Both the position numbers and the translations under genes were made by a program. The notes under the pieces were generated by a model. That model had not been told where the DNA came from, searched no databases, and saw only the letters and a list, made by a program, of their open reading frames with translations. From NCBI RefSeq assembly GCF_031598375.1, contig NZ_CP123872.1:124001-188000 (forward strand): a stretch of DNA of 64,000 nt. Reading direction: 5' to 3'. Of the stretch, positions 1 to 64,000 are shown one piece after another. Source of the DNA: Temperatibacter marinus (GTDB lineage: Bacteria > Pseudomonadota > Alphaproteobacteria > Sphingomonadales > Kordiimonadaceae). The first letter of the stretch is position 1, and the number at the start of each line of letters is the position of its first letter.

Positions 1-101
1 GCAGAATCCAGGCAGACAGCTCTCAGTATCTCTGCCTTCTCTGCTGGAGAAAAACTTTCTTTATTTGCAAATTTTTCCAGTAGGTCATTTATATATTTCA
101 C
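1..101 (-). CDS. Possible 5' end of an unknown gene, cut by the window edge
   Basis: A minus-strand frame stays open from a GTG at 101 to the left edge and gives about 33 residues, beginning M-K-Y-I-N-D-L-L-E-K and rich in charged, helix-favouring residues. An in-frame stop lies upstream of the GTG, so this is the first usable start among common start codons. I see no clear Shine-Dalgarno sequence in front of it and cannot recognise a family from so short a piece. It may simply be an open frame by chance; the neighbouring sequence would decide. Confidence 0.25.
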   Translation of the reverse strand, partial: MKYINDLLEKFANKESFSPAEKAEILRAVCLDS

Positions 102-252
102 ATGAATAATCTTTATTATAACTGTTTATATTTATACTTTAATAACAATGAATACTCTCTCACTTTACTTCATAAATTTTAAAAAGCAATGTTTGCAATC
201 ATCCATAGCTCACGCTATGCATTATCCAAAGAGATAGGCGGGAGAAAATTAG

Positions 253-1791
253 ATGACCATTCAATATAAACGAAGAGATTTTAGTCTGTTATTGCTAACG
301 CTCTTTGCTTTCACTCCTGCAGTTTGGGCTGATACGGGAACCGCATCAGCTGGCTTTCTCGATTCGATCGTGTTTGGCATCACCCAATTTGTGAACAGTT
401 TGAATAGTTTCGTCTTTGCTAAAGTTTCTCTCTTTGGGACAGAGGTCAATTGGATTGTTCTGGTCTTGATGACCCCTATGCTTTTCCTAACCTTCTACTT
501 AGGATTTATAAATCTCCGAAGCTTTGGTATTGCGAGCAAAATTATCAGAGGGCATTACCATGACAAAGAAGCTCCAGGTGAGGTCACCCAGTTTCAAGCT
601 TTATCTACTGCGTTGTCGGGCACTGTCGGGCTGGGCAATATAACTGGGGTAGCGATGGCAATCTACCTTGGCGGGCCCGGAGCAACATTCTGGATGATTA
701 TTATCGGCTTTTTTGCCATGACCTTAAAATTCTCAGAGGTTACACTCGCTGTTAAATACCGAGAGATTGAGCCAGACGGCACAGTCAATGGCGGTCCCAT
801 GTATTACCTTAAAAACAGCATGAAAGATAAAGGTATATTCTTGAAGAGATTAGGCCTCATCCTAGCCTGGACATATGCAATTCTTGCAATCCCTAGTTTA
901 CTTCAAATTGCCCAAGTCAATCAATCCTATGCCCTCATGGACTATGTTGTTGGATTTGAAAGTGAGACTGCTCCGTGGGTATTTGGTGTTGTCATCGCAA
1001 GCTTAACCGCACTAGTAATCATGGGGGGGATTAAATCGATCGCGGGTGTCACCAGCCGGTTAGTCCCTTTGATGTGTGGTATTTACCTTCTGGCCGCTGT
1101 TTTTATTCTGCTGACTCATTTTTCTGAAATACCCGCTGCAATCGGCATTATCATTCAAGGAGCATTCAATCCTGATGCAGCTTACGGCGGAATTATCGGT
1201 GTTCTTGTTATAGGAATGAAACGCGCAGTATACTCAACGGAAGCTGGTCTTGGTTCTGCAACCATTGCCCATGCAGCAGCGAAAACCAGAGAGCCCGTAT
1301 CAGAAGGTATGGTTGCTCTCATGGAGCCTTTCATTGATACTGTTGTTGTTTGCTCTATGACAGCTCTTGTCATTATTATTTCTGGCGCTTACATCCCAGA
1401 TGGATCAGCCGTCTCAGATTTCCAAATCACATCAAAAGCCTTTGGGAGTAAAATTAGCTGGTTCCCTTATATCCTTGCTTTTGCAGCGTTGCTTTTTGCT
1501 TTTTCAACAATCATAAGCTGGGGCTATTACACAAGTAAGATTTGGGGATTTGTCTTCGGTAAAGGGACAACCAGTATGGGCCTTTTCAAATTCGTCTTTT
1601 GCCTTTCTCTCATTCCTGGGGCTGCCTTAAAACCACAAACCGTCATTGATCTTATGGATGCCATGTTCTTTCTGATGGCTCTGCCAAATGTCATAGGTAT
1701 CTTCATCATGGCACCCCTACTAAAGGCCGAGTTATCAAACTATCTGACCCGCCTTAGAAACGGCGATATCAAGGAGACGCGTGATGTATAA
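253..1791 (+). CDS. Sodium:alanine/glycine symporter, AGCS family
   Basis: Inner-membrane Na+-coupled amino-acid importer of the AGCS (AlsT/DagA) family, 512 residues. Residues 1-26 look like a signal sequence ending in A-V-W-A, and about ten hydrophobic segments follow. Family signatures are visible: G-T-V-G-L-G-N-I-T-G (123-132), G-G-P-G (140-143) and N-G-G-P-M-Y-Y near 178. The leading signal-like segment is known in marine members of the family. The start has a GGGAGA Shine-Dalgarno about 9 bases upstream. The 3' end overlaps the next gene, which implies co-transcription. The exact amino acid carried cannot be told from sequence; alanine or glycine is usual. Confidence 0.93.
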   Translation: MTIQYKRRDFSLLLLTLFAFTPAVWADTGTASAGFLDSIVFGITQFVNSLNSFVFAKVSLFGTEVNWIVLVLMTPMLFLTFYLGFINLRSFGIASKIIRGHYHDKEAPGEVTQFQALSTALSGTVGLGNITGVAMAIYLGGPGATFWMIIIGFFAMTLKFSEVTLAVKYREIEPDGTVNGGPMYYLKNSMKDKGIFLKRLGLILAWTYAILAIPSLLQIAQVNQSYALMDYVVGFESETAPWVFGVVIASLTALVIMGGIKSIAGVTSRLVPLMCGIYLLAAVFILLTHFSEIPAAIGIIIQGAFNPDAAYGGIIGVLVIGMKRAVYSTEAGLGSATIAHAAAKTREPVSEGMVALMEPFIDTVVVCSMTALVIIISGAYIPDGSAVSDFQITSKAFGSKISWFPYILAFAALLFAFSTIISWGYYTSKIWGFVFGKGTTSMGLFKFVFCLSLIPGAALKPQTVIDLMDAMFFLMALPNVIGIFIMAPLLKAELSNYLTRLRNGDIKETRDV

Positions 1792-2245
1792 ATTCCTGCT
1801 CTTAGTCTGCCTGATATTCAGCAGCCCTTCTCAAGCGAACGATTTAAAAGCAACAGATGCCCTTCTGGACGATCTCCATCGCTATGCCGCTACCGGCGAC
1901 TGGGATCAGTATTTTCCTCTCTTTGGAAAAAATGCCATTTTCATTGGAACTGATGCAAAAGAATATTGGACACTTGAAGAATTCGAAGCATTTGCCCGCA
2001 AGTATAGCGGCTGGGTCTACACTCCTCAAAGCCGCCAAACTCAATTCAATCAGGATAATACTGTTGCTTGGTTCCATGAGATTGTGCTGAGTGAAAAATA
2101 CGGTACAGCTCGAGGCACTGGGACGTTGTTAAAAACGGCCAAGGGATGGAAAATTAGTCAATACACTTTGACCTTTCCAATCCCAAATGACATAGCAAAA
2201 TCGGTAACAGAACAGATTAAAAGCTTCGAAAAAAAAGAGAAATAA
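1784..2245 (+). CDS. Secreted NTF2-like (SnoaL/DUF4440-type) protein
   Basis: A 153-residue protein with a signal peptide (residues 1 to about 19, ending S-Q-A) and one NTF2-like cone-fold domain. The pattern of an N-terminal helix pair, W-F-H-E in mid-domain, and G-R/A-G-T-L followed by a final strand W-K-I-S-Q-Y fits the SnoaL_3/DUF4440 group. These proteins bind small ligands or act as uncharacterised enzymes, so no substrate can be inferred. The start is ATG 1784, which has AAGGAGA at good spacing; GTG 1781 directly before it is the alternative. It overlaps the end of the symporter gene and so is probably translationally coupled to it. Confidence 0.8.
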   Translation: MYKFLLLVCLIFSSPSQANDLKATDALLDDLHRYAATGDWDQYFPLFGKNAIFIGTDAKEYWTLEEFEAFARKYSGWVYTPQSRQTQFNQDNTVAWFHEIVLSEKYGTARGTGTLLKTAKGWKISQYTLTFPIPNDIAKSVTEQIKSFEKKEK

Positions 2246-2321
2246 GACGACAATACGTCAGCGACAAGCCTGAACAATAACAAAAAGACTCTTCTAAAAC
2301 TTCTAATTGGTCGCCTTTGAT

Positions 2322-3131
2322 TTAGGTTTTCTTTGGGGCGCCCATTTTAGCTGCCATCTTATACACCAGTTCTGGAAATAGTCTCTTAACCCATAGGGCT
2401 TTCATCTCACTGCCGCGACCAACAGGAATCTCCTTTTTCTGGCTTTCAAAACCATTTACAATCACACGTGCCGCTTGGTCAGCAGGCATGCCATTCTCAA
2501 TAACAGCGTCTTTTTGTCCAAAACGACTGCCATCGCCGCTCACGCTATTTTCTGCAATTGAGGTTTTAATAAACCCGGGGATAACACATGAAACAATAAT
2601 ATTTTGATCCACTGTTTCAGCTCTCAGTGCGTCAAAAAAGCCCATCATTGCGTGTTTAGCGGCACAATATCCTGTTCTGTAAGGAACTCCAACCTTTCCG
2701 GCGATTGAAGAGGTCACAGCCAGATGTCCCTGCCCTTGCTTCATCATGAGAGGCAGGACTTGCTTGGTTAGAGCAATTTGACCAAAAACATCAACTTCAA
2801 ACAATTTTCTATATGTGTCCATGTCAGTGTCAATTGCTTTGGACCGCTGCGAAATGCCCGCGTTATTAAACAATAAATCCACACGACCAAAGAAACTAAA
2901 CGCAGCCTGAACTTTTTTGTCCATCCCATCAAAGTCTGTCACATCTAGAGGGAGAATCACATAATCATCGGGCCGCCCTGTTTGATTGATCAATGCCTCT
3001 CTGACTCGGTTTAATTCCTCCTCTCGTCGAGCGGAGAGAATAATTTTTGCCCCTCGTTGAGCATATTCAAGTGAAACAGCCTCTCCGATGCCTGAAGATG
3101 CCCCTGTGATCCATACAATTTTATGTCCCAT
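2322..3131 (-). CDS. SDR family oxidoreductase (DHRS7-like)
   Basis: Classical short-chain dehydrogenase/reductase of 269 residues. The cofactor motif T-G-A-S-S-G-I-G is at 9-16, N-N-A-G at 89-92, and the catalytic set is Ser142, Tyr155 and Lys159 (Y-C-A-A-K). An Arg at 35-36 after the second strand suggests NADP(H). The C-terminal part (P-A-D-Q-A-A-R-V-I-V-N-G) resembles the DHRS7 group of membrane-associated SDRs that act on lipid or steroid-like substrates, but the true substrate is unknown. It lies 39 bases downstream of the crotonase-family gene on the same strand, so the two are probably transcribed together after ribF. Confidence 0.9.
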   Translation of the reverse strand: MGHKIVWITGASSGIGEAVSLEYAQRGAKIILSARREEELNRVREALINQTGRPDDYVILPLDVTDFDGMDKKVQAAFSFFGRVDLLFNNAGISQRSKAIDTDMDTYRKLFEVDVFGQIALTKQVLPLMMKQGQGHLAVTSSIAGKVGVPYRTGYCAAKHAMMGFFDALRAETVDQNIIVSCVIPGFIKTSIAENSVSGDGSRFGQKDAVIENGMPADQAARVIVNGFESQKKEIPVGRGSEMKALWVKRLFPELVYKMAAKMGAPKKT

Positions 3132-3170
3132 TTTTCTTATTCCCCTTAATCACCCTCTTCACTGAGAGCC

Positions 3171-3986
3171 TTAGTCGTTCCACGTGAATTTTGGCTTTCG
3201 CTTTGCCATAAAGGCGTCCACGCCCTCTTTGTAATCAGATGAGGTATGTGCATCGGTAAACCATTTTGATGTGGTGTCATCATCATCCGCTTGACCATCG
3301 AGGATGCGTTGAATGGATTTTTTAATCCCTCTGAGTGAATATTGAGAGACTGGAACCATTGATGCCGCAAAAGCTTTGACGGCGAGTTCCAGATCCTCCA
3401 CTTGAACAACCTCATCGACAAGCCCCATCCTAAGCGCCTCTTCCGCACTGAAAATCCCAGCGGTAAAAAGGATCTTTTTTGCATGGGATGGCCCGACAAG
3501 ATCCACAAGATGCTTTGTGTCATTCAAAGGATAAATCAGTCCTAATTTTGCAGGCGTAATCCCAAACTTAGATCGTAAACTAGCGATCCTAAAATCACAG
3601 TGGATACTCAAGCCGCAGCCAGCTCCAATACAAGGACCATCAATCATAGCAATTGTTGGCTTCTTAAGACGTGCTAACCTTCTTTGTCCCTCTCTAATAC
3701 CAACTCTCTGGCGTTCACGAAGATCAGCATCAAGGGCAATGTCTGCAAATTCAGAAATATCAGCACCTGCACAGAAACTCCCTTCTGTGGATGACATAAC
3801 CACAACAACACGTACTTCAGGATTATTCTCAAGGGCCGCTATATAGGCAGGCATATGATCCCATGTTTCCATATTGATAGCATTTTTCTTGTGAGGGCGA
3901 TTCAAAACAAGAGTACCAATGCCTGCATCAACAGTAAGATACAAAGGGTTAGATTGATCGAAAAAGTCTGATGTCCATTCACTCAC
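3171..3986 (-). CDS. Crotonase-fold protein lacking both hydratase glutamates
   Basis: A 271-residue enoyl-CoA hydratase/isomerase-superfamily protein. The first oxyanion-hole segment C-A-G-A-D-I is at 72-77 and the second, around G-A-G-C-G-L, at 121-126. Aligned by eye with rat crotonase, the catalytic Glu144 position (G-G-G-C-E) is Gly here, and the Glu164 position (F-G-Q-P-E) is Pro in F-G-I-T-P. It should therefore bind an acyl-CoA thioester but is unlikely to be a normal hydratase; isomerase, hydrolase or decarboxylase activities are open. The start is GTG 3986 with AGGA upstream. It sits 9 bases after ribF and before the SDR gene. Confidence 0.85.
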   Translation of the reverse strand: MSEWTSDFFDQSNPLYLTVDAGIGTLVLNRPHKKNAINMETWDHMPAYIAALENNPEVRVVVVMSSTEGSFCAGADISEFADIALDADLRERQRVGIREGQRRLARLKKPTIAMIDGPCIGAGCGLSIHCDFRIASLRSKFGITPAKLGLIYPLNDTKHLVDLVGPSHAKKILFTAGIFSAEEALRMGLVDEVVQVEDLELAVKAFAASMVPVSQYSLRGIKKSIQRILDGQADDDDTTSKWFTDAHTSSDYKEGVDAFMAKRKPKFTWND

Positions 3987-3995
3987 GGTAAAATC

Positions 3996-5051
3996 CTATA
4001 TTTGGTACAAGCTGGTGAACCCTTCAGGGAACCGCACTAAATATTCCTCTAAAGTTGGTAAATGGAGATGATCTCTATCATTTTCAGTTGTAGCAAGAAC
4101 AACACGTGCAACACGACAATCTCTCTCAATTTGGTCTTTCAGCTCTTCTAATCCGTTAAATTTCTTCTCTTCACGGATAAAGCTGACCAATTCAACTCGG
4201 GCATGTTTATTATAAATATCCCCATCAAAATCAAACAGATGCACTTCAAGTAAGACATCCCGTTTATCAAATGTGGGCCGCTGACCAATATTTGCCACCC
4301 CCTCGTAAACTTGACTATCATTTTCCAATAGTACGCGAACAGCATACACTCCCATGAGTGGCTGTTGGCTTTCACCAAGTTCAATATTAGCAGTAGGAAA
4401 TCCTATGGTTCTTCCTCGCTGATCGCCCTTAATAATCTTTCCATTGATCGACCACCAGTGCCCCAGAAGAGCCGCAGCCTTGCGGGCTTCGCCTGCAAGC
4501 AGAGCTTTCCTAACAAGTGTTGAAGAACATATTTCTCCCGCATACCCCTCAATGCCAGCAACCACTGGTTTAATAACAGTATGTCCAAAACCTTCCATTT
4601 CCCCCATATAAGACAGAACGTTATTGCCGCCGCCTCGCATTTTCCCGAACCGATAATCATAGCCAACAAATATATGCTTAGCATCTAAGCCTTGGATGAG
4701 TATGTCCGTGACAAAATCCTGAGCTGTCATGGAAGCTAATTCTTTATCAAAAGGAAGGATAACTAGGAAATCAACACCAAAATGCTCGAGCAATTGAATA
4801 CGCTCTCTAAAAGGTGTGAGTCGAAAAGGGGGACGATCCGGTGCGAAAAAAGAAACTGGATGAGGCTCTGTAACAACTAAAGCAAGAGGTACATTCATTT
4901 GCTTAGCTAGACGGCCTGCTTCCCCTATGACAACACGATGACCTCTGTGAAATCCATCAAAATTACCAAGGGCAACAACGCACCCTTTCATAGATTTTTC
5001 AACTTCATTTATATGTCTGTATAATTTCATCTGTGGGACAAACCTATTCAT
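3996..5051 (-). CDS. ribF: Bifunctional riboflavin kinase / FAD synthetase
   Basis: Cytosolic bifunctional enzyme making FMN from riboflavin and then FAD. It has 351 residues, slightly longer than the usual 305-330. The N-terminal nucleotidyltransferase (FAD synthetase) domain has G-N-F-D-G-F-H-R-G-H at 29-38 and the C-S-S-T-L-V-R segment near 180. The C-terminal flavokinase domain has G-R-T-I-G-F-P-T-A-N near 214 and the E-V-H-L-F-D-F-D strand. ATG 5051 is used; ATG 5030 (residue 8) is also possible because neither has a good Shine-Dalgarno. It leads a minus-strand unit with the crotonase and SDR genes. Confidence 0.95.
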   Translation of the reverse strand: MNRFVPQMKLYRHINEVEKSMKGCVVALGNFDGFHRGHRVVIGEAGRLAKQMNVPLALVVTEPHPVSFFAPDRPPFRLTPFRERIQLLEHFGVDFLVILPFDKELASMTAQDFVTDILIQGLDAKHIFVGYDYRFGKMRGGGNNVLSYMGEMEGFGHTVIKPVVAGIEGYAGEICSSTLVRKALLAGEARKAAALLGHWWSINGKIIKGDQRGRTIGFPTANIELGESQQPLMGVYAVRVLLENDSQVYEGVANIGQRPTFDKRDVLLEVHLFDFDGDIYNKHARVELVSFIREEKKFNGLEELKDQIERDCRVARVVLATTENDRDHLHLPTLEEYLVRFPEGFTSLYQI

Positions 5052-5421
5052 AGCGTTGATATGCTCATCGTTTTAATATAGAGCCCATTTTGCGTCTGAT
5101 AACCTTTTTCTTCATCATTTGCTATATAAATTCCATCTCAGGAATGATTCGAGCCTCTGGGGAAAATGGATTATCAAAAACGCAAAAGTTGAAAATACGC
5201 AGAAAATAGTGATTTTTAATGCATTAATCATAAAATATTAACTATTTAACCCAATTATCCTTTTAAGCAATTGCAAGTGATTACCCAATAAGGTAACCAA
5301 GGTATTGAACTATCAGGTTAAACTTGCTAGCTTGAATTCTAGGGGATGCAGGAGAGAGATGGAAATGTCTTTTTGGTATTCTCAAGTATCTGATTAACTG
5401 AATAAAAACAGGGATTACAAA
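5052..5421. other. Divergent intergenic region ribF / cheY
   Basis: About 370 bases without a gene, AT-rich, expected to hold the promoters of ribF (leftward) and cheYZ (rightward). Two things are visible: TTAA-CTAT-TTAACC near 5239-5253, and an inverted repeat TTACC-N6-GGTAA at 5281-5296. The TTAA pair is spaced 4 bases, not the 7 of a CtrA site, so I do not call CtrA binding. I saw no short gene or terminator here. Confidence 0.5.
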
Positions 5422-5808
5422 ATGGCTGTTGATAAGAATATGCCGGTTTTGATTGTCGATGATTACAAGACAATGCTTAGAATTGTACGCAACCTTCTCA
5501 AACAATTGGGTTTCAATAATGTCGATGAAGCGACAGATGGTGCTCAGGCTTTAGAAAAGGCGCGAGGTAAATCATATGGTCTAATCATTTCTGATTGGAA
5601 CATGGAGCCTATGACTGGATATGAACTTTTAAAAGAAGTTCGTGCAGACTCAGTTCTTAAGGACACTCCATTTATTATGGTAACTGCAGAATCAAAAACG
5701 GATAACGTAATTGCAGCGAAGAAAGCTGGCGTAAATAACTATATCGTTAAGCCATTTAACGCTGCGACGCTGCAAACGAAACTTGCTGCGGTCCTTGGGG
5801 ATTTCTAA
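5422..5808 (+). CDS. cheY: Chemotaxis response regulator CheY
   Basis: Single-domain receiver of 128 residues. The acidic pocket is Asp13-Asp14, the phospho-acceptor Asp58 lies in I-I-S-D-W-N-M-E-P, and the switch residues Thr88, Tyr107 and Lys110 are all in place. S-D-W-N-M-x-P-M-x-G is typical of true CheY proteins that bind the flagellar switch protein FliM. The next gene encodes its phosphatase CheZ, starting one base after the cheY stop, so the two are co-expressed. No kinase, receptor or flagellar structural gene lies within the window, so the rest of the chemotaxis system is elsewhere. Confidence 0.93.
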   Translation: MAVDKNMPVLIVDDYKTMLRIVRNLLKQLGFNNVDEATDGAQALEKARGKSYGLIISDWNMEPMTGYELLKEVRADSVLKDTPFIMVTAESKTDNVIAAKKAGVNNYIVKPFNAATLQTKLAAVLGDF

Positions 5809-5809
5809 T

Positions 5810-6832
5810 ATGAACTCGGATGATCTTCCGAAACAGATAGAATTGCTTGTCGATAATCTGCGCAAAGAGAAAGGCTCTTCACAGCTTTCTCTTGCAGATA
5901 TGGCATCCGTAACTGAAATACTGATAGCTACAATGCAAGCCTTTTTCCGCAATGTCGATACGTCAATTTATCGAGAATGCAGGGCTCTATCTGATTACAT
6001 TTCTAATGCAAGAAATGAGATTGCTGCACTCCAACCTGGTGATTTGGAGGATACTCAAATCCCTCGCGCTGGAATGGAGTTGGACGCTATTGTTCAGGCC
6101 ACTGAAGAAGCAACCAATACGATCATGCAATCTGCTGAAGACATCATGGGCGCAGACCCAAGCGATATGGATGCCTATCAGGCGACTGTCAATGATTCAG
6201 TCATGAATATTTTTGAGGCCTGTTCGTTCCAAGACATTACTGGACAACGCATTTCTAAAGTCGTTCATACCCTCTCGCACATTGAAAGCCGCATCCTTGA
6301 TCTAAAAGATCTACTCGGTGTGACGGACGACGATATCGTAAAAGCTCAAGGAGAAGACACTCGCTCAGAAGAAGAAAAACTTCTCTCCGGTCCCGCACTT
6401 GACGGTGAAGGTATTGATCAAACAGCTGTGGACGATCTTATGGGAACTGGCACACCTGCTGCGGCCCCTGCTGCAGAAGTTGCACCAGAACCAGAGCCAG
6501 AGCCAGAGTCAAAACCAGAGCCAGAGTCAAAACCAGAGCCAGAGTCAAAACCAGAGCCAGAACCTGCTCCTAAGCCAAAACCTAAAGCTGCGGCCAAACC
6601 CAAGCCAAAGGCAAAAGCCAAACCAAAGGTGGAAGCTCCGAAACCAGTTAATCCAAAAGTCTTGGATAACATGTTTGAGGAAGATTTTGATCCTATTGCC
6701 GAGCTTGAAGCCAAAGAAAAAACTAAAGAAGCTGCTCAAGAAGATGATAAGTCTGATGACGAACAGATGGATGATCTCAAGAAAAAAGGCGCCGATGTCA
6801 GTCAAGATGATATTGATGCCCTCTTTGGATAA
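5810..6832 (+). CDS. cheZ: CheY-P phosphatase CheZ with a long repetitive C-terminal tether
   Basis: A 340-residue protein. The four-helix-bundle CheZ domain spans about 1-172, with the catalytic segment Q-D-I-T-G-Q at 141-146 (Asp142, Gln146; compare Asp143 and Gln147 of E. coli CheZ). E. coli CheZ is about 214 residues, so this one is much longer. After the bundle come a peptide I-D-Q-T-A-V-D-D-L-M-G (202-212) resembling the E. coli CheZ tail that binds CheY, a Pro/Glu/Lys linker (about 225-280), an acidic segment, and the terminal S-Q-D-D-I-D-A-L-F-G, which resembles the CheY-binding N-terminus of FliM. The start is ATG 5810 with GGGGAT upstream. Confidence 0.88.
   Translation: MNSDDLPKQIELLVDNLRKEKGSSQLSLADMASVTEILIATMQAFFRNVDTSIYRECRALSDYISNARNEIAALQPGDLEDTQIPRAGMELDAIVQATEEATNTIMQSAEDIMGADPSDMDAYQATVNDSVMNIFEACSFQDITGQRISKVVHTLSHIESRILDLKDLLGVTDDDIVKAQGEDTRSEEEKLLSGPALDGEGIDQTAVDDLMGTGTPAAAPAAEVAPEPEPEPESKPEPESKPEPESKPEPEPAPKPKPKAAAKPKPKAKAKPKVEAPKPVNPKVLDNMFEEDFDPIAELEAKEKTKEAAQEDDKSDDEQMDDLKKKGADVSQDDIDALFG
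6497..6550 (+). repeat. Three perfect 18-bp tandem repeats within cheZ
   Basis: The 18-base unit CCAGAGCCAGAGTCAAAA occurs three times without a mismatch (6497-6514, 6515-6532, 6533-6550), with a partial fourth from 6551. Each unit is six codons (P-E-P-E-S-K), so copy-number change keeps the frame and would only lengthen or shorten the linker between the CheZ domain and its C-terminal peptide. Confidence 0.95.
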
Positions 6833-6851
6833 CGAAACATTATTGAGTAAG

Positions 6852-6878
6852 AAGCCAGCATTTCTGCTGGCTTTTTTT
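6852..6878 (+). terminator. Intrinsic terminator after cheYZ
   Basis: A perfect 9-bp stem (AAGCCAGCA / TGCTGGCTT) with a TTTC loop is followed by a run of T. It lies 20 bases after the cheZ stop and closes the cheY-cheZ transcript. Confidence 0.93.
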
Positions 6879-7026
6879 ATGTCTTATCTCTTCTTATTCT
6901 CTGTGGGTGATGACGACAGCATATGACACAAACCGCCAAATCAATCACTGTCATATACCTGACGTATACAAAAACCCTGATCTCCCATAGTTTTCGGTCA
7001 CCAAAAAAAATAAAAGGACCCGAGTT

Positions 7027-7416
7027 ATGACACAGTTTGAAGCAACATCTGATACAGCAACACTAGCCCTTAAGACTATTGAATTTAACGTTCAAGACGA
7101 AGACAATTCAATCAAAGCGGTCGCCTCGACCCTCAATGGAAAAGAATATATCTATTTTAATGATATCCTCATTCATGAAAGTAGAAATATTGGATTCAGC
7201 AGTAAGTATGCCTATGAAGCAGGCGGAAGTTTATATGAATTTCGCTTTATAATGACTCTCAGGTCTGTTGAATTTCTAACCCTTAAAAATGACTGTCTTA
7301 TCTATAGTGAGACAATCTCCCTTCGGAGGCAGCAAAAATGGGGCTTCATTATCGGCGTTGCTGCCGGCATCTTAGGGGCTGCTCTTGGATATTCACTCGC
7401 TTCGGGGTTGCTCTAA
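7027..7416 (+). CDS. Unknown small protein with a C-terminal membrane helix
   Basis: A 129-residue protein of no family I recognise. The first ~100 residues are soluble and strand-rich. The last ~22 (after R-R-Q-Q-K) form one hydrophobic helix rich in Gly and Ala (G-V-A-A-G-I-L-G-A-A-L-G), so it is predicted to be a tail-anchored membrane protein facing the cytoplasm. The start has AAAAGGACCC upstream. Its stop codon overlaps the start of the following HTH gene, which also ends in a Gly-rich membrane helix. The pair probably works together at the membrane. Confidence 0.75.
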   Translation: MTQFEATSDTATLALKTIEFNVQDEDNSIKAVASTLNGKEYIYFNDILIHESRNIGFSSKYAYEAGGSLYEFRFIMTLRSVEFLTLKNDCLIYSETISLRRQQKWGFIIGVAAGILGAALGYSLASGLL

Positions 7417-7730
7417 TGCTCATCAATGAGACAAAAATTAGAAGTCTAAGGTCTGATCGAGGATGGACACAACAAAATCTGGCAGATGCCTGTCAGGTGA
7501 GTCTTCGAACAATCCAAAGAGTGGAGAGGACCGGAAGTGCATCGCTTGATACATTGAAGGGGCTTTGCGCTGTCTTTGAGGTAGAGCAAGATTTTCTCTA
7601 TCCGAAAGGGGCTACTAAAGACAGCCTGCATACATTTTCTTACCTTGGACTATCAAGCCTCTTATCGGGTTTAATAGGCGGCCTTGTCGGCGCCCTACTA
7701 ATGTATTTCGCTTTAACAATCTCAAGCTAA
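7416..7730 (+). CDS. Membrane-anchored XRE-family HTH protein
   Basis: A 104-residue protein. Residues 4-58 form an XRE/Cro-type helix-turn-helix (R-G-W-T-Q-Q-N-L-A-D-A-C-Q-V-S followed by R-T-I-Q-R-V-E). Residues ~76-100 form one transmembrane helix with small-residue spacing (G-L-I-G-G-L-V-G-A). Its start overlaps the upstream stop by one base. XRE-plus-membrane-helix proteins are usually regulators sequestered at the membrane. An alternative upstream frame start at 7338 would run inside the previous gene and is unlikely. The last bases overlap the end of the convergent HAD gene by 4 bp. Confidence 0.82.
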   Translation: MLINETKIRSLRSDRGWTQQNLADACQVSLRTIQRVERTGSASLDTLKGLCAVFEVEQDFLYPKGATKDSLHTFSYLGLSSLLSGLIGGLVGALLMYFALTISS

Positions 7731-8581
7731 AACCTTAAATGAGCCATTAAAGCTGTAGGAAAAACATCGTCCGCCGGCAATCCTTGGATTGCTGGCCAGT
7801 GAACTCTTTCTGCCATCGCTGAAAAGCTTTTTCTATGAATACCCGTTGTTATGAGAAGGCTTTTATGGCCTAAACGTTGTGCACCTGCGATGTCTGTTAA
7901 CAAACTATCCCCGATAACCAAGACTTCATGCGGAAGAATCTGTTCCTCCATGCCTGCTAATTTGGCACAGTCTTGAAAGGCCCCTTCACTAGGTTTGCCA
8001 AACCACAAAGTTTCACCGCCTTGACCTTCATAAACCTCAGCAATTGAGCCAGCACAGAGCCATAGTTTATGGCCAAAGTGCACGACCCGGTCAGGATTGG
8101 CACAAAGGAAGGGAACCTTGTTTCTTAAAGCAATTTCCAGAGTGGCATCATGGGCTTCTACTGTAGAGTGATCAAGGCCAGAAGCAAAGATCAAATCAGC
8201 CTTCTGGATGTCCTCTGTCACTGTGACGGGCAGCCCTTCGACAGCTTGATGGTCCATAGAAGGCCCCATATGGTAAAGGCTTTTCCCTTGATAATGTTCG
8301 CGCACATAGGCTCTTGCCTGGGCGCCGCTCGACATAATGTTATCTTGAAGAGCAATCGGTAAGCCCTTGTCATTCAGTTGTTCCCTAATAAGAGAGGCTG
8401 GTTTTGGCGCGTTGGTCAAAAAGACTGTTTCAATTGCTTCCCTTCGCACCCCTTCTATGGCAGCAACAGCTTCTGGGAAAAGCTCTACGCCGTTATGCAT
8501 AACCCCCCAAAGATCACAGATCACAAGTTTAATACCCTCAAGGTTTGGCTTGAGATGATCCCAGACAGGTACATAGGCCAT
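7727..8581 (-). CDS. HAD-superfamily class IIA hydrolase (TIGR01459-like, NagD relative)
   Basis: A 284-residue HAD phosphatase. Motif I, D-L-W-G-V-M-H-N-G, is at 23-31: Asp23 is the nucleophile and the usual second Asp is replaced by Trp-Gly, which is typical of the TIGR01459 subgroup. Motif II is V-F-L-T-N-A-P near 53-59 and motif IV G-D-S-L-L-T-D-I-A-G-A near 223-233. The class IIA cap lies between motifs II and III. The substrate is unknown; relatives act on sugar or nucleotide phosphates. Its ATG overlaps the stop codon of the upstream EAL gene by one base, so the two are translationally coupled. Confidence 0.88.
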   Translation of the reverse strand: MAYVPVWDHLKPNLEGIKLVICDLWGVMHNGVELFPEAVAAIEGVRREAIETVFLTNAPKPASLIREQLNDKGLPIALQDNIMSSGAQARAYVREHYQGKSLYHMGPSMDHQAVEGLPVTVTEDIQKADLIFASGLDHSTVEAHDATLEIALRNKVPFLCANPDRVVHFGHKLWLCAGSIAEVYEGQGGETLWFGKPSEGAFQDCAKLAGMEEQILPHEVLVIGDSLLTDIAGAQRLGHKSLLITTGIHRKSFSAMAERVHWPAIQGLPADDVFPTALMAHLRF

Positions 8582-10158
8582 TATAAATAATCGTCCATTT
8601 CTGAGGCTGCGACAGGTTCAGAGAATAAATAGCCTTGTGCAAATTCAACGTTATTATCAAGAGCATGAAGCACCATAGCTTCCCGTTCGACACGAGATGC
8701 AATCAAGGCAATGTTATTTCGTCGCAAATAGGTCACATATTCCGACAAGTCATTTTCAGAAAATTCTGTCTCAAGAATTTTACTGTCAATTTTTATATAA
8801 CGGACAAATTTCTGCTGTAGATCTTTAATATCAAGATCTACTGTATTTACTTGATCTAAAGAAAAGCCAAACCCTTTGCGGCCCATAGACGCCATCATAG
8901 AGAGAACATCATCCGGAAGCGCTTCGTAATCTTCTTTTGAAAGTTCAAAGACTAATCGATGGCTGAATTCTTCATTCATCGTCATATAATCAACAAATTG
9001 CGGGAAGAACTCTTTATCTTGAAGGGAAGATAGAGATAGATTGGTAAAAAATTTGAGATTTTGTTTTCTTTTACCCATCTTTCGAATGAGCTGAATAAGT
9101 CTGAACAGAAGCAAATTATCTAATGTTCCAGAAAGTCCAGCACTGTCTGCTAATTTTATATAGTGTCGAGGTAATATAATATTACCTTCTTCATCCCTGA
9201 CACGAGAAAAACACTCAAAGAATGTTGCTTTGCGAGAAGGAAGCCCCACAATAGGCTGCAAGTATAAATCAACACGATTTTCACTCAGACCGCTGCGCAT
9301 AACATCAAGCAGCTGGCTTTCTTTCTTAATAAGGCGGATTTTACGCTTTTTATAGCTTCTCTTTGCTCGTCCTTCGCCCTTTCCTGCGCCCTGGCCATCC
9401 TTATGATCAATCACGGCATCAAGAGCCCCTGAAGCTGTTGGCGCATCTCGTATATCGCCGCGCCCCCCTGAGAGTTCATCATCAAAAATTTCACTTTCTG
9501 AAAGTTCGATGATCTCTTCCTCTTCATCCTCAATTTCAGGTTGAGCATCTGGTAGATCTGCAATATTTACAACCTCCGGTGCCGTCTTAGAATCTTTATG
9601 ATTCACTGCCAAGTTAGCTGCGGCAACAGGATCAATCTCCTTACTTCCGCGCGCAGACTGTGTCGTTCCAACCTCAGCACTCGCTGTCGCCGACCCGTCC
9701 TGGGCTGCCCCCTCAGAGCGCATATTTTCAGGCTTTTTCGGGAGGGCACCGGGTTTAGCTGCTGATTTTGCAGCACCTTTAGATGGGTTTTTAGAAAGTT
9801 GTTTTTCCTTCTTAACGAATTGCACAAGCAACGTTTGCAGCATTTTCAACTCTTCAACCATTTTAGAGCTGTCACCGTCGCCGCTTTTCTCAATCAACTC
9901 ATCAATTTTTGCTTCGAATTTAAACTGATTAAATTCAATCGCTTCAACTTTGGCGTCCAGCGCCTTTTTCTCTCTGTGTGAGAGATAAATGCGCGTTCCT
10001 TGGGATAGCCCCACATAGAAAACAAAACCTAAGCCAAGGGCCGCATTTGAAGAAAGCCCCATATAGGTTGGACCAGCCAAAACAACTGCAAAGGCGATTA
10101 TCACATAGGAAAAAAACAATCCAACTTGAAGAAATACTGACATAAATAGACTTTTCAC
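8581..10158 (-). CDS. TipF-like membrane protein with a degenerate EAL domain
   Basis: A 525-residue protein. Two membrane helices lie at about 9-27 and 36-54, a coiled-coil region at 58-115, a low-complexity acidic linker at 120-280, and an EAL domain from about 283 to the end. The EAL signature is E-C-F, and the D-D-F-G metal loop reads L-D-Q-V, losing the second Asp. Q-G-Y near the C-terminus is kept. Active phosphodiesterase function is therefore unlikely and c-di-GMP binding plausible. The layout matches Caulobacter TipF, a c-di-GMP receptor for flagellar assembly, and cheYZ is 2 kb away. I rate TipF identity as probable, not proven. Confidence 0.72.
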   Translation of the reverse strand: MKSLFMSVFLQVGLFFSYVIIAFAVVLAGPTYMGLSSNAALGLGFVFYVGLSQGTRIYLSHREKKALDAKVEAIEFNQFKFEAKIDELIEKSGDGDSSKMVEELKMLQTLLVQFVKKEKQLSKNPSKGAAKSAAKPGALPKKPENMRSEGAAQDGSATASAEVGTTQSARGSKEIDPVAAANLAVNHKDSKTAPEVVNIADLPDAQPEIEDEEEEIIELSESEIFDDELSGGRGDIRDAPTASGALDAVIDHKDGQGAGKGEGRAKRSYKKRKIRLIKKESQLLDVMRSGLSENRVDLYLQPIVGLPSRKATFFECFSRVRDEEGNIILPRHYIKLADSAGLSGTLDNLLLFRLIQLIRKMGKRKQNLKFFTNLSLSSLQDKEFFPQFVDYMTMNEEFSHRLVFELSKEDYEALPDDVLSMMASMGRKGFGFSLDQVNTVDLDIKDLQQKFVRYIKIDSKILETEFSENDLSEYVTYLRRNNIALIASRVEREAMVLHALDNNVEFAQGYLFSEPVAASEMDDYL

Positions 10159-10346
10159 TCCCTTAAAGTCCGAAGATCATCTTTGCGTAGTTTAGTAAAC
10201 AAGCAAGAATAATCAACAGTTCTATTGATACCTTAATTCAAAAAAAATGACAAATATTTCAAATATTTTAACGATTTGGAATTGATTTCATACTCTACAG
10301 TCTCCATATTCCTTTAGAACTAATTTTCAAACTATGGGAGAGAGAC

Positions 10347-10646
10347 ATGTCTCTAGAAGATCTAACATCACAAATCCGCGACCGCGTGGGCAATCATTCA
10401 CCTATTGAAGCTATCATTAAATTCGATTTTGACGAAGACGGCGTTGTTCGTATTGACGGTAAAGTGTCCCCAACTGTCGTGGATAACGAAAACTCTGAAG
10501 CCGATTGCACGATTAAAACAACATTAGAAACTTTTGCTGCCATTGCAAAAGGAGAACAGAACCCACAGATGGCCTTTATGATGGGTAAATTACGTGTTGA
10601 AGGCGACATGAGCCTCGCTATGCAACTTGGGTCAATCTTAGGATAA
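10347..10646 (+). CDS. SCP2 sterol-transfer family protein
   Basis: A 99-residue stand-alone SCP2 domain, close to the family's usual length. Typical features are the F-D-F-D-E-D-G-V-V-R-I-D-G strand pair, D-C-T-I near 50, and a C-terminal M-G-K-L-R-V-E-G-D-M segment. SCP2 domains hold acyl-CoA or other lipids in a hydrophobic tunnel; the bacterial role is uncertain. GGGAGAGAGAC precedes the ATG. It is divergent from the EAL gene and is followed 35 bases later by a DUF1499 gene on the same strand. Confidence 0.9.
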   Translation: MSLEDLTSQIRDRVGNHSPIEAIIKFDFDEDGVVRIDGKVSPTVVDNENSEADCTIKTTLETFAAIAKGEQNPQMAFMMGKLRVEGDMSLAMQLGSILG

Positions 10647-10681
10647 CTCCTAGATTTCATAAAATAACAGTGAGCTCGCAT

Positions 10682-11224
10682 ATGACATCCAACTTTGACA
10701 AATATCGAAACCTCGTTCTAGGTGCCAGCCTATTTGTCATGGCAATATTAGTTGGCTCACTCCTCTTCCTCAATATGAGTGGAGGTGATGTTACGGGCCT
10801 TTCCAGAGAAGGCAGTTTGCAGAAAACTGATTTAGCCGGTCTGAACTACCCTGCTGATAAACCGGGATTTCTAGCTTGTGATGAACAAGTCTGCCCTGGC
10901 TCAGTTGCTGACGCACCGCTGATGGCCTTCGAAGCCCCTTCAAAAGCTGTGCGAGATGCCTTAGTGAATTTGATTGATAGCAACCCTCGATTAGACATTC
11001 GTCATTTAGACTTTGTCGATAATCAATATGACATCACTGTGAAGGTGAAAGGAAAAACATTCCCTGATCTTTTGACGGTAAAAATTGTCGAGGTGGCAAA
11101 TAATCCCAATAGAACATATGTGGCTTTTTACAGTAGAACCATTGTTGGATCACCGTCGTCTGCAGACGATATGGAACGCGTTTTAGATCTCAGAAGGTCC
11201 ATCACCGATATAGTCTCAAGATAA
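10682..11224 (+). CDS. DUF1499 membrane-anchored protein
   Basis: A 180-residue protein with one N-terminal membrane helix (about 11-31) and a periplasmic DUF1499 domain. Characteristic pieces are L-A-C-D-E-Q-V-C-P-G, which keeps a Cys pair, and the V-A-F-Y-S-R-T-I-V-G segment near the end. The function of DUF1499 is not known. ATG 10682 is used because GAG lies 7 bases upstream; GTG 10670 would add four residues but has no Shine-Dalgarno. It probably shares a transcript with the SCP2 gene. Confidence 0.8.
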   Translation: MTSNFDKYRNLVLGASLFVMAILVGSLLFLNMSGGDVTGLSREGSLQKTDLAGLNYPADKPGFLACDEQVCPGSVADAPLMAFEAPSKAVRDALVNLIDSNPRLDIRHLDFVDNQYDITVKVKGKTFPDLLTVKIVEVANNPNRTYVAFYSRTIVGSPSSADDMERVLDLRRSITDIVSR

Positions 11225-11228
11225 TCGT

Positions 11229-11834
11229 TTATGCTAGCTGAGGGGCAGGCGTCCCTGCTAAGGCTTGTGATAATTGGTCAGGAATTGCTTGCGTTACCTT
11301 TTGTGTGAATGTCAGCGCACTTTGGGACTGTCCAGCTTGTTGCCCAAGTTGTTGAGCTGTCATTTGACTTTGACTGGCTTCCTGAGCGGCTGCAAAAGTA
11401 GCATTTATTGTTCTCACACGATCCACACTCTCTTTTGCGCGACTATACGCTGATAGAGCCGACGGGGCTTGCCCATTTGCCGTCACAAAATCATTTGCCT
11501 CTGAAGATGAGCCTGATAGGCGGATAGTTGCCTCTACTTTTTGTGTGGCTTCTTGCAGAGCAAACATTACATCACTTGAAAGCATGCCAGATCCTGGGGA
11601 AGCCCGTCCTTTACTTGGATCGTTGAAGGGGCTTGCAGCACCTTGCTTCTGTTGCTGTTCTCGCATAAATTGGGTAACGAAAGATTCAGCTTTAAAGTCA
11701 GAGTTTTCTGCTTCTGATGCCGTTTTGGCTTCTGATCTGGAGACAGCATTACGGGCTGGCCCAGAAAGTGATCTGGACTTAGCAGATTCCGCCGGCGACA
11801 GCGGTTTTATAACCAAGCCTGAAGTCGTCATCAT
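11229..11834 (-). CDS. Unknown disordered protein rich in Ala, Gln and Ser
   Basis: A 201-residue protein with no recognisable domain, signal peptide or membrane helix. Residues 1-75 are Ser/Ala/Lys-rich and probably disordered. A short conserved-looking helix, M-L-S-S-D-V-M-F-A-L-Q-E-A, lies near 84-96, and the rest is Gln/Ala/Ser-rich and helix-prone (Q-S-Q-M-T-A-Q-Q-L-G-Q-Q). Composition and codon use look like those of a real gene. It converges with the DUF1499 gene, the stops being a few bases apart. It starts at ATG 11834, or at the adjacent ATG 11831. Confidence 0.65.
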   Translation of the reverse strand: MMTTSGLVIKPLSPAESAKSRSLSGPARNAVSRSEAKTASEAENSDFKAESFVTQFMREQQQKQGAASPFNDPSKGRASPGSGMLSSDVMFALQEATQKVEATIRLSGSSSEANDFVTANGQAPSALSAYSRAKESVDRVRTINATFAAAQEASQSQMTAQQLGQQAGQSQSALTFTQKVTQAIPDQLSQALAGTPAPQLA

Positions 11835-11918
11835 TGCACCCGTAATTTACCCAAGATTATTCTAGTGATTTTTACTACAAAAATCAAGGAAAACTGCACT
11901 TTATATAAAGCTGATAAG

Positions 11919-12050
11919 CCGGAGGGGACTTGAACCCTAGATAATTCATGATTCGTGAACTTTATACTAGGATGTAGGGTCATCCTATGCTATCGCTGCA
12001 AACCATGGGATTCGAATAGTACACTGGTGAAACCATAGGGTTTAAACCGG
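11919..12050. other. Structured intergenic element with nested inverted repeats
   Basis: A 132-base stretch between divergent genes closes on itself: CCGG (11919-11922) and AACCCTA (11933-11939) are complementary, in register, to CCGG (12047-12050) and TAGGGTT (12036-12042). Inside are three smaller hairpins: TTCATG/CGTGAA (11945-11959), TAGGATG/CATCCTA (11968-11987) and ACCA/TGGT (12002-12028). The TAGGGT loop of the second could also pair with ACCCTA, giving an alternative fold. On the minus strand, 11924-11937 resembles a tRNA T-arm, but no full tRNA can be drawn. It could be a leader RNA of the gene at 12089, a small RNA or a tRNA-derived remnant. Confidence 0.45.
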
Positions 12051-12088
12051 TATTATGACAACTAGTATAGTGATTAGTGGGACTTAAG

Positions 12089-12733
12089 ATGGATAATAAT
12101 ACACTTTCAATTTATGTGCATGAGCTGCGCAACCAGTTTACCAACCTTCAAGCGAGCTTTGATCTGTTCAATCAGTCCATTGCAGCAAAAAATGGCCAGG
12201 GCATTCTTTATACAGGCGGCATGATCCTTTTTCCTGCCTCGCAAATTGTCTCTATCCTATGGCCTACACGGGCCCGCTCGCGGGGGCGCGGTGAAGCTTT
12301 AAGAAAAGTTTTCCAACTCGAAGAAAAGCATGTTTTAAATGACCGTCGTCTTAGCGAAATTAATGAACATTCTGATACAAAGACTGAAGAGTGGATTGCC
12401 AAAACTAAAGGGCAGCAAATCGTTTTTGATTTTGTAGGACCTCGCGCTGAACTAGACACAATTGAGCCATCAGAAAATGGTGAGCTTGTCTCTGACGAAA
12501 ATATCTATCGTGCCTATGATCCAGACACACGTGTCTATTATTATCGTGGCGTTGCCTATAACATGAATGCCATTGCTACAGCTCTAGCTGATGTTTCTGG
12601 TCGTGTTAACAACGTTTATGCTCAGATGTTTCCTGAGCAAGTGAAACGTGAACAAGAATTTGTCGCTGCACAAAGAAAAGCAATTGAAGAAGCCGAGGCT
12701 GCACAGCAAGCTGCTGACTCTGCAAAAAAGTAA
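12089..12733 (+). CDS. Unknown protein, 214 residues
   Basis: No family recognised. The sequence begins with an amphipathic helix (H-E-L-R-N-Q-F-T-N-L-Q). A mildly hydrophobic segment at about 38-58 (G-G-M-I-L-F-P-A-S-Q-I-V-S-I-L-W-P) could be a membrane helix and is followed by a strongly basic patch R-A-R-S-R-G-R-G. A middle domain contains Y-D-P-D-T-R-V-Y-Y-Y-R-G-V-A-Y, and an Ala/Glu-rich helix ends the protein. ATG 12089 is chosen; GTG 12077 is an upstream alternative. The structured element at 11919-12050 lies directly upstream. Two hairpins follow its stop, then another small unknown gene. Confidence 0.7.
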   Translation: MDNNTLSIYVHELRNQFTNLQASFDLFNQSIAAKNGQGILYTGGMILFPASQIVSILWPTRARSRGRGEALRKVFQLEEKHVLNDRRLSEINEHSDTKTEEWIAKTKGQQIVFDFVGPRAELDTIEPSENGELVSDENIYRAYDPDTRVYYYRGVAYNMNAIATALADVSGRVNNVYAQMFPEQVKREQEFVAAQRKAIEEAEAAQQAADSAKK

Positions 12734-12739
12734 ACCAGA

Positions 12740-12783
12740 TTGCTTATTGATTAAAGCAAGCGAGATGGGTATTCTCATCTCGC
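12740..12783 (+). other. Two tandem hairpins between small unknown genes
   Basis: TTGCTT/AAGCAA (12740-12759) is followed immediately by a perfect 8-bp stem GCGAGATG/CATCTCGC (12760-12783). No T-run follows, so these are not classical terminators. A 3'-end stabiliser or partial attenuator between the 214-residue gene and the next one is more likely. Confidence 0.5.
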
Positions 12784-12819
12784 AGTCATAATTCTGACCA
12801 TATTTAGGATGATACTAGA

Positions 12820-13191
12820 ATGATGAAAAATACAGCCAGCATAATTCTGACATCAGCTCTGCTCTTGAGCAGCGCAGTGACTTCTCAAGATCAAGCGCAG
12901 CAACGTCCTCTTCACTGTGGCCCTGCACCGCAAGATTTCCCTGTCATCCCTAATGCTGAAACAGCAACAACAAAGCAAGTTGTTGAAGCTCGTAAAAACA
13001 TCTTGGCTTATTCTCAAAAAATTGATGTCTACTTCACCTGCATGGAGCAACGAACACAGTATATCAAAGCCTATATGTCGAAAGACCAGCTAAGCCGCTA
13101 TGAGAATGATATGACGGATCTAAATAACAAATTGCGGGATGCTCAGATCGAAATGAACAGAGTAATTCGAGCCCTCAGAAGTCGGCGCTAA
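12820..13191 (+). CDS. Unknown small exported protein
   Basis: A 123-residue protein with a clear signal peptide (M-M-K-N, then a hydrophobic stretch to about residue 22). The mature part is Gln/charged-rich and mostly helical, with two Cys (C-G-P-A-P near 33 and F-T-C-M-E near 75) that could form a disulfide. It ends in R-S-R-R. No known family recognised. AGGATG lies about 10 bases before the first ATG. The gene is closed by an intrinsic terminator at 13214-13240. Periplasmic location is an inference from the signal peptide. Confidence 0.75.
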   Translation: MMKNTASIILTSALLLSSAVTSQDQAQQRPLHCGPAPQDFPVIPNAETATTKQVVEARKNILAYSQKIDVYFTCMEQRTQYIKAYMSKDQLSRYENDMTDLNNKLRDAQIEMNRVIRALRSRR

Positions 13192-13213
13192 AAGCGATAT
13201 TTTTTCTAATTTT

Positions 13214-13240
13214 AAAGGCAGCTTTATCGCTGCCTTTTTT
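13214..13240 (+). terminator. Intrinsic terminator
   Basis: A perfect 9-bp stem AAAGGCAGC / GCTGCCTTT with a 6-base loop runs into six T. It ends the transcript of the small exported protein, so the acyl-CoA dehydrogenase downstream must have its own promoter. Confidence 0.93.
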
Positions 13241-13305
13241 CTTTCTCTCTTGACAGATATCCCCTCTACTTCCATCATCATTTTCAAGTTAGAGGAAGGG
13301 ATATC

Positions 13306-14448
13306 ATGCTTAAAAATCGTTCTGTTTATAATAGTGAAGATTTACCAATATTTCGCGACAGTGTCCGTAAATTTTACGAAGCAGAGGCTGTTCCTCATCG
13401 AGACAGATGGAGCGATCAAGGTAAGGTTGATCGAGGCTTTTGGAACAAATTAGGCGAAGCAGGCATGCTTTGCCCACAACTCCCTGAAGAGTATGGTGGC
13501 TTAAATGTTGACTACAGATATTGCTGCGTCATCAATGAAGAGCAAGCCTATACACGCGCCGGCGGTGCAGCCATCGCTGTACATAGCGATATTGTTGCTC
13601 CCTATATACTCGAGTATGGGGATGAAGCTCTCAAACAAAAATGGCTCCCTAAAATGGTCAGTGGTGACGCTGTCGGTGCAATCGCAATGACTGAACCAGG
13701 AACGGGAAGTGATCTTCAAGGGATCAAGACCACCGCCGTAAAAGACGGGGATCATTTCATCATTAACGGCTCAAAGACATTCATCTCCAATGGTCAAAAT
13801 TGTGATTTTGTTCTGACTGTCTGCAAAACCACGGAAGAAGGCGGCGCTCAGGGCAGCAGTATCATTCTCATTGAAGCGGATCGTGAAGGATTTAAGAGAG
13901 GTCGGAACCTTGAAAAAATCGGCATGCACTCTTCAGATACATCAGAACTATTCTTTGATGATGTCAAAGTCCCTGTGACCAATTTAATTGGGTATGAAAA
14001 TGCTGGCTTTATGTATTTAATGCAGCAATTACCTCAAGAACGCTTATCCATTGCCATGATAGCCATGGCCTCCAGCCAGAGAGCTTTTGATATCACTCTT
14101 GCCTATACCAAAGAGCGACATGCTTTTGGAAAGCCCATCGTAAAATTTCAAAATACACGGTTTGAGTTGGCTGAAATGAAGACAGAACTTGAAGTGGGAT
14201 GGGCCTTTGTAGATCAGTGTTTAGAAAAGCACATTAAGGGGGAATTAGACGCCCCTACAGCGGCGATGTCTAAACTTTGGACTACCGAATTACAAAGTCG
14301 TTTAGTCGACCGCTGCGTCCAGCTTCACGGTGGGTATGGCTTTATGAAAGAATATGAAATTGCCCAACACTATACAGATAGTCGTGTTCAACGCATTTAT
14401 GGCGGAACAAGTGAAATTATGAAGGAATTGATTGGACGAACTCTCTAG
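13306..14448 (+). CDS. Acyl-CoA dehydrogenase (long-chain type)
   Basis: A 380-residue flavoprotein that oxidises acyl-CoA to trans-2-enoyl-CoA. Typical signatures are A-M-T-E-P-G-T-G-S-D near 128, the second flavin segment K-T-F-I-S-N-G-Q near 155, and C-V-Q-L-H-G-G-Y-G-F with I-Y-G-G-T-S-E-I-M at the end. The usual C-terminal catalytic Glu is Gly (Y-G-G-T), and Glu245 in L-P-Q-E-R-L takes the position used by long-chain and isovaleryl dehydrogenases. The sequence from L-P-Q-E-R-L onward closely recalls mammalian LCAD. AGAGGAAGGG is upstream of the ATG. The gene stands alone; its electron acceptor ETF is not nearby. Confidence 0.92.
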   Translation: MLKNRSVYNSEDLPIFRDSVRKFYEAEAVPHRDRWSDQGKVDRGFWNKLGEAGMLCPQLPEEYGGLNVDYRYCCVINEEQAYTRAGGAAIAVHSDIVAPYILEYGDEALKQKWLPKMVSGDAVGAIAMTEPGTGSDLQGIKTTAVKDGDHFIINGSKTFISNGQNCDFVLTVCKTTEEGGAQGSSIILIEADREGFKRGRNLEKIGMHSSDTSELFFDDVKVPVTNLIGYENAGFMYLMQQLPQERLSIAMIAMASSQRAFDITLAYTKERHAFGKPIVKFQNTRFELAEMKTELEVGWAFVDQCLEKHIKGELDAPTAAMSKLWTTELQSRLVDRCVQLHGGYGFMKEYEIAQHYTDSRVQRIYGGTSEIMKELIGRTL

Positions 14449-14500
14449 ACTTTGCTAAACGGCCTGCAAGTGTTTGGTCCCTAATATAAGAGGTAATCCT

Positions 14501-14680
14501 ATGGCTCGCATGCGTGTAACTTTAAAATCAGAGCTGGCTCATGGCGAGTTTTACTGGGTGACCACTGTCAATGCTGACAGTGAGGATGAAGCGCTTGTGG
14601 CGGCTGAAAATCTATTCATGTCAGAAATGGAACGCCTTGACGAATGGGAATTTTCTGACTTTAACGTAGAGACGGACTAA
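14501..14680 (+). CDS. Unknown 59-residue acidic protein
   Basis: A small soluble acidic protein that starts M-A-R-M-R-V-T-L-K and contains an aromatic strand (F-Y-W-V-T-T-V-N-A), followed by a helix rich in Glu and Ala. The pattern looks like a small beta-beta-alpha domain, but I recognise no family. ATG 14501 has GAGGT 7 bases upstream; the longer frame from 14474 lacks one. It lies 52 bases after the acyl-CoA dehydrogenase and may be read from the same transcript. It converges with the SRPBCC-like gene. Confidence 0.7.
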   Translation: MARMRVTLKSELAHGEFYWVTTVNADSEDEALVAAENLFMSEMERLDEWEFSDFNVETD

Positions 14681-14683
14681 CGC

Positions 14684-15253
14684 CTACATCTCTTTCTCAC
14701 AGTCACTGTCTCGAGAAGCCCATTCATCCAGCGCATCAAGAGAACGGCCTAATTTTTCCGCCTCAGTCGATTTTTTAAGAAAAGCAAAATATCGGCTTGT
14801 ATAGTCTTCTTCCCTCATCAGAATACTATAGGATATTTTCGTCTGACAGTTGCCTAAAGCTTCTAATTCAACGGTCCAATTACTTCTGAATGTTTGGCTT
14901 ACAATATAACTTCTATAAAATCGTTGCGGTGTAATTGTCTCCGTCGTCTCAGTGCCACTCCATCGCCTAAAATCACGCTTCCAGAAAAGTAATCGAGAGC
15001 TTTCCACTTCGTAGGGTTGACCGCTAAGAGGGGCGTGATCAACCAACTCAACGACCCAGTTATCCCGAAGATCAGGCTGTACAATATAGGGCCATATGTC
15101 CTTTGGTTTCAAAGTAAGTGTGCGGTCTACCTTGACCAGAAGATTTCCCCCTGAGATGACCATAAAGCCTCTTAAAATCGCAAGAACAACAAGAATAATC
15201 AGACCGATTGCAACGGTTTTATGAAATCCATTATAGCCTTTTAGAAATTGCAT
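14684..15253 (-). CDS. Membrane-anchored SRPBCC-like protein
   Basis: A 189-residue protein. A hydrophobic helix at about 15-35 is followed by a START/Bet v1-like (SRPBCC) domain whose first strand carries V-D-R-T-L-T-L-K-P-K-D-I-W-P-Y-I, the typical opening in which a helix follows the strand. Later strands (R-F-Y-R-S-Y-I-V-S and W-T-V-E-L) fit the same fold. These domains bind hydrophobic ligands. The membrane anchor points to a lipid-related role at the membrane, but no ligand can be named. It is divergent from the MAPEG gene. Confidence 0.65.
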   Translation of the reverse strand: MQFLKGYNGFHKTVAIGLIILVVLAILRGFMVISGGNLLVKVDRTLTLKPKDIWPYIVQPDLRDNWVVELVDHAPLSGQPYEVESSRLLFWKRDFRRWSGTETTETITPQRFYRSYIVSQTFRSNWTVELEALGNCQTKISYSILMREEDYTSRYFAFLKKSTEAEKLGRSLDALDEWASRDSDCEKEM

Positions 15254-15333
15254 CTGCAGCCTTTCCCAATTTGAGTGGTAATCCGTGTAAAGCTATCTTA
15301 TAACCATGTTTCAAAAAAAACGGGAGAGGAAAA

Positions 15334-15738
15334 ATGCACACATACCCCATCACACTTATCGCAGCGTCATTCTTAGGACTGATTCTTCTGTACCTTTCAA
15401 TTAATGTTGTTCGGTTACGATGGAGCGAGAAAGTATCACTTGGTGGCTCTGCAAAAGAGAACCCAAGGCTATTCAAGGCTGTTAGAGCTCATTCAAATTT
15501 CATAGAATATGTTCCTACAGTACTGATTATTCTCGGATTGCTTGAAAGCAAGAAAGCATCGACGTCTCTTTTAATAACCATCTCTGTTCTCTTGGTCATA
15601 GGACGGCTCTTGCATCTTTTTGGCCTGCAGAAGAAAAGAGAAGTTAATAACTTTCGCATCGTTGGCTCACTTGCAACTTTCATGTCCTTATTGATAGCTT
15701 GTTTAGGGGGCGTATATATTGCCTTTTTTGCAGCTTAA
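15334..15738 (+). CDS. MAPEG family membrane protein
   Basis: A 134-residue integral membrane protein with four hydrophobic helices. The family signature appears as R-L-F-K-A-V-R-A-H-S-N-F-I-E-Y-V-P in the second segment, which contains the Arg/Asn/Glu positions linked to glutathione binding in eukaryotic MAPEG enzymes. Bacterial members are glutathione-transferase-like or of unknown role. The start has GGGAGAGGA upstream. It is followed by pabB after a short gap, but the functions are not obviously connected. Confidence 0.88.
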   Translation: MHTYPITLIAASFLGLILLYLSINVVRLRWSEKVSLGGSAKENPRLFKAVRAHSNFIEYVPTVLIILGLLESKKASTSLLITISVLLVIGRLLHLFGLQKKREVNNFRIVGSLATFMSLLIACLGGVYIAFFAA

Positions 15739-15802
15739 TTTCTTGTAAAAACAATTGATAAATGCCCTTGACCTCTTGGGCACTATCTCCCATAAGGCCC
15801 TC

Positions 15803-17731
15803 ATGAAAGACCAAATTCTTAGACATCCCCCTTTCGTCCTCTTAGACGATAGTCAACCGGCTCAGACAGCGGGGATGTCTTCGTTATTTCATTCTCCAGA
15901 TCGCCTCATTATTGCCCAGAGTGTTGCTGACATTGATGCCGCCCTAAAGGAGATCGATTCAGCGCTTGCTACAGGGTTTCATGTCGCTGGATATATCGCC
16001 TATGAAGCCGCTGCCGCCTTTGAGGAGAAACTCTCTCATATAGCAGATCAATCAACGGCACCCCTTATCTGGATGATGGTCACAAAGCATCGAGAATTAC
16101 TGCCTCAAAAGGAAATAGAGGATCTCTTAAAAGAAAGTGATCTTGAAAGTAAAAAAACATATTCTCTCCAAATTGCAGAGAATTCAAACGAAGATCAAAC
16201 CTATCTTTCTGCACTAAAGAAAGTGAGTGACTATATTCATGCTGGTGACGTTTATCAAATCAACTACACCTTTCCTCTTGAAATCACCTTAAAAGGGGAT
16301 CGCCTTGCCCTCTATCGGGCATTGAGACAATCTCAACCAGTCCCTTACGGAGCCTATATTGATACTGGTGAGCTGTCAGTCCTCTCCTTTTCTCCTGAAT
16401 TGTTTGTGGCCCGTCGAGACAATCAACTGTCCAGTCGACCTATGAAGGGAACCATCAGACGCGGTAAGACCTTGGAAGAAGATCAACATCTTCAAAACTC
16501 ACTAATTTCAGACGAAAAGTCTCAAGCTGAAAATTTAATGATCGTAGATCTCATCAGAAATGACTTTAGCCGAATTGCCAAACCTCACTCTGTTTCAGTT
16601 CCAAAACTTTTCGAGACAGAAGTATACAAGACGGTTATACAAATGACTTCCGAAGTTCAGGCTGATGTTGATAAATCTCTAACTCCGTCAAGCATGATTA
16701 AAGCGTTATTTCCCTGTGGTTCTGTAACTGGCGCTCCAAAAGTTAGAGCCATGGAAATTATTCATGAATTAGAGAACGGCCCTCGGAATGTTTATTGCGG
16801 TGCAATTGGCCACTTCTCACCTGCTTCCGGAAAAAGCCCTTTGGATTGGACACTCAATGTTCCTATTCGCACGCTTACACTGGATAAGACAGGTAAGGGT
16901 AGTTTTCACATTGGCAGTGGCGTCGTTGCCGATAGCGCTGCAGAGCAAGAGTATGAAGAATGTTTGCTTAAAGGTAAATTTTTAACTGAACTGCATGCTT
17001 CCCGTCAACACGCTCCCGCTCTTTTTGAGACAATGGGCTTTGATTCGCACAGTTTAAGTCAAGCAGATCAAGATGAAAATATGCCTCGCAGCTCATTCAT
17101 TATGAATTTTGATCTTCATATGAGGCGACTACATAAAAGCGCCACTTACTTTGGTTATCCCTATGACAAAGCGACCATTGATGCTCAGCTGGATATGCAT
17201 CTTAAGGCCATACCGCTTTCTTCAGGCATCCACCGTATCAAACTGATCATGGACTTTTCAGGAAAGATATCTATTCAATCATCCGTGCTCGATAAAGAGA
17301 CTAATCCCAATTTAGAGCCCAATTCTTCTCGGGGAAAAATTGCCTTTGCTTCGCACAATCTATACTCCGGTGATTATTATCTCTATCATAAAACAACCCG
17401 CCGGGATCAGTATGATCGTGACTTCGAGCAAGCTCAAAAGCTTGGATTAGAAGATATTATCTATCTCAATGAACGGGGAGAAGTCTGTGAAGGTGCCATT
17501 AGTTCTCTCTTCATCAAAGCGTCTAAATCGGATACAATATTACTTACGCCTGCTTTAACGTCAGGATTATTACCAGGAATATTACGCGCTTCTCTTATAG
17601 CAAATGGTCTCGCTGAAGAGGCCACCTTAACCAAAAAGCAAATAGAAGACGCTGACCAGATTTTTATTGGCAATAGCCTCCGCGGATTGCGGCGTGTCAA
17701 GATTTGCACTGCATCAAATGGAATGGTTTAA
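15803..17731 (+). CDS. pabBC: Fused aminodeoxychorismate synthase component I / aminodeoxychorismate lyase
   Basis: A 642-residue fusion for p-aminobenzoate, the folate precursor. The PabB half (about 1-400) has the chorismate-binding core, including Pro-Met-Lys-Gly-Thr with Lys215. A Lys here marks aminodeoxychorismate synthase, whereas anthranilate synthases have Ala. S-V-T-G-A-P-K-V-R-A-M-E is also present. The PabC half (about 405-642) is a class IV PLP lyase with H-K-T-T-R-R-D-Q-Y-D near 525 and G-E-V-C-E-G near 550. ATG 15803 has AAGG at good spacing and begins just before F-V-L-L-D-D; TTG 15755 is less likely. The glutamine amidotransferase PabA is not in view; folP is at 29 kb. Confidence 0.9.
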   Translation: MKDQILRHPPFVLLDDSQPAQTAGMSSLFHSPDRLIIAQSVADIDAALKEIDSALATGFHVAGYIAYEAAAAFEEKLSHIADQSTAPLIWMMVTKHRELLPQKEIEDLLKESDLESKKTYSLQIAENSNEDQTYLSALKKVSDYIHAGDVYQINYTFPLEITLKGDRLALYRALRQSQPVPYGAYIDTGELSVLSFSPELFVARRDNQLSSRPMKGTIRRGKTLEEDQHLQNSLISDEKSQAENLMIVDLIRNDFSRIAKPHSVSVPKLFETEVYKTVIQMTSEVQADVDKSLTPSSMIKALFPCGSVTGAPKVRAMEIIHELENGPRNVYCGAIGHFSPASGKSPLDWTLNVPIRTLTLDKTGKGSFHIGSGVVADSAAEQEYEECLLKGKFLTELHASRQHAPALFETMGFDSHSLSQADQDENMPRSSFIMNFDLHMRRLHKSATYFGYPYDKATIDAQLDMHLKAIPLSSGIHRIKLIMDFSGKISIQSSVLDKETNPNLEPNSSRGKIAFASHNLYSGDYYLYHKTTRRDQYDRDFEQAQKLGLEDIIYLNERGEVCEGAISSLFIKASKSDTILLTPALTSGLLPGILRASLIANGLAEEATLTKKQIEDADQIFIGNSLRGLRRVKICTASNGMV

Positions 17732-17752
17732 ACTCATGGAAAGCCTCGCTCT

Positions 17753-18583
17753 ATGTCATTGGTAAAACTCCATACGGCGCTAGTTAAGGATACGCCCTAT
17801 ATCGGCGTAGAAGACGGCACCCATCCTATCGTGTGGGCTTTAGGGGCTCTTGAAGATTTTATCGACCTCCCTGCAGAAGAAAGTGTGAAATTCATTAAAG
17901 CTCATGCCGTCTCTCTGCCAAAGCATGCAAGACCTTGCGCAATATTCACCCCTTCTTCCCGTATATTTTGTGTCGGTAAAAATTATGCAAAACATGCACA
18001 AGAAATGGGAGGGAAATTGCCTAGCGCCCCTGATATATTCCTGCGTTTTCAAGAAAGCTTTGTGACATCCAATGCTCCTCTTAAGAAACCTGCAAAAAGT
18101 GAGGCCTATGACTTTGAAGGTGAGCTCGCCGTCATTATTGGTAAAAAAGGCCGTGCAATCCCTGAAGCCTTGGCTTTGCAGCATGTATTTGGCTATTCTA
18201 TTGCCATGGATGGCACAGCACGTGACTGGCAAAAACGTACTAGCCAATTTTCTTTAGGAAAGAATTGGGAACAGTCAGGCAGCATTGCATCTTTCCTTTT
18301 GCTGCAGTCAAAGGCTGTTACACCTCCGTCGTTTTCTCTAAAGACTGAACTCAATTCTGAAATCATGCAGCAAGGGACAACAGATGACATGATCTTTTCA
18401 ATCCCAGCCCTGATCGCCACTCTTAGCGAAGTTACGACTCTTCACCCTGGCGATATACTCTTAACGGGCACTCCGGACGGAGTCGGTGCAGGCAGGCACC
18501 CACAGATTTTCTTAAAAAATGGAGACCGTCTCAATATTATTATAGAAAAAATTGGGACCTTAAAAAACACTGTCTCTGAATAA
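17753..18583 (+). CDS. Fumarylacetoacetate hydrolase (FAH) family protein
   Basis: A 276-residue member of the FAH superfamily (hydrolases, isomerases or decarboxylases of 2-oxo acids). The C-terminal catalytic domain carries C-V-G-K-N-Y-A-K-H, the metal-binding Glu pair in Y-D-F-E-G-E-L-A-V-I, the D-G-T-A-R-D-W-Q segment and L-T-G-T-P-D-G-V-G. The substrate cannot be read from sequence; acylpyruvate and oxaloacetate tautomers or decarboxylation substrates are typical. It begins 21 bases after pabBC and is probably co-transcribed with it. No aromatic-degradation genes surround it, so a housekeeping role is more likely. Confidence 0.88.
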   Translation: MSLVKLHTALVKDTPYIGVEDGTHPIVWALGALEDFIDLPAEESVKFIKAHAVSLPKHARPCAIFTPSSRIFCVGKNYAKHAQEMGGKLPSAPDIFLRFQESFVTSNAPLKKPAKSEAYDFEGELAVIIGKKGRAIPEALALQHVFGYSIAMDGTARDWQKRTSQFSLGKNWEQSGSIASFLLLQSKAVTPPSFSLKTELNSEIMQQGTTDDMIFSIPALIATLSEVTTLHPGDILLTGTPDGVGAGRHPQIFLKNGDRLNIIIEKIGTLKNTVSE

Positions 18584-18721
18584 TTTTAACCTAACCCACT
18601 GATGTATCTCATTTAAATTTCTAATTTCCTCACCTAAGGCTTGCCAAAAAGTAAACAAAATCTAAACATATTTCTTCGTTTTGTTAACTTACTCTTTAAC
18701 CATTTTTAGTATCTTCAATCT

Positions 18722-18901
18722 TGTCGAGAGATCGACATGTAGTTTTGAGTATGTGAAGGCCTAGTAGGGCGCACCCCTATTCCTCCTCCCCCTAGTGTAG
18801 CTTGCAATGGCAAGATTACCGCGTGTTGCTAGGCCCAAGCACATTCCCCCTAGTTTAGAGTTTTAAAGAACGACCACTTGCCCAGCGGTCGTTCTTTTTT
18901 T
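18722..18901 (+). ncRNA. Candidate structured small RNA with anti-Shine-Dalgarno-like loops
   Basis: About 180 bases with no credible reading frame fold into an ordered series: GTCGA-GAGA-TCGAC (18723-18736); a 7-bp closing stem GGCCTAG (18758-18764) with CTAGGCC (18829-18835) enclosing the hairpin CTTGC-AATG-GCAAG (18801-18814); and a strong intrinsic terminator. Two pyrimidine motifs, CCTCCTCCCCCTAG (18782-18795) and TTCCCCCTAG (18844-18853), could pair with ribosome-binding sites, as in CUCCUCCC-type alphaproteobacterial small RNAs. Upstream, TTAAC-N7-TTAAC (18684-18700) is near CtrA-like but has an 8-base TTAA spacing. The 5' end is uncertain (about 18722-18750). A known Rfam family is possible. 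Confidence 0.62.
18867..18901 (+). terminator. Intrinsic terminator of the candidate small RNA
   Basis: A perfect 9-bp stem AGAACGACC / GGTCGTTCT with an 11-base loop ends in seven T. The FAH gene ends 280 bases upstream, too far for this to be its natural end, which supports a separate transcript here. Confidence 0.92.
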
Positions 18902-19795
18902 ACTAAAGTTTAGATCAGCCCCGCCAGATAGAATCAGTTCAACTGATCCTCACGGGCGTAGAAATTCTCTTAAAATAGAAAAATACATCAGAGAATCGAT
19001 GATTTTCTTTCCTCTTCTTATAGTGATTCGGTTCATAATGTTTTCAATTGATCGAAATAGCGCTCAAAAATAAACCAAAGTAAAAGATTTTTTTAATATT
19101 TTAAAAACGCTCATCTATTTTTGAAATTGGACAAAAAGAGGCAAAAATAAGGCACAGTAACCCCAATATAAAAGGAAAATTTCAACACCTTGAATTTGCT
19201 ACATAGTTACAGAGTACAAAGCGACTACATCCCGTATGATCATCAAGGCAAAACTAAATTATGCATAGATCTTAAGGATTTATAATGAAAGTTTTCTCAT
19301 TCATGAAGTATAAAGATATCCCGTAAAAACATTTTTTTTTCTGAAAATTACAAAAAACTACTTGGCAACACATCAAATGTTTGGATTATAGAAGATGAGC
19401 CGAATGTCGGACTCTAATAACTCTAATTCTAGTTCTCAATGCGATTACAGAGTTAGTTGTGTGTTGTAACTTTTTTTTGCGGTTGCCTAAGGGCGTATGT
19501 CTCATTAAAAAGACACTCAGCATCCAGACATTTCATATTCATTAGTGAATTATTAAATGTCAGTTATAAGGATGAGATATCGCAATACCATATAATGGAT
19601 TGCATAATCGGACCATTGGGGAGAGTGGTACGAAGGGATATAGTGGATATTATTATATTCTGGATTCTCTTTCCCAGTGATTAAAAAGGGTATGACCACC
19701 GTGGTTTTCTCTATTTAACAGGCGTTAAATGGGAAGCTATGGTCATGCAAGGTAAACTAAGCTGCTTTAGCAGCGTAAACCCAAGTGGGCAGAAA
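18902..19795. other. AT-rich region without a gene, upstream of the TonB operon
   Basis: About 0.9 kb in which I find no gene I can support. The longest plus-strand frame (19457-19684, 75 codons) has biased, non-protein-like composition and no ribosome-binding site. A 13-codon frame at 19285-19326 follows AAGGA but is too short to judge. Close to the operon there are GTGGT/ACCAC around 19696-19706 and GCTGC-TTTA-GCAGC (19771-19784). The last may form a leader hairpin just before the start of the DUF3450 gene. The operon promoter should be in this region; I could not place it. Confidence 0.5.
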
Positions 19796-20569
19796 ATGGA
19801 TATGGCTACAGTAAAGAAATTAGCTATCTCAACGGCAACTGCTGCTTCTATTCTTTTTGCAGGCGCGTCAGCTGTTTCAGCACAAGACGACGCCCGTATT
19901 AAGCAGGTCGTTAAGGAAGTATCAGAGTCTAAGAAGGTTGCACAGGCTACTCAGTCTCAAATTGAAAAGCTTGATAACAAAACTCAGTCACTGATTTCTC
20001 AGTATAAGCAAACACTCAAAGCAATTGCAGGTCTAGAAGCGTTTAATGCGCAGCAAAGACGGACAATTGATTTGCAGAAAAAAGAAATCACTAAGCTTCA
20101 GACATCTATCTCTGGCGTTGCAAGCATTAAGAACCAAATTCCGGGTCTAATGGAAGAAATGATTGGTAACTTGGAAGAGTTTATCGCTCAGGACATTCCA
20201 TTTGAAATGGAAGCACGTCAAAACCGTCTCCAAGAGCTTAAAGATGTTCTTGTTGATCCAGGATTTGAAGATCCTGAGCGTTTCCGTGTTATTTTGGAAG
20301 CTTATAAAACAGAAGCTGGCTACGGTAGCTCAATCAACGCATGGAGCGGTGAGCTTGATGGTCGCACAGTGAACTTTGCACGAGTTGGTCGCATTGGTTA
20401 TTACTATCAGACCAAAGATGGTAAAGAAGCTGGTGCCTATGTTGATGGATCATGGCAGAAGCTTGATGCACAAGCGAACTCCCAAATTCGTAACCTTATG
20501 AAAATGGCTCGTAAGCAAGCACCATTCGATGTTCTTGCTCTACCAATCATAGCTCCACAGGAGAAATAA
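19796..20569 (+). CDS. DUF3450 periplasmic coiled-coil protein of the TonB operon
   Basis: A 257-residue protein with a signal peptide (about 1-29, ending A-V-S-A-Q), a long helical coiled coil (about 30-130) and a small C-terminal domain with G-R-I-G-Y-Y-Y-Q-T. The order matches DUF3450 proteins that precede long ExbB/TtpC genes in TonB2-type systems of marine Gammaproteobacteria. Its exact job is unknown; it probably links the periplasmic part of the complex. ATG 19796 is chosen; ATG 19739 would put a polar stretch before the signal peptide, and ATG 19802 is also possible. It is the first of seven genes with gaps of a few bases. Confidence 0.85.
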   Translation: MDMATVKKLAISTATAASILFAGASAVSAQDDARIKQVVKEVSESKKVAQATQSQIEKLDNKTQSLISQYKQTLKAIAGLEAFNAQQRRTIDLQKKEITKLQTSISGVASIKNQIPGLMEEMIGNLEEFIAQDIPFEMEARQNRLQELKDVLVDPGFEDPERFRVILEAYKTEAGYGSSINAWSGELDGRTVNFARVGRIGYYYQTKDGKEAGAYVDGSWQKLDAQANSQIRNLMKMARKQAPFDVLALPIIAPQEK

Positions 20570-20571
20570 GA

Positions 20572-21924
20572 ATGAAAAAGATTCTTTCGGCTGCTGTCGC
20601 ATTCGTATTGGGCTTCTCTGCAGTATCTGCACAGGACACCGGTACAGATCTTGATACACTCCTGAATAAAGTTCGTAATGGTAGTGTGACGGATACTTCT
20701 AAGTACAAGCAACGGGTGAATGCATTCCGGACAAAGCAAGTTCAGCAGCAAGCTGAATTGAACCGTTCTAATGCAGAAAAATCACGCCTTGAAAAAGAAA
20801 GTGATCGTCTGACAAAGCAACGTCAAGACTTAGACGCAGAAATTGCGCGCCTTGAAGACCTGCTTGATAAAGAAAAAGGGAAACTTGGGGAGCTGTTTGG
20901 TGTTCTACAGCAGGCGTCTTCTGATGCGAAGGCGACCCTTGAGAACTCTCATATTTCTGTTGAGTTTCCAAATCGTTTGAACGAAATCAATGCTCTTGTT
21001 GATAAAGCAAAAGATACAGCTCAATTGCCGACACCTGACGAAATTCGCACATGGCCTTCTGCTATGATGATTGAAATGGTTCAGTCTGGTAAGAACGTAA
21101 AATTCAATCAGAATGTGCGTCTTGCTGATGGTAATGAAACAAACCTCGACATCGTTCGGATCGGTGACTTTGGTTTCATAGGCGGTGGTCGCTTCTTCGT
21201 TCTTGCTGATGGCGGTATTGTTGAGGAGCTTCCTCGCCAGCCTTCCCTCGTGCTTGATACGGTTGCGCCTTACCAAGCGGCTTCATCTGGCCTTGTCTCT
21301 CTTGGCATTGACCCCACACGCGGTGTCATTATGGGTATGGAAGTAGACAAAGCAACTCTAGAAGATCAGTTAAAAGCTGGTGGCCCTACAGGGTATCTAA
21401 TTCTAGCGCTTGGTGCTGTTGGTGTTCTTCTTTCTGTCGTTCAGTTTGTTTATCTCTTTGTTGTGAAAGCAAAAGTGAAATCACAGATTAAAAACTCTAC
21501 ACCGAACCCGAACAACCCACTGGGTCGTGTTCTTCAGGTGTATGCTGACAATCCAAATGTAGATGTTGAAACACTTGAGTTGAAACTTGACGAAGCAATT
21601 CTGAAAGAAACACCAGCTCTTGAGCGTTTCCTAACTCTCATTAAATTGATTTCTGCTGTAGCACCTTTGTTTGGTCTACTGGGTACAGTGACAGGGATGA
21701 TCGCGACTTTCCAAGCGATTACACTCTTCGGTACTGGTGATCCAACAATGATGGCTGCTGGTATTTCTATGGCGCTTGTGACAACTGTGGAAGGTCTAGT
21801 GGTTGCTATTCCTACTCTGTTGCTTCACAGCTTCGTGGCTGGTGCTTCTAAGACTGTTATCCACATTCTTGAAGAGCAGTCTGCAGGTATCATTGCGGTA
21901 CATGCTGAGAAAGGTAACAGCTAA
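20572..21924 (+). CDS. TtpC-like long MotA/TolQ/ExbB proton-channel protein
   Basis: A 450-residue protein. A signal peptide (1-20) and a periplasmic coiled-coil region (about 21-270) precede a MotA/TolQ/ExbB domain. Membrane helices lie near 275-297, 355-378 and 400-425, and L-F-G-L-L-G-T-V-T-G-M-I marks the ExbB channel core. This is the layout of TtpC, which Vibrio TonB2 systems need in addition to ExbB-ExbD-TonB. It starts 2 bases after the DUF3450 stop, and its stop overlaps the following ExbB start. A 25-base stretch (21679-21703) is identical to the matching part of the next gene, which shows paralogy. Confidence 0.88.
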   Translation: MKKILSAAVAFVLGFSAVSAQDTGTDLDTLLNKVRNGSVTDTSKYKQRVNAFRTKQVQQQAELNRSNAEKSRLEKESDRLTKQRQDLDAEIARLEDLLDKEKGKLGELFGVLQQASSDAKATLENSHISVEFPNRLNEINALVDKAKDTAQLPTPDEIRTWPSAMMIEMVQSGKNVKFNQNVRLADGNETNLDIVRIGDFGFIGGGRFFVLADGGIVEELPRQPSLVLDTVAPYQAASSGLVSLGIDPTRGVIMGMEVDKATLEDQLKAGGPTGYLILALGAVGVLLSVVQFVYLFVVKAKVKSQIKNSTPNPNNPLGRVLQVYADNPNVDVETLELKLDEAILKETPALERFLTLIKLISAVAPLFGLLGTVTGMIATFQAITLFGTGDPTMMAAGISMALVTTVEGLVVAIPTLLLHSFVAGASKTVIHILEEQSAGIIAVHAEKGNS

Positions 21925-22451
21925 TGCTTCTACTTAGTAATTCACTTGATGCCATTGCTGCGTTCATCAATCAGGGCGGCAACGTCCTGTACATGATCAT
22001 GGCTGTGACATTCATCATGTGGGTGCTGATTGTAGAGCGTATGTGGTATTTTACTTTTGAATATCGCAAGCAAAAAGCTCGTGTTATCGATGCTTGGGAA
22101 TCTCGCTCTGAACGCCAATCATGGTATGCGCACAAAATTCGCATTGCCATGATCAGCGAAACTTCAGATGACTTAAACACAGGAGTGACTATGATTAAAA
22201 CTCTTGTGGCCCTCTGCCCTCTTGTGGGTCTGCTGGGTACAGTGACAGGGATGATCGAAGTGTTCGAAGTTATGGCAACACAAGGGTCTTCAAACGCCCG
22301 TGCTATGGCTGCTGGTGTATCAAAAGCCACCATTCCAACAATGGCTGGAATGGTCGCTGCCCTCTCGGGTATCTTCTTGAGCACCTATATCGAACGTAAA
22401 GCAAAACGCGAGTCTGAAAAGCTTGAAGATCAGCTGACCATGGACCACTAA
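21924..22451 (+). CDS. exbB: ExbB/TolQ-type proton-channel subunit
   Basis: A 175-residue inner-membrane protein with three helices (about 18-38, 95-118, 130-150). It has the channel motif V-G-L-L-G-T-V-T-G-M-I-E-V-F-E near 105 and Ala/Gly-rich later helices (A-M-A-A-G-V-S-K-A). ExbB pentamers surround an ExbD dimer and feed proton-motive force to TonB. It overlaps the TtpC-like gene by one base (TAATG) and is followed 18 bases later by the first exbD. The length is short but normal for ExbB of TonB2-type operons. Confidence 0.9.
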   Translation: MLLLSNSLDAIAAFINQGGNVLYMIMAVTFIMWVLIVERMWYFTFEYRKQKARVIDAWESRSERQSWYAHKIRIAMISETSDDLNTGVTMIKTLVALCPLVGLLGTVTGMIEVFEVMATQGSSNARAMAAGVSKATIPTMAGMVAALSGIFLSTYIERKAKRESEKLEDQLTMDH

Positions 22452-22469
22452 TCCTTAAGGAAGAATTTA

Positions 22470-22886
22470 ATGCGTAAGTTTGCAAAAAATGAAGATGAAG
22501 CAGAAGTAAACATGACCCCGATGCTCGACATCGTGTTCATTATGCTTATCTTCTTTATCGTGACTGCTTCTTTCGTAAAGGAAAGTGGAATCGATGTGAA
22601 TAAGCCTCCTGCGAATAACAGTCCTCCACCAGACAACGAGCAAGACGACGACAAACGTGCGATTGCCTTCATTGTCGATGGAAGTCAGCAAATTCGTCAT
22701 GATTTCAAACGTGTGGCTCTGGGTTCTGTCCAGGCTATCATTAAGAAAAACAGCGTTGAGCGTCCAAAAGCGCCTGTTGTTATTCAAATGATGAGCGGTG
22801 CCCAAACTGGTATCGCCATGGAAATCTATGATGTTGCTCAAGAGATTGGTATTCCAAGAGAGCAGATTATTCTGATGAAAAAATAA
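22470..22886 (+). CDS. exbD: ExbD/TolR-type subunit, first copy
   Basis: A 138-residue protein with the cytoplasmic N-tail, one membrane helix starting N-M-T-P-M-L-D-I-V-F (the Asp is the essential proton-carrying residue), and a periplasmic domain. After the helix it carries a Pro/Asp-rich insert (P-P-A-N-N-S-P-P-P-D-N-E-Q-D-D-D) that the second copy lacks. It is one of two ExbD genes in this operon. AAGGAAG precedes the start. A structured spacer of 168 bases separates it from the second copy. Confidence 0.9.
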   Translation: MRKFAKNEDEAEVNMTPMLDIVFIMLIFFIVTASFVKESGIDVNKPPANNSPPPDNEQDDDKRAIAFIVDGSQQIRHDFKRVALGSVQAIIKKNSVERPKAPVVIQMMSGAQTGIAMEIYDVAQEIGIPREQIILMKK

Positions 22887-22894
22887 TACTCCTT

Positions 22895-23040
22895 GGTGGG
22901 GGTCCCTGATCCCCACCACATACACCGAATGACTATACCTATATTTCGCCATATTTTGGCCCTATAATAAAAAATGGGAAAGTCTTCAAAGTGCAGAGAT
23001 GGAGAGCCAACGGCTCTTTAAGAGATCGAGCCAAAAGGCT
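22895..23040 (+). promoter_or_regulatory. Structured spacer between the two exbD genes
   Basis: The only long gap in the operon holds three hairpins. The first is a 7-bp GC-rich stem GGTGGGG/CCCCACC (22895-22917), directly after the first exbD. The others are AGAGCC-AAC-GGCTCT (23003-23017) and AGCC-AAAA-GGCT (23029-23040), just before the Shine-Dalgarno of the second exbD. None has a T-run. They could set mRNA processing or stability, or lower read-through, so that subunits are made in unequal amounts. Confidence 0.5.
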
Positions 23041-23054
23041 ATTGGAGAGTAAGA

Positions 23055-23453
23055 ATGCGTGACCATTCGCAAAAAGATGAAGATACCGAAATTAACATGA
23101 CCCCGATGCTTGACATCGTTTTCATCATGTTGATTTTCTTTATCGTTACCGCCGTTTTCGTAAAAGAAGCTGGTGTTGACGTAACTAAACCGGAAGCAGC
23201 TACTGGTGAGCTGCAGCCACAGGTTTCAATCCTGATCGCTGTTACGGATAAAAATGATATCATTATTAACCGTAAACCAACCAAGATTGATAGTGTTCGT
23301 GCTGCTGTGAAAAAACTTCATTCAGAGAACCCCCGTGGTACTGTTAATATCCAAGCCGATGTTAGATCTGACGCCACAATCGTAATGGACCTTTATGATG
23401 CCATTAAAGATGCTGGTGTTGAGACCATCGCTATTTCTACGGAGGCGAAATAA
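23055..23453 (+). CDS. exbD: ExbD/TolR-type subunit, second copy
   Basis: A 132-residue paralogue of the preceding exbD: the membrane helix again starts N-M-T-P-M-L-D-I-V-F, and the DNA there is close to the first copy. The periplasmic half is a normal ExbD domain (I-N-R-K-P-T, V-N-I-Q-A-D-V-R-S-D-A). GGAGAG lies upstream, and the stop is immediately followed by the tonB start. Two ExbDs could form a heterodimer inside the ExbB pentamer, which is inferred and not shown. Confidence 0.92.
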   Translation: MRDHSQKDEDTEINMTPMLDIVFIMLIFFIVTAVFVKEAGVDVTKPEAATGELQPQVSILIAVTDKNDIIINRKPTKIDSVRAAVKKLHSENPRGTVNIQADVRSDATIVMDLYDAIKDAGVETIAISTEAK

Positions 23454-24071
23454 ATGATAGCTCGTTATGCATCATCGCTCATCGCTGCAGTTGCCGTCAC
23501 ATTCGGTCTGTTTATGCTGATGCAGTTTTTGGTTGCGGATCCTGATTTGGACCTTAAAGAAACCAAGAAACGTAAATCCATCAATGTAATTCAGGATATT
23601 AAAGATCAACCTCCACAGCGTAAAGAACGCGTTCTGGAGAAACCACCAGAGCCTGAAATTATTGAGCCTGAGATTGATATACCCAAAGTAGCGAATGTAA
23701 AGCCTACGAATATCAGCCTTGCGCCGCCTCCTTCTGCTGCAACGGGCCGTGCTGGTCTAGGTAACATTAATCTTGGTGCTGGCGCTGACGGGGATTACCT
23801 TCCACTTGCTATGCAACAGCCTGTTTATCCGAACCGTGCGCTTGAGCGTGGTATTGAGGGATACTGTGTTGTACGCCTGACTGTGAATGAAGACGGAACT
23901 GTCGATTCAAATTCAATCGAGCTTGTAGAAGAAGAGCCTAAGAATGTATTCTTCCGTGCAAGCCGTAAAGCCGCAGCTAAGTTCAAATACAAGCCACGTG
24001 TAGTGAATGGTAAAGGTCAGAAAGTGACTGGCGTTATTTACAAATTCTCATTCAACTTGGCTGAAGACTAA
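23454..24071 (+). CDS. tonB: TonB energy transducer
   Basis: A 205-residue protein with one N-terminal membrane helix (about 7-27), a short Pro/Glu/Lys periplasmic spacer (about 55-95) and a TonB C-terminal domain (about 120-205) with Y-P-N-R-A-L-E-R-G-I-E-G-Y and V-N-E-D-G-T-V. The spacer is much shorter than in E. coli TonB, as in TonB2 proteins that rely on TtpC. It is directly adjacent to exbD and followed by a TPR gene. It would couple the proton-motive force to outer-membrane receptors, none of which is in the window. Confidence 0.92.
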   Translation: MIARYASSLIAAVAVTFGLFMLMQFLVADPDLDLKETKKRKSINVIQDIKDQPPQRKERVLEKPPEPEIIEPEIDIPKVANVKPTNISLAPPPSAATGRAGLGNINLGAGADGDYLPLAMQQPVYPNRALERGIEGYCVVRLTVNEDGTVDSNSIELVEEEPKNVFFRASRKAAAKFKYKPRVVNGKGQKVTGVIYKFSFNLAED

Positions 24072-24088
24072 GGCAACTGGAGTTAACT

Positions 24089-25654
24089 ATGTTCAATACA
24101 TTTGCAAAATTTGCGAAACCAGCCATTAAAGCCTCAGTCATTGGTGCTGTTTTGGCCGCGACCCCTCTTGTGGAAGCGATCCCAGGTTTGAGCACAAAGG
24201 CTTTTGCACAAAATATCTGTGCTGACGGGAAGCCTTTCAAATCTTCACGTAAAAATATCACCATGAGCAAGCGGACATATCGCAAGTATGAAAAGGTTCT
24301 CGAAATCTTTGATCAATCAGGTGAGCTACGTAAGCAGATTGATATGCTAAAGTCTCAGGCAAAAGAAGCGGAAGCTTTGGCTGCGACGAAGACTAAGCCT
24401 GAAGAAGCAACTGAAGCTGCGACCCTTCGCTCGCAAGCACAGACGTTCCTTAGTCAAGTTCCTGCTCTTGAGAATCAAACAAAATCTATGGCAAGAGACG
24501 CTGAAAGTCTTATCAAGGATGCGCTAAATTCTAGCCGCACACCGGATTATGATCGTGCGTCAATGCTTCAGCTTTACTCTCAAATTAACTTTGAGCGCGG
24601 CGATACAAAAGCAGCAATCAAAAATCTTGAAGATTTTCTTAGCTACGAAGCTGTTTTCAGAGAAACACGTTTGCACGGCATTACCTACAGTGTTGCTCAG
24701 CTAAACTATTCTGAAGAGCAATATGATCGTGCGCTAGACTATCTAAATGATTGGTTCAAACTTTCTGACACTGTTTGTCATAAAGTGACAACAACACAGA
24801 ATACCTTCATTGCACAGCTTTACTATGTCACTAAAGACTATAATAAAGCGATTAGCTACATGCAGCGTGCAATTGATGAAGCTGAAGCTAATCCTGAAAC
24901 AGATTCTAAGGAACAATGGTATCAGCTGCTTGCAAGCTCATACTACGAGCTTGGCAATGTTAACCGCTACCGCGATATGCTAGAGATTATGGTCGTTAAA
25001 TGGTCGAAGCCAGAATATTATAAGCGCCTCGCCAGTGTCCACCAGGAACTGGGTGAAGATACAGTTTCTTACTCTCTATTTGAGGCTATTTATGAAATGG
25101 GTTGGATGGATAACAAACCGAATGAGATCAAAATGGTCGCTCAAATTCAGTTTGCCCGTGAATCGTCTATTAAAGCAGCTTGGATTATCGAATCTGCATT
25201 GAGAGATGGTCGCATGAAGTCTGATACAGATAACACGCGTCTTCTTGCTCAGGCCTATATGTCATCTTATGAGTTTGAAAAGGCTGTACCGCCGCTGACA
25301 AAAGTTGCTGATGAGCTCCAAGATCCAGAGCTGTACCTACAAGTCGCAGGTATGGAATATGGTAATGGTAACTCTGCAAACGCTGTGCGTATGTTCGATA
25401 AAGCTTTGGCTCTATACAAAAAGAAGAAGAAACCATCACGTTCTAAGATCGACAGCGCAACGCTTGGTAAAGGGGCAGCTCTTCTGGATCAGAAAAAAGT
25501 TATGGACGCCTGTCGGGTCTTCCAAAAACTGGGCCGTGAGTCGAAAAACAGACGTATAAAACGTCAGGTTTCAAGCTTTAAGAAAGCTATTGAAGCAGAC
25601 ATCGCCCGTGAAGATATGTTCTCTGGCAATGATACAAAGCGTAAATGTAAATAA
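24089..25654 (+). CDS. TPR-repeat periplasmic protein of the TonB operon
   Basis: A 521-residue protein with a signal-like N-terminus (to about residue 40, ending K-A-F-A-Q-N), a charged coiled coil (about 70-130) and a series of tetratricopeptide repeats (about 145-500: A-A-I-K-N-L-E-D-F-L, Y-D-R-A-L-D-Y-L-N-D-W, Y-N-K-A-I-S-Y-M-Q-R-A). TPR proteins at the end of TtpC/ExbB/ExbD/TonB operons are known from marine Gammaproteobacteria. Their role is not settled, but complex assembly is likely. A strong terminator follows. It has no enzymatic motif. Confidence 0.87.
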   Translation: MFNTFAKFAKPAIKASVIGAVLAATPLVEAIPGLSTKAFAQNICADGKPFKSSRKNITMSKRTYRKYEKVLEIFDQSGELRKQIDMLKSQAKEAEALAATKTKPEEATEAATLRSQAQTFLSQVPALENQTKSMARDAESLIKDALNSSRTPDYDRASMLQLYSQINFERGDTKAAIKNLEDFLSYEAVFRETRLHGITYSVAQLNYSEEQYDRALDYLNDWFKLSDTVCHKVTTTQNTFIAQLYYVTKDYNKAISYMQRAIDEAEANPETDSKEQWYQLLASSYYELGNVNRYRDMLEIMVVKWSKPEYYKRLASVHQELGEDTVSYSLFEAIYEMGWMDNKPNEIKMVAQIQFARESSIKAAWIIESALRDGRMKSDTDNTRLLAQAYMSSYEFEKAVPPLTKVADELQDPELYLQVAGMEYGNGNSANAVRMFDKALALYKKKKKPSRSKIDSATLGKGAALLDQKKVMDACRVFQKLGRESKNRRIKRQVSSFKKAIEADIAREDMFSGNDTKRKCK

Positions 25655-25675
25655 CATTTTCGTATTATAGAATTG

Positions 25676-25708
25676 AAAAAGCGGTGCCTTAGGGTGCCGC
25701 TTTTTTTT
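25676..25708 (+). terminator. Intrinsic terminator of the TonB operon
   Basis: A 13-bp stem (AAAAAGCGGTGCC with GGTGCCGCTTTTT, two G-T pairs), a TTAG loop and a T-run follow the TPR gene by 21 bases. This separates the operon from the second tonB gene downstream. Confidence 0.93.
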
Positions 25709-25840
25709 GATCTCGTTGGCCATCTCTTCCAATGATTATTTGCATAATAAAAGAATAAATTGAATTCATCCTGTATAAGTAGGATTATTGATTATGTTAT
25801 GTTATTACTTAATAATCCATATGCAGAAAAGGAGAGAGAA

Positions 25841-26458
25841 ATGAGACAAACCACACGATATACAGGAGCTTTAGTAGTTAGTGGTAGTGTGACATTTAGC
25901 CTGTTTATGCTAATGTCTGGATTGGTAGCGCAAGATGATCTTCATCTTGATCCCATTAAGCCGCCTAAAATTCCTAATGTCATTCAAATGGATAAAGAGG
26001 TCGAGCCCAAACCGAAAGGACCAACGACGGTAGAGCCAATACCTCCCGTAACTGTCCCTCCCACTTATGAACCCCCGTTGACAGGTGATCAAGAGAACAA
26101 TATTTTCATACCCAAGCAACCAGAACTGTCTCCTCCCACTTCAACATCAGATGTTGATTATAGCTTTGTGAGTGAAGGCGAGATGACCTTACTTGCATCG
26201 ACCCGTCCAAACTATCCTATTAGCGCACAGGAGAAGGGGATTGAGGGGTATTGTGAGATTAGTTTGACAGTCAACGCAGATGGCACTGTGGACCCTACTA
26301 GTATTCGCTTTGTGGACGGTGACCCTGGCAAAGTCTTTTTTAAGGCAAGTCGCAAAGCAGCTCTTAAGTTTCGTTATCAACCACGGGTGAGACAGGGTGT
26401 CGCTCTGACAGTAGAGAATGTCGTCTACCGCTTTTGGTTCAAACTACCCAAGGAATAG
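25841..26458 (+). CDS. Second TonB protein, paralogue outside the operon
   Basis: A 205-residue TonB protein, the same length as the operon's TonB: membrane helix 8-30, Pro-rich spacer (T-V-E-P-I-P-P-V-T-V-P-P), and a C-terminal domain with Y-P-I-S-A-Q-E-K-G-I-E-G-Y-C and V-N-A-D-G-T-V. The shared G-I-E-G-Y-C and the F-F-K/R-A-S-R-K-A-A segment mark recent paralogy. ATG 25841 has AAGGAGAG upstream; the longer frame from 25760 adds a stretch unlike a TonB N-terminus. It sits between two intrinsic terminators, so it should have its own promoter. It may energise a different receptor set or be expressed under other conditions. Confidence 0.9.
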   Translation: MRQTTRYTGALVVSGSVTFSLFMLMSGLVAQDDLHLDPIKPPKIPNVIQMDKEVEPKPKGPTTVEPIPPVTVPPTYEPPLTGDQENNIFIPKQPELSPPTSTSDVDYSFVSEGEMTLLASTRPNYPISAQEKGIEGYCEISLTVNADGTVDPTSIRFVDGDPGKVFFKASRKAALKFRYQPRVRQGVALTVENVVYRFWFKLPKE

Positions 26459-26492
26459 ACTTGAGTGAGAACGAACAACCCTAGATAAATTC

Positions 26493-26521
26493 AAAGGCCC
26501 CTACCACCCCTGCGGGCCTTT
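26493..26521 (+). terminator. Intrinsic terminator after the second tonB
   Basis: An AAAGGCCC / GGGCCTTT 8-bp stem with a 13-base loop is followed by a short T-rich tail. It lies between tonB and the convergent alpha/beta hydrolase and may serve both directions. Confidence 0.85.
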
Positions 26522-26529
26522 CTTACACG

Positions 26530-27294
26530 TTACACGCCGTCAAGAAAACGTTTCACGATACGCTGGACCATGTCTGGTTTTTCAGCATGAAGCCAATGCC
26601 CTGCTCCGCCCACAGTTCGGACTGATGCTTTAGGGAAGAGGGATAAAACTCTTTCGCGGTGTTCTGGTAAAACATAATCACTTTCACCGCCACGTACAAA
26701 AAGAGTATCGCCATTGTAGGGTGTACCGCTATTGCCCGCTACGATCTGCTGGTAATGAGTTTCAATGGCGTCCAAATTTAATCTCAGGTCCCAGCGCCCT
26801 TCAGAATTTCGGCGCCAATTGGTCGCTAGAAAAGATAAAACAGCTGGTTCTTTTTCATAAGAGCTTAAAATCTTTATCACATCATCTCGTGACGAGATTT
26901 CTGTCTCGGTTACCTTACGCATCCCTTTCAGTATCTGGGTGTGATGATGATCATAAGCAACTGGGGCAATATCAAGCACACAAAGTTTATTGACTCTGTG
27001 ACTGTTATTCAACGCAACTTGCATTGAGGTTTTACCCCCCATTGAATGTCCGACAAAATGGGCTGATTCAATCTCGAGCTTATTCATCATACCGATTACA
27101 TCGCCAGCCATCTTGTCGTACCCCATCTCGGGGGTGTGCGGGCTTTTCCCGTGATTCCGAAGATCAAAGCCATATACTCTATAATTTTCTGATAGTGCCC
27201 GCGCAAGGCCCCCTTGGTTATCGTTGGAGCCAAATAATCCATGCAAGAGGATTACTGGTTCCCCTTCACCGCGTTCCCTATAAAATAAGTCCAT
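26530..27294 (-). CDS. Alpha/beta hydrolase (YbfF-like esterase)
   Basis: A 254-residue soluble alpha/beta-hydrolase. The H-G-L-F-G-S oxyanion motif is at 19-24, the nucleophile elbow G-H-S-M-G-G near 82-87, and the acid and His are in G-G-E-S-D-Y-V and G-H-W-L-H-A-E-K-P. L-R-N-H-G-K-S-P and D-I-A-P-V-A-Y are typical of the YbfF/ABHD11 group, which hydrolyses short acyl esters or thioesters. It lies 2 bases from a second, exported hydrolase gene on the same strand. Confidence 0.88.
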   Translation of the reverse strand: MDLFYRERGEGEPVILLHGLFGSNDNQGGLARALSENYRVYGFDLRNHGKSPHTPEMGYDKMAGDVIGMMNKLEIESAHFVGHSMGGKTSMQVALNNSHRVNKLCVLDIAPVAYDHHHTQILKGMRKVTETEISSRDDVIKILSSYEKEPAVLSFLATNWRRNSEGRWDLRLNLDAIETHYQQIVAGNSGTPYNGDTLFVRGGESDYVLPEHRERVLSLFPKASVRTVGGAGHWLHAEKPDMVQRIVKRFLDGV

Positions 27295-27296
27295 AT

Positions 27297-28160
27297 CTAA
27301 TTCGCTAACCTTTTAAACTCTTTAACAAGAAGAGAGAATGTCTTATGACGAGGATCTATCATCTCAAAGTGCCCTGAAAGCGGGGCTTCTATCACCGTGT
27401 GTGCTATCATTTTCTCCTTCAGTACTTCTACATAGCGCAAAGCGACAGGCGTCCAAGTCTTATCATATTTTCCAATGAAAATAGTCTGGGGTACTGTTTG
27501 TAGTGGATTTAAGGCCGTGTCAGCCATTTTGTAGGCTTCGGCCTTGTCCTTTGGGCTTCCCCCCATTAATTTCGTAGCAGCATTGCCACAGGTTTGTTCT
27601 TTACTAAGATAGGATAAGTCTGCTGCAGGGGCCATAGCAAGCACGGCTTTTGGTTTAATCTTCGCTTCACGGCCATACCACAGAGCCAAATGACCACCAG
27701 CTGAATGGCCTGATACAACAACCCGACTTAAATCTAATCTATGGGGGCCAGCCAGTTTATCTAGCGCTTTACCCGAAGTTAAAATATCGTCAAAAGTCCC
27801 CGGGAACCCTCCTCCTTCATGTCCTATCCTTCTGAATTCAACTGACCAGACAGCAAACCCTGCGTCTGAGAGATGTTTCGTCAAATTTCTCGTATGCTTT
27901 ATATCATATTCAGCATACCAACAGCCGCCGTGAATAAACATAATAACAGGAAAGCCATTTTCAGGGACTGGTGTCTTAGGCATCCACAGCTCACCAAATT
28001 GAGGCGCCCCGCCCCCGTAGAATATGGTGTGATCTGGGATCGGAGCAGGGAAATTTCCTAAGGCCTGCGCAGTCATGATTTCTGGTTTCTGATCCTCTGC
28101 ATAAACGGCTCCAAATAAAGTCATGAGGATACATAAAAGAAAATAAAGAAAAAGCTTCAT
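27297..28160 (-). CDS. Exported alpha/beta hydrolase (esterase/lipase type)
   Basis: A 287-residue protein with a signal peptide (about 1-21, ending V-Y-A). It has F-I-H-G-G-C-W near 75-81, the nucleophile motif S-G-H-S-A-G-G-H near 152, and a C-terminal Asp/His pair around K-Y-D-K-T-W and G-H-F-E-M-I. H-G-G-x-W and G-H-S-A-G-G match the kynurenine-formamidase-like/BD-FAE esterase group, though the signal peptide makes a periplasmic esterase more likely than a cytosolic formamidase. It is 2 bases from thiD and in line with it. Confidence 0.85.
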   Translation of the reverse strand: MKLFLYFLLCILMTLFGAVYAEDQKPEIMTAQALGNFPAPIPDHTIFYGGGAPQFGELWMPKTPVPENGFPVIMFIHGGCWYAEYDIKHTRNLTKHLSDAGFAVWSVEFRRIGHEGGGFPGTFDDILTSGKALDKLAGPHRLDLSRVVVSGHSAGGHLALWYGREAKIKPKAVLAMAPAADLSYLSKEQTCGNAATKLMGGSPKDKAEAYKMADTALNPLQTVPQTIFIGKYDKTWTPVALRYVEVLKEKMIAHTVIEAPLSGHFEMIDPRHKTFSLLVKEFKRLAN

Positions 28161-28162
28161 CC

Positions 28163-28960
28163 TTACCCCCTGGCTTGAGCATGACCCATAGGCCCTGCAC
28201 CTTTGCCTAAATTCGGCGCCTGTTCAATTGCTCGACTTACAAAGTTGTTCGCACGCTCACAGGCTTCATAAAGAGGCATTTCTTGCGCTAGAGAGACCGC
28301 TAACGCGCTTGCTAGCGTACAGCCTGTGCCATGTGTATTCCGTGAAGGAAGACGGTCTGCCTCAAAGGAAAACCGGCTGTCTTGTGAAATATAAAAATTT
28401 CGAACGATGTCTAATTCTTCTTGCAAGTGACCTCCCTTAGCAACAACAGCTTTTGTGCCAGCCAAGAGTAACGCTTCTGCTGCGGTAATCAGATCTTCTT
28501 CAGAAACAATAGTCCGTCCAGTTAGGGTTTCAAGTTCGGGAACATTCGGCGTCACAAGCGTGGCCCTGGGTAGCAACAGTTCCTTATAAAGGGCAATGCC
28601 ATCATGGTTGAGCAGTTGAGCGCCACTAGTAGCGACCATAACAGGATCCACGATCAAATCACCTGTATACTGAAAATCTTCGAGAGCCCTATCGACAGCT
28701 TTTATAATTTCTGCAGAATAAAGCATACCTGTTTTAATTACGTCGGTTCCAATATCTTCTAGAACAGATTTTATTTGCTCATAAACCATTTTAGGTGGGA
28801 TAGAATGTATATCGGATACCCCTAGGGTATTCTGCGCTGTCACACATGTCACTGCTGTTGATGCATACCCCCCTAACATTGTAACGGTTTTGATGTCCGC
28901 CTGAATGCCTGCGCCACCGCCGCTATCAGATCCTGCTATAATTAAGACCCGCCCATTCAT
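28163..28960 (-). CDS. thiD: Hydroxymethylpyrimidine / phosphomethylpyrimidine kinase
   Basis: A 265-residue ribokinase-fold enzyme that phosphorylates HMP and HMP-P in thiamine synthesis. It shows the N-terminal G-S-D-S-G-G-G-A-G-I-Q-A-D (10-22), D-P-V-M-V-A-T-S-G near 105, A-K-G-G-H near 175 and the anion-hole motif H-G-T-G-C-T near 210 with its catalytic Asp/Cys region. Its start overlaps folP by 4 bases (28957-28960), so it is translationally coupled. No thiE or thiM fusion is present. Grouping it with folP places two cofactor pathways on one transcript. Confidence 0.94.
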   Translation of the reverse strand: MNGRVLIIAGSDSGGGAGIQADIKTVTMLGGYASTAVTCVTAQNTLGVSDIHSIPPKMVYEQIKSVLEDIGTDVIKTGMLYSAEIIKAVDRALEDFQYTGDLIVDPVMVATSGAQLLNHDGIALYKELLLPRATLVTPNVPELETLTGRTIVSEEDLITAAEALLLAGTKAVVAKGGHLQEELDIVRNFYISQDSRFSFEADRLPSRNTHGTGCTLASALAVSLAQEMPLYEACERANNFVSRAIEQAPNLGKGAGPMGHAQARG

Positions 28961-30108
28961 GATACTTCAGCTTTCCGCTCTGCTCTCAGACCAGGTTGAT
29001 CCATAAGAGCATGATCATGCAGCCCTTGAATTAACTTAAGGGCCTGTTTCGTTTCGCTTACATCATGAACTCTCACAATTTGCACTCCTTGCTCAAAAGC
29101 TTTAAGTGCCGAAGCAAGAGAGCCGGGCATTCGATCTTTTGCCTGCTCAACTCCTGTGACTGCGCCGATAAATCTTTTGCGGCTAGCCCCCAGTAAAACT
29201 GGAGAGCCTAAACTGTGAAAAAGACTCAAGCTATTCATCAAAGCCATATTATCTTCAACAACCCGTTTGCCAAAACCAATACCCGGATCAAGGATTATTC
29301 TGTCTTTTGAGATTCCGGCCTGAAGGCATACCTCTCGTCTTTCAGCTAGATAATCATAGACATCCAAAACCACATCATCATAGATATGCTGCTGCTTGCT
29401 TTCTCCTTTTGAGTGCATCAAAATTACAGGTGCTGTGCTTTGGGCAGCTACCGCAAGGCTTTCAGGATCATATGTTAAGGCTGAAACATCATTGATGATT
29501 GTCGCACCGGCTTTTAAGGCTTCTTCCATTACAAAACTATGGCGCGTGTCTATCGACAAAGGCACGCCTTCTTTTGCCAAAGCAAGGATGACAGGGATAA
29601 CACGTTCAGCTTCATCTCCTTCCCAGACAGGCGCGGCGCCAGGGCGAGTACTTTCTCCCCCAATATCAATAATATCAGCGCCTTCGGCTATCATACGGCG
29701 AGCACGAACAATTGCATGCTCTGGATCTATAAAATCACCCCCATCAGAAAAACTGTCTGGTGTCACATTCAGCACACCCATAATCAAAGGGGAGAGGAAA
29801 GAGAGGTCTTTTGTCACGTCCTCAAGCTTTAGCGAAGAGCGAGGTGACCTAAGGTGAGAAAGTTGTGTATTTATTTGCTCTCTTATGCTGTCAGACACAT
29901 GTAAGGTGTCGACTTCTTCCCAAAGCAAATATTCATCGAAAACTCGATGAGCAGGGGTCTCTGGTGTACGAATTATCACCCGTACTGATCGAAAACCGAG
30001 GCCCGTGGATCCAAGACGCAAGGACCGTTCATCACCCCAAATAGGTAAAGAAGGGACAAGGTAAACCCTTGCCCCTTCCGGTAGATGTTTCAGATCATTT
30101 GTCTGCAC
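28957..30108 (-). CDS. folP: Dihydropteroate synthase
   Basis: A 383-residue enzyme joining p-aminobenzoate to the pterin pyrophosphate in folate synthesis. The TIM-barrel DHPS domain starts near 106 with G-V-L-N-V-T-P-D-S-F-S-D-G-G (111-124), then G-G-E-S-T-R-P-G-A, I-N-D-V-S-A, and D-P-G-I-G-F-G-K; a final motif is G-A-S-R-K-R-F-I. About 100 extra residues at the N-terminus have no clear function but are common in alphaproteobacterial DHPS. It lies 2 bases after ftsH. Together with pabBC at 16 kb it covers two folate steps in the window. Confidence 0.95.
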   Translation of the reverse strand: MQTNDLKHLPEGARVYLVPSLPIWGDERSLRLGSTGLGFRSVRVIIRTPETPAHRVFDEYLLWEEVDTLHVSDSIREQINTQLSHLRSPRSSLKLEDVTKDLSFLSPLIMGVLNVTPDSFSDGGDFIDPEHAIVRARRMIAEGADIIDIGGESTRPGAAPVWEGDEAERVIPVILALAKEGVPLSIDTRHSFVMEEALKAGATIINDVSALTYDPESLAVAAQSTAPVILMHSKGESKQQHIYDDVVLDVYDYLAERREVCLQAGISKDRIILDPGIGFGKRVVEDNMALMNSLSLFHSLGSPVLLGASRKRFIGAVTGVEQAKDRMPGSLASALKAFEQGVQIVRVHDVSETKQALKLIQGLHDHALMDQPGLRAERKAEVS

Positions 30109-30110
30109 GT

Positions 30111-32048
30111 TTATTCAGCCTTATCGCCTTCAGTTGACACTGCATCGGCGTCATTCTGATCATCTTTTGGCTCAGCTGTCTGAGGACCCGTCGTGGGCGC
30201 AGAGACCGTTGTCGCTGGCTTTGGTGCTTCAGGCTCTTTCCGTTCAACTTTGCCTGTTTTAATGAGAACTTTAAGCTCATCCCCCGTCAGAGTTTCATAC
30301 TCGAGGAGAGCTTCGCCGATTTGATTCAGCTGTTCTCTGCCCTCTGTAAGGATTGTACGAGCACGCTCATAGCCTTCTTCAACAAATCTTTTAATCTCAG
30401 CATCAATCAATTTGGCTGTTTCATCAGACATGTTTTGTGACTGTGCAACAGAATGGCCAAGGAATACCTCTTGCTGATTTTCAGTATAAAGAACAGGGCC
30501 AAGCTTCTCTGACATACCCCACTGGGTCACCATCTTTCTTGCAAGATCTGTTGCGGCTTGAATGTCTCCGGAGGCACCCGAAGAAACCTCTTCTTCGCCA
30601 AAACAAATCTCTTCAGCCACACGGCCACCCATAGCCATAGCCAACTGATCATGCATTTTTCCTCTTGAGAAAGAATATTGATCCCGTTCTGGCAAACTCA
30701 TGACCATACCAAGTGCACGACCACGCGGAATGATGGTCGCTTTATGAATAGGGTCAAGATGCTTGCACATCAAAGAAACAAGCGCATGACCCGCTTCATG
30801 ATAGGCCGTCATCTTTTTCTCATCATCTGTCATCACCATAGATCGGCGTTCCGATCCCATCATGATCTTATCTTTTGCATCATCAAATTCTTTATTAGAA
30901 ACGACTTTCTTGTTGCGACGTGCAGCCATCAATGCCGCTTCGTTTACAAGGTTCGCAAGATCAGCTCCAGAAAAACCTGGTGTTCCTCTTGCAATCACTG
31001 TTAGTTCAACATCCGGAGCGAGAGGCACTTTGGCTGAATGGACTTGCAAAATTTTCTCGCGACCATTTTTATCAGGGTTTGGTACAACAACTTGACGATC
31101 AAAACGTCCGGGGCGAAGCAAAGCAGGATCTAGAACATCTGGACGGTTTGTTGCCGCCAAAATGATAATGCCTTCATTCGCCTCAAAACCATCCATCTCA
31201 ACAAGGAGTTGGTTTAACGTCTGTTCTCGCTCGTCATTACCACCGCCGAGACCAGCACCTCTGTGACGGCCGACTGCATCAATTTCGTCAATGAAGATGA
31301 TGCACGGCGCATTCTTTTTGGCCTGTTCAAACATATCCCGAACACGGCTCGCACCAACACCAACAAACATTTCAACAAAATCTGATCCAGATATTGTAAA
31401 GAAAGGCACATTCGCCTCTCCTGCAATTGCACGGGCTAGCAATGTTTTACCGGTTCCTGGAGGGCCCACAAGCAGCGCCCCTTTTGGAATCTTTCCGCCA
31501 AGCTTAGTAAAGCGCCCAGGATCTCTGAGGAAATCAACGACCTCTTCCAGCTCTTCTTTAGCTTCTTCAATGCCGGCGACATCTTCAAATGTTTTCCGCT
31601 CTGTTTGTTCATTCAAAAGACGGGCTTTAGATTTACCAAAGCCCATGGCACCACCGCCACCGCCTTTGCCTTGCATCTGGCGCATCATGTAAATCCAGAA
31701 TCCAATAATCAGGATGAATGGCAGCCACGATAAAATTGTCCCAAGCAACATGCCACTATCTTGCTTTTCAACAACCACTTTGACGTTCTTTTCTACGAGA
31801 AAATCCGCCAGATTCAAATCAAACGCCATTTTTGTTGTTTTAAATTGTTCACCGCTAGTAAACTTACCAACAACATCTTGTCCTGTTATCTTAACTTCGG
31901 AAACAGTCCCCGCCGCGACTGCATTTTTAAAGTCAGAAAAGGGTATGGTCTCAATATTCGCATCGGTATTGCTAAAGCCGTTATAAAGCGCACCTAGCAA
32001 CATAATGATCACGACCCAAACCAGTAAATTTTTCATAAAACTGTTCAC
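30111..32048 (-). CDS. ftsH: ATP-dependent zinc metalloprotease FtsH
   Basis: A 645-residue membrane AAA+ protease. Two N-terminal membrane helices (about 7-24, 104-122) flank a periplasmic loop. The AAA domain has Walker A G-P-P-G-T-G-K-T at 195-202, Walker B I-F-I-D-E-I-D-A and the second region of homology. The M41 peptidase motif H-E-A-G-H is near 418. A disordered, Pro/Thr/Ala-rich tail ends the protein. It degrades membrane proteins, LpxC and sigma factors. The start is GTG 32048, with AAAGGA upstream and an N-terminus (M-N-S-F-M-K-N-L) like other alphaproteobacterial FtsH; ATG 32036 is the alternative. The order pal-cpoB-tilS-ftsH is conserved. Confidence 0.96.
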
Positions 32049-32194
32049 TCTTCTTTTCCTTTAAAGGAATCTACTTGTTCTTATTATTTTAACGCGTTGC
32101 AACAGACTTGTCACACACAGATAAGAGAAAGATAAGCTTTCTATTTATAAATACAAGGTCCTGCAAGGCGTTTATGAAAATATTGGGTGATATT

Positions 32195-33472
32195 TTAGGG
32201 ACCTAGGGATGCTCCTAGCGAAAAAGGCCCACTATACCTACATTTTATCGCGACTCGGTCCATAGCGCTTGCATCTAAACCAAGGGTATAAACACCTAGA
32301 ATTTCACCTGCCGCATTTCTATAGGTCGGTAAAATCAGCCGAACTTCGAAAGGGATATGATCCAAACGCTGGCTTACGAACTCGCAAACTGATGCCCATC
32401 CCTCTTTTCCCAAAGGACCCACACTGATTTCTTCGCAGAAAGGATCAAAGCTCAGCTCCCAGCTTCCCCCATAGTGATGGGTCCGCTTTGCGGTTTTCTT
32501 TAATAACGTTTTCTCTTCAGGGTAGACAAGGATTAGGTCTGGGCCAGCACAGCGAAACACAACACCGTCCAAAGTTGCCGCCTTAAAATCACCCTCACGC
32601 ATTTGTGCCTTAAGCGTCAAGAGTTTCTGATAGCGCGGCGCATAGTCCTTACCGGAAATACTTTTTATTATTTCTGTAAGACTGCGTTCAACAATCTCTT
32701 CAGGGGCCTTATGAAGACCAGCGCTATTTATTGTCACATAACAATACTCCGTAGCGTTAACCCAAGTTGTTAGCCATTCGGAAACATAATAATCGAGAGC
32801 GGATTGAGCCTTTTGCATCGATTGAGCTGTGTTAACAAGACGTTGAGCAGAGAAACCCTCGTGAGGCGGGGTCTTTAAAAAGTTACGGATTTGCACCCGG
32901 TCGAATGAAATATTCTCATTACTGGGGTCTTTGATCCACGTCACATTTTTAGAAAGAAGATAAGATTCCAAATCTGATTTCGGTGTATTCAAGAAGGGCC
33001 GAAGCAGGTTGAGACTTGGATCTAAACTGGTCACTTTCTGCATCGCTTGAAGTCCCTTAATTCCACTACCTCTAGCAAGTCTGAGAAGAAAGGTCTCTGC
33101 TTGATCATCCCTATGGTGTGCGACAAGCAGATTCCCAATCTTTTCAGACAGGCACCACTGTTTCATCAAGGCATATCGTGCTTCGCGGGCTTGAGACTGG
33201 ATATTAGAAAGTGGTTTTTCCCCAGTCCATTTTAGAACTGAGTAAGGAATGTCATGACTTTGCATTATTTTGGCGACAGAATGCGCTTCTCTGGTTGACT
33301 CTGCCCTAAGGCCATGATCAACGATGAGAGCGTGAACTGTATAGTCAAGGTCTTTGAGCGACAAGATCAAGGCCAAGCTATCTGCACCTCCAGACACGCC
33401 TACGGCCAAACAATTGGATTTACTCAACTGTAAATCCTGGAAAGAGGCTGAAAAATCTTCAAGCTGAGACAT
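32195..33472 (-). CDS. tilS: tRNA(Ile)-lysidine synthase
   Basis: A 425-residue enzyme that adds lysine to C34 of tRNA-Ile(CAU), changing it to read AUA. The N-terminal PP-loop ATPase has S-G-G-A-D-S at 27-32, D-H-G-L-R near 52 and A-H-H-R-D-D-Q-A-E-T near 118. The C-terminal part is longer and more diverged than the core, as is usual. It lies between cpoB and ftsH on the minus strand, 146 bases ahead of ftsH on the coordinate line, so ftsH starts a separate or internal transcript and tilS is read after cpoB. Confidence 0.94.
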   Translation of the reverse strand: MSQLEDFSASFQDLQLSKSNCLAVGVSGGADSLALILSLKDLDYTVHALIVDHGLRAESTREAHSVAKIMQSHDIPYSVLKWTGEKPLSNIQSQAREARYALMKQWCLSEKIGNLLVAHHRDDQAETFLLRLARGSGIKGLQAMQKVTSLDPSLNLLRPFLNTPKSDLESYLLSKNVTWIKDPSNENISFDRVQIRNFLKTPPHEGFSAQRLVNTAQSMQKAQSALDYYVSEWLTTWVNATEYCYVTINSAGLHKAPEEIVERSLTEIIKSISGKDYAPRYQKLLTLKAQMREGDFKAATLDGVVFRCAGPDLILVYPEEKTLLKKTAKRTHHYGGSWELSFDPFCEEISVGPLGKEGWASVCEFVSQRLDHIPFEVRLILPTYRNAAGEILGVYTLGLDASAMDRVAIKCRYSGPFSLGASLGP

Positions 33473-33481
33473 GTCAATCGA

Positions 33482-34384
33482 CTACTGGCACTTTGCCTGT
33501 TTATAAAATCTATCTGCTCTCGCCCTTAAACGCGCAGAGACTTTTTTGTCCATACCATTGAACTCGGCCAGAATAGCACAAATTTGACCGGACTCTTCGC
33601 CTAATTTGACGAGAACATCGGCAAGATCTACAAGGGCGTCCGGATATTTAGTACTATTTGGGTAGGTTTCTATAATCGCGAGAAACTCTCCCGCTGCGAG
33701 AGGTATTTTATTTTGTCGTTGATAAACACGGCCCAACCAATAGCGCGCATTTGAAAGAAGAGAGGACGACGGATTGGCCTCAATAAACTGTTTCAATGCA
33801 ACCTCCCCATTAGGTAGGTCTTGCTTATGAATGAAGGAAAAAGCAAAGTCATATTGTTGTTTATCTGTGCCTTCCGGCAAGGTGATCGCTGTGCTTACAC
33901 CCTCATTTACAAGTGCTTCTGGTGCCCGATTTGTTGGGGTTGTAGCTTCGACTGTTGATGAAGATTCTATAGCTGTAGAATCTACATTGGTCGCGTTCTG
34001 TTCAGACTGACCTGCATCCTCGGTAGGAACTTCTGTCGCAGGGGCCGCTTTTAAAGCTTGAAGCTGGAAAGCCATTTCCTGCCTTAACCCATCAATCTCC
34101 GTAGAAAATTGTCGCTGACGTTCTTCCATTTCCTCTAGGCGCCCGGTCAGGGCCCTAAGCTGACGCTCAAGAGACGTCATCTTGGCAGACATATCAGCAA
34201 TGATAATGCGCATCTTTTTGCCGTCACCATCGGCAGCTCGCTTAAGATCAATCTTTAGCTGTTGGACAAGTAGATCGAGATTCGTGATTTTTGCATTCAA
34301 TTCTTTTCGGCTCTGAGCATGAGCGTCCCCAACCGAAAAAATGGTTCCTGAAACAAGCAAAACAACTGCAAGAAAAATACGCAT
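33482..34384 (-). CDS. cpoB: Cell division coordinator CpoB (YbgF)
   Basis: A 300-residue periplasmic protein with a signal peptide (about 1-24, ending A-H-A-Q), an N-terminal coiled coil (about 30-115) that trimerises in E. coli YbgF, an acidic Thr/Ser linker (about 115-170), and TPR repeats (about 175-295: Y-D-F-A-F-S-F-I-H-K-Q, A-R-Y-W-L-G-R-V-Y). It tunes PBP1B-LpoB with Tol-Pal at the septum. ATG 34384 is used since it begins at the signal peptide; ATG 34411 would lie beside the hairpin at 34416-34457. It follows pal, as in other Proteobacteria. Confidence 0.92.
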   Translation of the reverse strand: MRIFLAVVLLVSGTIFSVGDAHAQSRKELNAKITNLDLLVQQLKIDLKRAADGDGKKMRIIIADMSAKMTSLERQLRALTGRLEEMEERQRQFSTEIDGLRQEMAFQLQALKAAPATEVPTEDAGQSEQNATNVDSTAIESSSTVEATTPTNRAPEALVNEGVSTAITLPEGTDKQQYDFAFSFIHKQDLPNGEVALKQFIEANPSSSLLSNARYWLGRVYQRQNKIPLAAGEFLAIIETYPNSTKYPDALVDLADVLVKLGEESGQICAILAEFNGMDKKVSARLRARADRFYKQAKCQ

Positions 34385-34415
34385 ATAACTCTCTACCCTA
34401 TTGCTATTCATGAAT

Positions 34416-34457
34416 CTGCCCCGCCCAGAATGCCATAAGGGGTCCGGAGCGGGGCAG
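34416..34457 (-). other. Intercistronic hairpin between pal and cpoB
   Basis: A perfect 9-bp GC-rich stem CTGCCCCGC / GCGGGGCAG with a 24-base loop and no T-run. It sits between the pal stop and the cpoB start and may stabilise the pal end of the mRNA or reduce cpoB expression. Its edge is 5 bases from ATG 34411, which argues against that start. Confidence 0.6.
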
Positions 34458-34482
34458 TTAAATTCTTAGTCTTTGGCAGTGA

Positions 34483-35058
34483 TTATCTAATCACCAAAAC
34501 ACCGCGACGGTTTTTAGACCACACACCTTCACCAGTCCCAACTTCTACTGGACGTTCTTTACCGTAGCTGATTGTTGTCAGACGATCCGCAGAGACATCA
34601 AGGGCAAGAAGGTAGTTCTTAACAGCGATCGCACGACGCTCACCAAGTGCTAAGTTATACTCACGTGTTCCGCGCTCATCACAGTGACCTTCAATCGCAA
34701 CACTAACATCCCCATAATGATTTAACCATTCAGCTTGTCTTTGAAGAATACGACGAGCAGCATCCGTTAGTTCATCGCTATCATAGGCGAACAAGACACG
34801 ATCAGCGCCAGCATACATCTCAATCCCTTTGGCATCTTTAGAATACCATGTCTCAAGCTCTCTTTGCTCTGCAAGTTGAGTTTCCGTCATTTGCGGATTG
34901 TTAACCCCAGAAATATTTTCACCGTTATTTGACTGAACATCGACCTGTTGATTTTCAGTGGATTTATTCATATCACTGGAATCATTAGAGCATGCTGCTA
35001 CCATGAGTGTTGCTGCTGCCACTGCTACAACTTTAAGTCTTGTGCGATTAAATGTCAT
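34483..35058 (-). CDS. pal: Peptidoglycan-associated lipoprotein Pal
   Basis: A 191-residue outer-membrane lipoprotein. The lipobox L-M-V-A-A-C has Cys23 for lipidation, followed by a Ser/Asn/Gln-rich disordered linker (24-75) and an OmpA-like peptidoglycan-binding domain (about 85-190) with F-A-Y-D-S-D-E-L, E-G-H-C-D-E-R-G-T-R-E-Y-N and L-G-E-R-R-A. GGAGGACA is well placed before the ATG. The usual upstream partners tolQ, tolR, tolA and tolB are absent: 315 bases upstream a divergent ygfZ begins. The Tol motor genes must be elsewhere. Confidence 0.95.
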   Translation of the reverse strand: MTFNRTRLKVVAVAAATLMVAACSNDSSDMNKSTENQQVDVQSNNGENISGVNNPQMTETQLAEQRELETWYSKDAKGIEMYAGADRVLFAYDSDELTDAARRILQRQAEWLNHYGDVSVAIEGHCDERGTREYNLALGERRAIAVKNYLLALDVSADRLTTISYGKERPVEVGTGEGVWSKNRRGVLVIR

Positions 35059-35373
35059 TCTTTGTCCTCCAAATAAGGGTATTGCCCCGGAATGGTATCA
35101 TTATAATGTGCAAAGTAAGCCTTTCGCTTTAAAAGCTTAGCTAATTGCGATTCACTATAACCACGCATTTCACCAAAGACAAGCACCAGATTGCCCTTAA
35201 AACAATGTTTTTTATAACGATTTAGTGATTTATAGCAACTGAACGACAAAAGTATGACAATCTCATAAAATTTTAATGATTTTATCGCACTTACCATCCT
35301 CTGAAAGATAGAAACTGTTGAATCTGCCCCAGAGGCGCTTATATGATGAGAATAGTTGAAAAAGGATCTATTT
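35059..35373. other. Divergent intergenic region pal / ygfZ
   Basis: About 315 bases, AT-rich, with no gene I can support. It should hold the promoters of pal (leftward) and ygfZ (rightward). A Shine-Dalgarno TTTGGAGGACAAAG for pal and AAAGGATC for ygfZ are visible at the two ends; otherwise nothing distinctive was seen. Confidence 0.5.
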
Positions 35374-36186
35374 ATGACACAAGCACTCATGCTCAAAAAC
35401 AGAGGTCTTCTCAAGCTGACTGGCGAGGAGAGAAAGAGCTTTTTGCAAGGTCTTGTCACATCTGACATGGACCGTCTTACACCGCAATCACCGCTTTATG
35501 CTGCTTTTCTAACCCCTCAAGGAAAATATCTTTTTGATTTCATCCTCTACGAGCTAGACGACGCGATCCTAGTTGATTGTGAACTCTCACGGGCCGAAGA
35601 TCTTTGGAAACGCTTAATGATGTTTAAATTACGGGCAAAGGTGGAGATTGGGAACCTTTCTGATGAATCAAGAATTTGGGCTTTGTGGGGGGACGATGAC
35701 ATCCCCTATCCTACTTTCACTGATCCAAGGCACTGGAAATTAGGCCGCCGCGGGATTATTCCTAAAGGCATCAACTTAACGCTTGGCGATGAAATCGCTC
35801 ACAGCCTTGATCCTCTCAAAGCGGAAGATTATGAAGTTGAGCGCTTAACACTGGGCATTCCTGAAGGCAGTCAGGACCAGGAAGTTGATAAATATTTCTG
35901 GCTAGAATGCCGAGCAGAAGCGAATAACGGCGTCAGTTTCACCAAAGGATGTTACATTGGACAAGAACAAACGACACGCATGAAACACCGAACAACCATC
36001 AAGAAAAGTTTATTGCCCGTTAAACATCCAGGTTCAGTCGAGGCAAATATGGAAATCGTGACTGAAACAGGGAAAAATGCTGGTACCATGAAAAGTGTTG
36101 CACGACAAAGCGGCCTTGCCTATGTGCGCTTAAAATACAAAGAGGAGTCCTTAATTTGTAATGGCGTCCCCATCATCCTACTCTAA
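35374..36186 (+). CDS. ygfZ: Folate-binding protein YgfZ (iron-sulfur cluster repair)
   Basis: A 270-residue GcvT-fold protein (COG0354) that supports repair and assembly of Fe-S clusters in enzymes such as MiaB, using tetrahydrofolate. The signature K-G-C-Y-I-G-Q-E, with the functionally required Cys, lies near 197-204. F-L-Q-G-L-V-T-S-D-M near 25 and F-D-F-I-L-Y near 60 also fit. ATG 35374 has AAAGGA upstream and is preferred to TTG 35356. The gene stands alone on the plus strand, converging with the pseudo-receiver gene. Confidence 0.92.
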   Translation: MTQALMLKNRGLLKLTGEERKSFLQGLVTSDMDRLTPQSPLYAAFLTPQGKYLFDFILYELDDAILVDCELSRAEDLWKRLMMFKLRAKVEIGNLSDESRIWALWGDDDIPYPTFTDPRHWKLGRRGIIPKGINLTLGDEIAHSLDPLKAEDYEVERLTLGIPEGSQDQEVDKYFWLECRAEANNGVSFTKGCYIGQEQTTRMKHRTTIKKSLLPVKHPGSVEANMEIVTETGKNAGTMKSVARQSGLAYVRLKYKEESLICNGVPIILL

Positions 36187-36224
36187 CGGGGCACTGCTCT
36201 CTCTTATTAAACAACTAAAGAAAA

Positions 36225-36719
36225 TTACGATTGACGTTTTTCTTGTCCAGTATAGGGCGGTGGGTTGAGACGCCGTCTATCTGGTCCAGTATAGCTATCA
36301 GATGTAATAAATTTCTTCTGAACTGAAATCACCTGTTCCATCTGTTTCAGAACAACTGCACCAGTTATATCGCCAATCATCAAGGCACTTGCACCAGCAT
36401 TCCGGGCTTCTAAGGCTCTCTCCTTAGTTACCTCACCATCTAAATGTAAAATGATATCCGCCCTAGCCATCGGAGAATTTGTCATACGTACAAAACGAGT
36501 AAAATCAATGCCACCATGGGGCTCAAGGTTTGAGGCTAAGAAAAACATATTAACACGGCCGCCAGAAGAAGCCATCGCGTTAAGCGCTTCGCTGCTTGTC
36601 GATGCATAAGCGATGCGTTTGATGCCCTCAGACCGCAGGCTATTTGAAATGCCTTGGGCAACCTGCTGATTTGGTAGCGCAAGGACAACATTCAATTCGG
36701 ATAAACTTTTTTTGCTCAA
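36225..36719 (-). CDS. Degenerate CheY-like receiver protein
   Basis: A 164-residue protein with the alternating strand/helix layout of a receiver domain (about 9-130) but none of its catalytic residues: no Asp pair after the first strand (L-N-V-V-L-A-L-P-N-Q), no phosphorylatable Asp after the third (V-N-M-F-F-L-A-S-N), and no Lys near the end. It probably acts by binding a partner. The basic tail ends with G-P-D-R-R-R-L-N and G-Q-E-K-R, a motif pattern seen at the end of alphaproteobacterial single-domain receivers. Translation starts at TTG 36719 with GAGAGGTG upstream. It is separated from trcR by a terminator. Confidence 0.75.
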   Translation of the reverse strand: MSKKSLSELNVVLALPNQQVAQGISNSLRSEGIKRIAYASTSSEALNAMASSGGRVNMFFLASNLEPHGGIDFTRFVRMTNSPMARADIILHLDGEVTKERALEARNAGASALMIGDITGAVVLKQMEQVISVQKKFITSDSYTGPDRRRLNPPPYTGQEKRQS

Positions 36720-36795
36720 TTTACACCTCTCGAGAGAAAAACAAGTTTACAATCTCACCTTAAATTACACAAGAAATTCATATAATTGTCCAGCG

Positions 36796-36830
36796 AAAAG
36801 GATAGGCCTATCCCCACAAGCCTACCCTTT
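36796..36830 (-). terminator. Intrinsic terminator after trcR
   Basis: On the minus strand an 11-bp stem AAAGGGTAGGC / GCCTATCCTTT (one G-T pair) ends in four T, 18 bases after the trcR stop. The 14-base palindrome GGATAGGCCTATCC is part of it. Confidence 0.85.
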
Positions 36831-36847
36831 CATTATTCTTTAAAATT

Positions 36848-37456
36848 TTACGCATCTGCCGCTGTCTCTGAATCAACACTCAGTGTAACAGCAGGCTCGC
36901 TCTCGACCTTAACATCTTCGGCCGGTGCTGCTTTCTGCTGACGCGACGCTGCTAGCTGAACTGCAGCATCCAACTCTATTTGATTACATAGACCCAAAGC
37001 CACAGGATCCTTTGCAGAAATATTAGAAATATTCCAGTGTGTTTTTTCACGAATGGCTAGAATTGTTGGCTTCGTTGTACCTACCAGGCGACTAATCTGC
37101 AGGTCTGTCAACTCTGGATGATTCCGTACGAGCCAAGCAATCGCATCAGGCTTGTCACCCCGCTTAGAGAGCGGTGTATAACGTGGCCCTTTAGTTCTTT
37201 GACGCGGAGCAATATCAGCGACAGAAAGAACAAGGGCTGCAGATGGATCCGCTTGACAGCGGTTAATCTCATCCCAAGTCAATTGACCATTGTTGATTGG
37301 ATCTTGGCCAACCATATTTATCGCGACAGTGCCATCGGCAATGCCCTGAACCTCTAGTTCATGAATAGAACAAAAATCAGAGATTTGTTTAAATGTCAGT
37401 GCCGTATTATCTACGAGCCATACTGCTGTAGCCATTGGCATAAGTGGCTGAGTCAT
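36848..37456 (-). CDS. trcR: Cell-cycle transcriptional regulator TrcR (DUF1013)
   Basis: A 202-residue protein of the DUF1013 family, which is confined to Alphaproteobacteria. The N-terminal region reads the typical A-V-W-L-V-D-N-T-A-L-T-F-K-Q-I-S-D-F-C with a helix-turn-helix. The central R-Y-T-P-L-S-K-R-G-D-K-P-D-A-I-A-W-L-V and a second HTH (T-D-L-Q-I-S-R-L-V-G-T-T-K) follow, then an Ala/Glu-rich tail. The family is named for a proposed cell-cycle control role; targets are not known to me. It has its own terminator and stands alone, and is useful for placing the organism in the Alphaproteobacteria. Confidence 0.93.
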   Translation of the reverse strand: MTQPLMPMATAVWLVDNTALTFKQISDFCSIHELEVQGIADGTVAINMVGQDPINNGQLTWDEINRCQADPSAALVLSVADIAPRQRTKGPRYTPLSKRGDKPDAIAWLVRNHPELTDLQISRLVGTTKPTILAIREKTHWNISNISAKDPVALGLCNQIELDAAVQLAASRQQKAAPAEDVKVESEPAVTLSVDSETAADA

Positions 37457-37623
37457 CCTCTTTCCCCTTTAAATACAGGTGTCTTCCCAGCAGACCACCC
37501 TTTGGGTGAAACCTGCCCCTAAGCTTTATTGAGTTGTAAGCTGAGGGAGAAGACTAATCTTCATGCAAGGACACTAGCACTCAAAGTTGCGCCTGTCACT
37601 TGGAATCTGATCAGAGATAAAAT

Positions 37624-38598
37624 TTACACTGTGAGGATAATTTTCCCCTGGTGCTCACTTGTTTCCATGAGGGCGTGAGCATCTTCTGCCTGATCAAGTG
37701 GAAAGGTCTTATAGATCTGAGGGACACAGGATTTATTTTCAAGGAGAGGCCAGACCTTTTCATGTAAGGATTGTGCTATTGCCCCTTTGAACTCTTTATC
37801 CCTTGCTCTGAGGGTACTGCCTGTTAAGGTTAATCTTTTCAGCATCACTGGCAGCATATTCAAAGTTAGATTTGGGCCTTTTAAAAAAGCAATAGAGACA
37901 TGGCGCCCCTCAGGAGCCATACATTGGATATTTCTATCAATATAATCACCACCAACCATATCTAATACGACATTCACCCCTGCAGAACGGGCCTCCGAAA
38001 TGATTTGCACATAGTCCTCAGTTCGATAGTTTATAACTAAATCTGCCCCCAGATTCTTGCAAAATTCAGTCTTATCATCAGAACCTGCCGTTGCTATCAC
38101 ATCTGAGCCAAAGGCCTTGGCTAATTGGATAGCCGTTGATCCAATACCTGATGAGCCGCCGTGCACCAAAAGCGTATCACTATTTTCTAAACCTGCTCGA
38201 TCAAAGAGATTAGACCAAACAGTAAAATAGGTCTCAGGCAGTGCTGCTGCTTCAATAAAATCTAGACCTGATGGAATCGGAAGAACACATTCGGCATATG
38301 CAAGGCCATATTCCGCATATCCTCCGCCCGTGAGCAGGGCACAAACACGCTGACCAATGGCTATATTTTTTACACCGTGACCAACACTTTCAACAATGCC
38401 TGCCACCTCAAGGCCAGGAATATCGCTTGCACCAGGAGGCGGCGGATAAAAGCCCTGTCGCTGAACTATATCAGGCCTATTAACGCCAGCAGCCTTCACT
38501 GCAATCAACACTTCCCCTGAACTAGGGGAAGGCTTAGGGCGTTCTACAGCACTGAGCACCTCAGGCCCACCGGGTTTAGATATCTCAATAGCACGCAT
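37624..38598 (-). CDS. Zinc-independent NAD(P)H:quinone oxidoreductase (PIG3/QOR type)
   Basis: A 324-residue medium-chain reductase. The N-terminal GroES-like part includes V-K-A-A-G-V-N-R-P-D-I-V-Q-R and P-P-P-P-G-A-S-D-I-P-G-L-E-V-A-G. The Rossmann part has V-H-G-G-S-S-G-I-G-S-T-A near 144 with no zinc ligands. The family reduces quinones or enones with NADPH. It is divergent from a DUF1192 gene, a pairing frequently seen in Alphaproteobacteria. The start is at the edge of a short promoter region of 64 bases. Confidence 0.92.
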   Translation of the reverse strand: MRAIEISKPGGPEVLSAVERPKPSPSSGEVLIAVKAAGVNRPDIVQRQGFYPPPPGASDIPGLEVAGIVESVGHGVKNIAIGQRVCALLTGGGYAEYGLAYAECVLPIPSGLDFIEAAALPETYFTVWSNLFDRAGLENSDTLLVHGGSSGIGSTAIQLAKAFGSDVIATAGSDDKTEFCKNLGADLVINYRTEDYVQIISEARSAGVNVVLDMVGGDYIDRNIQCMAPEGRHVSIAFLKGPNLTLNMLPVMLKRLTLTGSTLRARDKEFKGAIAQSLHEKVWPLLENKSCVPQIYKTFPLDQAEDAHALMETSEHQGKIILTV

Positions 38599-38662
38599 TT
38601 ACATCTCCCTATTTATAGATATAAACTGCCAAGTCTTGACTGAACATGCAAGGAGAAGCGCA

Positions 38663-38854
38663 ATGGATATGGATGATTTGCCATTAAGGAAATCTGATGA
38701 GCTCGAAGCCCTAGAAAAACAGGACCTTTCCACCCATGGAGTTGAGGAGCTTGTGGATCGCATTGAGCGATTACATCTAGAGGTTAAACGAGCCGAAGCT
38801 GAGAAGGCCTTGAGAGGGGATAGCCTCTCTGCAGCAGAAGCCCTCTTCAAATAA
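38663..38854 (+). CDS. DUF1192 family protein
   Basis: A 63-residue soluble acidic protein with the family hallmark M-D-D-L-P-L-R-K near the start, then a coiled-coil helix (about 15-50, V-E-E-L-V-D-R-I-E-R-L-H-L-E-V). DUF1192 proteins have unknown function and are found in Alphaproteobacteria. ATG 38663 has AAGGAG at ideal spacing; the longer frame from 38636 lies over the Shine-Dalgarno. It is divergent from the quinone oxidoreductase. Confidence 0.85.
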   Translation: MDMDDLPLRKSDELEALEKQDLSTHGVEELVDRIERLHLEVKRAEAEKALRGDSLSAAEALFK

Positions 38855-38978
38855 AAAGGTCATCCGTCGAATATGTTGAATTTTAGTTTATTTTTCAAAC
38901 TAGTTTTGATATACACGATGAATATGAGTCACACTCATCATACCAACCCCAGATAATTGGAAATGTGGAGCTCTCATC

Positions 38979-39608
38979 ATGAGTGAAGACATAGCAGATA
39001 AAACGGTTAAACAGGCACAGGCTGATCTTGATTTCATTAAAGGAATTGTCGCAGAACATAATCCTAGCTTGAAAATTGCTGGCATCTTATATGGTTACGC
39101 TGGGCTTATCTATGGCATTCAATGTTTGCTCACATGGCTTGCTTTCTTGGGCCTATATGAATATTCAGGCCTCACAGCGCTCACGATTTCTATTTTACCG
39201 ACCATCATATATATTGCCATATGCATTTATTATGCACGCATAGACACTCCCTCCCTCAATGAAGTTGGAACAGCGTCACGAGCTGTGGGCTCTATGTTTG
39301 CCGGCATCGGCATGGCTAACACTGTGATGGCTGTTATTATTGGGTGGATGACCTATGCAAGACAGGATGTCTCTTTATGGATGTTATTCCCAATTGTGAT
39401 CTGTGCTTTCCAAGGGTCGGCATGGTTTACAGCAGCGATGATCCTAAGATATACATGGATGTATCTTGTCACTGCTGGTTGGTTCATTACCGCCCTTGCC
39501 ATGGGCATATTCATTGATAATGGCACGACATATTTCCTTGTTTTGGGGGCAGCCATGATTGGTCTCATGGGGCTCTCCGGACTGAAAATGGCTCGGTCAG
39601 GGAAATAA
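38979..39608 (+). CDS. Unknown multi-pass membrane protein
   Basis: A 209-residue protein with a soluble N-terminal helix (about 1-30) and six hydrophobic segments (about 38-60, 67-86, 100-122, 132-152, 157-177, 180-200). I recognise no known transporter or enzyme motif. It is followed by a winged-helix regulator gene after 5 bases, an arrangement of membrane protein plus regulator found in several bacteria. The regulator may control the membrane protein or respond to it. Confidence 0.75.
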   Translation: MSEDIADKTVKQAQADLDFIKGIVAEHNPSLKIAGILYGYAGLIYGIQCLLTWLAFLGLYEYSGLTALTISILPTIIYIAICIYYARIDTPSLNEVGTASRAVGSMFAGIGMANTVMAVIIGWMTYARQDVSLWMLFPIVICAFQGSAWFTAAMILRYTWMYLVTAGWFITALAMGIFIDNGTTYFLVLGAAMIGLMGLSGLKMARSGK

Positions 39609-39613
39609 TCCTT

Positions 39614-39922
39614 ATGAGCACGCCTGAGCTTCAAATCAATAAAATTAACGAGATCATACATGGCCGCATACGGTTGGGTATTATGGTATACCTTGCCAAT
39701 GCGGACACAGCGTCCTTTGTGGAACTGAAGACTTCACTTGAAGTAACCCAAGGAAATTTATCCGTTAATATTCGAAAGCTAGAAGAAGCTAGCTATATAA
39801 AAGTTGAAAAATCTTTTGCTGGGCGAAAGCCTCTAACAACATGCCGGATCACACACATGGGTCGTGAGGCCTTGTCTATCTATCTTGACACACTTAAATC
39901 TGTCTTATCCAATGTTGAATAA
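39614..39922 (+). CDS. Winged-helix transcriptional regulator (HTH_34 type)
   Basis: A 102-residue single-domain regulator. The winged helix covers nearly the whole protein: R-I-R-L-G-I-M-V-Y-L near 15-24, the recognition-helix region V-T-Q-G-N-L-S-V-N-I-R-K-L-E-E-A, then the wing V-E-K-S-F-A-G-R-K-P-L-T-T-C-R-I-T. This is typical of the PF13601 (HTH_34) group, related to MarR/ArsR regulators. It has no ligand-binding domain. It shares a transcript with the preceding membrane-protein gene. Confidence 0.87.
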   Translation: MSTPELQINKINEIIHGRIRLGIMVYLANADTASFVELKTSLEVTQGNLSVNIRKLEEASYIKVEKSFAGRKPLTTCRITHMGREALSIYLDTLKSVLSNVE

Positions 39923-39947
39923 AAAAACCGCAAGCTTTCACTTGCGG
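39921..39947 (-). terminator. Intrinsic terminator after hsp20
   Basis: On the minus strand a 7-bp stem CCGCAAG / CTTGCGG with a 6-base loop ends in seven T. It lies between the convergent regulator and hsp20 genes and mainly serves hsp20. Confidence 0.9.
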
Positions 39948-39972
39948 CATAAAATTTTATAAAAAGAGGCGT

Positions 39973-40437
39973 CTATGCAGCATCTACTTCCAGAGCGGTA
40001 TGCACGGCATCAGACTTACCATTTCGTATTTCAATCTGGCGCGGCTTTTTATGCTCAGGAATGATGCGCTTTAAGTTGACCACAAGAAGGCCATTTTCAT
40101 AGGCCGCATCTCCTACCTTTATGCTTTCGGCCAAATTAAATTGGCGATCAAATGCTCGCTTGGCTATTCCACGATGTAGGTAAGATCTTTCAGAGTTTTC
40201 AGGAAGGGATTCACTTCGGATAATTAATCTATTTTCCTCGACCGTAACAACAAGCTCTTCGGGTGAGAAACCAGCGACAGCCATTGAGATCTGATAGTCA
40301 TCTTCAGAAATTTTCTCAATATTGTAGGGAGGATAGCTACTGCCACCGTCTTCGGCAAAAGCTGTATCTAACATTCTATTTAAGTGATCAAATCCGATTG
40401 AACTTTTCATCAAGGGACTTAGGTCAAATCTACGCAT
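39973..40437 (-). CDS. Small heat-shock protein, Hsp20/alpha-crystallin family
   Basis: A 154-residue holdase chaperone. The N-terminal arm (1-40) carries F-D-L-S-P-L and G-F-D-H-L-N; the alpha-crystallin domain (about 42-135) contains Y-Q-I-S-M-A-V-A-G-F and G-L-L-V-V-N-L-K, close to IbpA. The final part (I-I-P-E-H-K-K-P-R-Q-I-E-I) holds a partner-binding I-x-I-like motif. ATG 40437 is used because it lies 7 bases from AAGGAG; ATG 40443 is one base away from it. A hairpin in the leader at 40463-40494 may regulate translation. Confidence 0.93.
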   Translation of the reverse strand: MRRFDLSPLMKSSIGFDHLNRMLDTAFAEDGGSSYPPYNIEKISEDDYQISMAVAGFSPEELVVTVEENRLIIRSESLPENSERSYLHRGIAKRAFDRQFNLAESIKVGDAAYENGLLVVNLKRIIPEHKKPRQIEIRNGKSDAVHTALEVDAA

Positions 40438-40462
40438 TATCATTCTCCTTCTTAAGCGAGGT

Positions 40463-40494
40463 GTCCCTGACAGCTATGGTCAGTGCGTTTGGAC
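40463..40494 (-). promoter_or_regulatory. Possible regulatory hairpin in the hsp20 leader
   Basis: The leader has a stem CTGAC/GTCAG extended by GTCC/GGAC across a 7-base bulge, ending 14 bases before the AAGGAG site. It resembles the layout of RNA thermometers in small heat-shock genes, but the ribosome-binding site itself pairs only weakly, so a ROSE-type switch is not demonstrated. Confidence 0.3.
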
Positions 40495-40659
40495 AAAGCA
40501 TATCTTCCATTTTGGACAGATATTAGGTTTCATACAGCCCCATCATTGGCGACTGTATATTTCATGTAAGAAGGGTGAAAAGAAAAACAAGAGGCAGTCG
40601 ATCATTTTTCAAAAATCATAAAAATAATCAAACTTCTCTTTATAGAGTTAACTCAATTC

Positions 40660-41901
40660 CTAGAGAGGGAGTTTATACCCCACAGGTACTTTTCCAACGA
40701 TAGCTGACGTCACTGGCCCTGTTTCTATAAGATCTGCTGCATACGACTTCACTTTTGCGAGATCAACTGATTCAACATTACTGATCATTTCTTCGATGGG
40801 AATGACCCGATCAAAAAACAGTATTTGACGCCCAATCTGTTCAATTCGGCTTGTTGTCGCTTCAATGGCCATAAGTAAACCAGCCTTTAACTGAGCCTTA
40901 GCAACATCAAGTTCTTCGCTGGTCATATTCATACTCATGTCTTTCATTTGGTCCAAGGTTACCTGCACCATTTCTGGCACCAGATCAGGAGAAGTCCCGC
41001 CATAAACTCCAAAAAGACCATGATCAGAAAAGCAATTGGCAAAGCAATAAATACTATAGGCAAGGCCCCTATTCTCTCTTACTTCTTGAAAGAGACGAGA
41101 AGACATGCCCCCACCAAGAGCCATAGAATAAACCTGCAATGCATAATAGTCATCATGATGAAACCCTACTGCTGGAAAACCAAGCGTTACATGACTTTGC
41201 TCTAATGCTTTGTCATCAAGGATTGACTTACCTTGATACATAGCAGGTTCGAAGCCCTGATCCTGCCCCTGTGGTAGAGATGAAAATTCTTTCTCAGCAA
41301 GGGCGACAAGCTCTGCATGATCCACCTTGCCTGCAGCAGCCAGCACCATATTTTGTGCCGTATAGTGACTTTGCATGAAGCCTTTTAGAGTTGTGCTATT
41401 GAAACTGCGAACATTTTCTGGCTGGCCGAGAATGGTCCGGCCTAGCGCTTGATCTGGATAAGCGACCTCTTGCATCAAATCAAAAACAAGATCATCAGGT
41501 GTGTCCAAAGCTTGACCAATTTCCTGGATCACAACATCCTGTTCGCGCAAGATTTCTTTATCACAAAGTTTACTATTCTGAATTATATCAGCAAGCATAT
41601 CTACAGCTAGAGGTAAATCTTCTTTAAGGACGCGTGCATAATAAGTAGTATAATCACGCGTAGTATAGGCGTTCATATGTCCGCCTACGCGCTCAATTTC
41701 ATAAGCAATATCCCGCGCCGATCGACGCTCCGTCCCTTTAAACAGCATATGCTCTAAAAAATGTGTTATCCCATTTAAAGATGGCTCTTCATACCGAGAG
41801 CCAACATTAACCCACACGCCAACAGAAGCTGTTTCCACACTTCTTCGGTATTCAGAAACCACGCGAAGGCCATTAGATAATGTTGTCACTTCAATTGTCA
41901 T
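40660..41901 (-). CDS. M16 family zinc peptidase (processing-peptidase-like)
   Basis: A 413-residue insulinase/pitrilysin-family peptidase. The inverted zinc motif H-F-L-E-H (47-51) with the distal Glu about 76 residues on, and F-K-G-T-E-R-R-S-A near 54, match single-chain bacterial relatives of the mitochondrial processing peptidase beta subunit. These short enzymes act as dimers and are conserved next to thrC in Alphaproteobacteria. It has no signal peptide and so is cytosolic. It is 5 bases after thrC and is read with it. Confidence 0.93.
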   Translation of the reverse strand: MTIEVTTLSNGLRVVSEYRRSVETASVGVWVNVGSRYEEPSLNGITHFLEHMLFKGTERRSARDIAYEIERVGGHMNAYTTRDYTTYYARVLKEDLPLAVDMLADIIQNSKLCDKEILREQDVVIQEIGQALDTPDDLVFDLMQEVAYPDQALGRTILGQPENVRSFNSTTLKGFMQSHYTAQNMVLAAAGKVDHAELVALAEKEFSSLPQGQDQGFEPAMYQGKSILDDKALEQSHVTLGFPAVGFHHDDYYALQVYSMALGGGMSSRLFQEVRENRGLAYSIYCFANCFSDHGLFGVYGGTSPDLVPEMVQVTLDQMKDMSMNMTSEELDVAKAQLKAGLLMAIEATTSRIEQIGRQILFFDRVIPIEEMISNVESVDLAKVKSYAADLIETGPVTSAIVGKVPVGYKLPL

Positions 41902-41906
41902 AGAGA

Positions 41907-43313
41907 CTATTTACTTTCTCGAAATTTTTGCATCATTTCTCTAAGTGCAGGCCCATTATTTTCGATAACCCCATATCCTTCATCACGGTCCATTAAATCA
42001 GCCATTTTTGCTGGTAGCTCAGGATCTGTACCCGTAGCATTTTCTACAGCATCACCAAATTTAGCCGGGTGTGCTGTGGCTAGGATCACGATGGGTGCGT
42101 TGCTATCTTGCAGACAAACTCGCGAGGCCCCTACACCAACAGCTGTATGAGGGTCAATAAGTTCTCCAGTCTCGCAAAGCATCTCTTTCATTAAATCAGA
42201 TGTTTCTTCATCCGTAATTTGCCTGGCATCAAAAAGCTCTCTAAATGCTTCAAGCTCTGAGTCCTCCAAATCGAAATACCCTAAATCAGAGAATTGGGTT
42301 AAGCGCTCTGCAACATCCTTACCTTTCCGGCCTGTCAATTCAAAAAGTAGCCGCTCGAAATTTGATGACACTTGAATATCCATAGACGGTGAGAGGGTAG
42401 GTTTTACTTGGCCTTTTGCATATCTTCCAGTTTGGAGTGTCTTTGCTAAAATATCATTGCTATTGGTAGCGATAATTAACTTCTCGATTGGCAAACCCAT
42501 TTTGTGGGCAACAAACCCAGCAAATATATCACCAAAATTTCCTGTTGGGACGACAAAACTGACCTTCCGGTGCGGGGCACCTAGGCTCACTGCTGTGGTG
42601 AAGTAATAGACAACCTGTGCCATAACCCGCGCCCAGTTGATGCTATTCACTGCTGTCAGATTAATATTATCACGGAAAGTAAGGTCGTTAAAACTTTCTT
42701 TGACAAGTGCTTGGCAATCATCAAACGTCCCTTTAACCGCTAGGTTGATAACGTTTGGTTCAATCACAGTTGTCATCTGCCGACGCTGGACTTCTGAAAC
42801 ACGGCCCTCTGGATGTAGCATGAAAATAGAGACCGTATCACGGCCGCGTGTCGCTTCAATTGCTGCAGAGCCTGTATCGCCTGAAGTTGCTCCTAAAATA
42901 CAAATCTCACGATTTTGGCGGGCCGTGAAAATATCAAAAAGGCGACCCAGCATTTGCAACGCAAAGTCTTTAAAAGCAAGCGTTGGTCCATGAAACAACT
43001 CTAAGAGATATTCGTTATGAGACAGTTGTTTGACTGGCGCCACGGCTGCATGAGCAAATTGAGGACCATATGTCTCTTCTGCAACAGTCCGCAATTCTGA
43101 CTCTGACAAAGAACCTTCGACAAAGGGGTATAAAACTTTCACTGCGACTTCCGCATAGCTTAATCCTGCTAAGTTCGCAATGTCATCAGCTTCTAGGATT
43201 GGCCAGTATTCTGGTACATAAAGACCGCCATCTCGCGCAAGTCCTGCGAGTGTTACATCTTCGAAACTTAAGCGGTCATCGCTCTCTTGACCGCGGGTAG
43301 AAATATACTTCAT
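41907..43313 (-). CDS. thrC: Threonine synthase
   Basis: A 468-residue PLP enzyme converting O-phosphohomoserine to threonine. The N-terminal M-K-Y-I-S-T-R-G matches the short-start class. The PLP lysine is in L-A-F-K-D-F-A near 115, the phosphate-cradle G-A-T-S-G-D-T-G-S-A near 142-151, and N-S-I-N-W-A-R near 215. Length is typical of the gammaproteobacterial-type ThrC. It lies at the end of the cytochrome oxidase cluster before the M16 gene, as in many Alphaproteobacteria. Confidence 0.95.
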   Translation of the reverse strand: MKYISTRGQESDDRLSFEDVTLAGLARDGGLYVPEYWPILEADDIANLAGLSYAEVAVKVLYPFVEGSLSESELRTVAEETYGPQFAHAAVAPVKQLSHNEYLLELFHGPTLAFKDFALQMLGRLFDIFTARQNREICILGATSGDTGSAAIEATRGRDTVSIFMLHPEGRVSEVQRRQMTTVIEPNVINLAVKGTFDDCQALVKESFNDLTFRDNINLTAVNSINWARVMAQVVYYFTTAVSLGAPHRKVSFVVPTGNFGDIFAGFVAHKMGLPIEKLIIATNSNDILAKTLQTGRYAKGQVKPTLSPSMDIQVSSNFERLLFELTGRKGKDVAERLTQFSDLGYFDLEDSELEAFRELFDARQITDEETSDLMKEMLCETGELIDPHTAVGVGASRVCLQDSNAPIVILATAHPAKFGDAVENATGTDPELPAKMADLMDRDEGYGVIENNGPALREMMQKFRESK

Positions 43314-43393
43314 TTTACAGACCTATTCATTCAAACTGAGGCCATCTTTAGCAGGATTTCCAAGGGATACAAGGTTTTCCATACTCTTCGGTC

Positions 43394-44110
43394 TTATTTA
43401 TTATTTTCTTGCGCAAGCTCACGACCTCGCTGAAGCCCAAAGCCAACAAAGACTGCAATGAGCGCTGCTGCAATGCCAAACCATGTAAAGGCATATTCTC
43501 TATGGCGATTTGGCAACTTAATCGCCATTTGGCCTTGTAAGGGAAAGGCCGTCTCGTCCCCATTTAAAATGAGCCTAACATCAGCACAAGAGAGATTATT
43601 GTTAACAAATGGTGCACACATCTCATCAAGATTGGCCACATACCAAAAATTATTCACCGCATCATTATCAGGTTGAAAGGGTAATGCTGTTACTGACTTT
43701 CGGATGTAACCTCTCACAGAGATAGGTCCCGTGGGCCATTTCAACTGAGTGATATCATATTCAAAGGGAACCCAGCCGTAATTTACAAGCAGGACCTTGC
43801 CTGTATTATCTTTAAGAGGCTTATAGAGGTGATACCCTGCCTCGCCCTTTTTATTTGTGAGAAAATGCCTATAAGGGGGGACCTCGACTAATTCTCCAGA
43901 CCATTTTACATGTCTGAACTCATTGTCTATTAGAGCCCCCCTCAAATCACTTACATCGATAGCCGGCAAGGAAAATCGCTCATTCACCTTCTGAATTCTT
44001 GCTTGTTTTGGCCCGACCTTTACTGCTTGCCAAGTACCTAAAGAAAAAAGAACTGCCAGGCCTAGAAGGGTACAGATCGAAAGAGCGAGAGAAGGACGGA
44101 ATTTTTGCAT
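43394..44110 (-). CDS. SURF1 family cytochrome c oxidase assembly protein
   Basis: A 238-residue inner-membrane protein with helices at both ends (about 10-28 and 208-228) and a periplasmic domain between. The family signatures G-T-W-Q (26-29), the V-N-Y-G-W-V-P strand and H-R-E-Y-A-F-T-W-F-G near the end are present. SURF1 helps insert heme a into oxidase subunit I. It starts one base after the DUF983 gene and is in the cox cluster after ctaE. Confidence 0.94.
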   Translation of the reverse strand: MQKFRPSLALSICTLLGLAVLFSLGTWQAVKVGPKQARIQKVNERFSLPAIDVSDLRGALIDNEFRHVKWSGELVEVPPYRHFLTNKKGEAGYHLYKPLKDNTGKVLLVNYGWVPFEYDITQLKWPTGPISVRGYIRKSVTALPFQPDNDAVNNFWYVANLDEMCAPFVNNNLSCADVRLILNGDETAFPLQGQMAIKLPNRHREYAFTWFGIAAALIAVFVGFGLQRGRELAQENNK

Positions 44111-44536
44111 TTATTCAGACTCTTGATTAGAATCAAGGGCGCCTTCGCGCGCATCGTTTTGAAACTGCATCGCTACGATCCATCCTTTTAAGACGCGTAG
44201 GGACCAAATAGAACCAAAGATCGTGACCAACGGCCAAACAATTAAGTGGATCCAGAAGGGAACCCCGATTTTAAATTCCAGCCAAAGGGCGCCTAAAGTC
44301 ACAACAAACCCCATGATGAAGATGGCAAAAACAGCTGGACCATCGGCAGGATCTGCTGCCTTTAAGTCGAAGCCACATATTGCACACTCTTCTGTAAGGG
44401 AGAGCGTCAGGGGCGAAGCATAAAGCTTGCCTTCGCCGCAGTTAGGACAAACACAGTTTAGGCCAGCCTGAACAGGCGAAACCGACCGTGATTGCTCACG
44501 ATCGGTTTCTGTATTCTGAGTATGCTGATCTTGCAT
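44111..44536 (-). CDS. DUF983 family membrane protein
   Basis: A 141-residue protein with a zinc-ribbon (C-P-N-C near 30 and C-A-I-C near 53) followed by two membrane helices (about 70-92, 96-118) that hold the DUF983 signature D-P-A-D-G-P-A-V-F. Found regularly between ctaE and SURF1 in Alphaproteobacteria, it is thought to take part in oxidase assembly, though a defined role is lacking. The disordered Gln/Ser-rich first 25 residues are normal for the family. Confidence 0.9.
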   Translation of the reverse strand: MQDQHTQNTETDREQSRSVSPVQAGLNCVCPNCGEGKLYASPLTLSLTEECAICGFDLKAADPADGPAVFAIFIMGFVVTLGALWLEFKIGVPFWIHLIVWPLVTIFGSIWSLRVLKGWIVAMQFQNDAREGALDSNQESE

Positions 44537-44557
44537 CTCTATAACTCCGCAGGGGTA

Positions 44558-45466
44558 TTAAGCGCCCCAGATATATATCGCAAAGAAGAGGAACAACCAA
44601 ACCACATCGACAAAATGCCAATACCAAGCAGCGGCTTCAAAGCCAAAGTGATGCTCTGGTTTAAAGTGACCTTTATACACACGCGCCAGGCAAACAATCA
44701 GGAAGATTGTTCCAACAAGAACGTGGAAGCCATGGAAACCAGTCGCCATGTAGAAGGAGGCTGAATAGACATTGCCTGAGAATTCAAATGCAGCATGGCC
44801 ATATTCGTAAGCCTGAACACAAGTGAATAATGCGCCAAGGCCAACGGTCAACCACAATCCTTGTTTAAGGGATTTGCGATCATCTTCGATCAGGGCATGA
44901 TGCGCCCATGTCACAGTCGTTCCAGACAGAAGAAGGATAACTGTATTCAAGAAAGGCAAGTGCCATGGATCAAAAGTCTCAATACCTTTTGGAGGCCAAA
45001 CAGCTTCATTTGTGAAAACATCCCAGAAATAAGGCGCTTCTTGACCCGCAATTTGCCAGAGATAATTTGCATCCCCATTATTCAACGATGTTGTCGCTTC
45101 CACATGGGGGTATAGGGCGAAATTAAAGAAGGCCCAGAACCATGCAACGAAGAACATAACCTCTGAAGCAATAAAGAGAATCATTCCATATCTATGGTGT
45201 AACTGTACGACAGGAGTGTGATCGCCACTTTCAGCTTCGTTCACAACATCTTTCCACCAAGTATACATGGTATATAGAACCATGATAAACCCACCAAAGA
45301 ACATCCAATTCGCGAATGACGCACCCTGAACACCAAATAAGGTAGAATCAGGCTTCATTGAAAAGACTGCACCCACTGTTAAGAACATAACAGCCACAGA
45401 CATCAAGAATGGCCATGGACTTGGATTTACTAAGTGGTAGTCATGTTTTACTTCTTGACCCGCCAT
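44558..45466 (-). CDS. ctaE: Cytochrome c oxidase subunit III
   Basis: A 302-residue, seven-helix subunit III. The sequence opens [13 protein letters not shown], as in aa3 oxidases, and contains W-W-K-D-V, F-F-x-A-F/W-F-N-F-A and the closing [14 protein letters not shown] segment. The conserved Glu and His of the lipid-binding cleft are present. It stabilises the proton uptake of subunit I. It lies after ctaG with a 106-base gap. Confidence 0.96.
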
Positions 45467-45572
45467 GTTGACTTCTCCTAATACGCGGCACTATCTGCTG
45501 GGAGATTTCCAAAGATAGCTAACCTAAACTTTATATAGGGGCAGGCTTAGCGCACTCAGCCCTCTATTTCAA

Positions 45573-46136
45573 TTAATTTTCTTCATTTTCTACAACTTCT
45601 TCATCATCTTTCATAACAAAGAAAGTGTAGGACAAGGTAATTTCAGTCACATCTCGCAAATTGATATCTTCATTCATCTCAGGTGCAACAAAGTATAGGA
45701 CCGGCATATCAATCCTCTCCCCCGGTTTAAGCACTTGCTCAGTAAAGCAGAAACAATCAATTTTTTGAAAATACTCGCCAGCCTTATGAGGTGTTACGTT
45801 AAACGTTGCTGTCCCTTTGATCGTGCGATTCGTCGGATTGTAAGCCTCATAGAGCGCAATGCGTTTCTCACCAACATACGAGTCCTGGATATTTTGCTTC
45901 GGCTTGAACTCCCAAGGCATATCTCTGTGATTATTAGCCACAAAGCGAACTTTGATTTTACGGTCTATGACGTCGACTTCAACATCATCTGCAATTTGGG
46001 TCGTCCCACCGTATCCGGTAATCCTGCAAAAGAGCTCATACAAAGGAACTGCCGCATACGACATGCCGACCATGCCTAGAACGACAACCACAATTGCTGT
46101 CGCAACACGGTTATTTTTCTGATCGTTATTTTGCAT
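45573..46136 (-). CDS. ctaG: Cytochrome c oxidase assembly protein CtaG (Cox11)
   Basis: A 187-residue copper chaperone that inserts CuB into oxidase subunit I. One N-terminal membrane helix (about 12-32) is followed by P-L-Y-E-L-F-C-R-I-T-G-Y-G-G-T (31-45) and the copper-binding C-F-C-F motif near 130, with P-V-L-Y-F-V at the edge of the beta-sandwich. These are diagnostic of the Cox11 family. It starts 14 bases after the small CoxF-like gene. Confidence 0.95.
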   Translation of the reverse strand: MQNNDQKNNRVATAIVVVVLGMVGMSYAAVPLYELFCRITGYGGTTQIADDVEVDVIDRKIKVRFVANNHRDMPWEFKPKQNIQDSYVGEKRIALYEAYNPTNRTIKGTATFNVTPHKAGEYFQKIDCFCFTEQVLKPGERIDMPVLYFVAPEMNEDINLRDVTEITLSYTFFVMKDDEEVVENEEN

Positions 46137-46150
46137 TAAACTATCCTGCT

Positions 46151-46303
46151 CTAGGGAGTCACTTGATCCAAACGATAGATGGTAACTACTGTGATTAGAA
46201 AGACTAACCCAACAAGCGCCAACCCAAGAGCTTTATTGCGTTTCTTCATGTTTTCAGTCACTTCAACTTGCTGAGTTGGAAATTCTTCAGAATTGTTACT
46301 CAT
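46151..46303 (-). CDS. Small CoxF-like membrane protein between ctaB and ctaG
   Basis: A 50-residue frame: an acidic N-tail (M-S-N-N-S-E-E-F-P-T), a basic K-K-R-N-K, and one membrane helix (A-L-G-L-A-L-V-G-L-V-F-L-I) ending Q-V-T-P. Its ATG overlaps the ctaB stop (ATGA), with AGGATGG upstream. Size, place and single helix match the small CoxF-type protein that sits between ctaB and ctaG in other Alphaproteobacteria, an oxidase accessory of unclear role. It is missed by size-based gene finding. Confidence 0.8.
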   Translation of the reverse strand: MSNNSEEFPTQQVEVTENMKKRNKALGLALVGLVFLITVVTIYRLDQVTP

Positions 46304-47193
46304 GATATCCATCCTAAAATAATGCGCTCTAGAGCGAGCGTTGCAAACACTGCAAAAAGGTAAAAGATTGAAAAGAGAAACAATCTCTTTTCAGCGCCCT
46401 CGCGTTTCATAGAAATACATAAGGCATAGTAGACAAAAATCAAACCTAGCATCGCTGTAACCACACCATAAGCCAGCCCAGCAAATCCCATGAAATAGGG
46501 AAGGACAGCAAAGGGAGCCAGCAACAACGAGTAGACTATGATATTATTCCGTGTTGCCTGATCGCCGTGTACAACTGGCATCATAGGCACTTTAACACGT
46601 TCATAGTCATTCGAGATAAAGAGTGACAGTGCAAAAAAATGTGGTGGCGTCCAGATAAAAATAATACCGAACAAAACCAATGATTCTAATGTGACACTAT
46701 CGGTCACAGCAGCCCATCCAATCATAGGAGGAAAAGCCCCTGCTGCACCGCCAATTACAATATTTTGCGGCGTACGGCGCTTCAGCCAAATGGTATATAT
46801 GACCACATAAAAGAAAATGGTTAGGGCAAGAAGCACTGCAGACGTGACATTAATGAGGATCCCCATCAAGAAGACTGATCCGAAAGAGAGGATCATTCCA
46901 TATGTTTTCGCATGGTCCGCAGAAACTTTTCCCGCAGGAACTGGCCGTCCTTTTGTCCGATCCATATCCTGATCAATATCCGCATCATACCACATATTTA
47001 GAGCGCCGGAAGCACCGGCCCCAATAGCGATCAGGAGAACAGACACAAAGGCCATAATCGGATGCATGTCGCCGGGAGCAGCGATAACTCCGACAAAGGC
47101 AGTAAAGATTACGAGAGACATTACTCTTGGCTTCAGCAGCTGAAAGTAATCATTCACATCAGCATTTGCAGACTGTGTATTATGCTCGCTCAT
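46300..47193 (-). CDS. ctaB: Protoheme IX farnesyltransferase (heme O synthase)
   Basis: A 297-residue polytopic prenyltransferase (UbiA fold) that makes heme O from heme B, the first step to heme A. The Asp-rich site N-M-W-Y-D-A-D-I-D-Q-D-M-D-R-T near 68-82 and the second site near I-S-N-D-Y-E are visible; K-G-R-P-V-P-A-G follows. About nine helices. It is downstream of ctaD with a hairpin in between, and its stop overlaps the CoxF-like start. Confidence 0.95.
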   Translation of the reverse strand: MSEHNTQSANADVNDYFQLLKPRVMSLVIFTAFVGVIAAPGDMHPIMAFVSVLLIAIGAGASGALNMWYDADIDQDMDRTKGRPVPAGKVSADHAKTYGMILSFGSVFLMGILINVTSAVLLALTIFFYVVIYTIWLKRRTPQNIVIGGAAGAFPPMIGWAAVTDSVTLESLVLFGIIFIWTPPHFFALSLFISNDYERVKVPMMPVVHGDQATRNNIIVYSLLLAPFAVLPYFMGFAGLAYGVVTAMLGLIFVYYALCISMKREGAEKRLFLFSIFYLFAVFATLALERIILGWIS

Positions 47194-47247
47194 TCTCTAT
47201 CCTATACGCGTTATGAGTTCGTCAGGACACCTGTCCCAAATTTGCTT

Positions 47248-47281
47248 CAGCCCCCTGCCCTGAAAATAGGACAGAGGGCTG
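47248..47281 (-). other. Hairpin between ctaD and ctaB
   Basis: An imperfect stem CAGCCC-C-CTG-C-CCT / AGG-A-CAG-A-GGGCTG with a 6-base loop and no T-run. Placed after the oxidase subunit I gene, it may protect the ctaC-ctaD mRNA end and limit the level of the assembly genes below. Confidence 0.55.
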
Positions 47282-47317
47282 GTTATTTATACCCTTAGGG
47301 CCATTCCAGATAAGATC

Positions 47318-49850
<2,533 letters not shown>

Positions 49851-50248
49851 AATATACTTTCCTTTTCATACGCCACTAAGTCAATTTCCGCTCAAAGACC
49901 AGAAGAACGTCTCTTCTGAAAACGATGGAATTCTTGACCCGTAGGACAAAATATCTGACAAAAACAAGCATGCCTAAGCATCGACTTTCTTTGTCGACAT
50001 TGGCCCCGTTATACCAAAGGTTCAGAAAGGCTCAAGGTTTCATTGCTTGTTTTTGCATATTTTTTTTAAGAAATATCTTTTTTGCATATAAAATCCGCTC
50101 TCATATTAATGTTTTTTTCGCGGAAACACTTGAATAATTGAGATTATGGATAAGATTTAAGTAAAAAGATGTAACACTTGATTTTTTCTGCTAGCAAGAC
50201 AACTATAAAATAAGAAATGACCAAACACTTTCAATAAAGGGCCAATTT
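49851..50248. other. Divergent intergenic region ctaC / tldD
   Basis: About 398 bases with no credible gene. On the ctaC side, hairpins AGAAGA-N5-TCTTCT (near 49901-49918) and CGAC-N7-GTCG (near 49982-49996) lie in the leader. Nearer the middle the direct repeat TTTTTGCATAT occurs at 50050-50060 and 50079-50089, 29 bases apart in a T-rich stretch. The latter may be part of a promoter or paired binding sites. Confidence 0.45.
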
Positions 50249-51673
50249 ATGGAAAAGCTTCCTAACAATCCATTTTTCGAACAGAATCAGTTGGATCAAA
50301 ATCAGGCGCAAGACGTTGTTGATTCCACTCTTCATGGAATGGATGATGGGGAACTTTATCTACAATCCTCTGTCTCAGAATCCTTTTCGTTTGATGATGG
50401 ACGACTAAAGGCTGCCTCCTATGACCAATCACAGGGATTTGGACTCAGAGCTGTTAAAGACGATTCCACTGGCTTTGCCCACGCCAGCGAATTATCAAAC
50501 GAGGCGATCAAGAGAGCTTCGTCCACAGTAGGCGCAATTAAGTCTGGACAAACGGGAACAATGGCAACACATCCCGTCAGAACAAATCGCCTCGTATACA
50601 GCCCCGAAAACCCTCTGGACGGTATGGATTTTTCTCGCAAAATCGCTCTTCTTGAAGAGATAGATCGCTACACAAGATCAAAGGATCCTCGAATTGCCCA
50701 AGTGAGTGCTTCACTGAATGCCTCTCACAGTCATATACAAATCATGCGGGCCGGAGGCTTCTCAGTAGGCGACATTCGCCCCCTTGTTCGGCTAAATATA
50801 CAAGTTGTGTTGAAGTCGGGGGAACGTCAAGAAGTCGGGTATGAAGGATGCGGCGGCCGATATAACTATGATCAGCTGTTTGATGAAAGTCTATGGCAAG
50901 CTCAGGTCCATGAAGCAATCAGACAAGCCGAAGTGAATTTAGAAAGTGTTGCCGCCCCAGCGGGAGAGATGACAGTCGTCTTAGGACCGGGCTGGCCCGG
51001 TGTCCTTCTTCACGAAGCGGTAGGTCACGGCCTTGAAGGAGATTTCAATCGAAAAGGGACCAGTGCGTTTGCTGGCCTGATGGGCGAGAGAGTGGCTGCC
51101 AAAGGTGTGACAGTGGTTGACGACGGTACCATGGACAACCGAAGAGGCAGTCTTTCAATCGATGATGAGGGCACACCTACAGAGCGTACAACTCTTATCG
51201 AAGACGGAATTCTAACTGGCTATATGCAGGATCGACTTAACGCACGACTTATGGGCGGAGCCTCAACAGGCAACGGCAGGCGTCAAAGCTATGCACATGC
51301 CCCAATGCCTCGAATGACCAACACTTTCATGCTCGCTGGTGATAAAGACCCAGCTGAAATTCTGGCTTCTGTTGAGGACGGGCTTTACGCGGTCAATTTT
51401 GGCGGCGGGCAGGTAGACATTACAAACGGAAAATTTGTCTTTAGTTGTACAGAAGCATACCGAGTCAAAGGGGGTAAAATTGCCGAACCTGTAAAAGGCG
51501 CAACGCTCATCGGAAGTGGTCCAGAAAGCTTGAAACATATTTCTATGATTGGCAATGACCTCAAATTAGATAACGGTGTTGGCATGTGCGGAAAAGGCGG
51601 ACAAACAGTCCCCGCTGGTGTGGGACAACCTACAATGAGGATCGAAGGCTTGACCGTCGGCGGCACAGGATAA
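50249..51673 (+). CDS. tldD: Metalloprotease TldD
   Basis: A 474-residue cytosolic metallopeptidase that acts with TldE (PmbA) on small peptides and modified peptides. The zinc motif H-E-A-V-G-H at 255-260 is followed by G-L-E-G-D-F-N-R-K; the C-terminal G-x-G half closes the cavity. TldE is not in the window. The tldD-ctaC divergent pair is common in Alphaproteobacteria. Confidence 0.95.
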   Translation: MEKLPNNPFFEQNQLDQNQAQDVVDSTLHGMDDGELYLQSSVSESFSFDDGRLKAASYDQSQGFGLRAVKDDSTGFAHASELSNEAIKRASSTVGAIKSGQTGTMATHPVRTNRLVYSPENPLDGMDFSRKIALLEEIDRYTRSKDPRIAQVSASLNASHSHIQIMRAGGFSVGDIRPLVRLNIQVVLKSGERQEVGYEGCGGRYNYDQLFDESLWQAQVHEAIRQAEVNLESVAAPAGEMTVVLGPGWPGVLLHEAVGHGLEGDFNRKGTSAFAGLMGERVAAKGVTVVDDGTMDNRRGSLSIDDEGTPTERTTLIEDGILTGYMQDRLNARLMGGASTGNGRRQSYAHAPMPRMTNTFMLAGDKDPAEILASVEDGLYAVNFGGGQVDITNGKFVFSCTEAYRVKGGKIAEPVKGATLIGSGPESLKHISMIGNDLKLDNGVGMCGKGGQTVPAGVGQPTMRIEGLTVGGTG

Positions 51674-51784
51674 CATCTTTCAAAAGACATAACTTGAATA
51701 ATAGCCTAAAAACGCTTATATTTGTCAGATACTATAAGAGCGACAAAACAGCTCATACACGACAGACGATAAATGGAGGCCAAA

Positions 51785-52051
51785 ATGGCTCGTATTCTTT
51801 GCCGAATAATCGGCTCAGCCTTATGCTTTATAGGCATCATAGGCATGTTAACCCCTATTCCCTTTGGTATAATATTCTTTGTTATTGGCTTGATGTTCCT
51901 CGTGCCAAGCACGCCCTCTGCAGCCAGACTTGTTCAAAAAGCTCGGAAGCAGTTTGGCCTTTTTGATAAATCAATGTCTTTTGCGACAAACAAAATGCCA
52001 TACCCTTACAGACGCATTCTACGCCGTACAGAAATCGATCCAATTGAGTAG
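51785..52051 (+). CDS. Small two-helix membrane protein (PGPGW-like)
   Basis: An 88-residue protein: basic N-terminus, two hydrophobic segments (about 6-25 and 28-48) joined by T-P-I-P-F-G, then a basic helix K-A-R-K-Q-F-G and a polar tail. The Pro-Pro-Gly turn between helices recalls the PGPGW small-membrane-protein family, but the motif is not exact. ATG 51785 has GGAGG 5 bases before it; ATG 51773 contains that site. It may share a transcript with tldD. Confidence 0.7.
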   Translation: MARILCRIIGSALCFIGIIGMLTPIPFGIIFFVIGLMFLVPSTPSAARLVQKARKQFGLFDKSMSFATNKMPYPYRRILRRTEIDPIE

Positions 52052-52067
52052 TTGGTAGAATGAGAGC

Positions 52068-52097
52068 AAAAAAAAGCCAGTGAATTTCACTGGCTTT
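52068..52097 (-). terminator. Intrinsic terminator after kdsD
   Basis: A perfect 11-bp stem AAAGCCAGTGA / TCACTGGCTTT with a 3-base loop. On the minus strand it ends in a T-run, so it terminates the kdsD transcript; on the plus strand it is weaker but may also stop the small membrane protein gene. Confidence 0.92.
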
Positions 52098-52118
52098 GAA
52101 ATTGAATATCTATAAACT

Positions 52119-53120
52119 CTATTCTTCCGGTTTATATAATCCTTTGTAAGAGTTGTCATCATCAACAACCAATAAGAACTTCACATCTTTGTGGCGCATA
52201 TCTTCGTCTGCTTTGTAGACAATCTCACTTGAAGTTACAGTTTCAAAATGACTACTCATAACCTGATGAGCGGTCACTTCTTCAATACGACGTGTAACAC
52301 GCAAAGCAACAGCAAGCTGATCTTTCGTCACAACCCCAATAGGTTTAGACTCTTCGTTCACGACGACGGCCACACCGTGTGCACCCCCAGCCATTTCAGA
52401 CGCAAGTTCAAGCAGAACGATTGACGGGCTTACAATTGGTACTGATTTCACAGCCATCAAATCTGAGACTGTATTGAGAAGCTTCTTACCAAGCGAGCCG
52501 CCTGGGTGAAAGCGTGCAAATTCTGTAGCGCCAAAATTCCTAAGCTGCATCAAAGCGAGAGCAAGAGCATCCCCGATCGCACTTGTCACCGTAATCGACG
52601 TCGTTGGCACTAAATTTTGAGGACATGCCTCTTCATCCACATGAATATCAATCACAACATCAGAAATGGAGGCTAGCGATGAATTTGGTTTTCCTGTGAT
52701 TGCAAGTACTTTATTACCAAACTTTTTCAAATGAGGAACCAGCTGGATAATTTCTTGCGTTTCACCAGAATAAGAGATCAACATCAACGTGTCTTTAGGG
52801 GTAATCATCCCTAGATCCCCATGACTAGCCTCAGCAGGATGCAAGAAGAAAGAAGGCGTTCCGGTAGACGCCATTGTCGCAGACACTTTTCTGCCCACGT
52901 GCCCTGATTTTCCCATACCGATAATGATCACATGCCCCTTGGTCTGCATGATCATTCTGAGAGCTGCACGATAAGTATCTCTTGAAAATATTTTGGAAAG
53001 CTTATCTAAAGCTTGGCTTTGCTGAACAAAGGCATCCGCAACATGATCTAAGGTATCATTAAGGTCACTGCGCAATCCATTAGGAATTTCAAGGATATTA
53101 TCAGGTAAACTTTTATCCAT
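52119..53120 (-). CDS. kdsD: Arabinose-5-phosphate isomerase (KpsF/KdsD)
   Basis: A 333-residue enzyme that makes D-arabinose 5-phosphate from ribulose 5-phosphate, the first step to Kdo. The SIS domain (about 40-175) has G-M-G-K-S-G-H-V-G-R-K and S-Y-S-G-E-T, and the pair of CBS domains (about 215-330) follows. The family is called KpsF, GutQ or KdsD. It is 257 bases downstream of kpsS on the same strand, so it may be separate, but the function ties it to the rest of the block. No signal peptide. Confidence 0.94.
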   Translation of the reverse strand: MDKSLPDNILEIPNGLRSDLNDTLDHVADAFVQQSQALDKLSKIFSRDTYRAALRMIMQTKGHVIIIGMGKSGHVGRKVSATMASTGTPSFFLHPAEASHGDLGMITPKDTLMLISYSGETQEIIQLVPHLKKFGNKVLAITGKPNSSLASISDVVIDIHVDEEACPQNLVPTTSITVTSAIGDALALALMQLRNFGATEFARFHPGGSLGKKLLNTVSDLMAVKSVPIVSPSIVLLELASEMAGGAHGVAVVVNEESKPIGVVTKDQLAVALRVTRRIEEVTAHQVMSSHFETVTSSEIVYKADEDMRHKDVKFLLVVDDDNSYKGLYKPEE

Positions 53121-53377
53121 AAGTAAGTCTCAACTAAGAAGTATAAAAAGTACTCTTCCACTATTCCGATTTAATGAGCGGAATATTACAGTAAAATTGT
53201 TCTTGTGCAATGCATTATTCTAATTTTATTTAATAAATAAGATTACTATCTCTCTGAAAAGGTTATTTATTTACATGCCTCCTCACCTAAAGCATAAGGA
53301 AAACCATAGGTTTTGTTTGCTTTGAAACTATGTGGTTCATAAAAACAACACTTTGACAAAATTCTTAAGATCAATTC

Positions 53378-54583
53378 TTATGGTTGAAGAATTCGTTCTT
53401 GAAGAATTGAAATAATAGTTCGAGCTGTTTCACGCCGTTTACAATAATAATCTCCAGGCAGCAGACACTGCCTTTTTAGTCGTGAAATGAAAGAGTGATA
53501 TTCTTTCATCGGCTCTCTAAGGACTGGTGCCGCCATAAATTCGTCGAAGGAAAGTGTTTCATTTGTCTGAGCCAAGTCCTGATATATAGCCGTCCCAAAG
53601 AGATACGTGGGCACTTTCTCTCTTAGAGCGACTAGCCCAACAGTACTGTTGATTGTTAGACATGCCGTCGCTCTAGACAAAATGGCCTCCAGATCGACTT
53701 CAAAGCCATACAGAATAAACGCCTCAACATGATGCTCTTGAGCCAGCTTCTTAATAAGTGCAGCATAATGCTTGAAGCCCCGATCCATTGGATGATGCTT
53801 CAAAAGAAGAAGATCTCCGTCCTGCCTTGACGCTGCAAATTTACCGATAAGGAATGAAATATATTCTTCGACTGAGTCAAAAGGAGAATGGTAAATAATT
53901 TGGGAATCAACAGAAACTTGCAGAGGCGCAAAAAAGAGACGCCCTTGATGAGACACAAGTTGCCGCATAATTTTATTATCATTTGTCTTGACCGTTAGTT
54001 TCCTAACCCCAGCCCAGACCCACTTACACATCTCACCAAACCCTGCTCCTGGTCTATGATGGATATAGCCCTTAAACAGCCCCTGAAAATAAAAAAACAT
54101 ATGATAATAAATAATCCCCCAAAATGTGCGCCGAGCAAAAGTCGGCACAACAGATATTGGCTTAGGGTCTTGGTCGTGATGACAGGCTACCTCTCCAGAA
54201 ACGAGCATAGGCGAGTTGCCGTTATTCCCCCCCCACTCCGCTGTGATGAATCCAGGTCTCACATATCCTTCTTCTAAACACAGGACTGGTATAGATTTTT
54301 TTTCCCCAACAAGTCTCGCTACTTGATGATAATGCCGGCTTTCTCCGTATAGAATAATTCCATCAATTGCCCTATCCTCGATATATTGACGGAGATAGGC
54401 TTGCCATTCTTCAGCTGCGCCGCGAAAACAGACGATATAATCACCGCGAGCATAGCAGCGATCTCCAGGATTAAAAGCAATCCTATGTGCCACATGACCC
54501 TGGGCATTAATCTCATCAGCGAGATCTTCAAAGAAAGGACCAAGAGGGCCCTGAAGGAGAAGAATGTTTTTTTTCTCAGTCAT
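53378..54583 (-). CDS. kpsS: KpsS-like beta-Kdo transferase of capsule linker synthesis
   Basis: A 401-residue glycosyltransferase of the capsule polysaccharide biosynthesis (KpsS) family. It contains L-L-Q-G-P-L-G-P-F-F near the start, L-E-E-G-Y-V-R-P-G-F near 115, K-H-H-P-M-D near 270 and the T-I-N-S-T-V-G segment near 325. KpsS adds the first beta-Kdo to lysophosphatidylglycerol, the anchor of group 2 capsules. The start ATG 54583 shares a base with the kpsC stop (TAATG); GTG/ATG further upstream would lie deep in kpsC. Confidence 0.88.
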   Translation of the reverse strand: MTEKKNILLLQGPLGPFFEDLADEINAQGHVAHRIAFNPGDRCYARGDYIVCFRGAAEEWQAYLRQYIEDRAIDGIILYGESRHYHQVARLVGEKKSIPVLCLEEGYVRPGFITAEWGGNNGNSPMLVSGEVACHHDQDPKPISVVPTFARRTFWGIIYYHMFFYFQGLFKGYIHHRPGAGFGEMCKWVWAGVRKLTVKTNDNKIMRQLVSHQGRLFFAPLQVSVDSQIIYHSPFDSVEEYISFLIGKFAASRQDGDLLLLKHHPMDRGFKHYAALIKKLAQEHHVEAFILYGFEVDLEAILSRATACLTINSTVGLVALREKVPTYLFGTAIYQDLAQTNETLSFDEFMAAPVLREPMKEYHSFISRLKRQCLLPGDYYCKRRETARTIISILQERILQP

Positions 54584-56655
54584 TATTTTAGCAAAGCCTC
54601 CGTCAAATAAAGGCCCTTTCGAAGGTAGCTCCTTAGCCTGCTCCAAAAGCCTCTGACTTCGACTGCATTATTCTTACGCTTAGCGCTTTTTATCTCGCCC
54701 AGCAAAGCCTCAGGGCTACTCCGTGCTCCAGAAGGCCAACTCACGTATGTAGGATAAACTATGTATGCAGCATAGATTATGTCTTCCAGTGTAAGTGTGC
54801 GCCCTCTTCTGTCTGTTTGCAGATGGTCAACCGTCAGCCCCCAGCCGGCGTAAAAAGGCATCCCATAACACTGAACTTCTTTGCCCATCATCATAGCCTC
54901 TAATCCAGAGCCTGAGGTCATGACATGCACACTATCGGCAATCTGTATACAGTCCTGAATATCAACATCATCTACGACAGCATCTGCACATTTCTCAAGT
55001 GTTTTTCTACACACTTTTCCCGCTCTATTGCCCCCTAGAACATCAGGGTGAGCTTTATAGATAATATAGTCATTGGGATTATTTTTTCTGACAGTCTGAA
55101 GCAGAGATGCGTTATCCTTGATCTTGGGAGAGCCTGCAGCAAGAGAAGCATCTCCTTCTACTTGGCCCGTAACCAAAATAATAGACTTTCCTTGATTATC
55201 AAATGTCTTTGTAAGTTTTTTACCGACGTTATATTTACTCAGTCTCCCAGCTTTCATCTTTGCAATAAAAGCGGTTGCACGGGCACGGTCTTCCACAGAG
55301 AAGTCATGATTAGAGAGAAAATTTTCAAGCGCACTGGGACTAGAGGCGTCATAATACATTCCAATTTTATCAAGAACTAACGAAGCGGGACGGCGTAAAT
55401 CACTGCCCAAACCAATAGATCTTAAAAAACCATCCTCAATACGCCAAATATCAAGAAAATCTGGAAAATGATGCCTAAATTCTTGAAATTTCTGCCCCCA
55501 AACCAAGAGCGCATCTCCAGGCTTATAGGCAAAATTCAGAACATGGCCGCGCTTAATCCAAACGATGTCAGCGTCAGAACCTTGGATAAAATCTCCGATA
55601 AACCCTTTCTTCCATAACGAAAAATCAGCTGCAATCACACGCCGCGCCTTTAGACGCGGCATTTGTTTGTCAGCAATGAGATAATCCAAGATTTGTTCCA
55701 GTGAACATCTTTTCTTTGAATAGGGACATACATAAATAGGATATACAATAAAAGCAGCAGCGAATAATTCTTCAAGTGTCACCGTTTCTGATCGACGCGG
55801 ACAGTTTAGTCGATCATACGTAAGCCCCCAACCCGCATAGAATGGCATGCCGAAACAATGAACTGGTTTCTTGCATAACAATGCCTCAAATCCCATTTGA
55901 GACGTGACGGTATAGACATGATCAACCTGGTTGATAAGAGTTAAAGGAGGCACATGATCCGTAGAGATATAGTGATCCATATCCTTCAAAGTTTTCAGCT
56001 GATTTAAATAGCCCTTCTTTTTGCCTAGGACAACATCAGGATGAGTTTTGATAATAAAGAGAGCGGACGGGTGATTTTCCTTAGCTGACCTGACCATTTC
56101 CTCAAAACTATTTTCATCCGCGAGGCCATATTCTATGCCTTTATCCCCAAACGTCTGATCGACCAATAAGATGATCTCTTTCTGGCTTTCTTTCGCTTTT
56201 AAGATCGAGAGCTGTGTCTCCTCAGAAAGGTCATTAGACGCATGATTATATTTTGTAATTTTCCATTGTCGTATGCGGTGCATGGCCCTTTCCGACTGGG
56301 CTTTTAAAGTCTCATCGAACCAATGACGGTCTTTAAGCAGGTTTTCTAAATCACTGGGTTTTCTAGCGTCATAGTAAATTCCCGTTTGATCCATAATGAG
56401 TGAAATGCGTCGGTCATCAATTTCTGGATGCGAAAGATAACTTATAAACCCATCTTCAAGGCGTATATAAGGCAGTCCTTTTTGGCGGGCCAGTGCACGC
56501 GCACGTCTCGTATTATCTTTTTGACCCCATCCTACAATAACATCCCCATCCTCTGACCCAGCCTTGGAAAAGTCTTTAAAGAGAGGCATCTCGAGTGCTG
56601 CCCTGATCATGGGATCTTTTTTGATACCGCGCGACTTTGTAAAAGCCCGAGCCAT
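54583..56655 (-). CDS. kpsC: KpsC dual-domain Kdo transferase of capsule linker synthesis
   Basis: A 690-residue protein built of two related halves. Each half has a version of (I/W)-R-L/I-E-D-G-F, then D-x-x-G-x-Y-Y-D-A, then H-P-D-V, then G-M-P-F-Y-A-G-W-G-L-T and Y-P-x-Y-V. In E. coli the two halves of KpsC add Kdo with alternating linkages to build the beta-Kdo linker. It starts 1 base after kdsB, and its stop overlaps the kpsS start. Confidence 0.92.
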   Translation of the reverse strand: MARAFTKSRGIKKDPMIRAALEMPLFKDFSKAGSEDGDVIVGWGQKDNTRRARALARQKGLPYIRLEDGFISYLSHPEIDDRRISLIMDQTGIYYDARKPSDLENLLKDRHWFDETLKAQSERAMHRIRQWKITKYNHASNDLSEETQLSILKAKESQKEIILLVDQTFGDKGIEYGLADENSFEEMVRSAKENHPSALFIIKTHPDVVLGKKKGYLNQLKTLKDMDHYISTDHVPPLTLINQVDHVYTVTSQMGFEALLCKKPVHCFGMPFYAGWGLTYDRLNCPRRSETVTLEELFAAAFIVYPIYVCPYSKKRCSLEQILDYLIADKQMPRLKARRVIAADFSLWKKGFIGDFIQGSDADIVWIKRGHVLNFAYKPGDALLVWGQKFQEFRHHFPDFLDIWRIEDGFLRSIGLGSDLRRPASLVLDKIGMYYDASSPSALENFLSNHDFSVEDRARATAFIAKMKAGRLSKYNVGKKLTKTFDNQGKSIILVTGQVEGDASLAAGSPKIKDNASLLQTVRKNNPNDYIIYKAHPDVLGGNRAGKVCRKTLEKCADAVVDDVDIQDCIQIADSVHVMTSGSGLEAMMMGKEVQCYGMPFYAGWGLTVDHLQTDRRGRTLTLEDIIYAAYIVYPTYVSWPSGARSSPEALLGEIKSAKRKNNAVEVRGFWSRLRSYLRKGLYLTEALLK

Positions 56656-57402
56656 TTACACGGCCTCCATCAGCGCCTGGACAGTCTTTAAGTCTTCAGG
56701 TGTGTCAACCCCGTGCGGAATTGGATCAGCATAAATGCCTACTTGGATGGTCATGCCCAGCCCTAAGGCTCTGAGTTGTTCTAATTTTTCTAGCGCTTCA
56801 AGAGAATTAACAGGTGCTTTTGTTAAGACCTTTAGGCTCGAATGTCGATATCCATAAATACCCACATGACGCAAATATGGAGACTCACCTTGTTCGCTCA
56901 CTTCGGTATCCCGATCGAAAGGAATTGGAGCCCTTGAAAAGTAAAGTGCTCTATTTTGATCATCAAGAACTGCTTTCACGACATTTGGGTTTGCCACATC
57001 TTTGGGCGATGCTATTGGCACCACTATCGTGGTCATCTGAGCCAAAGGATTCTCAGAAAAAAGATCATATGTTTTCTGAACTAACTCAAGAGGAATTAAC
57101 GGCTCGTCGCCCTGAATGTTGATGATAATCTCATCGTCCTCAAGGCCTATTTTCGCTGCAGCTTCTGCAATTCTATCTGTACCAGATTGGTGACTTGGAC
57201 TTGTCTTCACTGCCTGTCCACCTGCTTGAATAACTGCTGATTCTATTCGGTCATCATCACAGGCCACCCAGACATTGTCAGCACCGGCAACTTTTCTTGC
57301 CTGCTCTAAGACATGCACAATCATCGGCTTACCAGCAATGTCAGCCAGAGGTTTGCCTGGTAAACGGGTAGAATCATAGCGAGAGGGAATGATAATTTTC
57401 AT
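56656..57402 (-). CDS. kdsB: CMP-Kdo synthetase
   Basis: A 248-residue cytidylyltransferase activating Kdo with CTP. The N-terminal I-P-S-R-Y-D-S-T-R-L-P-G-K-P (4-17) is the nucleotide loop; I-N-I-Q-G-D-E-P is near 93-100, and H-V-G-I-Y-G-Y near 180. The length is normal. It makes the donor used by KpsC and KpsS and by lipid A Kdo transferase. It lies between kdsC and kpsC, in line with them. Confidence 0.95.
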   Translation of the reverse strand: MKIIIPSRYDSTRLPGKPLADIAGKPMIVHVLEQARKVAGADNVWVACDDDRIESAVIQAGGQAVKTSPSHQSGTDRIAEAAAKIGLEDDEIIINIQGDEPLIPLELVQKTYDLFSENPLAQMTTIVVPIASPKDVANPNVVKAVLDDQNRALYFSRAPIPFDRDTEVSEQGESPYLRHVGIYGYRHSSLKVLTKAPVNSLEALEKLEQLRALGLGMTIQVGIYADPIPHGVDTPEDLKTVQALMEAV

Positions 57403-57409
57403 AGAATTC

Positions 57410-57919
57410 TTACTGCTTCTGCTCAGCCTTGTTAATAAGATCCAGTGGTTTCAACTTGTTCAAGCTCAGGATATATTCCGCAGCCTCACGAACAGCCCCT
57501 TTGCCCCCTGATTTCTTGGTAACAAACTGGCTGATGCTTTTAATCTCGTCCACAGCATTTGAAGGTGCCAAAGGCATCCCAACTGCTAGCATCACTTGGT
57601 AATCCACCAAATCATCGCCCATAAAAGCAACACGATCCATCGCAATCTCATTTTGACGGCAGAGTTGATCGAGAGCCGCCTTTTTGTCCTGACATCCCAA
57701 AAGAGCGAAATCTAAATTGAGGTCTTCTACCCGCTTTCTCAAGGGTGCACTGTCCCTGCCTGAGATTATACCAATCTTCAGTCCTGCTTGTTGCAACAGT
57801 TTCAATCCTAAGCCATCATGGGCATGAAAGACTTTATAATTCTCACCTTCAGCCCCGTATACCAATGCACCACTGGTCAACACACCATCAGCATCAAATA
57901 CAGCCATTTCTATTGTCAT
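57410..57919 (-). CDS. kdsC: Kdo-8-phosphate phosphatase
   Basis: A 169-residue HAD phosphatase without a cap domain, which works as a tetramer. D-A-D-G-V-L-T-S-G at 9-17 is motif I; I-I-S-G-R-D-S, K near 90 and G-D-D-L-V-D-Y near 101 are the others. It releases phosphate from Kdo-8-phosphate. It lies between kdsA and kdsB, 4 and 7 bases away respectively. Confidence 0.94.
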   Translation of the reverse strand: MTIEMAVFDADGVLTSGALVYGAEGENYKVFHAHDGLGLKLLQQAGLKIGIISGRDSAPLRKRVEDLNLDFALLGCQDKKAALDQLCRQNEIAMDRVAFMGDDLVDYQVMLAVGMPLAPSNAVDEIKSISQFVTKKSGGKGAVREAAEYILSLNKLKPLDLINKAEQKQ

Positions 57920-57923
57920 CTAC

Positions 57924-58763
57924 TTATCCCGTCTTCACATGATCAAAGGATTTAACAAGGTCATCAATCGCTTTGACTTGTGACAGGTATGGTTTTAATT
58001 GATTTAAAGGCAGAGCACAGGGACCATCACATTTCGCATGATCAGGGTCAGGGTGAGCCTCAAGAAACAATCCTGCAATTCCAAGAGACATGCCAGCGCG
58101 GGAAAGAGCAACAACCTGATCGCGTCGGCCATCCGCACTATCAGACCGCCCTCCTGGTCTCTGTAGGGCATGTGTCACATCAAATACAACAGGGGCATAG
58201 CGCCTCATTTCATCCATTGCTAGCATATCAACGACAAGATTATTATACCCGAATTGACTGCCTCTTTCGCAGAGCATTGTTCTTTCATTCCCAGCTTCAG
58301 CCAACTTATTTTGGATATGTTGCATTTCTCTTGCCGTTAAAAATTGTGGCTTTTTCACATTGATTGGTTTCTGGGTTTCTGCGGCGGCAACCACCAAATC
58401 GGTTTGCCGCGCTAAAAAAGCAGGAATTTGAACGATATCCAACACTTCCGCCGCAGGCTTAGCGTGCCATGGTTCATGGATATCAGAAACAATAGGCACA
58501 TCAAACGTCTCTTTTATTTCTGATAGAATTTTTAAACCTTCCTCAAGTCCTGGACCGCGAAAACTCGAGATAGATGATCTATTTGCCTTGTCAAAAGAGG
58601 CCTTAAAGACATAGGGTATGCCTAATTCTGTAGTGACTGTTTTATACGTTTCGGCAATTTCCATTGCCAAATCGCGACTTTCCAAAACATTCATCCCGCC
58701 CAACAAAACAAAGGGTTTATCATTGGCCATAGAAATTTCATGAGTAATATCAACAGTATGCAT
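57924..58763 (-). CDS. kdsA: Kdo-8-phosphate synthase
   Basis: A 279-residue TIM-barrel aldolase that condenses arabinose 5-phosphate with [22 protein letters not shown] near 70 and [11 protein letters not shown] near 200 are family signatures. The metal-ligand Cys of metal-dependent KdsA is replaced by Asn in the N-V-K-K-P-Q segment, so it is likely the metal-free class. The start is ATG 58763, with GGGGAT upstream; a TTG at 58778 is also possible. It leads the Kdo-capsule block and is divergent from the lyase operon. Confidence 0.93.
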
Positions 58764-58830
58764 ACATATCCCCGACAATAGTGTTGTTTAACTTTAGACA
58801 AAGTCAGCCCATAAGAAAAGAGAATTTCTT

Positions 58831-58869
58831 TTGACATTGAAAATGATTATTGTACATTTGTCCAATAAT
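58831..58869 (+). promoter_or_regulatory. Promoter with overlapping inverted repeat: TetR operator candidate
   Basis: A -35 box TTGACA (58831-58836) and a -10 box TACATT (58853-58858, spacer 16) precede the lyase operon. The perfect inverted repeat ATTATTG-N10-CAATAAT (58846-58869) overlaps the -10 box. A TetR gene is third in this operon, so autorepression at this site is a natural hypothesis. Confidence 0.6.
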
Positions 58870-58894
58870 TGAATAATCAGCATATGAGAAACCG

Positions 58895-60328
58895 ATGAAA
58901 CTCCCCAAATCAGGCCGTGATGCAACTGAAATATTAGACACCTTAAATGCCTTAAAAACAAAGGATGTTGACTGGAAAGGCGGTAAGTGTTTCGCCTATG
59001 TCTATGATGCAGGCCCTGAAGCCATGGATCTATTAAAAAATAGTTTTAATTTATTCATGACAGAAAACGGTCTAGATCCCAGCTCTTTTCCCAGCTGCCT
59101 GGAGTTAGAAAGAGATGTCATTGCCGCAGCCTTAGATTTACAAGAAGCTCCTGAGACGGCAGCAGGTAGCTTCACAAGCGGTGGCACCGAAAGCATTCTA
59201 CTCTCTGTCAAAACAGCGCGAGACTATTACCGTAGCATCCGCCCTGAAATCACCTCCCCTGAAATCATCTTGCCAGAAACAGCTCATCCTGCTTTCTACA
59301 AAGCTTTTAAATATTTTGACATTAAACCAGTACAAACCAAGGTAGATCCAACAAGCTACGAAGCAATCCCAAGCGAAATTGAGAAGGCAATCACAGAAAA
59401 TACAATCATGATTGTGGCTTCTGCGCCCAGTTACGGTATGGGCATCATGGACCCAATTCCTGCCATTGCTGCCATAGCGAAAAAGCATCACCTTCTGTGT
59501 CATGTGGATAGCTGTGTCGGCGGAATGTATATGCCTTTTGCGAAGAAGCATGGGTATGAGATGTATGACTTCAACCTAAGTGTTGACGGGGTCACTCAGC
59601 TGTCAATGGACTTCCATAAATGGGGCTACGCTGCCAAAGGAGCCAGCGCAATCTTATATAAAGATAGTGCCTTAAGGCGTCACCAAATCTTCGCCTGGTC
59701 GGGATGGATGGGGTATACTGTTGTTAATCCCACTGTCATGTCCACAAAATCTGGCGGCCCTGTTGCTGCCTGCTGGGCAATCCTTAACCATATTGGCGAA
59801 GAAGGCTATATGGACTTGGTCGGGAAAACTCAAGCGGCCAGTGAAAAAATTCGCGCGGCTATAAAGGATATCGAAGGTTTACGTCTTCTCGGAAATCCTA
59901 AGGGAAACCTTTTTGCTTTTACAGCTGAAGATTTTGATATATTCGCCTTATCTGAAGCTATGAAGACCTATGGATGGTATATTCAACCCCAATTTGGTTT
60001 CAATACAGTTCCTGCAAACATTCACCTTTCTGTCGGCGCATCAAACGCGCCTCATGTGGATGATTTAATTCATGACCTTAGAAAATGTGTCACAGACTTA
60101 CGCTCAAACGGTACGCCGCCCCTAATGAACGAACTGCCTGCACAATTGTTAGAGATGTTCGAAAATGCAGGCCCTGAATTATTTGATCTATTGGGATCCA
60201 CGCTCGGAACAGATGGATCTGACTTACCTGACAATATGAGGGAAATAAATAATTTGATGAATCTGATGCCAAGTCAATACCGAGATCAATTGCTTGTCGA
60301 ATATATGAATAGATTATACGTTAGATAA
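58895..60328 (+). CDS. PLP-dependent lyase/decarboxylase, sphingosine-1-phosphate lyase-like
   Basis: A 477-residue group II PLP enzyme. T-S-G-G-T-E-S-I near 91 binds the phosphate, H-V-D-S-C-V-G-G near 205 is the Asp/cofactor region, and Lys242 in M-D-F-H-K-W-G-Y-A-A-K-G forms the Schiff base. The early G-K-x-F-A-Y-V-Y and the order of motifs are those of sphingosine-1-phosphate lyase rather than of glutamate or tyrosine decarboxylases. The last ~70 residues, after the fold, are an extra acidic tail. The start ATG 58895 has only a weak Shine-Dalgarno. It heads the TetR-linked operon. Confidence 0.85.
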   Translation: MKLPKSGRDATEILDTLNALKTKDVDWKGGKCFAYVYDAGPEAMDLLKNSFNLFMTENGLDPSSFPSCLELERDVIAAALDLQEAPETAAGSFTSGGTESILLSVKTARDYYRSIRPEITSPEIILPETAHPAFYKAFKYFDIKPVQTKVDPTSYEAIPSEIEKAITENTIMIVASAPSYGMGIMDPIPAIAAIAKKHHLLCHVDSCVGGMYMPFAKKHGYEMYDFNLSVDGVTQLSMDFHKWGYAAKGASAILYKDSALRRHQIFAWSGWMGYTVVNPTVMSTKSGGPVAACWAILNHIGEEGYMDLVGKTQAASEKIRAAIKDIEGLRLLGNPKGNLFAFTAEDFDIFALSEAMKTYGWYIQPQFGFNTVPANIHLSVGASNAPHVDDLIHDLRKCVTDLRSNGTPPLMNELPAQLLEMFENAGPELFDLLGSTLGTDGSDLPDNMREINNLMNLMPSQYRDQLLVEYMNRLYVR

Positions 60329-60329
60329 A

Positions 60330-61577
60330 ATGAATACATCAGAAACACCCTCCCAATCAGAACAAAAGGCATCTAAGCTTCATCCGCACAGGTGGCGACT
60401 AGGTGTCGTTCTTATGTTCTCTGTCTTTGTTGCCTACCTTGATCGCCAAAATATCACATTTGCAATCCCTTTAATGGCAGAGGAATTTGGCTGGACCATA
60501 GAAGAAACCCGCGATTATGGAGCAATGATGATTAGCTTATTCTATATAGGCTATGGTCTTTCTAATATTTTCCTTACCCCCTTTGCAGCTCGATTTGGAC
60601 CCCGACAAAGCTTAATCCTTATCATTATTCTTTGGTCCCTTTTGACTGCCGCAGGGGCTTGGCTCAGCCAATTCATGATGCTGTTTGCAGCCAGTCGTGT
60701 CGCCCTAGGCCTAACGGAAGGAGTGCATTTCCCCCTCATGAATCAAATGACTCACCAATGGTTTCCCCTTTCTGAAAGAAGCAAGGCGAATGGCCTATGG
60801 GTAGCAGGCCTTTATTTAGCGATCGTTTCTGGCCCTTTAATCATTGTGCCTACAATGGTTGAATATGGCTGGAAAGTCATCTTTATTGGCATGGCGCTTC
60901 TTAGTTTGATTTTCTTGCTTCCCTTGGTCGTCAAATATGTCCATAACACGCCCAACAAACAAGCAATTAGGACGGAAAAAGTTTCTCTTGGGCCCACGCT
61001 AAAGACAATAAAAAGACCAGAGTTTTTATTGCTATTTTCAGTCACAATCATCCACAATATCCTGACAAGTGGCATGGTCAATTGGCTGCCAACCTATCTT
61101 ACAACGACGTTGAATGTTGATTTCGAAGATTTGCAGTGGCTCACAACATTACCTTATATTCCCGGCATATTAGCGTTGGGAATTTTTGCCTATTTCGGCG
61201 ATAGGTTTAATAATAGAATTCTCCTCGCGTCTATAGGCTATTTATTTGCAGGGGCCTTTATCTATCTTATGTTTACATCTTCGGATACGCATAGTGCTAT
61301 TGGCTATTATACACTGGCTTCACTAATGGTCTGCGCCTTTACATGTGCTGAATTTGCAATCTTACAGCGCATTGTCAATGCCAATCATATTGCTGCTGTG
61401 GCTGGCATTCATAACGGTGGGGCCATGCTGATTGGCGGTGGGATCGGCCCTTTTGTAGTCTCTCAAGTAATTACTGATACGCCTCAAAATATTCACCCTG
61501 CTGCCTTGCTTTTTTTCGGATTAAGTGTTGTTATTTCACTGATCCTCATGCTGCTATATCGTCGGCTTCGCTATTAA
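60330..61577 (+). CDS. MFS transporter (anion:cation symporter type)
   Basis: A 415-residue, twelve-helix transporter. The loop 2-3 motif is G-L-S-N-I-F-L-T-P-F-A-A-R-F-G-P-R; D-R-Q-N-I-T-F-A-I-P near 39-48 is typical of the ACS family, which takes up organic anions such as glucarate, phthalate or sugar acids. It starts one base after the lyase stop. The substrate is probably linked to the lyase or peptidase products of this operon. Confidence 0.9.
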   Translation: MNTSETPSQSEQKASKLHPHRWRLGVVLMFSVFVAYLDRQNITFAIPLMAEEFGWTIEETRDYGAMMISLFYIGYGLSNIFLTPFAARFGPRQSLILIIILWSLLTAAGAWLSQFMMLFAASRVALGLTEGVHFPLMNQMTHQWFPLSERSKANGLWVAGLYLAIVSGPLIIVPTMVEYGWKVIFIGMALLSLIFLLPLVVKYVHNTPNKQAIRTEKVSLGPTLKTIKRPEFLLLFSVTIIHNILTSGMVNWLPTYLTTTLNVDFEDLQWLTTLPYIPGILALGIFAYFGDRFNNRILLASIGYLFAGAFIYLMFTSSDTHSAIGYYTLASLMVCAFTCAEFAILQRIVNANHIAAVAGIHNGGAMLIGGGIGPFVVSQVITDTPQNIHPAALLFFGLSVVISLILMLLYRRLRY

Positions 61578-61587
61578 GGATAAGACT

Positions 61588-62214
61588 ATGGACTCTGCAC
61601 GTGTGACCTCTAAAGGAGAGGCAAAGAAACAATATATTCTGGATAAAGCTCTTGACGTGATAGCCAAGGAAGGTATTAAAGGGACAACACACAGACTAGT
61701 CGCCAAAGAAGCTGATGTGCCGCCCTCGTTAACTACCTATTATTTCGTCAGTATTGATGACCTCATTCTCCAAGCCATTAATCGCTTTGTAGAGCGTGTT
61801 AGACCCGAACAAATTCAAATCGCGCACTCTTTAATTAATCAAATCCACCAAGATCAAGAAAACGACCTTTCCCCAAGGGAGATAGCGTTAGGTATCAGCC
61901 ATCGCATTTTCACCTATATGGTAAAGCAACTCAAAGAACGACCTACTGGCCTTGCCGTCGAGGTAGCCCTTCTGTATCAGAGTCATCTTAACCAAGACCT
62001 TGCCCTTAAAGCCGGAGACTATCGCCGCGCGCTCATTTCAGATGCTGAACAAGTGATGCAGGCCTTGAAGGCAAAAACACCGGCCCTTGATGCCCGTTTG
62101 ATGATGGGAACCGTTTTAAGACTAGAGTATGAGAGTTTGAATACAGACCAAGGGCCGAGCGAGCAAAGTTTAAAGGAACAATTAGATCGTCTGATCCTGG
62201 CATTAATCGCGTAA
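61588..62214 (+). CDS. TetR family transcriptional regulator
   Basis: A 208-residue regulator. The N-terminal HTH (about 10-55) has I-L-D-K-A-L-D-V-I-A-K-E-G-I-K-G-T-T-H-R-L-V-A and S-L-T-T-Y-Y-F; the C-terminal ligand-binding helices (about 65-208) have no recognisable subfamily. It lies inside the operon, 10 bases after the MFS gene, and probably represses from the inverted repeat at 58846-58869. The ligand may be a product of the pathway. Confidence 0.92.
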   Translation: MDSARVTSKGEAKKQYILDKALDVIAKEGIKGTTHRLVAKEADVPPSLTTYYFVSIDDLILQAINRFVERVRPEQIQIAHSLINQIHQDQENDLSPREIALGISHRIFTYMVKQLKERPTGLAVEVALLYQSHLNQDLALKAGDYRRALISDAEQVMQALKAKTPALDARLMMGTVLRLEYESLNTDQGPSEQSLKEQLDRLILALIA

Positions 62215-62232
62215 ATATTAGAAAGAAGTCTT

Positions 62233-63720
62233 ATGGTAAAAAATGCTTTAAAAATTACAGGGCTCCTCCTCGGCATAGTGATTACTCTTACTCTCTATAA
62301 CTTTTTCACGATTGATACTCCTAAAGTCAGCAGCAAAGCACCTGCCCTTTCCCTTGATGCGTCTCTGGCTCATGAAGTTTTGGCTAGGGCTATTCGTTTC
62401 CCTACAGTGAGCTACAATGACCGCACCAAAATGGATCGTAAAACCTTTGCTTCGTATCTTGCCTTTTTATACACAGAGTTTCCCACAGTCTTTTCAGAAC
62501 TAGACGTGGATATAGTAGCAGAGATGAGTCTGCTCTTAACTTGGAAAGGCTCTAATGTATCTCTTAAGCCAGCCATGTTCATCGCCCATCATGATGTGGT
62601 GCCAATCAATCCAGAAACAGAGGAAGAATGGAAATACCCACCCTTTAGCGGGACCATAGCTGATGGATACATTTGGGGGCGCGGTGCTATAGATGATAAA
62701 GGCAACATGATTGCCCTGCTCTATGCCTTAGAAGAGCTTGTTAAAACAGGCTTCGAACCAGAACGCAGTTTATATTTTGGCTTTGGCCATGATGAAGAAA
62801 TCGGCGGCAAAAAAGGGGCTGGATCCATTGCTGCACTACTCAAAAAGCGCGGCAAGAAAATGGCCTTCATACTAGATGAAGGCGGGGCAGTCGCTGATCC
62901 TGACTTGTTAAAAGAATTAGGCGTAAAAGTGCCTACTGCAATGGTCGCCATTGCTGAGAAGGGATATTTAGATGTGCTGGTGGAAGCAAGAGGACCTGCA
63001 GGTCATAGCTCAAAACCTAAACCAGACACTTCTCTCGTTAAACTTTCTCGGGCACTCCTAAAGTTGGAAGATAATCAGCCGCCGCTTGATAACCGTTACG
63101 TTATCGGAACAATAGAACCTTTACTGCCCTATATGACCAAAGGCAATCAATATCTTCTCTCAAATATCTGGCTCTTTGGTCCTTTGGTTAATCAACAGCT
63201 TGCTCAGTCCGCTGAGATGGCTGCAAGCATGCATAGAACAGTCGTACCAACCATCGCTCGTGCAGGAATTAAAAGCAATGTCATCCCACCCCTTGCTCGT
63301 GCTACTGTCAATCTAAGACTGTTTCCTGGTGAAACACCTGAACAGGTACTCAAAGATCTTGTCACCATTATTGACGACCCTGATGTCAGTATTTCCATAC
63401 TCAGAGGACATGTAGCCAGCCCAATTAAACCAGCAAGCGGTAAAGAGTGGGATCTCTTGTATCAATCAATCAAAGAGATGGATCCCGCCCTTCCGATCAC
63501 AAGTTTTCTTGACTTTGGCGGGACAGACCTCAAAAACTATTATGATGTTTCAGACCGCCAATTTCGGTTTGCTTTCCACCCTCTCAACAGAGACATCCTT
63601 GATGGTATGCACGGTGTGAACGAGAAAATGCCCGTAAAAAGCTATGCAAAAAATGTAGAGTTTTTCTATAGAATACTATCTAATGCAGCAGAGGCGAATT
63701 GGCTGTCTGAAATTGAGTGA
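62233..63720 (+). CDS. M20 family metallopeptidase, CPS1/PM20D1-like, membrane-anchored
   Basis: A 495-residue dizinc amidohydrolase. One N-terminal hydrophobic helix (about 8-27) is followed by the catalytic domain: H120 and D122 in A-H-H-D-V-V-P, D154 in A-I-D-D-K-G, the E188-E189 pair in G-H-D-E-E-I-G-G, and G-P-A-G-H-S-S-K-P in the dimerisation domain. The size and spacing fit carboxypeptidase S / PM20D1. PM20D1 makes or hydrolyses N-acyl amino acids; together with a sphingolipid-like lyase this suggests acyl-amide turnover, which is an inference. Confidence 0.9.
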   Translation: MVKNALKITGLLLGIVITLTLYNFFTIDTPKVSSKAPALSLDASLAHEVLARAIRFPTVSYNDRTKMDRKTFASYLAFLYTEFPTVFSELDVDIVAEMSLLLTWKGSNVSLKPAMFIAHHDVVPINPETEEEWKYPPFSGTIADGYIWGRGAIDDKGNMIALLYALEELVKTGFEPERSLYFGFGHDEEIGGKKGAGSIAALLKKRGKKMAFILDEGGAVADPDLLKELGVKVPTAMVAIAEKGYLDVLVEARGPAGHSSKPKPDTSLVKLSRALLKLEDNQPPLDNRYVIGTIEPLLPYMTKGNQYLLSNIWLFGPLVNQQLAQSAEMAASMHRTVVPTIARAGIKSNVIPPLARATVNLRLFPGETPEQVLKDLVTIIDDPDVSISILRGHVASPIKPASGKEWDLLYQSIKEMDPALPITSFLDFGGTDLKNYYDVSDRQFRFAFHPLNRDILDGMHGVNEKMPVKSYAKNVEFFYRILSNAAEANWLSEIE

Positions 63721-63750
63721 TATATAAAGACCTATTCTGGGGAGAATAAC

Positions 63751-64000
63751 ATGAAAAAAACTGGTGCTTGGCTTGTCCGCTATGCTCTTGAACAAATTGG
63801 CGCACGGCACACTTTTGGTATCCCCGGTGTACACACCACCGAGATCTATGATGAGCTGAACAACAGCAATCAAATCAAGCCGATGCTGGTTACCCATGAA
63901 GCGGGTGCCTCCTTTATGGCTGATGCGATCTCTAGAACTTCTGATAGTGTAGGGGTTTGCGTTGTTGTGCCAGCTGCAGGGCTTACTCACGCTATGAGCG
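63751..64000 (+). CDS. Thiamine-diphosphate-dependent enzyme, N-terminal part (cut by the window edge)
   Basis: The first 83 residues of a TPP enzyme of the acetolactate synthase / benzoylformate decarboxylase superfamily. V-x-Y-A-L-E-Q-I-G-A-R-H-T-F-G-I-P-G-V-H begins the Pyr domain, and Glu50 in V-T-H-E-A-G-A-S-F-M-A-D-A is the TPP-activating Glu. GGGGAGAA is upstream of ATG 63751. It follows the M20 gene by 30 bases and is likely the fifth gene of the operon. The specific enzyme cannot be told from the fragment. Confidence 0.87.
   Translation, partial: MKKTGAWLVRYALEQIGARHTFGIPGVHTTEIYDELNNSNQIKPMLVTHEAGASFMADAISRTSDSVGVCVVVPAAGLTHAMS

Follow-up and report, generated by a model that had tools for sequence, protein, structure and literature searches.

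The window, by which we mean the whole 64,000-nucleotide stretch of Temperatibacter marinus DNA analysed here, carries a cheY gene on its forward strand (5422-5808, 128 residues) and, directly 3' of it on the same strand, a gene for a long form of CheZ (5810-6832, 340 residues; hereafter CheZ-L), the stop codon of cheY lying one base before the cheZ ATG. This ATG at 5810 agrees with the N-termini of the orthologues; the list of open reading frames has a TTG further 5'. The cheY product scored 162.7 bits against the NCBIfam CheY model, under its cut-off of 189, and matched CheY in the PDB at 2.8e-43. The pairing of the two genes recurs, a CheY-like open reading frame being found upstream of cheZ and on its strand in 30/30 order-level loci (L003-L032). 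Downstream of cheZ, a hairpin with a T run (6849-6876, +) forms a weak terminator-like site; the region scanned has three such sites, where shuffles average 1.5. Also near cheY and cheZ, on the reverse strand (8581-10158), lies a gene whose 525-residue product combines an EAL domain (6.5e-34) with a hydrophobic N-terminus and an acidic central part, a layout that we take to resemble that of the flagellar polarity factor TipF.

CheZ is a helical hairpin that dimerises to a four-helix bundle and bears the catalytic residues, D142 and Q146 in CheZ-L. In the putative hairpin of CheZ-L (residues 28-169; 5891-6316, +), AlphaFold2 predicted long helices at 28-73, 85-114 and 120-169, with a mean pLDDT of only 70.9 for the protein. 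The last of these helices contains the phosphatase motif D142-x-x-x-Q146 (6233-6247, +), in an FQDITGQ stretch that is invariant, both residues included, across the 36 aligned orthologues. DXXXQ is the active motif of CheZ (PMC7750401). The Pfam CheZ profile (PF04344) matched residues 120-211 to its positions 107-198 of 203 with 42.4 bits, above the cut-off of 30.7. The NCBIfam equivalog model for CheZ (PRK11166.1) gave 38.3 bits, below its curated cut-off of 257; since this is an enteric-type model, we place CheZ-L among the CheZs, outside that subgroup. In the Foldseek search of the PDB, E. coli CheZ (1kmi_Z) appeared at rank 38 (E 0.63) and no entry matched at E <= 0.001; a second fold comparison returned generic helical bundles (best Z 9.1), with 1kmi absent from the 50 matches listed. 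Judged by its sequence, CheZ-L is a CheZ phosphatase of predicted activity.

The original prediction had singled out two peptides behind this core, and translation of 5810-6832 (+) confirmed its coordinates, D142/Q146, the internal IDQTAVDDLMG at residues 202-212 and the SQDDIDALFG with which the protein ends (331-340). The internal peptide, peptide 1 below, occupies residues 190-212 with its lead (6377-6445, +; core Q204-M211 at 6419-6442). Its resemblance to the tail of E. coli CheZ, also part of the prediction, held up: phmmer aligned residues 120-211 with E. coli CheZ through the C-terminal VDDLL (E 0.00099), and the profile and pairwise alignments pair LLSGPALDGEGIDQTAVDDLM of CheZ-L with LLNGPQVDTS...QDQVDDLL of E. 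coli. Because these alignments run through the internal peptide, it is this one, and not the C-terminal one, that is by position the homologue of the E. coli tail. The 128 residues beyond residue 212 are, on the same alignments, an addition to CheZ.

The addition begins with a tether of Pro, Glu, Lys and Ala (residues 213-278; 6446-6643, +), in which positions 6497-6561 form 3.6 copies of an 18-base unit with 100% matches, an array that could vary in length through slippage. It is followed by a middle element, VNPKVLDNMFEEDFDPI (residues 280-296; 6647-6697, +), an acidic and lysine-containing spacer (residues 298-328; 6701-6793, +) and the C-terminal peptide DVSQDDIDALFG (residues 329-340; 6794-6829, +; core Q332-F339 at 6803-6826). 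AlphaFold2 placed short helices at 204-211, 282-290 and 332-339, which are the three elements, in a tail that is otherwise mostly unstructured. The middle element contains LDNMF (285-289) and lacks the Q of the peptide motif; we read it as a divergent third copy, since the canonical third copies of two orthologues (L024 and L034) align at this place. The prediction had counted two elements only, and the third at 280-296 is conserved as well. It had described the join between the two peptides as about 55 residues of Pro, Glu and Lys plus an acidic segment; the stretch between the cores is 119 residues long (212-330) and includes the third element.

To count peptides we used a strict motif, [QN]xx[IV]Dx[LMIF][LMFI], a short expression of our own choosing that sets what is counted. 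We searched 41 genomes, the own genome and 40 relatives, and found CheZ-L in 37/41 (own included) by reading of the rows; a raw tally of 39 had also taken in one short CheZ and one tether-only match. Thirty-six orthologues were readable and one (L039) is cut by a contig break. Aligning these relatives, the check proposed for the prediction, showed both peptides to be conserved, with at least two strict copies in 35/36 readable orthologues. One orthologue (L028, in genome G029) stops 11 residues past peptide 1, an instance in nature of the extension being lost. Among 24 members of the window's family, mean pairwise identity was 0.82 in the hairpin, 0.78 in peptide 1, 0.35 in the tether (213-275), 0.71 in the middle element (279-297), 0.25 in the acidic spacer (298-326) and 0.96 at the C-terminus; the corresponding values in 12 members of other families were 0.64, 0.71, 0.10, 0.09, 0.08 and 0.57. 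The tether varies freely in length and composition. A middle element of the LDxMF type is present in 23/24 family members (the exception is L018) and absent from several other families, so that, with an identity of 0.09 elsewhere, it belongs to the family of the window; three members of other families (L024, L034 and L035) have a canonical third copy.

The addition is not confined to these relatives. Across our CheZ set, 62/156 rows have at least 12 residues beyond the first match to the motif, and a further match was found in 59/62 of them, against 0.01 expected from shuffled tails, the 59 coming from related rows and so not amounting to 59 independent events. CheZ was found in 104/241 genomes of the class (core alignment). 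Among 87 class-level CheZs, the strict motif occurs once in 61, twice in 23, three times in one, four times in one and not at all in one, and outside the class 38 of 41 readable CheZs have one copy, three have none and 0/41 have a second; the class-level rows are the best-scoring matches listed and the phylum-level set consists of 30 best-scoring and 20 hand-chosen rows, so these frequencies are not population estimates. In total, 60 CheZs from 18 family groups have at least two copies. On a tree of the core, the multi-peptide CheZs of the sampled class fall in two separate clades, of 56 rows (with the window) and 13 rows, and the label changes 10 times, whereas 50 shuffles never gave fewer than 42 changes; this is a quick LG+G4 tree with the tails left out, many open forks and two long-branch warnings, on which gain and loss are not separable. 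Both kinds of CheZ, multi-peptide and single-peptide, occur together in 38/110 genomes of the set.

The highest copy number, four, is that of L222 (G080:C1:1469900-1471900), two of whose copies sit in near-identical tandem units, SSQSDIDNMFDSPAP and SSQSDIDSMFDSPAP, with proline-rich spacers; the CheZ of L136 has three. These two proteins give the impression that selection acts on the peptide as a unit. L142 was counted as single-peptide because its first peptide is degenerate (QSEADALM), although two are visible by eye, and the last copy of L214 (ADTIDAIF) is likewise missed by the strict pattern. The counts exclude L039, whose gene a contig break truncates, L070 and L215, in which the active-motif pattern gave no match, L154, which shows two copies but whose frame runs off its stretch, L002, L074, L083 and L133 (repeats of the own genes) and L089, together with L284, L285, L287 and L291 from outside the class and L300 from within it, which the pattern could not read.

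The first and last copies differ in a regular way, as the prediction of two different peptides on a long low-complexity tether would have it. Position 8 of the motif is F in 60/60 last copies and in 5/60 first copies, and position 4 is I in 57/60 last copies and V in 47/60 first copies; over all last copies, Q is present in 59/60, I/V in 60/60, D in 60/60 and L/M in 59/60. The prediction had also likened the C-terminal peptide to the N-terminus of FliM; our data do not bear out a special mimicry of FliM. In 18/95 single-peptide CheZs the one peptide that matches is of the F-ending form, or in 16 if L142 (degenerate first copy) and L150 (non-terminal peptide) are set aside; this form is therefore a CheZ tail in its own right for which the label "FliM-like" is not needed. 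The same motif is also repeated in 3/4 multi-peptide rows with a canonical middle copy. F-ending copies stand at all four places in L222 and at the second and third in L136. That the two forms keep a fixed order suggests, from sequence, unequal roles for them: one may collect tightly and the other release easily, or their partners may differ.

Both forms have the residues expected at the contacts with CheY. In E. coli, Q8, I11, D12 and L14 of FliM contact V108, I95/A99/Y106 and K119 of CheY (PMC3774744, Table 3); these four FliM residues have their counterparts in Q, I/V, D and L/M of the motif, which are filled by Q204/V207/D208/L210 in peptide 1 and by Q332/I335/D336/L338 in the C-terminal peptide. 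EIDALL is described as the CheY-binding motif of FliM and FliY (PMC9126983), and in Caulobacter a putative CheY-binding motif of FliM is internal too and was mutated as ID57WA (PMC7534056). On the side of CheY, eight E. coli residues are listed as key to the binding of FliM (PMC8225110); when aligned, the window CheY keeps Y106, V108 and K119, has I95V, and differs by A90S, K92T, A99K and K122A. CheZ and FliM bind one and the same face of CheY (PMC3774744), so that competition with the motor, which the prediction proposed for such a CheZ, is to be expected of any CheZ.

In the usual picture, each chain of the CheZ dimer has a single peptide that docks CheY-P. Our preferred reading, to which we give a probability of about 0.6, is that CheZ-L is a CheZ phosphatase in which the CheY-P-docking peptide has been multiplied on a multivalent tail. 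The ancestral docking peptide (Q204-M211) would be retained at about its E. coli distance from the hairpin and work as it does in E. coli, and the disordered tail would then add LDNMF as a diverged second copy and, at the C-terminus, a third copy of canonical, F-ending form. On binding, the copies would each become a short helix lying on the alpha4-beta5-alpha5 face of CheY-P, which is also the face used by FliM. Several CheY-P could be held together in this way, or one could be passed from copy to copy, close to the active sites, and the outcome would be avid capture and stronger competition against the single FliM peptide. CheZ-L might thus hold two CheY-P molecules at once, as originally proposed; the first observation was correct, and its interpretation is partly supported. 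The reading draws on the homology by position of peptide 1 with the E. coli tail, the presence, order and conservation of the copies, their recurrence in two clades, the match with the FliM contact residues, the neighbouring cheY, the F-ending form as sole tail of some CheZs and the three predicted helices; from these, binding, folding on binding, avidity and the dephosphorylation of CheY-P on the distal copies are inferred.

A Gaussian-chain estimate at 40 angstrom, which depends on an assumed distance and stiffness, gives a local concentration of 1.4-1.9 mM at 34 residues versus 0.2-1.0 mM at 162 residues, a loss of about 1.6- to 7-fold, so that an active site could still be within reach of CheY-P docked on the last copy, which might be dephosphorylated there. 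Several points count against the docking tail: the four changed CheY residues (A90S, K92T, A99K, K122A), the natural loss in L028 of the extension beyond peptide 1, a middle element that has no Q and is missing in L018 and several other families, the shortness of the self-chosen motif, and the regular way in which last copies differ from first ones, which could mean different partners.

The difference between the two forms is also what one alternative builds on. Here the forms would differ in their affinity for CheY-P, and the tail would act as a relay, in which a tight distal site collects CheY-P and a looser proximal one hands it over to catalysis, rather than by simple avidity. The order V then I at position 4, and M/L then F at position 8, is conserved and stays unchanged while the spacers between copies range from 1 to 169 residues, as a relay would have it; affinity, however, is not readable from sequence, and the F-ending form at all four places of L222 and at two of L136 speaks against it. 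We regard the relay as a tenable but tentative alternative, with odds somewhat below even.

The same peptide occurs elsewhere in the genome. A scan for QxD/E-IDxL gave 15 matches, against one for the reversed control, and by reading of the frames four of the 15 lie in tails or termini: those of CheZ-L, of a second and shorter CheZ (CheZ-S), of FliM and of an unnamed 184-residue protein that ends in SQADIDALFD (C1:2831284-2831835; L087:976-1527, +). CheZ-S (C1:2016294-2016791, 213 residues) has a single C-terminal peptide, with the tail SQADIDALLASFD, and lies, at a distance of about 2 kb, behind the genome's one FliM match, not adjoining cheY. This FliM (L073; Pfam match C1:2014015-2014590) bears VLDQTEIDSLLGF behind an acidic, repeated N-terminal extension. 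The extension has a duplicated AAEWEAMAGDD unit ahead of the CheY peptide, and similar units are seen in L303 and L304.

The unnamed protein adjoins a glutamine synthetase-like gene, a glnA-like peptide being found in 26/30 such loci. AlphaFold2 gave it a confident helical body (pLDDT 88.9); Foldseek found no PDB match at E <= 0.001, and there were otherwise only generic four-helix bundles (best Z 8.2). Pfam, NCBIfam and PHROGs returned no credible family, only weak rows at chance level. The motif DYxNxxN in its first long helix is present in 28/28 aligned members, whose selection pattern contained most of the motif, and in 9/9 members read by place alone, also where the tail is gone. Homologues occur in 37/41 genomes, and the four that lack one (G026, G028, G034 and G040) are those without CheZ-L. 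Over the class, the protein is present in 49/241 genomes, of which 45/49 have CheZ (p = 2e-15) and 43/49 a FliM match (p = 1.4e-6), both values ignoring kinship; a tie to multi-peptide rather than single-peptide CheZ was not significant (14/21 vs 21/51 genomes, p = 0.07).

We read 76 loci of this protein, one of them open at a contig end. The strict tail peptide is present in 65 of the remaining 75; in six it is degenerate, L117 and L244 are broken or out of frame, and two have no peptide. Three of the 65 have two copies (L225, L226 and L246), echoing the duplication in CheZ. The two peptide-less loci, L307 (G097) and L308 (G175), are from genomes without a CheZ or FliM match, and G110, which has FliM and no CheZ match, keeps the peptide. 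Four further genomes that carry the protein have CheZ and no FliM match (G075, G135, G145 and G216); three keep the peptide and in G216 it is degenerate, which speaks against a simple rule. In G029, where CheZ-L has lost its extension, the unnamed protein (L128) keeps its peptide.

These distributions raise a broader idea, that the docking peptide is a shared currency of CheY-P, which FliM, the two CheZs and the unnamed protein would partition among themselves by competing multivalent tails. The near-invariant DYxNxxN, together with the loss of the tail in the two genomes without CheZ and FliM, would then point to the unnamed protein as a novel regulator that binds CheY-P and may be a further phosphatase. 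We consider the idea speculative and rather doubtful.

A second alternative to the docking tail gives the C-terminal peptide a partner of its own, such as a different receiver domain, a paralogue of CheY or a hub at the pole or the motor, and has it place or license the enzyme while peptide 1 alone feeds it with CheY-P. The F in all last and few first copies shows that one position cannot stand in for the other, further stand-alone receivers are encoded in the genome (the nearest are 36% and 40% identical to the window CheY), the unrelated four-helix protein carries the same F-ending C-terminus, and an alphaproteobacterial CheZ is polar without a known CheA-binding motif (PMC7750401). Against this stand the 16-18/95 single-peptide CheZs in which the F-ending form is the sole tail and should have to serve CheY-P, and we find a separate partner unlikely. 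The view that the extra copies are redundant, nearly neutral leftovers of slippage in a repetitive tail is highly improbable: it accounts for a tether of perfect 18-base repeats that changes freely in length and composition and for the loss in L028, but not for a C-terminus at 0.96 identity beside spacers at 0.25-0.35, nor for second copies in 59/62 long tails versus 0.01 in shuffles.

In the literature searched we did not find a multi-peptide CheZ, which is weak evidence of novelty as coverage was partial, with most subscription papers outside it. The conserved and recurrent multiplication of the peptide makes the CheZs a natural series of one, two, three and four copies, set 1 to 169 residues apart; by altering the tail alone, one could probe avidity, cooperativity and the contest with the motor. 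The series also bears on the division of labour in cells with two CheZs, and through the common peptide one arrives at an unnamed family of proteins linked to CheZ and the flagellum.

Compared with known systems, CheZ-L shares with E. coli CheZ (PF04344; 1kmi_Z) the FQDxTGQ stretch, a predicted helical hairpin, the linker and a QxxVDDL(L/M) at the equivalent place. In contrast to E. coli CheZ, which stops at this peptide, it adds 128 residues with two more elements, and it lacks a polar-localisation motif of the DDWF type, having no tryptophan at all. Its paralogue CheZ-S has the fold family and active motif in common with it, but is shorter and has one peptide. Alphaproteobacterial CheZs have been aligned and described with one C-terminal helix (PMC7750401); that of Azorhizobium caulinodans resembles CheZ-L in its DXXXQ and in having no CheA-binding motif, and differs in its 236 residues and single C-terminal helix, a second peptide going unmentioned in the available part of that paper. 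With the EIDALL peptide of FliM, finally, CheZ-L shares the consensus Qxx(I/V)Dx(L/M), whereas the active D/Q motif is a feature of CheZ, and the peptide that lies near the N-terminus of the switch protein lies in CheZ-L at the C-terminus of a phosphatase.
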